Assembly (NCBI GenBank): GCA_034670405.1
Contig: JAXDDX010000004.1
Span: 5,314,001 to 5,378,000, forward strand
DNA from: Hoplostethus atlanticus
Taxonomy: Eukaryota > Chordata > Actinopteri > Trachichthyiformes > Trachichthyidae
Length of the DNA: 64,000 bases
Direction of reading: 5' to 3'
The notes below the pieces were generated by a model. That model worked only from the letters and a program-made list of their open reading frames with translations. It was not told where the DNA came from and made no database searches. Position 1 is the stretch's first letter, and each line of letters starts with the position of its first letter. A program made the position numbers and the translations under genes. Shown here one piece after another: positions 1-64,000 of the stretch.

Positions 1-683
1 AGAGTGCTAGTCTCTGCGACATCCAGTTACAGAGCAGAACTGTGTAGACAGAGAGACGAATCCATCAGCGCCTATGGTAACCCCACAGCTGTGAAACTGC
101 CAAACAGGGGTCAATGGGTGTTGATGTGGTCAGAGCAGGTGCTGCTGACTGTGGGAGCCCCATAAAGAGTTTTGGAGCCAGTCCCTCCTGACCCCATGCT
201 GCAGTCCGACACACAGCAGCGCCAGGCAGCACCCCTCCCGCCCGACCCCGACCCCAGCGGAGCCAGCATGCCTTCCACATGTGTCACCGCGAGCGCTTCC
301 CCTCCTCCTTTAGCTCCTCTATCCCGAATAAACCGCCAAGGCTATCCCTCAGCAAAGGAAAATATTATTCCCCCATCTTAAAAAAAAATCCAGCAAGTGA
401 AATGTGGCCTCATCTGATGGAGCGACACAACGTTTGCATGTGAATTACATAATTGTTATGGTTTGCGAGAGCTAAAGCCCTTAATTCATACCACATGATG
501 AATCTGTCTCTCTGTATTTGAGCACGAAATGGAGACAAATTTCCAGGGCCACTCTATTTATTTCAAGGCATTGGAGAGTCATCTCTACTGTCCTCATCAT
601 GTCAGGACAAGGGATATGGTGGTGGGAAATATGGCTTGATTCAATATCAACATTTGCCGTTATTATTTCATGACATTTTACAG
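1..683. other. slc38a6 intron and 5' flank, no exon recognised
   Basis: I see no coding exon here. The stretch precedes the first recognisable slc38a6 exon, and the missing amino-terminal half of that transporter must be encoded upstream of the window. Short open frames around 65-381 show no similarity to SLC38 proteins and have no splice sites that would join them in phase to the exon at 684. Confidence 0.6.
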
Positions 684-3564
<2,881 letters not shown>

Positions 3565-4332
3565 AAATCCCCCCAAATCAAGCAAAACCACGAGCAAAGA
3601 AAGGGAAAAGTGTGCCAAACACCACTGGATAAAAGAAGGGAACCGAAAAATGTGAATCATCATCACCTCTGTCAGATGATTCACTGAGCCATATTGTAAA
3701 TCGTTGTCACGATAAAGATTTCCACAACAGTGTATTACTAGACTATGTAGTTTTACAGTTGTATGATTTCAGAAGACAATAATTTTATACTCCTTTGCCT
3801 TTTTGCACATTTTCTGACTCACCAGCCTGGACCAAAATCAAATGTCATTATCTGCTTTGAAAACAAAGCAAGATCTATTTTTTATATTTGTTATTTATAC
3901 ATTTACAGATCTTTTGTACACACATTGACTTTAGACTCTAATGGACCAGGCTAATTGGAGTTTGTTTTAACCTGCATGGAGAACCAGATGGGTGGGGTTT
4001 ACTGCATCAAGACAATTCAGATAGAGTCATGCTAGCTGTAAATTAGTATACTAAATTGCCTTTCAAGTGTATTTCCTGTGATTCCTGAAACTTTCTGACA
4101 TGTCTTACAGGGTATTGTCCTATGTGGGGAATCTGGCACCTAAGTAAACTGAAAGAAAGTATTTACAAATACTATTAAGTCTTAACTGTAACAGTTCTAA
4201 CATTTTAAAGGGAGATGTGGCTGGTTTTTAACTTTTTTTATTCTCAAATTTTGTTAATGGCACATCACCCAATGCTTGCTGGGAAAGGCTCTAACATCCT
4301 TTGACCTTGAACAGGAAAAGGTAGCCAAAGAA

Positions 4333-4369
4333 AATGAATGAATGAATGAATGAATGAATGAATGAATGC
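4333..4369. repeat. (AATG)n microsatellite
   Basis: About nine perfect tandem copies of a tetranucleotide AATG in the slc38a6 3' flank. Confidence 0.95.
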
Positions 4370-4629
4370 TGTCTTAATGTTTTTGCTGGATTTTTAATTT
4401 AAACGTGTGTAAAAGAAATTGAATGATCGCTGATAAAGCTCACAGACCAAACCTGAGGTATAAATGAGATAAAAGAAATATTAACATTTCTGCTGCTACT
4501 TGTGTGACTTAGCTTTACTGACTGTCTGACAAAGAATATGAACTCACTCTCAACTTTTATTGGACCAGTTACCTGCCATGTAATTGCTACATCATCATGT
4601 TAAGATTATTCTTAAAATTCCTGCTGTTT

Positions 4630-4635
4630 AATAAA
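4630..4635 (+). terminator. Candidate polyadenylation signal, slc38a6
   Basis: A canonical AATAAA lies about 1.07 kb after the slc38a6 stop. Variants GATAAA occur nearer the stop (about 3628 and 3710), so the site actually used is not certain. Confidence 0.35.
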
Positions 4636-7600
4636 AGGGAAATAGTTTGATATGTATTTTTGCTCATTTGACCACCAAAATGTTTTCCCCAGTGTTGTGG
4701 AAGACTAATCAGTCTAACATGTCATATTCATGGCCATGTGTTTGATTGGCAGGCGTAGTATTGACGTTGGGACAAGCTCCTCAGTGTAGGGCTGTGGGTT
4801 CAGTCTGTAGCTAATGAAAGCCAAATGCTCGGTACGTTTCTAATCATGATGCTGTTTAGATTGTCTTCATGCTGCCTCTGGAACCTCTGGCCACCCCACT
4901 GCTGCTTTTAATCTAAGGAATTAGGCAGACCAGCCCCGCCATCCCTCCATAAAGCAGTGGCTGCCCACTCTTCACGCCCCCTTAAAGGAGGTTCCCCAGT
5001 CCAGGAAATATCCCTGGCCTCCGTCTGCCACTCTGAAATACAGCCCTCTGTGACTTGAGTATACCATTGCTACTATGAACACTGTATGTGTATCTTGGCT
5101 GCTTTAGTTTAAACTCATCCGTGTTTGATAATGTAGGGGCGGGGGGGGGTATTCACAGTGTGGCTGCAGATCCTTAAACACTTACAGAGACTATCAGTTT
5201 GGCCTGTCAGCCTTCTGTCATCATCGTTATCTCTGGTCAGAACACAAGTGGTGATAATCAGGAATAAAACGCCCTCAGTCTTTCACTACATGGATCCTAT
5301 GGGACTCGCCACGCTGCATACACTGCACACGATCGCCACCTAGTGTTGGACTGCGTTCACAGCAGGTCCGTAACTCAGCTCCTCCGCACTTTGTTGACAT
5401 TGCTTTCTTGGTTTATGCAAACCTAACTAGAGAGATAAAACCAGATGCAGCAATTTTCTCCCAGCTTTATCATGTGTTGGAAATGTGCATGTTAACGCAG
5501 ACCAGAGTTGTTTTAATGGAGGCCTGGCTGGGGCATGTGTCCTCAGCCCAGGGTGGGAGTGTTTTTGTTTAGTTAAACTCACTCACACCCTGGGCCTATG
5601 TCCAGCAGTATGACAACACCATCTCCCAGGGTTAGGGGATGGAATGGGGCGGAGGAATGATGGTGGGCTCAAATTAAACCCCTGTTGGCAGCCTCTGCTC
5701 ACATATTGTTTTAAGAGGTGTCGGCTGTGTTCTTTGAAAATTATTTTCTGTTGTTGGAAATCGGGATTCAGGGTATGACCGGTTCCGATCCCATGTCCCT
5801 GCTTTGACCCTTGTCTTCTGTGTGTGTGCCTGTGTGAAGATGAAAGACAGATTTTGATTTTGACTTTGACTTATTGTTTGATGGCACAACGTAGTATGAT
5901 TCCTGTCACGGAGAATAGTCTCTCCATTTCTTCCGTTAGCAAGAAAGTGCCCCGTCTGAATTAACCAGTGTGACTCTGAGGTGAGGTTATCTAGGTGATG
6001 ATATGGCCCCCAAAGAGAGGCCTTGGCAGGAAGCAGAGCCCTGCATGAGTGTTTCACTTCCTGTCCCTATTTGTGTTTCAGAACAACAGACCAACGTGCC
6101 TTCAGAGTCTGAGGACATGCACAACACCTGCATACCGTTCAGCCACATGACCCCCTGCCAGAGGCATCCCACACCGACTGAGAAAGGTGCCTCAAGGGTC
6201 TTTTCACATAAGCTCTTTAATACTGGTTGGCATGATGAGTGGCTTTCTTTGTTAGTCATGCAACTACAAATGCCACTGATATGTGTCCTCACAGATGAAG
6301 TGCTCTTGAACTATTTTTTCATTCTGTCCTCATCACCCCATGCTGCTTTTCTGCTCTTAATCGATTTCCATGCTGTATCAGTAAACATGCTTTTCATGTC
6401 ACAGTTAAAGCATTCCTTGCTATGAGGACTCTTTTTAAGACCACAGATGCCCTTTCATTCAAGCCCCTAGAGTCATCGTTAGATTTTGTCTGGTGTGAAG
6501 AAGTAACACTCAAAACTGTAAATGTTTGTTTGTATTGTATTGTGCTGTATTGATGGAGATTTTCAGAATAGACTTTTTAATAGGACAATATAAGCTCACA
6601 AAGCATAGTAGCATAATAGAAGGGGAGGACCATTATCTCTCACAATAACAGCTCAACAGGCTGTACTTGTGGTCTTTCATGTGCTGTAAGTACATCATGA
6701 CTCCTGACATTGTCATCTGCTTCTGCTTTGTGCCTGATGTGTCTAAGAGACTGTTGTACATGCGTAGATGAGTGACGTCCTTCACCTCGCTGGCAATGTG
6801 GATGTCTGAGCAGCATGCAATCCATGAAGCTCTCTCCTCTTTCACCTACTGCATTCACAACTCAAGAGCTTAACCATTCTATGCAGAAAAAAAACATTGC
6901 TGTCTTCAATAGACACTCTTAAAATAGTGTTCAGGGAAGAATTGGCTGACATGCTCATCACTTGTGCGAACACAATAGCAGCAACACAATGAGATACAAT
7001 AGACTGACTCCAAGACTGCTGTCACCATAGTGACCAAGACATAATAAGCCCTTTGAAGTGAATGACAGAGATTTTGTATTGTCAACACTCCAGAAATCAA
7101 GGTCAAGATAGAAAAAAAAAAACGTTCAATAAATAAACAATAGGCCTTTCGCTGTGTTTTGAGAAGCATTACAATGCTCAGTTATTTTGGTAGATGATGA
7201 GCAGGGGGTGAGTGGTAGGAAGGGTAATGATGGAGGCTCAGTGGTCAGCAGCACAGTATGGGGCTTTGAGCAGGCTCGGTTTTTTATGGGGGGGTGAGCT
7301 TGTCTCTCTGCGATCCCATCAGCCCTAGGCTGAGCTCTTAATGCGGCCCTGACGCCTTGCTGGCGCAGGGGCCACGCTGCCTCACATCTGGAGCCAATTA
7401 CCCAGGAGGGGCTGTGACAGAGCCCCCCTCCCCTCTTTGCTCTGCTCCTCTGTCCAATACAGGACCCACCATTCTCACACTTACATTCCTCCACTTTTCA
7501 CAACACCACTCTTTATTTCTGTCAACCCCTCTTTCCTCTCCCCTTCTCCTCCACCTTCCCTTCTCTTCCTTGAAAACATCTCCTACGTCCTCCTTACTAG

Positions 7601-7837
7601 ACTGGATTGTCACATGACTTTTTCTCTCTCTTTCTATACAGCTTATAAAAAAATATAAAATAAACTACGACACATCTCCCTACATCTTGCTGTATTTTCT
7701 CCATAATATTGTCGACCTGCATCACGTTTTCCTGTGGCAGAGCGCTGGCAATAAACACCACTTGTGAATAAAGGGACTTTTAGAACCAAATCAGTTTTAA
7801 AGGTGTGATTTATGGAGTGGCGGGGAGCCCCAGGGGT

Positions 7838-7950
<113 letters not shown>

Positions 7951-9841
7951 GCTCAGTTCAGCATATAGCATGGTGTACAGGACTCCAAGGCTCTTATTTT
8001 AGAGAGGTCGGGGTCCGGTGTGGTAGTAGGATGGCGGACTGTAGGATGGGGGATGGTTCTGGTGCTCTAACCCAGTGACTGATGGAGGTAATTGGGTTTG
8101 CGGTGGTGCAGGAGGCCTGGCGGGGGTTTATACTAGCCCCTCAGGATTTCTTTCACCGGGGTCAAAAGAGCTGGGAATGGGCTTTGCCATACCTGGCCCA
8201 TATTCTCCTTATTCCCCGTTGTCCCGTTGGCACCAATGCTATGGTTCATTAGCTGCAGCTATAGGGTGTAGCTGGGCAGGCAGCCAGGGGATTGAGCTGT
8301 CCTGGGTTACAGAGACATAAATTGGAGGATAGACTGTGAAGGGAATGTGGAAACACTACAGGTGGCAGAAATTCAGTCACATACACAGAATCACTGGAAA
8401 TATGTGGCATGTGGTAGCTTGTGTGCTTGTGTGCAATAACATTTTGACATGTTATCTTGAGTGATTGCATCAGAATAGTGTGTGTGCGTCTGTGCATGTG
8501 TGCCTTTGAGTGTGTGTGTGGACTAGTGGTGTTGGGGGGGGCGTGCATGTATGTGTGGCATTTGGATTACAGGTATTTGTGAAATATTAAGGGATTACTT
8601 CTAAATACTTTTAAAGTGAAAGCAAGAAATTCAGACGGACATTTGTAATAAAATAGTGGCAGGTGTTGTACGTCATGCAAACCTGAAATAAACTGCCTGA
8701 ACTTTTCGCTTTTTCTTATCTGTACCTTTATACCTCAAATATGGCAAAGTAGTCTGAAAGTAACAGAATAATCAGAATAGATTACTGAGTTTGGGTGATC
8801 CCTTGAATTATGTTATTGATTACAATTTTGATGAAGTAACTAGTAACTGTAATACATTTGGTCTGTATGTGAACGCATGAGCAAGTGTGTTTTTTCAATG
8901 AGGTATCTTGATTCATGTGGAGTTGCAGACTTCTCCCGTGGGAGCATAATTCATGATGTGACCATGACAGCCACTACAGAGAGTAGACTAGACTAAGGAG
9001 AAAATTATGGGAGGGCAAGAGTGAATTTGAGAGGGGGACAGTTGGTAAAAGATAGAAACCAAACAAATCATCCCGGACCGTAAAAATGCCAGTTCTGGCT
9101 CCGGGGGAAAAGGACGGGAGAGAGGAAAAAACATGCAGCCTCAAAGTAGCTTCATCATGATTGAGAGATAGACCAGACAGAGAGGAATGGAATGACAGGG
9201 AGAAGAAATGAATTCAGCAGTCTCATTCTGCCCTCTGCTGGACTGTATGTAACCCCCAAAAAATCCCCAAAGATATGGGTGGTGTCTCAATGGGTGGAGG
9301 CACACAATATGGATTTAAATCTCTTTTAAATCACCGTCACTCTCTCACATACTATCTAATTAAGCTAATTCAATTAATAAAATGTCTCCAATCTGAGGTG
9401 TTGGGGCTCAAATAATGTAGGATATGAGGTTGTGTCTACTTCTGGTGAAGGATGTGAACATAAATTTCATCACTTCAATGGAGGCGCAAAATATTTCACT
9501 TTCACTTAAGAGGCCCAGCAAAAAAAATTCAGGTCTGATAATTACAAGCGTATTCACTTTCAGTTCCCGCACCAAGGTTGTCCTTATCTGCCAACTTTAT
9601 CATTATGACCTTCTTTGCTCAGTAAGGTCATGTCTAAGAGGCTGTTTACAAGACAAGTCTGTGTATCCCAGGGATGTGTAGGATCTGGGACCCGGGCTCT
9701 TTATTTGAAGCAGATGCAGCAGGGAGATGTGGTGTGCTGACTTCTGGCAGAGTGGGGTGAGAGGTCAAGTCTAACACCAATAAAGTCAAGACTTTGATCG
9801 TGGCATTTATGGATGGACCAGACTTCTCCAAAGACCCAACG

Positions 9842-9844
<3 letters not shown>

Positions 9845-9898
<54 letters not shown>

Positions 9899-9911
9899 GG
9901 AATGGTAAGAG

Positions 9912-9950
<39 letters not shown>

Positions 9951-9979
9951 GAGAAAGATAAAGAAAGAAAGAAAGAAAG
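9845..9979. repeat. Compound (CA)n-(GAAA)n microsatellite
   Basis: A CA run (about 9845-9895) is followed after a short spacer by GAAA repeats (about 9912-9979) with one small interruption. The purine-only half is a homopurine tract. Confidence 0.95.
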
Positions 9980-10613
9980 CACTCCTCCAGCTTCCCTGTT
10001 CACCATGTATCCCAATTTAGTTCTTAAAAAAAATAAGGAGACAGAAATATTGATTTAAATCTATTTATTTGTAGGGATAAAAAACAACAACATCGCAAAC
10101 ATTTCATGTACTCACTAGAAGCCACAAGGCGGCGCTGTTTCCTCACACAGAGGACACGGGGCAGGTGAGTCGTGTGATGCATCGTGGTAATTATAGTACC
10201 GGGTTTCTCTGAAGACTACAACTTCAACCACGTGACTGTCAAGCCATTATTTGACAGATTGAAAGCGGACAAGTTGTGAGTGAGAATTTATGCGGAACTT
10301 GTGCCCCCTCCTCGGCGTGTTTCTGCTCTTGCTTCCTATTTACCGAGCTCGCAGGTTTCCTCGAAGCGGGTTCACGGCTGAGACGGGAACGCGTTTCTGC
10401 AGAGGAGCGCTTCACCTCAGTCCCATCCAGGATGAACCACTTGACTCCAAATGATCACAGACCATTTTCATGTATTATCCTGCTGTAGTTGCAAGCCAGT
10501 GTGGAGTGGTGTGCAGGGTCTCTGACATCGCGCGTTTTGCTTTTTATGTTATTTTTTTTAACGTTTTTTTTTTTCGTGCAGTATTTAAACACGCGGTATT
10601 AAACTAAACCGAA

Positions 10614-27861
<17,248 letters not shown>

Positions 27862-30800
27862 AAGTTTCCTCACTGACCCTCCAGAAACGTTTGGGTCAGC
27901 TTGCACTTCTCATGCCAGGACTCTCTGTTAATTGTTACTCTTCTCAGTGTTTTTAGCTTTGTCTCGACGATATCATGACATTACACAGAGACATGAGAGT
28001 TGACCATGCCACAGAGCAAGCCAAATAAATGCTCCCTCAACATGAACTGAGGCTGCACTTGATGAACTCTTTAGCACTGCACTGCAACACCTATGCAGCA
28101 CTTGAAGGCAACCAATATATATGAGGTTTTGACTGATATGGCTGATGGGACACATCCACGTCCATGCTGAAATGATCTAGTCGACATGTTGATACTTCAT
28201 CACATCATCCGTTCTCATGGGGAGAGGGCGAGAGAAAACTGCTGCCTTTTGGAAAAACAACAGTCCTAAAGAGTCTGGCTGAAGGCATGTCAAGACATGA
28301 TGTGTTAATAGACTTATTACAACAGTATGGCAGAAATGTCAGATTTTTATTGTGAATTTGCTTGTGGACAGATGAATGAATTTGCTTTCAGTTACTTAAA
28401 ATGAAAAAGCACTTTTGGAACATACGGGTGTGTTTTATGATTTTTTTTCTGACTATTTCTGCTGTAGTACAGTCCAGAGAATGGAAGGATGGCTCAGTCA
28501 GACACTCAATGTCAATGTCTGTTTAAACCAACTCTGCCAGAGATTCCCAGAAACAGTTGAGCTGCCTGGCAGGACTGACTGAGCATATTAAATAGTTTCT
28601 CAGTGATGTGACTCTAGTCAGAGGAAAAACAAATAATCAAAACACACACATCCACAGTGAATGAGAGTTAACTCCTCCTTTCAAAAGTGAAAAATGCTAT
28701 ATGGTATATGGAAAGGGATAGAAGTGGTTCTAAAAAAAACAACAAGAATTTTGCCTTTTTCTCTATGAATGCTGAAAAGTTAAATCAAATGGATAATCTT
28801 TGAGTTGATGAGTCAATTTCAGATGGGATTTGACGTGCAGAATTACCCCTCCACGGAGCAGTCAAGCGATGGGTCTATGATGCAACATTTCATCAAGTGT
28901 GGTGACTCAACTTTATTGTGAAATTTCAGAAGGTTTTGTGATTTCACTAGCACCTGGTAAGGGGAAAGGTACTAGTACAGTGAATACAATATGCCATTAA
29001 CAGAAGGGAGCAAAATAGTCCAATGTATAGTCTAGATGTGTCTGACTGAAAGTTTCTCAAGAGAATCAGTAATTACTCAGCTCTCGCTCTCTCTCAGCGA
29101 ACACAGGATCTTTGAAACATTCCAGGTTTGTGGGCAGACAAGCTGGGTATTGCCAGCTCAGCAAGAGATGTTTTCAAACCTGTAAAACTCAGGAAGTTAT
29201 TGAATATTCCCCCTGCTGCACACTTCTTCCACCCTCTTTGCTTGAATATAAAATGGAAACTAGGATGAGAGGGTAAGAGAGAACTTTAATTCTCAACCCT
29301 GTTGCACAGTACCGTTGGCCAATCATCTGGTGGGGCCATTAGTGGTTCATTTTGTCATGACAAAGCTGTAGAGAATAAACAGGAAACCACACAGCGTCAT
29401 AACTGACGGCTTTGATAGCAACAGGAAGACACAAAAGGGAAGAGAATCTTGCTCAGAGGTACTTAAGTTTGCTGAGCATGATAGTGTGCTGTTGGTAAAG
29501 GAGATTGAAGATGATTGTGGAAGCAAAACGGCAACAAAACACCTTGCCTTGAGGGGAATCTAGTGTGAACAATGGCAATGTCCTGCCCAGACATGGATGG
29601 TCCTGACCTGATCGGGTGGAGATGGACACTTCCTGTTGGTTAGAACAAGGAAGTCTTCAAGCCCCACATCACAGCTGCTTATCTCCTCAGCCCCCGATTC
29701 TGTGGAAGATTTTACTGCTAAATAAATGAATACACACCAAATGGAGGGCTGCTCTGCTGAGTGCCCAATTAATAATTAACACTGGAATTTGTTCTTAATC
29801 CAAACAGCTATTTAGATCAATAAGAAGTTCTGTCCACTACAAAAAACTTCATTTGAGCTCAAACTCTTCTTATCCTGCCCTGATCCCTTTTAGTCTTTGA
29901 TTTACTTCAAGTATCAGTTTAGCTCATGTGCAATGGGAGAATGAGACATTGGGTTAAATGACTTGACTCTTTATTTGGTTACCCCTCAATGTGTCCCCGT
30001 CTGGCAGCTTTCCTGGAGTAATGGCTGAATGAGAGAATAGACTTATGAGCCTTGTCTCAACTGTCATTACGGAGACTTACTGATGGCTGCTGGCAGTATC
30101 TCTGCACTGCTTGATTGAATCAGTATTTGGCCTTGTTGTTGTCCTGACTGTTTGATACCTCCAGAAGGAACAACAGAAACTGAAAAAAGATTGAGAGCTT
30201 CTCCACAAGGACATCAGCTATGCGTTTCCTTATAGAAATACTAAGTTTTGTTACTTGTTGGACTTTTTCCCTCTTCAACAGAGAGTGACTTCTAATTCAA
30301 CTTAATAACTTTGCAAACCCCAAGCCTTGTTAATTGTATGTCTACATTATGTGTTTAGTCCTCCAGCCTGTAGTTGTTGAATTAGATCATGACTCCAACC
30401 TTGTTTGGGATAATTGGCTGCAATAATCAAGACATGGACACAGAAAGTAAATCTGGCAGAATCAGCTTAGAAGACATGTATGGATGTATTGCCCTCTGCT
30501 CAAACTAGACCCACTTCACTCCAGTCACATTGTAGTGTTGTGCCACCCAGCCAACATTTCTGGGAAGTGTTAGCCAGAGCATTCCGGGTACCAACAACAC
30601 TAAAGGTTTATTTCAAGTTCATTGTCACGATTAGATGTAACAAGCAGCAGGTCCAGAGTAAGAGAATTAAGTATTCTATGAAAAAAATCACAAGGAAGAA
30701 TTTTTGACCGGTGGTGAGATTTGCTGTGATTTTGGGAATTGGTAAATCATTTTCTTTCACAAAGCAAGAGCTGAATCATAGGCAAGAGCGGATGACTTCC

Positions 30801-31888
30801 AAGAATGATCCAAACGTTCCCCTGTGGTAAGAGAGGAGGAGCCACTAACCATTTCCAGGTCTCACTGACTAGCCTGGCATCTCCAAACCAGCTCAGGAAA
30901 ATTACAAAAAAATACTCTCCCAGAATGTGTCAACTGCAATCTAACCTAACTCCTCCATATGCTCGCACAGAAATAGCCCACATTTGTATTAATAAGCACT
31001 TTACACTGATAAAAGTGTCCTCACAGTGTCCTCACCTGACACTGGAAATGTTTAGTTTACATAGTTTATTTGTCAATTATACACAAATACAATGCATTAT
31101 AATCTAGGATACCATGCTAAAGTTGCCCATGTTCAATGTGGTGAAAATGTGGGTTATCTGGTTGAAAGGGAGAGAGACACACCAGACAAGAAAATCAATA
31201 GTTCTCCTTTTTTATGGTAAGTAAGGATACACACTGAGAGCTACACTTGTATTATCCACACTGCACCACTAGTTATAAATTAACTGTGGTTAAGTTTAGA
31301 AATTCATGTTAGGCACATAACACCATTGGTACACATAATAAATATGATCCACGACTCAGCAAAAGAAAATGTAGTAATCCTGTAATAAAAATGCAAAACT
31401 ATATAATATGCTATAGGAATATTATAGTGATACCATAATTAAGATTAGATCGTTATAAACTATTGAATGTGATAGACGCATTATAAATCCATATAGAAAT
31501 AGTATAGGGGTGTTATAGCTATTATTCGTTGGGGTCGGTTTATTAGGTTTCCTGAGCGCGTCCCCAATGAAAAAAAAGCATGTGACTGCTCGTTCCCGAG
31601 AAGTCGGTAGGAGGGGGAGCAGCTGATCCTTTACGGTACAACATTGTTTCAGCAAGTAACCTCTCCAGCGTGGCACTGTCTTTCAAGGGAAATAAACGAA
31701 TGCGAATTTTTAGCAGATGAAAGCTCGATTTCTTTCCGAAATATACACACTAAGAACTCGTATGTAACCCACTCACGGGTTTGCGGATTCATATCAGTGT
31801 AAAAGCGTGGGATTCTCTTTTATTCTCGACGGGCCGGATACAGTTTGATACCGATAGAGAGACTCGGCACAGGTCTTTACGTCCTGAA
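27862..31888. other. prkch 3' UTR, spacer and hif1a upstream region
   Basis: A 4 kb interval without a supportable gene. It begins with the prkch 3' UTR. The last 400 bp (about 31500-31888) should contain the hif1a promoter and 5' UTR. I see no TATA box at a convincing place. A GCGTG core (hypoxia-response-element-like) at about 31806 is too short to weigh. Open frames at 30480-31107 show no recognisable protein. Confidence 0.6.
28024..28029 (+). terminator. Candidate polyadenylation signal, prkch
   Basis: AATAAA, 163 bases after the prkch stop codon. It is the first canonical signal downstream, but longer 3' UTRs are possible. Confidence 0.45.
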
Positions 31889-47461
<15,573 letters not shown>

Positions 47462-48423
47462 GTTGATGCTTAGCCTGCTCACTGCTGAACTAGACTGGAC
47501 ACTACAATTTATCCCTCATTTTCTCACTCCCTTTCCAAGACCCCCCTACCCTTATTTATGTGTCTGTATCAGTTTGATCTTATAGTTTGGCTGCCTTTTG
47601 TGCACACCATGTGATCTCTGCAGCATTCCACCATGATGAACACCATAGCAACATTTGAGTTTTGGTGCAAGGGATTCAGGCATCAAAAGATGCCTAATTA
47701 TTTTTTCTTTTTACCTTCTTTTACTGGGCAATCTCAGCACACACAGCGCCTCTACAGATGACCCTCTTCCAGCAGGTCACCACAGAACCTGGCGCTACTG
47801 CCAGCAGTGTATTGTAAGCTTAAGTCGCACAATTTATATTTTCTTAAAAAAAAAATATTACCAGCAATATATATTAAGCCTTTTTAAAGTAGTTTTAATG
47901 GGATTTGAACAATTTTATTTTTCCTCCCATACTTGTATGTTGTAGTACTTGTACCTAACAAAATGTCTTTAGTCCATAAGTATGAACTTGTTGTTTAAAC
48001 CTAAGGTGGTTTGAATGTTCTCTGCATTTAATGGTTACCAGTCTTTGAGGTAAATGCATTTAATTGTGTAGTAGTTCAGTACATGTCACTTTATTACATT
48101 ACTGTGTGTGTTACTGTACATAGACATTTTAATTTACGCGGTAACTCTCAAATTGACATGAGTAACCGGTTCACCTTTTTGTTTCTAACCATGGAAATTT
48201 GGCATTTCTGTTCCAACATGAAATAATTTCATGTTTTCATTGTGCGTTACATACTCAAAACAGTGGCGTGTAATCCATAACAATTCATTTATTTTACTAG
48301 TGTGATCATTGTCATCATAGTAGAATTTGTGTTGTCAAACCTATTTCTCGGTTATTAGTCAGTTTTATACCATTGGTCCATGCTGTAGTGTTGGGTCTTT
48401 CGTGCTTATTGTTGCTGTCTGAC

Positions 48424-48429
48424 ATTAAA
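48424..48429 (+). terminator. Candidate polyadenylation signal, hif1a
   Basis: ATTAAA followed within 20 bases by a T-rich stretch, 963 bases after the hif1a stop. It is the best signal before the convergent htra2 gene. Confidence 0.4.
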
Positions 48430-48893
48430 TTGCTTTATTAAAATAGTCTTTTTTCAGTTTTAATGAAACACTGTCCAATTCTGGGATATAGAAACACATA
48501 CATTGTCGTGACCAGTTTTCCAGCTCTACCAGAGGAAGAGACAAAACATTTCTTAAACTTGTAAACCTTTAGTTTTGCCTTGTGAAAATTGATATGGAGA
48601 AAACCCTGGAAAAATACTGCTGAAGTTGTCCATGTCAGCCCAAGTGAAGTCCTTGTTAACTTTCACATCAGACATGTATTCCATACTGCTTCAGAGTAGT
48701 TTAAAGCCAAGCATCACTTGAACTGCTCACGTCCAATACCTTCATATGAAAGCTGACCATCTGCTCCCTCAGTGTTCATTCCCATGCAATGTCTTAGGAA
48801 TATGGAGCCAAAACATCATGTTGTCCAAATACTTACAGAGCTGACTATCACAAAATATATTAAAAACATACTATAAGTTAAAAAAGTTACAGA

Positions 48894-48899
48894 TTTATT
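48894..48899 (-). terminator. Candidate polyadenylation signal, htra2
   Basis: AATAAA on the - strand (TTTATT on +), 127 bases after the htra2 stop codon. Confidence 0.5.
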
Positions 48900-49025
48900 T
48901 AACTGCAAACAAATCTTCACCCATCCCCGTTCACTATCAGGTTTCCCAGTCTCTTCTTGTGTACGTGAACTCTTCCTGTCCATCAGGCCGTAGTGGTTTA
49001 ATCTGGAGATCCAGTGTAGTTAGTG

Positions 49026-52000
49026 TCACTCTGTGGACTCTGGGGTTATCTGCAGTCGAAGCAACTCCGGGCCTCTCTGCACCAGCATGGTGATGTTGTT
49101 GCTGCTACGGACGGCCTGGTAGATCTCCTCTGAGGTGTTCACCTCGGCACCGTTGAGCTCCACCACAATGTCTCCTGGCAGCATGCCAGCTCTGAATGGA
49201 GGCGATTACAGTACAGTGGGTTAGCAGCAATTCATACATGAGATGCTGAATACCTATCCTACTGTATCTACAATGTCCATGCAATATGAAAAGATCTGTA
49301 ATAGAGGGTTCCTACACATCATTTTTCATTCATTCATTTTCCATACCCACTTTGAGAATAAATTCCAGCACCTTCCAATCGCTGTTCCAATTAAATTATC
49401 AATTACCAATATGAAAAAAAAACATTCTGGCCACAGTTTCAGAGCCCCACTACAACCAGGAATGTCTCTTCTATCTGGGGCCACATTGCGGTTCTTTGTT
49501 TATTAAAGTCCTTCAGTACACTTTTGCCATTTGTGTATACACTGGTTGAACTTTCCCAGCTTGATGACTGTAAAAGACAAATTCCCTGCATGGACCAACA
49601 AATCCTCATTCATCATTCACTCATCTGTTTTGTTGCGCCTACCTGTTGGCCGGGGAGCCCACGATAACCCTGTGGATCAGGATCCCGTGTGTCACGTCGG
49701 GGAAGCTAGGGTCTCTCAACTTCAACTCAGCAATGATGCTGAAGCCAAGGGACAAAACAAGAACACACCCAAACTTAAATGAGAGCACAGTTCAGCGGTT
49801 CCATAACTAGACTACACACATACACATTTAAGCGGTTACCTGGCATTCAGGGTCAGCATCATGACACCGATGTACCGCCGCTTGGTCTCCGTCTCGCCAA
49901 ACCAGGACTCTGGGAGAGTGTAGGGAGAGTAGAAATCTTTTTAAAAGTTTATTTTATGGAATTTCTTGTTTATTCGATCATATACAGTGGAGAGATACAG
50001 AAAATATGAAAGCCCCAACCTTCCATTGGATATTGCCGTTTACAGTATAATGATAGAGCCTGATTTTCATTCTTATTCTCCTGCAAACAGGAAATATGCT
50101 TAACGCGGCAGGACTTCAAAGCCGCCGTACTTGTCATTCTTGCCGTTCTTACTTTTTTTCTCTGCTGCTTTATCGAGGAAGAGTCTCACGCGATCAGAGG
50201 GGATGGCGAAGGAGATCCCTGCAGTGACCTTCATGGTGTTTATACCGATGACTTCACCATCCTGATGAGATAAGAGATGAGATGCACTTAATACTTTAAC
50301 AAAGTACTTTATAGATGTGCACCCATACCTTATTTGGCTGACGAGAACTTTAATATGAGTACTTGCCAATTCCGAGTACTAAAACTTTACTGACCCTGGC
50401 AATCCTACATGAAATCTTTGAAATTATTATATTTGAAAAACTTTCATAGTGTTATTCTAATCAAATGTCACCCCCCTTTCTGTATTCATGGTGGAATTAG
50501 TTATTGATCATTTCAGTATCATCAAACAGCACTATAATAGTATTCATTAATTAGTTTCTAGTTAAGTTTTATTAACCAGTGGTGTGCTGATAATACTCCA
50601 AAATGTATTTCATTTACTTTCACATCCAAAAAGGGATCACAGTGTATATACTGTATAACAACAAACAAAAAGCTGCAAAAAGCATCAATTTGTATTCAAA
50701 ACTTCAAGGTTCTGTCATGTAACATTAATAATTGTACATAAATGTATCATTGTAAAATCCCCTGTTCCTTGTTCTTCCAATGTTACACGTCACAGCAATC
50801 TGAACAGGTTCAATGGCTCAACTGGTTCAATGGCTTCTTTTGAATCCGATGACTAACATGGAAACGGGATGAGTGACTCACCAAGTTAATCAGGGGACCT
50901 CCAGAATTCCCAAACTGCAAGACATAAATTAGTCACACATTAGTTCCTGATCTATCACTACACTTCTCATGTGTCATCTCCAGCGCACAGTCTAGCTACA
51001 TTTTAAACTAAGCTAAATTTGCCAGCAGCCAATGCCTTCACTTATTACTTTAAGTGAACACATGGAAGCTGTAATTCCGACCTACTAACTGGGAATTTCC
51101 GACTTCTGACTATGACTGGAACACAGGATTAACCTTAGACTCAGAAATATTTTATATCCTCAAAACATGAACAGGCACATACATACACTCAATATAGCAC
51201 ATGACAAAATACTGACATCGATAGCAGCGTCAGTCTGGATGTAGTCCATGTTGGAGTTGGACAGGCCGAGCTCTTTGCTGCATCTCTGTGCTGAGCTGAC
51301 GATGCCTGATGTGATCGTGTTCCGGAGTGCAAACGGGCTGCCCATGGCAACCACAAACTCCCCTTGTCGAATATCAGAGGACCGACCAAGGGTGAGAGTG
51401 GGCAAAGGATGCTACACATCAGGGGAGAGAGGGAGAGGGAGAGGGAGAGAGAGGGAGAGAGAGAGAGAACTGTCAACTCAACAGCACATGCTCATAGATC
51501 AATACTTCCAGTTTGTTCTATTTGTATCTACATCCTATTCTTTACTGTTGCAATGATCCAATTTCCCTACAAGGAATCATTTGTGTTTCTTACCTTACTG
51601 TCCCATGGAAAGAGATATGAAACAAACCTTTATGTTTGCTGTCAAATAGCAACATACAATTCCCAGAGCAGAGAGTATGGCAGGACCATTGCTCACCTTG
51701 GCAGTGATTTTGATGGTGGCAATGTCTGCCACTTGATCAACATCTTGCACAGTGGCATGGTACGTCTCTCCATTGGTGAGCTTCACACGGACACCTTTTT
51801 TGTTGGCCACAACATGGGCATTGGTGACGATGAGACCATCGTTACTGATAATGAAACCAGAGCCATTGGATACAGGGACTTCCCTTCCAGAAAATGGGTG
51901 CCTGCATCAGTAAAAACAGGGGTTAACTTTTTCAGCCTGGGCCTAAGATTTATAATTTGGGTTTATGAGTTGTGAACTAATTTCAGCCACCAACCCCTAG

Positions 52001-52655
52001 TTGAATAAACCAGACAAGGCAGATGGATCAGAAGCTACCAATTAATCCTGACTAACTTGGTAAAATTAACTAACTAACTAAGTAACTAACTAGAATAAAT
52101 GACTACTTTAAGATATTTTAGTTCTTTATTATGAAATGTAATATGCCTTATTCCCCCTTCTGTACTTATTCAGCCAACTTACCTGCCTACAATTTCAATG
52201 TACACGACAGCTGGAGTGGATTTTTCGACTACATCTGCAATAAAGTTGTATTTAAAGCGGGGGCTGTCAGGTTTGTAGGGAGACGCGCACTGGGCTGATC
52301 GCAGAATATGTTCAAGAACCGACCCAGAAAATGATGCTCTCTTGTCGCTCACTTGTTCGTCGTTTTTACTGTCCAAAAGTGCTACACCACAAAGTCCCAA
52401 ACCAACGGCCACTGACTTGAGGAAACTCCCCCGGCCCCTGGTACTACTGCCCTGACCACCTCCTGCCTTCCATGTAGGAGCTCTTCTGTCAATGCATGCA
52501 GTTCCGTCGCTGCCTTTTGTCCTTTTGTCACATATCAAAACGGACGACACTCGGTCAACAGTTCTTTCGGCCACAGAGTTAAAACCACGTCTCTGATCTC
52601 GAGTGTGCCTCCTGAGGAACGAGAACAAACAACGATTGACAACATGTGAGGCCAT
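49026..52655 (-). CDS. htra2: Serine protease HtrA2/Omi, mitochondrial, complete
   Basis: Mitochondrial intermembrane-space quality-control protease; in mammals the processed form also binds IAPs. Eight exons in transcript order: 52655-52183, 51901-51697, 51411-51217, 50914-50882, 50261-50153, 49909-49840, 49738-49643, 49191-49026 (stop TGA). All borders are GT/AG and phases join: 448 aa, human 458. An Arg-rich N-terminus without acidic residues in the first 18 positions fits a mitochondrial presequence; a hydrophobic anchor lies at about 79-95. [10 protein letters not shown] starts the mature protease at 136. Catalytic triad: His187 (TNAHVV), Asp217 (VADIAT), Ser295 (GNSGGP), each exactly 11 less than in human. 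A C-terminal PDZ domain lies at about 350-445. Exon 4 has only 33 bp yet carries the nucleophile. The AVPS IAP-binding tetrapeptide of human is not at the aligned place; CASPY is there instead. Not HTRA1/3/4: the IGFBP/Kazal region is absent. Confidence 0.96.
51421..51469. repeat. GA-rich tract beside htra2 exon 3
   Basis: Purine repeat on +, so on the htra2 strand it is a CT-rich polypyrimidine tract ending about 10 bases before the exon 3 acceptor TAG. It probably serves splicing. Confidence 0.8.
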
Positions 52656-53878
52656 GTTGCATCACTCCAGTGACAGCTTCGGTAGTTTTTAAACAGCGAA
52701 ACAACGTTTTGTATTGAGATACGATGGGGCTTTGTAAGAACCGTCCGCTTTATATCAATCGTAAAATTCACGCAGCGTGTATGAGTGAAATCACAACACG
52801 ATTACTTCCTTGGGATCTCAACGTTGTCCACGGCAGACATCAGGCAAAGTTATCTGTGAGACAGCAGGTTATGAACTCCGAATCGATCCCGGAAGTTGGT
52901 TTGGGTTTTGAACATGCGCAGTAGAAGACACACTACGGGTGCACATTCAATGGCAGCAACGTTAAAAACACACGAAATTCATTTTTATATAATTTATCAT
53001 TTAACCCTTATTTTTTTATGTTCAAGATAACTGCACATTTGACCTCTAAAGTAACATTCTTCACCTTTGCACACAATTCTATAAATAATAATAATAAACT
53101 TTATTGTATAGCACTGCAAAGAAGAACTAGAGCAAATGCAAACAATAGCAGAAAGAACAAGCAATAACAAAAAGAGAGTAACCATAATGGACTACAAACA
53201 AAAAAGATGAAAATGTTAGCAGTTAAAAGCAAGTTCATAAGCCATCTATTTCTTTAAAAGAAAGCAATAAAATCTTAAATCTAGTGTAAATCAAGTGGAA
53301 GCCAATGCAAGTTGGCTGGTGTGCTCATCTAACTAAGGAAAACAGATTACATTTTGTGTGGACATGTACAAGCATGTATTATGTCGAACAAAACGGAAGT
53401 GACGCATACTATTTTCGGAAATGACGTAGTTTAATTTCGTCCAAAGGTAGCAGTGGTGAGAAATTCAAAATTTGCAGGCAAAAGCTAGCAGTCAATCTCA
53501 ACGGGATACAATTAGCCGACGACTCAGCGATTCCGACCAGCACCAAATATCTCATGTCGTATTGGTAACATCTGTTTTTTTTAAACTTATTTTTGTCTGA
53601 GGGAACCCGGGAGGTGAAATATATATGTTATTAGCTTATGAGTCAACTAACGTTAACTACGCTGTAACTTGACCCTGCTTCCGTAGTATATTGGCCAATG
53701 TTAACTGTACACTCAAGAAGAAGTCATGTGATGGCTAACAGTTATATCGTTATGACTTTTAAATTAGGTGTGGCGAAAAATAGATGAGACGAGGAACGGC
53801 AAGAATCGCAAAACGATAACAATACGGTAGTAGTCCTTGTTACTTGCCTCGTTTGCATTAACTAAAAGTAAGGGTATC
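52656..53878. promoter_or_regulatory. Bidirectional upstream region of htra2 and mis18bp1
   Basis: The two start codons are 1.22 kb apart and point away from each other. The interval must hold both promoters and 5' UTRs, and possibly a non-coding first exon of mis18bp1 near 53460-53640. A CCAAT box (TTGGCCAATG at about 53691) and several CG dinucleotides are present; no TATA box at a convincing place. An AATAATAATAATAAACTTTATTG motif at about 53081-53106 is a retroposon-tail fragment. Confidence 0.5.
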
Positions 53879-56800
53879 ATGTTGACGTCATCGAAATATA
53901 ATGCCCGAATCAGCGAAAGAGTAGCATACAAAGACTCTGTACCTTTAAAAATGAACCCGTACAATACAATCACACCAGGCAAAGACTTAATATGGCAGCT
54001 GAAGGCAAACCGGGACCGCACGATTTACATCCCACCTGAGAACAGAGGATTACCTTCAATAACAACTCAAGATGCACTAAATGTCGCAAGTCACGTGGAG
54101 TCCACAATGATGGACGATGGGTCTTCGGTTTGTGGAGATCCAGTCTCTTTTCCCTTCCTGAAAAGCATGGAATCGCGTGACCATCCACTGCAACACACCC
54201 AGGCCCACTTTGAATCTCCTGCCAAGGTGTTTGCTAAGCTGAAATCCAAAGTTCAGAGAAGCATGGTGTGTGTGAAGGAGGGGCTCCAAACTGAGAAAGA
54301 TATGCTCTCTAGAGTTAAGGAGAATCAGGGAGCAGCATTCAACTCTCCTAGGAAGGGGAAAGGGAACATTTGGACAATTGAAAATATCAAGGAGACTCAG
54401 AGGTGTAATGTTTATCATGATGAAGCTGAGGCCCTGACTCTCTCACTTACACCATCTCCAAAGAAAAGCCAGAACTATATATTCTCTGACTTAAGCTGCA
54501 AACCTCTACAGGAAATGTCTCCTATGAAGGACATAGGACATTCTTTCAAGCCAAGAAATGGATACACACTGACAAAGCGACCTGTCCTGGAACCAACAGA
54601 TGTGCCATATCCCCTTATTTTGGTCAATTCAGATCAAACTCTGAGACCACCCCCTCTTTTCAGAGACTTGGATGTCTTTAAGAGGCCCTACAAAACTCCA
54701 ATAAAGGGTCAGCCATCTAATTTGTCTACAGAAGATGGCACTGGGTCACACGTCCACAGTAAGTTCTCACTGATTCCTTTAATTAAAGTTAACGCGCACA
54801 CACACACAAAGCCTAAGTCAACCAGACAGATGTCACTAATTCACTGATTTGTTTCACTGTTTGAACAGAGGCATATGTTTCTCTGGACAAACTTCCTCTG
54901 ATGTCCCCAGCCAAGATGTTTGCTCACATGAAGGAGAGGGAGAGGAAGAGAAAGTGGGAGCAGCAAGAGTTTTACAAAGTCAGCAGCAATACAAGGAAGC
55001 TCAGCAATGGAGGTGAGAATGTAGTGAAAGAGTGGAACATCTGCACCTTATGAAATTGTATTAGCTGATTAAAATCACTGATGTGGGTCCAGCAAATTAT
55101 GGTGCACCCATATTTTTGTCAGTTGTATTCGGGCCTTTTTCATTTGCCAACACACAGAGTTAATATTCCTTGTGTTGTTTGGATGAGCACCTATGGGAGT
55201 TGGTGAGGCCAGGGTTGCATGCTGGGGCTACCACAGGGGTACCTCCCTTTACAGAGGTTTTGTTGAATAAAGCCCTCTAAGACTTACACCTACAGTAGTT
55301 CACAATATTTCACCCAATAATTTCTAATGTTACTATTGGTCTCAGCAACAAACTCCCAATTGCATGGCTGACCCTCTTTAAATCGCCTGCCCTGCAGTTC
55401 AGAAACCCAATTTAAGTTTTACCCCGTTGTGGGAGACTAACATTTCCCAGATTATGTTTTAACGAATGCAGCATTTTGAAATGTAAGGAGTCATAAGTCC
55501 ATGCTCATAGCTTGTCTCTCTGTGTATCATGTCTTTTCATAGGCCCCACCTGTCAGCCACAGGACAGGCTAACCTCCACTGCTTTAGGTGAGGATAACAC
55601 TCACAACGACTCGAGCGTGGATGTTTTTGGCAGTGTTCCAGGAAGTTCATTTCCTGCCAACCAGTCAGAGATGAACCCATGCAGGCCTGATGCCACTGAT
55701 AACCAATCAGAGACTGATCCCAGTGATGACGTGTCGCCTCCAGCCGTAAAACGACGTCAAATCCTGGTAGAAGACCCGCTCCTTCACGACTCACTAGAGA
55801 CCTCCACCTTGAAGAAACGTGAGACAATGTTCATTCATCAACATCATTGCTACTCTTTTGTCAGTGAAACAACATTCATTCTCGCTTCCTCATTTTAGGG
55901 AATTGATTCGCTTGTTCAACCACCCCCATTAATTCCTTCACTCACTCATTTAGCTTTATTTGACTTCTCTGGCAGCATAAGGCTGTGGTCAGTCTGACAG
56001 ACATCACTAATGTTTTCTGCTCTCACTCTTTGAACAGAGTGTTATGTTCATCTGACAAAAGTTCCTCTGATGTCCTCAGCCAAGATGTTTGCTCACATGA
56101 AGGAGAGGCAGCAGCAAGAGGCTTACAAAGGCAGCAGCAGCACAAGGGAACACAGAAATGGGGGTGAGTGGGTGTGAGAAATGTTGAATCCAGCAAAGCA
56201 CTGTGCACCAGAATTAAGTTTCTCTTCTGCTATTTATGTATTTTAGCCTAGTTCTTGTTTTGGTTTACCCATGTTGCATAGCATGATGAGTGGAGTACAA
56301 AATCCAATCGTCATGTTCGTCATGTTCATCATGTTCGTCATGTTTCCAATTTCAAGTCATGTTTCCTGTTTGTTTTTAAAAATGTAATGATTATTTGTTT
56401 TTCTCTATAGGTCATAGCTGTCCGTCTCGGGACAGCCCAGCCACCACAACATTCGATAGGGGTGTGCTGGAGGATGACACATCCTTGAATGCTGGTGGAA
56501 ATCCTTCAGGAAGGGCATTTCCTGTCAACCGTTCCCAGTTGGAGGTGGCTGACAGCCAATCAGATATTGATCCTAGTGATGACGTCCTGCTCCCCCCTCT
56601 GAAATCACGACCTGCTCTGGTAGAAGACCCACTTGTCATTGATTCGCCACGCATCGCCTTCCCAAAGAAACGCGAGGCTGTGTTCAAGCGCAACACACGG
56701 CCCTCCAACGTGAGTAGAACCTGAGTTAAGAAATAAATGCTTTATTTTATGGTCAATTTTAGACTAGAACTAGATATCAACAATGCACAATTTTCCTTAT

Positions 56801-59800
56801 TGAGTTTGTGTTTCTCTCTGTCTGACAGGCAACAGAGGTTTATCTCATGAAGTGGTCGATGAAATGTAATCGTAATGGCCTGTATGTTGATGGAATCCAC
56901 AGGTAAGTGCAGTTGGAAACTATAACATGACCAAACTCTTTAGGTGTTTTGTTAGGTGTGAGAGGTTTCCATAGAGAAAAAAGAAAAAAGTTTGTAATTT
57001 TGATAGAAAAGCGAGAGTTAACTTAACTACTTACACCTAACCATAGTTCTCTGATACAGTGTAATGCACGATTTCTTTCTAGGTCTTAATCTTCGGTGCA
57101 ATTAACTTGAATACTGCTTTTTCTCCAAGGGAAGACAATATTCCATGGCACAGTAACATCATTGTGGAGAGGGTTTCTAAGTCTGTGCTGAAGACTGTCT
57201 CTGGAAGGACTTACATCTTGGTTGGCAAGATGAACAAGGACGTTGATTCTGGTAAACCAGTAGCACAATGAGGATATTATGAACATTCACGACAGTAAGA
57301 CAAGCTTATGCTGATACTAAATACGGTATGCACTAATATTTGTTGCGGTTGCTTTTGTCTTTTCCTTTGCAGAGTTGCCAAAGTGGCTTTTGAGGAAGTT
57401 TGTTTATGGTTTCCCTCCAAACTGGAAGATGTATTATGAGAAGTTTCTGTCAGAGTCAAGAGAGTAAGATTATTAATTTCAATCCATGGATATCTAAAGT
57501 GATTGATATTGAGTGGAAACCGTATCTACAAATACTTAGTTTGTTGCTTGTTACCAATATGAGGTTTTCTGATGAACTATTTTTTGTTTGTTTGTTTTGA
57601 CATTAGTAATCCCAGCATGCAAGCAGAGAGGAGCAGTAAAGGGAGAGGCACAGTGGCCTGGCCAGCGTCTGAGAAACCCGCCACCAACATCTATTTGAAA
57701 TGGCTTGGGCCCAGGCCTTTAAAGACACGTAAGTACAGGACAAATGCTCCAGAACTCGATTCAGTTGACTAATACAATACATGTCCAGGAATACTCTGTC
57801 TTTGTGACATGGATGCAGAGACACTGACAAATTAGGTTCAGTACATACTGACACACATGGTGCAAGGACAACCCGACCTCATGCTGTGCAAAGGGACATT
57901 GCAAGAAGTCAGTGGAAGGTAGACTATATGTGTCTCCTGTCCTACCTCCGTCATTCATGGGGGTTTAGGGATCTATAGTTCCTACTAGTGTTTTTGTTTG
58001 TTACTCACATTATTTATTTTTATTAAAATTAAATGATGTATTGGAAGCCAGTGCAGAATAAGTAATGCAATAGTTAGTTTTTTTAAATTTTAATTCTACT
58101 TATTCTCTCCTTAGCTGTTTCCTGTCCTCCTACCACCTCCTCTTTGCCCAGTGATACGAAAGTGTCTCGAAGTGGTCGGGTGATTAAGCCACCTCTAGAG
58201 TATTGGAAAGGAGGGCGGGTCACCCTGGACGCCAACATGAACGTCACCATCCATGACGGTTATGATACCACCATCTGCAAAGCCTGTAAGCATCCAATGA
58301 TACGTTCACATGGATCACACAATAGTCCAGAATGTAATGAGTCTGTCTGGTCACCCTTCTCTGCAAATTGATCAGATCAAACGATATAGTAGCACTTGAC
58401 ACTCAACAATGTGGCGATGGTTTATTTCTACATCTTGCAGCAGGTCACTTCACCGGTCTCCAGAAGGCCGTCACAGAGACCTACCAGGGTGTTCCTGCCC
58501 TGCAATGAAGGTAAAGATACAGAAATACTGCAGTTCTACTACTGTGTGAGTTGTTGTTGTTGTTGTTGTTGTTGTTGTTAGGTGCATGCTTACAAAGTGC
58601 CCTCTATTTCCAGGCTCTAGTAGCAACAATGAGTCATCTGTACCCCTGAGGAAGGTCAAGACCTCACACCGCAAACGTAACAGAGCCAAGGCCAACCTTG
58701 AGAAGAAGTCCTCCAATCAACTTGAACTTCCTGAGGAGGCACTGACCAGTCACATTAACAGTCCCGAAGAATGGTGTGGCATAACCACAAGGTCCAGCCA
58801 AAGGTGTCGAGTCACACAGACAACCTCTTATACAGATCGTGTCCCTCAACCTCAAGTTCAGCCCAATCAGAGCTCAAAACTGTGGTCAAAAAAACTGAAT
58901 TGCCATCATGACACCGGCACCTCCCCTGTGAGTGTGTTGCTGAGGAAACCGAATATGCCAGCACCCGCTGAACCTCCCACAGTTGATGATAAAGCATCAA
59001 CATCAGGGGACGAGTTTTCCATTACCAGGAAGAAGAGGGGAAGGGAGGTGCACAGGAGATGGGACAGGAAGGTTCCTAAAAAGTCACAGCCAAGTCACTT
59101 GTCTCCACCGAGTCAGCCAGCGAGTTCCTCAGAGGACAGCGGGAGGGCATTAAGGAAGAGAACCGCTGTTTCAAGAACGAGTGACGCTGCGCAGAAATCG
59201 AAGGTGCATAAACAAAACAAATGCAACAAAACATCGCCACCTCCAAAGCCTGCACCCAGGCTGATCCAGTCCAGCAAGAAAAGCAACAAGGGAAACAAAA
59301 GTGTAAGCAGTAACAAAGTGATTACACAAGAGAAAGATGAAGACGAGTGGACTGAGTCAGAGCTTCTGAGGCTGCAAGAGTAAGTTTCATATTCTCACAG
59401 GACAATAAACCTTTTACAGAATTGGAGTAATGCATTCTGTATCATAACTCTTTATCTCAATACTCTGTGTGTGCTTGTGAATGTCGTTCTGTGTTTTCTA
59501 GGGCTGTGACCTCCTGCCCGAAGCACATGGGGAGCTACTGGGTAAATGTGGCCATGATGGTTGGTACACGCTCTGCAGAAGAGTGCCAGAAACAGCACAC
59601 ATCCCAGGGGATCTTCCAGGCCCCCACTAAGAGACCCAAGAAATCCAAAAAGGGGGAAACGATAAAAGAGCCAGGTAGTGAGGTTCACTGGTTTATGTTT
59701 GCATTGGGATGTACAGTACTGTGCAAACTAGGCACCCTAGATTTTTCTAAATACAAATTTGGTCTTAGTTGTTTGTGTGTGTTAGTGTGTCAGAATTTTT

Positions 59801-62182
59801 GTTTAGAAACATTTCATTTAATTATTCTTAAAAGCATTTTCACTTTACAGAGTTTTTACATGTGCCTAAGACTTTTGCACAGTACTGTATATTAAACTCT
59901 TAAGCCTTATAGACAAATATTTACCTATTGCCTATAATTGTCTATATTTTTGATGTAAGAATTGGTCTATCTATGTGATATTGTGACGAAGCACTGATGA
60001 AATGATAAATATATACAGATTATTTAAAAAGTCACTTTTCTCATGTCAGATTTTTCCAACATAGTGTGAGAGCTTCTTCAGATAATTGCCTGTACAGAGA
60101 AGGCATGAAGTTGTTCTTTCACCTTCTTTTCTCAAAGCTATTATATACAGCAACATACCAGAGCAGATTTGAAAGAAAGGAAGCACAGAATTGTTTAGAT
60201 TTTGACATGCAATGTGTCTGCGTAGTTGTAGAGCCTCCCACAATAACTGCCCGAGTGGGAACCTTGAAGAGAAAGCAGCAGGTCCGTCAGTTTCTGGATG
60301 CCATGCCCAAAGAAGACCTCGACGACGTCTTCAGCAGCTCATCTATGCAGAGTAAACGATTCCAGGTATCTTTCTGTTTCACATTCTATGTATCGTCCTC
60401 ATTTCCTGTACACATTTAAACCTCGTTTCCTTGAAAGTGTGAGTGGCTGTAGCAGGCTTGTGACTGGAAGGAAAGGGGGCTTGGGATGGAGTCAGTTCGA
60501 CTTCCTGGACCAGCAGGGAAAATGTGGGTGGGGAAAGTGAATGACTACTGTTGAGTTGCCCTTGTTGAGCACAGCAATTAACTCTCAACTGCTCCAGTAG
60601 AGCTGCTCAATGGCCAACAGTAGAAGACTGTGTACTTGCAGCTCCCAGGTATAAATATATGGTGGGGTCCAAAAGTCTGAGTCCACTACCAAGAACCAAG
60701 TTTGTTTTCATAATTTTATCAAAAACTAATAAACATTTTTTTCTCAGTTGATACTTCTTATTCAAGAATACGTTATTTAGAACTGATACAAATCAAAATT
60801 TTAGATCTTTTGAGAAATGCTTGTATGAAATTGAAATATATCTGAATATCTTGTTTGATAAGGTTTTCTCAGATTGTCACACCATATATTTCATTCAAGT
60901 ATTACCACATGTATGTGACTTTTAACAACTAGATATTGACTAAACTAATATTGCTAGTGCTTTAACTTTGACTTCTGTTGAAAAATATTTTAAATATTTA
61001 TATTTTTTAAATGAAGTAATCTTGTTTGAGAGATATCATTTGACTAAAAGAAAAATATTTTTGATAAACGAAATAAAAGAGTCCTAGTAGTGGACTCAGA
61101 CTTTTGGACCCCACTGTATGCATGTATGAATGTGTAGCAGGGCGTTGCTGGAAAAGAGCATGCATGTGCAGGTGACTTTCCCTGGCTAAATAAAGGTCAA
61201 AGAAGTGGCACGATGGTGTGAATTTGATAACTCCTTGATATGAAACTTTTGTCTTCTCAGCAAAAATTTAAAATGTTATACGAGGAGTCTCCATCTAGTG
61301 GTTATAATACAATATGACATGAATAACATTTTCCCCTTCCTGTCCCTAGCTCCCTTCCATGTCTCCCAGTGGGAAGGAGCATGGCTTTAAGTTCTCGGAC
61401 CACGAGCCCCTGACCCCTGTGTCGGCTGGCTTCCCTACAGCAAAGACCCCTCAGTGTCTCCATATCACTCCTGGCATGATGGGCTCTCCCAACAGGTGAA
61501 CAAAGTTGCCTTCTGCATTCTAGTTTATCTCACTTTTAAAAAAACATGAAATATCTTGATTACTGTATGGTAACTGAAGCCTTATTTGTTCTTAATTTTA
61601 AGGAACAATGGCGACAAGTACATCTTCCAACTCCAGAAGAGAATGAAAAAAAATCAGGTCAAACATGGTCCTTTTTCAAAGGTACGAACTTATGAGGGCT
61701 CATTTCTAAGATTCTTGTAAATGAGAATAATGTAACAGAGTGCTTGCATGCACTGTAACAATCTTAACTCTAAGATTATTAACAATACAGAACAATGTTT
61801 GTTATATATATTTTTTCCCTTCTTTCAGAGCTTCGCACCCACACCATCAGTGAAACGAACAATGAGAAGATGTGTTAACACGGGTAGGTTTCCTCAAGAA
61901 CACACTTGTCATTTGAGCCGATGTAGTGAAAGCGTTTTAGAAATTTGAACCTTAATTATGTGTAGAGTTGCTGCAATGTCACACTCAGATTTTCATGATG
62001 CAAAGTTTTGAATTCTGCATGTGTTGCACTTCCTCTGCAAAATGAGTTTTGTTATTTAACGTGATCCATACATTTCCCTTTGACTAGAAAATGATACCTT
62101 TGTCATGTGGGAGATGTTTCCAGACAGCGATGCCGCTGAAAGTGGAGAAGAGGAAGATTTTTACTTCTCGGACAAGGACTGA
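53879..62182 (+). CDS. mis18bp1: Mis18-binding protein 1 (M18BP1/KNL2)
   Basis: Centromere licensing factor: with Mis18 alpha/beta it recruits HJURP to load CENP-A after mitosis. Exons: 53879-54758, 54869-55012, 55543-55818, 56038-56163, 56411-56709, 56829-56902, 57130-57251, 57373-57463, 57607-57728, 58115-58285, 58614-59379, 59502-59674, 60226-60365, 61350-61495, 61603-61681, 61829-61883, 62088-62182 (TGA). This model is in frame: 1252 aa; human about 1132. Start: the first ATG in frame is 53879; the upstream frame begins at a non-ATG codon. Regions: Mis18-binding N-terminus with TPGKDL (Thr32) and ESPAKVF (Ser113); duplicated exon pair 294-575; SANTA domain about 576-670; CENP-C-like motif 729-746; basic Ser-rich linker; SANT/Myb about 1013-1060; then TARVGTLKRKQQVRQFL and TPQCLHITPGMMGS, both close to human; acidic C-terminus ending FYFSDKD. 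A further exon-like segment at 58444-58510 does not fit the frame. Some rearrangement of small exons is possible. Confidence 0.93.
54869..56709 (+). repeat. Tandem duplication of a two-exon unit inside mis18bp1
   Basis: Unit 1 is exons 54869-55012 plus 55543-55818; unit 2 is exons 56038-56163 plus 56411-56709. The first exon of each reads Y-V-x-L-x-K-x-P-L-M-S-x-A-K-M-F-A-H-M-K-E-R; the second exon of each contains DPSDDV, then PP, then LVEDPL and KKRE. Phases are identical (start after 1 base, end after 1 base), except that the last exon of unit 2 is extended to phase 0. Even the intron before each first exon shares a CACTAAT tract and TTTGAACAG. No such repeat is known to me in human M18BP1. 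Confidence 0.9.
58165..58218 (+). other. CENP-C-like motif coding segment of mis18bp1
   Basis: It encodes SRSGRVIKPPLEYWKGGR (residues 729-746), nearly the CENP-C signature (R-x-S-x-R-x-x-x-x-P-x-x-Y/F-W-x-x-x-R) that binds the CENP-A nucleosome. The Trp is Trp742; both anchoring arginines are present. Confidence 0.93.
58444..58510 (+). other. Exon-like segment with incompatible phase (mis18bp1)
   Basis: It is preceded by TTGCAGCAG (tandem acceptor) and followed by AAG|GTAAAG, a good donor. In the frame that suits exon 58614, it reads VTSPVSRRPSQRPTRVFLPC. But exon 58115-58285 ends after one base of a codon, and the segment is 67 or 70 bp, so including it shifts the frame and brings TGA at 58506. 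A poison exon, an indel in this assembly, or a different donor upstream are all possible. Confidence 0.5.
58551..58579. repeat. (TTG)n microsatellite between two mis18bp1 splice sites
   Basis: About nine TTG units in a 103-bp gap, 34 bp before the acceptor of the 766-bp exon. Length change here could alter splicing of that exon. Confidence 0.9.
59714..59887. mobile_element. 174-bp Tc1/mariner-type MITE (mis18bp1 intron)
   Basis: The right end, reversed, reads CAGTACTGTGCAAAAGTCTT, a widespread fish Tc1-type terminus; the left end CAGTACTGTGCAAACTAGGC is the same with a six-base deletion. TA flanks both sides (59712-59713, 59888-59889). Confidence 0.75.
60660..61116. mobile_element. 457-bp mariner-type MITE (mis18bp1 intron)
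   Basis: Ends GTGGGGTCCAAAAGTCTGAG and the inverted copy CTCAGACTTTTGGACCCCAC pair almost perfectly over 28 bases and are flanked by TA (60658-60659, 61117-61118). The interior is AT-rich with no transposase frame. Confidence 0.85.
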
Positions 62183-64000
62183 TCGGGACCAGAGTTTTTG
62201 CAGCTTCATATGGTTAAAAACATTCAGTTTAATTAAAATCAATAGAAATGAGGTGAAACCTGAAACTTCTTATTATTGTCCAAAACAGGATAGTGATCCC
62301 CAGCAAAGTTACATGAAATAATTGTGTTGAAAATCTGTTTGACTGCTCTTTGATCATCTCTTGTTTTTTATTGAAACCTCCTAAAATACCGTGTAATGAG
62401 TTACTTCCTTTGGTCATTTCTCTAGCATTGCCACAAACTCCTCTTCAGTCCCACATGCATTGCCTATTTTTTCCCCACCAGTGCCACATGTCATCACTGA
62501 GCTTTCATTTCCATTACATGGTGAATTTATATTGAGACAGCTTTCATACTGGTGCCCTTCAAAACTATTCTCCTTGCACATTTTCATTTGCTGCAAATGG
62601 ATTTTAAAATACTTTCATCTGGGTTGGTCTGAAATCATCAAATTTAAGTACTCCAAGCAAAGTGGAAAGGAAATTCAGTAAATATGTCTGTTAGTTAACA
62701 GGGTTTGTAATGATCCTTTCATCATTATCTGAACGCACAGTACAATGTTCAGATTTTTAAGTAAACTTCAGAATTGAACAGGGAAAAATTAAAATTTAAA
62801 ACTGCTCTTTCACATATAGAGGTGGGACAGTTATTTATTTATTTATTTTCTTGGGAAGCTCAGGAATTTAAATCAGATGTTGGTGTAGGGTGGACTGGAC
62901 TCATGTAGGCCAGGGTGCTTGATTTCTAATCTTTTAAACATTAGGTCCTACAGAATGTCGTTTTTAGCATTGAAACTGCGTGGCCTGTAACAGTATATTT
63001 ATATAATATACTCATATTTGAGCAGTCTGAAATAATTTCACAATGTTTAACATGAAATATCAACAACACTGTCTTGGTGTTTATTGGTATGTCCCTGTAA
63101 ATATCCCTTATAATTCCTAGGTGCATAAGTATTATTTTATAATAAAATTGTTTTAATAAATAGAGTTGGTTCATTGGAAGATTCTACTAACATGGTTCAA
63201 ATTGGGAGTTTGAAAAAAAGTTTGTATTCCATTTTCCTGAACTTTGAACATCTTCCACCAAATCTAAGGTACACATATCTACTCAAAGTTCAGTAGTGAC
63301 GAGTAGTGAGTGGAAAATGTTAGACAGAATACATACATTTTGTATTTTTCACCCTTTAGAGAATTTTTTTTTTTTAATTTGGATTTTGTTTTGTCTTATG
63401 AAATTTTAAATACATTTTGATATCTAATATAGATGATTAATCAAAATATAAATGTAGTCTTTGTTAAAATCTGCAAATTTAAATAGATCTTTCATAATTA
63501 CTGATTGAAGAAATTACATGTACAGTTAATCAATTGGGGACAGTAGTTTTTAAAGTTTTCAATTAATGCCATGACTAAATAGACTTTAACATGGTGTTAA
63601 TAAATCTGGACAAATAAATAAATCCAGATGAGCATTGAGCTTACTGATATCGTGAACCCACATGAACCATACATTTCTTTTAGTATTGGATATTGAGACC
63701 TGTATAACTTTATAAAATTAAATTATTATCAGGGGAGGGTGGAGTAATTGCTGCTGATCAGTATGGAGCCTGATCTGTGCTGAATCCTATTACTTTTACT
63801 GCTGCAACGAGTTATATATTTCATCTATTAATAAATAACTGAATTTATACATTTTCAGAATACTTTAATGAAAACAAATATATATATATTTTTTTATTAT
63901 TATTAGATTTACTAATGTATTTTCCAATTCATTTTCCATCTCGCAATTCATTTGTCCACTGCCACCATTTACACCATGAATGGGACATGGCAATATAGCG
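62183..64000. other. mis18bp1 3' UTR and AT-rich downstream flank
   Basis: No coding exon on either strand was recognised. ATTAAA at 62232-62237 lies 50 bases after the stop, and two AATAAA signals are at 63141-63146 and 63155-63160. Short A/T-rich runs and ATTT repeats (about 62832-62850) occur. The next gene is beyond the window. Confidence 0.6.

Follow-up and report, generated by a model that had tools for sequence, protein, structure and literature searches.

The mis18bp1 locus

The window, that is, the whole stretch of 64,000 nucleotides that we analysed, contains a gene whose model, limited to exons 1–9, is open for 711 residues and has only GT-AG introns (Table 1). The product carries a SANTA domain (PF09133, 73.6 bits against the cut-off of 21), in agreement with the first-pass annotation of this DNA, which had named the gene mis18bp1. 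A single SANTA match was obtained in the whole 633 Mb genome and there is one full DNA match for mis18bp1, hence the locus is single, and a second mis18bp1 locus was rejected on these two counts. The protein of exon A, one of the exons described below, matched the genome only at its two known places, the next matches having E values of 3.5 and 6.7. In the one exon examined for a SANT/Myb domain, PF00249 scored 13.5 bits (E 0.079), under the cut-off of 24.4. Further downstream, a candidate CENP-C-like motif (RSGRVIKPPLEYWKGGR) was read by eye against the consensus of PMC4830207, with neither a Pfam match nor statistics behind it; such a motif in M18BP1/KNL2 was known before, being reported there for fish and some other vertebrates and as missing from mammals.

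Elsewhere in the window there are exons with a HIF1A-type bHLH domain and with C2 and C1 domains of the PKC type. On the minus strand, an open reading frame at 52179–52655 lies head-to-head with mis18bp1; it looks HtrA-like by eye, and Pfam was blank for it up to E 0.01.

Table 1. Features of mis18bp1 in window coordinates (aa, residues of the modelled protein)
Feature	Position	Strand	Basis or remark
Exon 1, coding, phase 0 to 1, aa 1–293	53879..54758	+	open frame, donor
Thr40-type motif NTITPGKDLIWQL, aa 29–41	53963..54001	+	alignment with provisional human 1–143; T40 literature
Ser110-type motif of exon 1 HFESPAKVFAKLKSKVQR, aa 110–127	54206..54259	+	alignment, 18-mer scoring
3' end of intron 1, like 3' end of intron 3 (~55988–56037)	54819..54868	+	38/50 ungapped columns
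Exon 2 (A1), phase 1-1, aa 294–341, SPAKMFAHMK, Ser-Pro present	54869..55012	+	
Interspersed repeat stretch in intron 2	55282..55412	+	similar copies at 7 other genome places
Exon 3 (B1), phase 1-1, aa 342–433	55543..55818	+	
First 25 nt of intron 3, like exon 5 coding tail from 56672	55819..55843	+	
Exon 4 (A2), phase 1-1, aa 434–475, SSAKMFAHMK	56038..56163	+	18 nt shorter than A1
Exon 5 (B2), phase 1-0, aa 476–575; last exon before the SANTA exons	56411..56709	+	
Exons 6–8 with introns, SANTA domain aa 579–660	56829..57463	+	PF09133, E 1.8e-20
CENP-C-like motif RSGRVIKPPLEYWKGGR	58168..58218	+	by eye; no Pfam match

Tandem duplication of an exon pair

The interval 54869–56709, in which the first-pass annotation had seen a tandem duplication of two exons, coincides exactly with exons 2 to 5 and the introns between them. 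We find that one exon pair is indeed present twice in tandem, A as exons 2 and 4 and B as exons 3 and 5. At the protein level, A1 and A2 share 30 of 43 aligned residues (raw local score 132) and B1 and B2 share 33 of 88 (raw local score 151), and in neither case did any of 2000 shuffles score as well. At the DNA level, the A copies have 102 identities over 137 columns, 18 of which are gaps, and the B cores 61 identical positions out of 85, again with no equal among 300 shuffles for either pair. In the core of exon A 49 of 51 nucleotides are the same in both copies, silent sites included, and the first 20 nucleotides of the exon differ at 8 positions. By our count the two units contribute 140 and 142 residues, close to the earlier figure of about 140, and they are placed, as that annotation had it, between the Mis18-binding N-terminus and the SANTA domain.

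The likeness of the introns before the A acceptors, which had been noticed for TTTGAACAG, turned out to be wider: approximately 50 nt upstream of both acceptors can be aligned (0/300 shuffles as good with the alignment anchored at the acceptor), and when introns 1 and 3 were aligned locally without an anchor only 3/300 shuffles did as well. Introns 2 and 4 had no likeness beyond chance in local alignment (62/300), their 3' ends (62/300) and 5' ends (67/300) likewise being at chance level, and for introns 3 and 5 the best local score was equalled in 58/300 shuffles. The copies of the intron 2 repeat at other genomic places are 72–85% similar, and the corresponding intron of unit 2 gave no such match; this repeat explains a part of the difference in intron length, 530 vs 247 nt. 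Intron 4 also contains a short (TCGTCATGT)4 array at 56308–56344.

Viral contigs searched for relatives with exon 1 only yielded none. In a non-exhaustive search at the level of titles and abstract openings we found no account of exon duplication in M18BP1, and a literature search with the motif strings matched no paper.

Phase conflict and its probable resolution

The earlier claim of matching phases holds for exon A, which is 1-1 twice, and for the start of exon B, and fails for the end of exon B, where the final phase is 1 in B1 and 0 in B2. Because exon A begins in phase 1 but B originally closed in phase 0, simple repetition as A-B-A-B would disrupt the frame; joining a plain B2-type end to exon A indeed runs into a stop, either at codon 441 of 601 or at codon 452 of 613. 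The donor actually present in B1, AAC/GTGAGA, fits 7 of 9 consensus positions, as many as the donors of exons 1, 2, and 4. The homologous place in the second copy (exon 5) is coding and reads AACGCGAGG, with CGCGAG opposite the donor C/GTGAGA, and the GT of this donor arises by a single C/T difference at a CpG. For this reason 'KKRE' drops out of the protein blocks formerly listed as shared: in unit 1 the exon stops within the Arg codon, the protein reads KKQ, and the bases of 'RE' enter intron 3.

When the first 25 nt of intron 3 are anchored to the tail of exon 5 at the homologous base, the score is 15, and none of 1000 shuffles equals it; with the donor bases excluded 10/1000 shuffles do as well, with the anchor shifted by two bases 1/300, and free local alignment misses the likeness (59/300). 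Judged from the aligned copies, coding bases of B1 have been turned into intron via a donor inside the exon.

The likely course of events may be described as follows. In a single-copy fish mis18bp1, a segment that began some 50 nt before exon A and ended inside exon B or slightly beyond it would have been duplicated in tandem long ago, and the reading frame would have been restored by an in-frame donor within the first copy of B, whose last coding bases would thereby have become intron. Whereas the present sequence is read directly, the order of duplication and donor use is something that we infer.

With the B1 donor in use exon 3 cannot join exon 6: such a transcript, retaining unit 1 alone, would shift frame and stop at codon 447 of 569, whereas the one with unit 2 alone is open. 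Exons 2, 3, and 4 are all of phase 1-1, hence skipping one of them or a pair preserves the frame, and of ten exon combinations tried seven are open. This leaves some room for the units being alternative cassettes, one of which is picked at a time by splicing, the more so as tandem exon copies can serve as mutually exclusive alternatives (PMC9741552). However, unit 1 alone stops, all seven open combinations include exon 5, and the three that lack it stop, so we hold alternative use of the cassettes to be improbable. Either-or splicing in the strict sense was rejected on grounds of phase, since unit 1 by itself, as the frames are predicted with the present donors, cannot substitute for unit 2.

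Age of the duplication

The first-pass annotation regarded the growth of the protein as recent and named evolution of the centromere-drive type as one possible cause. For the silent divergence between copies 1 and 2 (NG86, 113 codons) we obtained 0.50 (95% 0.32–0.76) over all codons, 0.71 (95% 0.42–1.13) in exon B and 1.47 (95% 0.66 to unbounded) in the B core; exon A gave 0.17, and the first 22 codons of this exon 0.04. By exon B and by introns 2 and 4, which can no longer be aligned, the duplication event thus looks old, and for these parts a recent origin was rejected because of their divergence. The same two observations make an assembly artefact, which that annotation had named as a way to be refuted, very unlikely, and it was dropped since the units are too divergent.

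The sameness of exon A at silent sites suggests a later gene conversion or a constraint on the DNA itself. There are 0.5 silent differences per 14.0 sites in the A motif block and 16 per 24.8 sites in the B core, a contrast reached in 1 of 5000 permutations (2/5000 for the motif block against all remaining sequence, 18/5000 for the whole of A against B), although the borders of the block were chosen post hoc, once the alignment was known. It is therefore quite conceivable, if somewhat short of an even chance, that exon A stayed nearly identical through conversion, or through a DNA-level demand such as a splicing enhancer, and not through the importance of its helix, exon B then giving the true age. 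The intron ends beside A1 and A2, which are alike when introns 2 and 4 are not, fit this explanation. The eight differences in the first 20 nt of the exon fit it poorly, and conversion is moreover compatible with function and may even maintain it.

The ratio dN/dS is 0.66 overall (95% 0.39–1.06), 0.19 in the B core (95% 0.00–0.48) and 1.6 in the first half of B (0.78–4.33). The value of 3.7 for the A motif, being based on 0.5 silent differences, was set aside, and with it positive selection in this motif. On positive selection in general, and on drive, the pair comparison gives nothing firm. It has been reported that Mis18bp1 is among the fast-evolving kinetochore proteins of mammals (PMC11230421, in a table row with 0.7227 and 5.073e-12 under unlabelled columns), which would favour recent growth by centromere drive; given the age of exon B and the introns and the lack of a firm dN/dS excess, we consider this very improbable. 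Taken together, the gene, its position and the tandem duplication proposed in the first-pass annotation stand, 'recent' does not, and drive is left without firm support.

A Ser110-like motif in the duplicated unit

The human N-terminus is reported to bind Mis18-alpha:beta via two regions, one containing the CDK site T40 and the other the CDK site S110 (PMC5245964, PMC5452045). Residues 109–130 of human M18BP1 have been modelled as a short helix in the Yippee pocket of Mis18-alpha, formed by L83, F85, W100, I110, V172, and I175, with S110 at the interface (PMC11315898). As the human reference we used a provisional sequence of residues 1–143, in which T4, T40, and S110 agree with the published positions. 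This stretch aligned with fish exon 1 across both motifs (score 71, 0/2000 shuffles as good), and in its comparisons with A1 and with A2 one shuffle out of 2000 was as good in each case.

The own motif of exon 1 is SPAKVFAKLK at aa 113. The motif of A1 starts at aa 306, with the Ser-Pro CDK site at its beginning, and that of A2 at aa 446, where no Pro follows the Ser and the Ser-Pro is absent; in both, the pattern K-hydrophobic-F-x-x-M/L-K is present. Among 52,259 18-mers from six frames of the window, A1 and A2 were the top two non-self hits of the exon 1 18-mer, and with the provisional human Ser110 18-mer as the query they ranked 2 and 6. The pattern S[PS].K[IVLM]F..[LM]K, written after the sites had been seen, occurs at these three places only in the six frames. 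Local alignment of fish exon 1 is modest both with A1 (16/2000 shuffles as good) and with A2 (30/2000), and for the DNA of exon 1 against the region of exons 2–5 it was 11/300. A structure predicted for A1 from the single sequence, with no alignment, has a helix at positions 13–42 of 47 residues (mean pLDDT 79.8), the Ser being residue 12 and the helix going from the following Pro onward. The two A motifs lie approximately 190 and 330 residues past that of exon 1, beyond the N-terminal 140 residues and so outside the known Mis18-binding region. Within the duplicated units it is the A motif that differs least between the copies. Of the 'binding site' proposed in the first-pass annotation we retain that exon A appears to repeat a Ser110-like element of the same protein.

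Among solved structures fish exon 1 had no relative, its sole match being a CTP synthase at E 1.1, and the provisional human N-terminal stretch had none up to E 1. In exon 5, VIDSPRIAFPKKREAVFK (56635–56688), a Ser-Pro tail that has no counterpart in unit 1, ranks fourth among the Ser110-like 18-mers of the modelled protein. In exon 1, QEMSPMKDIGHSF at 54509–54547 (aa 211–223) is Thr40-like and takes second place among the 13-mers of the modelled protein with either reference, yet it is too weak to be claimed as a second Thr40-like motif.

Possible consequences for Mis18 binding

A search of the genome with PF03226 gave four matches. The candidate for Mis18-alpha (L009) has 7sfz as its best PDB match (1.2e-17), and five of the six pocket residues named above are identical in it, L83 being replaced by V (counted by hand from the human chain). 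The acidic cluster by the pocket is partly kept, with an ED pair displaced by one position towards the N-terminus and Gly in place of the human Thr; the published numbers of this cluster disagree with our hand count on the 7sfz chain. By eye, L010 is Mis18-beta-like, and L011 and L012 are ypel-like.

Our best reading combines the old tandem duplication of A and B, the frame repair by a donor inside the exon, and an increase in Mis18 avidity by three Ser110-like elements; as a whole we give it a chance approaching even, and hence hold it tentatively. The protein would carry such elements at aa 113, 306, and 446, the third lacking Ser-Pro, where one has been described, and three of them would most likely raise the avidity for the Mis18-alpha:beta hexamer. 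The hexamer is reported to contain four Mis18-alpha and yet bind two M18BP1, and the same study raises the question of whether Yippee domains of Mis18-alpha that stay free could take up more (PMC5452045); extra helices on one chain could occupy such surplus sites. Phosphorylation of Ser110 by CDK1 reportedly weakens binding of the human element to Mis18-alpha. A1, with its Ser-Pro kept, could stay under CDK control, and A2, having no Pro, presumably could not be controlled in the same way. Whereas the sequence, the phases and the likeness of the motifs are observed, Mis18 binding, avidity and the loss of CDK control in A2 are what we infer.

The cassette could also be genuine and yet have lengthened, with no effect on function, the linker that joins the Mis18-binding N-terminus to the SANTA domain, the resemblance to Ser110 being partly chance or decayed ancestry. 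In favour of this are exon B, which mostly differs between the copies, a dN/dS whose interval extends to 1.06 overall and which reaches 1.6 in the first half of B, and the missing parts, Ser-Pro in A2 and the SPRIAFPKK-type tail in B1. Against it, both units have kept open frames and usable splice sites although they diverged strongly, the B core appears to be under constraint, and the A motif has changed least, so that we find a neutral linker unlikely, while giving it an appreciable share. Contacts by several Ser110-type helices could have a further effect: if M18BP1 gripped the hexamer through them and A2 were free of CDK1 control, its recruitment, and the timing or amount of CENP-A loading, might be partly uncoupled from mitotic exit. 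This extension of the avidity reading is speculative, and we would not expect it to hold.

CDK1 control of the contact between M18BP1 and Mis18 is reported to be a crucial gate limiting CENP-A loading to early G1 (PMC5245964). Extra copies of the contact, one of them without the CDK site, would offer a natural test of whether copy number and phospho-control set centromere size and timing. The locus is also a clear case of a tandem exon copy that ought to break the frame and yet can be read via a donor inside the copied exon.

Comparison with known systems

As in residues 1–140 of human M18BP1/KNL2, fish exon 1 has a Thr40-like motif followed by a Ser110-like one, in the same order and with a spacing of 81 residues vs 70 in human. 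Unlike the human protein, that of the fish has two further Ser110-like motifs, one in each copy of exon A, ahead of SANTA. Among the partners of the Mis18 hexamer HJURP, too, has a repeated module: its repeats R1 and R2 are reported to be interchangeable in Mis18 binding, the tandem binding better than a single repeat (PMC6731319). HJURP is, however, a different protein and its site on Mis18 is near the C-terminal helices. As for the gene structure, novel introns in Drosophila are reported to have arisen when coding sequence was duplicated in tandem and intronised (PMC2891723), and there too coding bases of one copy became intron via an in-exon donor. In contrast to that system, the fish gene would have reused the existing acceptor of exon A, and the gain corrects a phase conflict.
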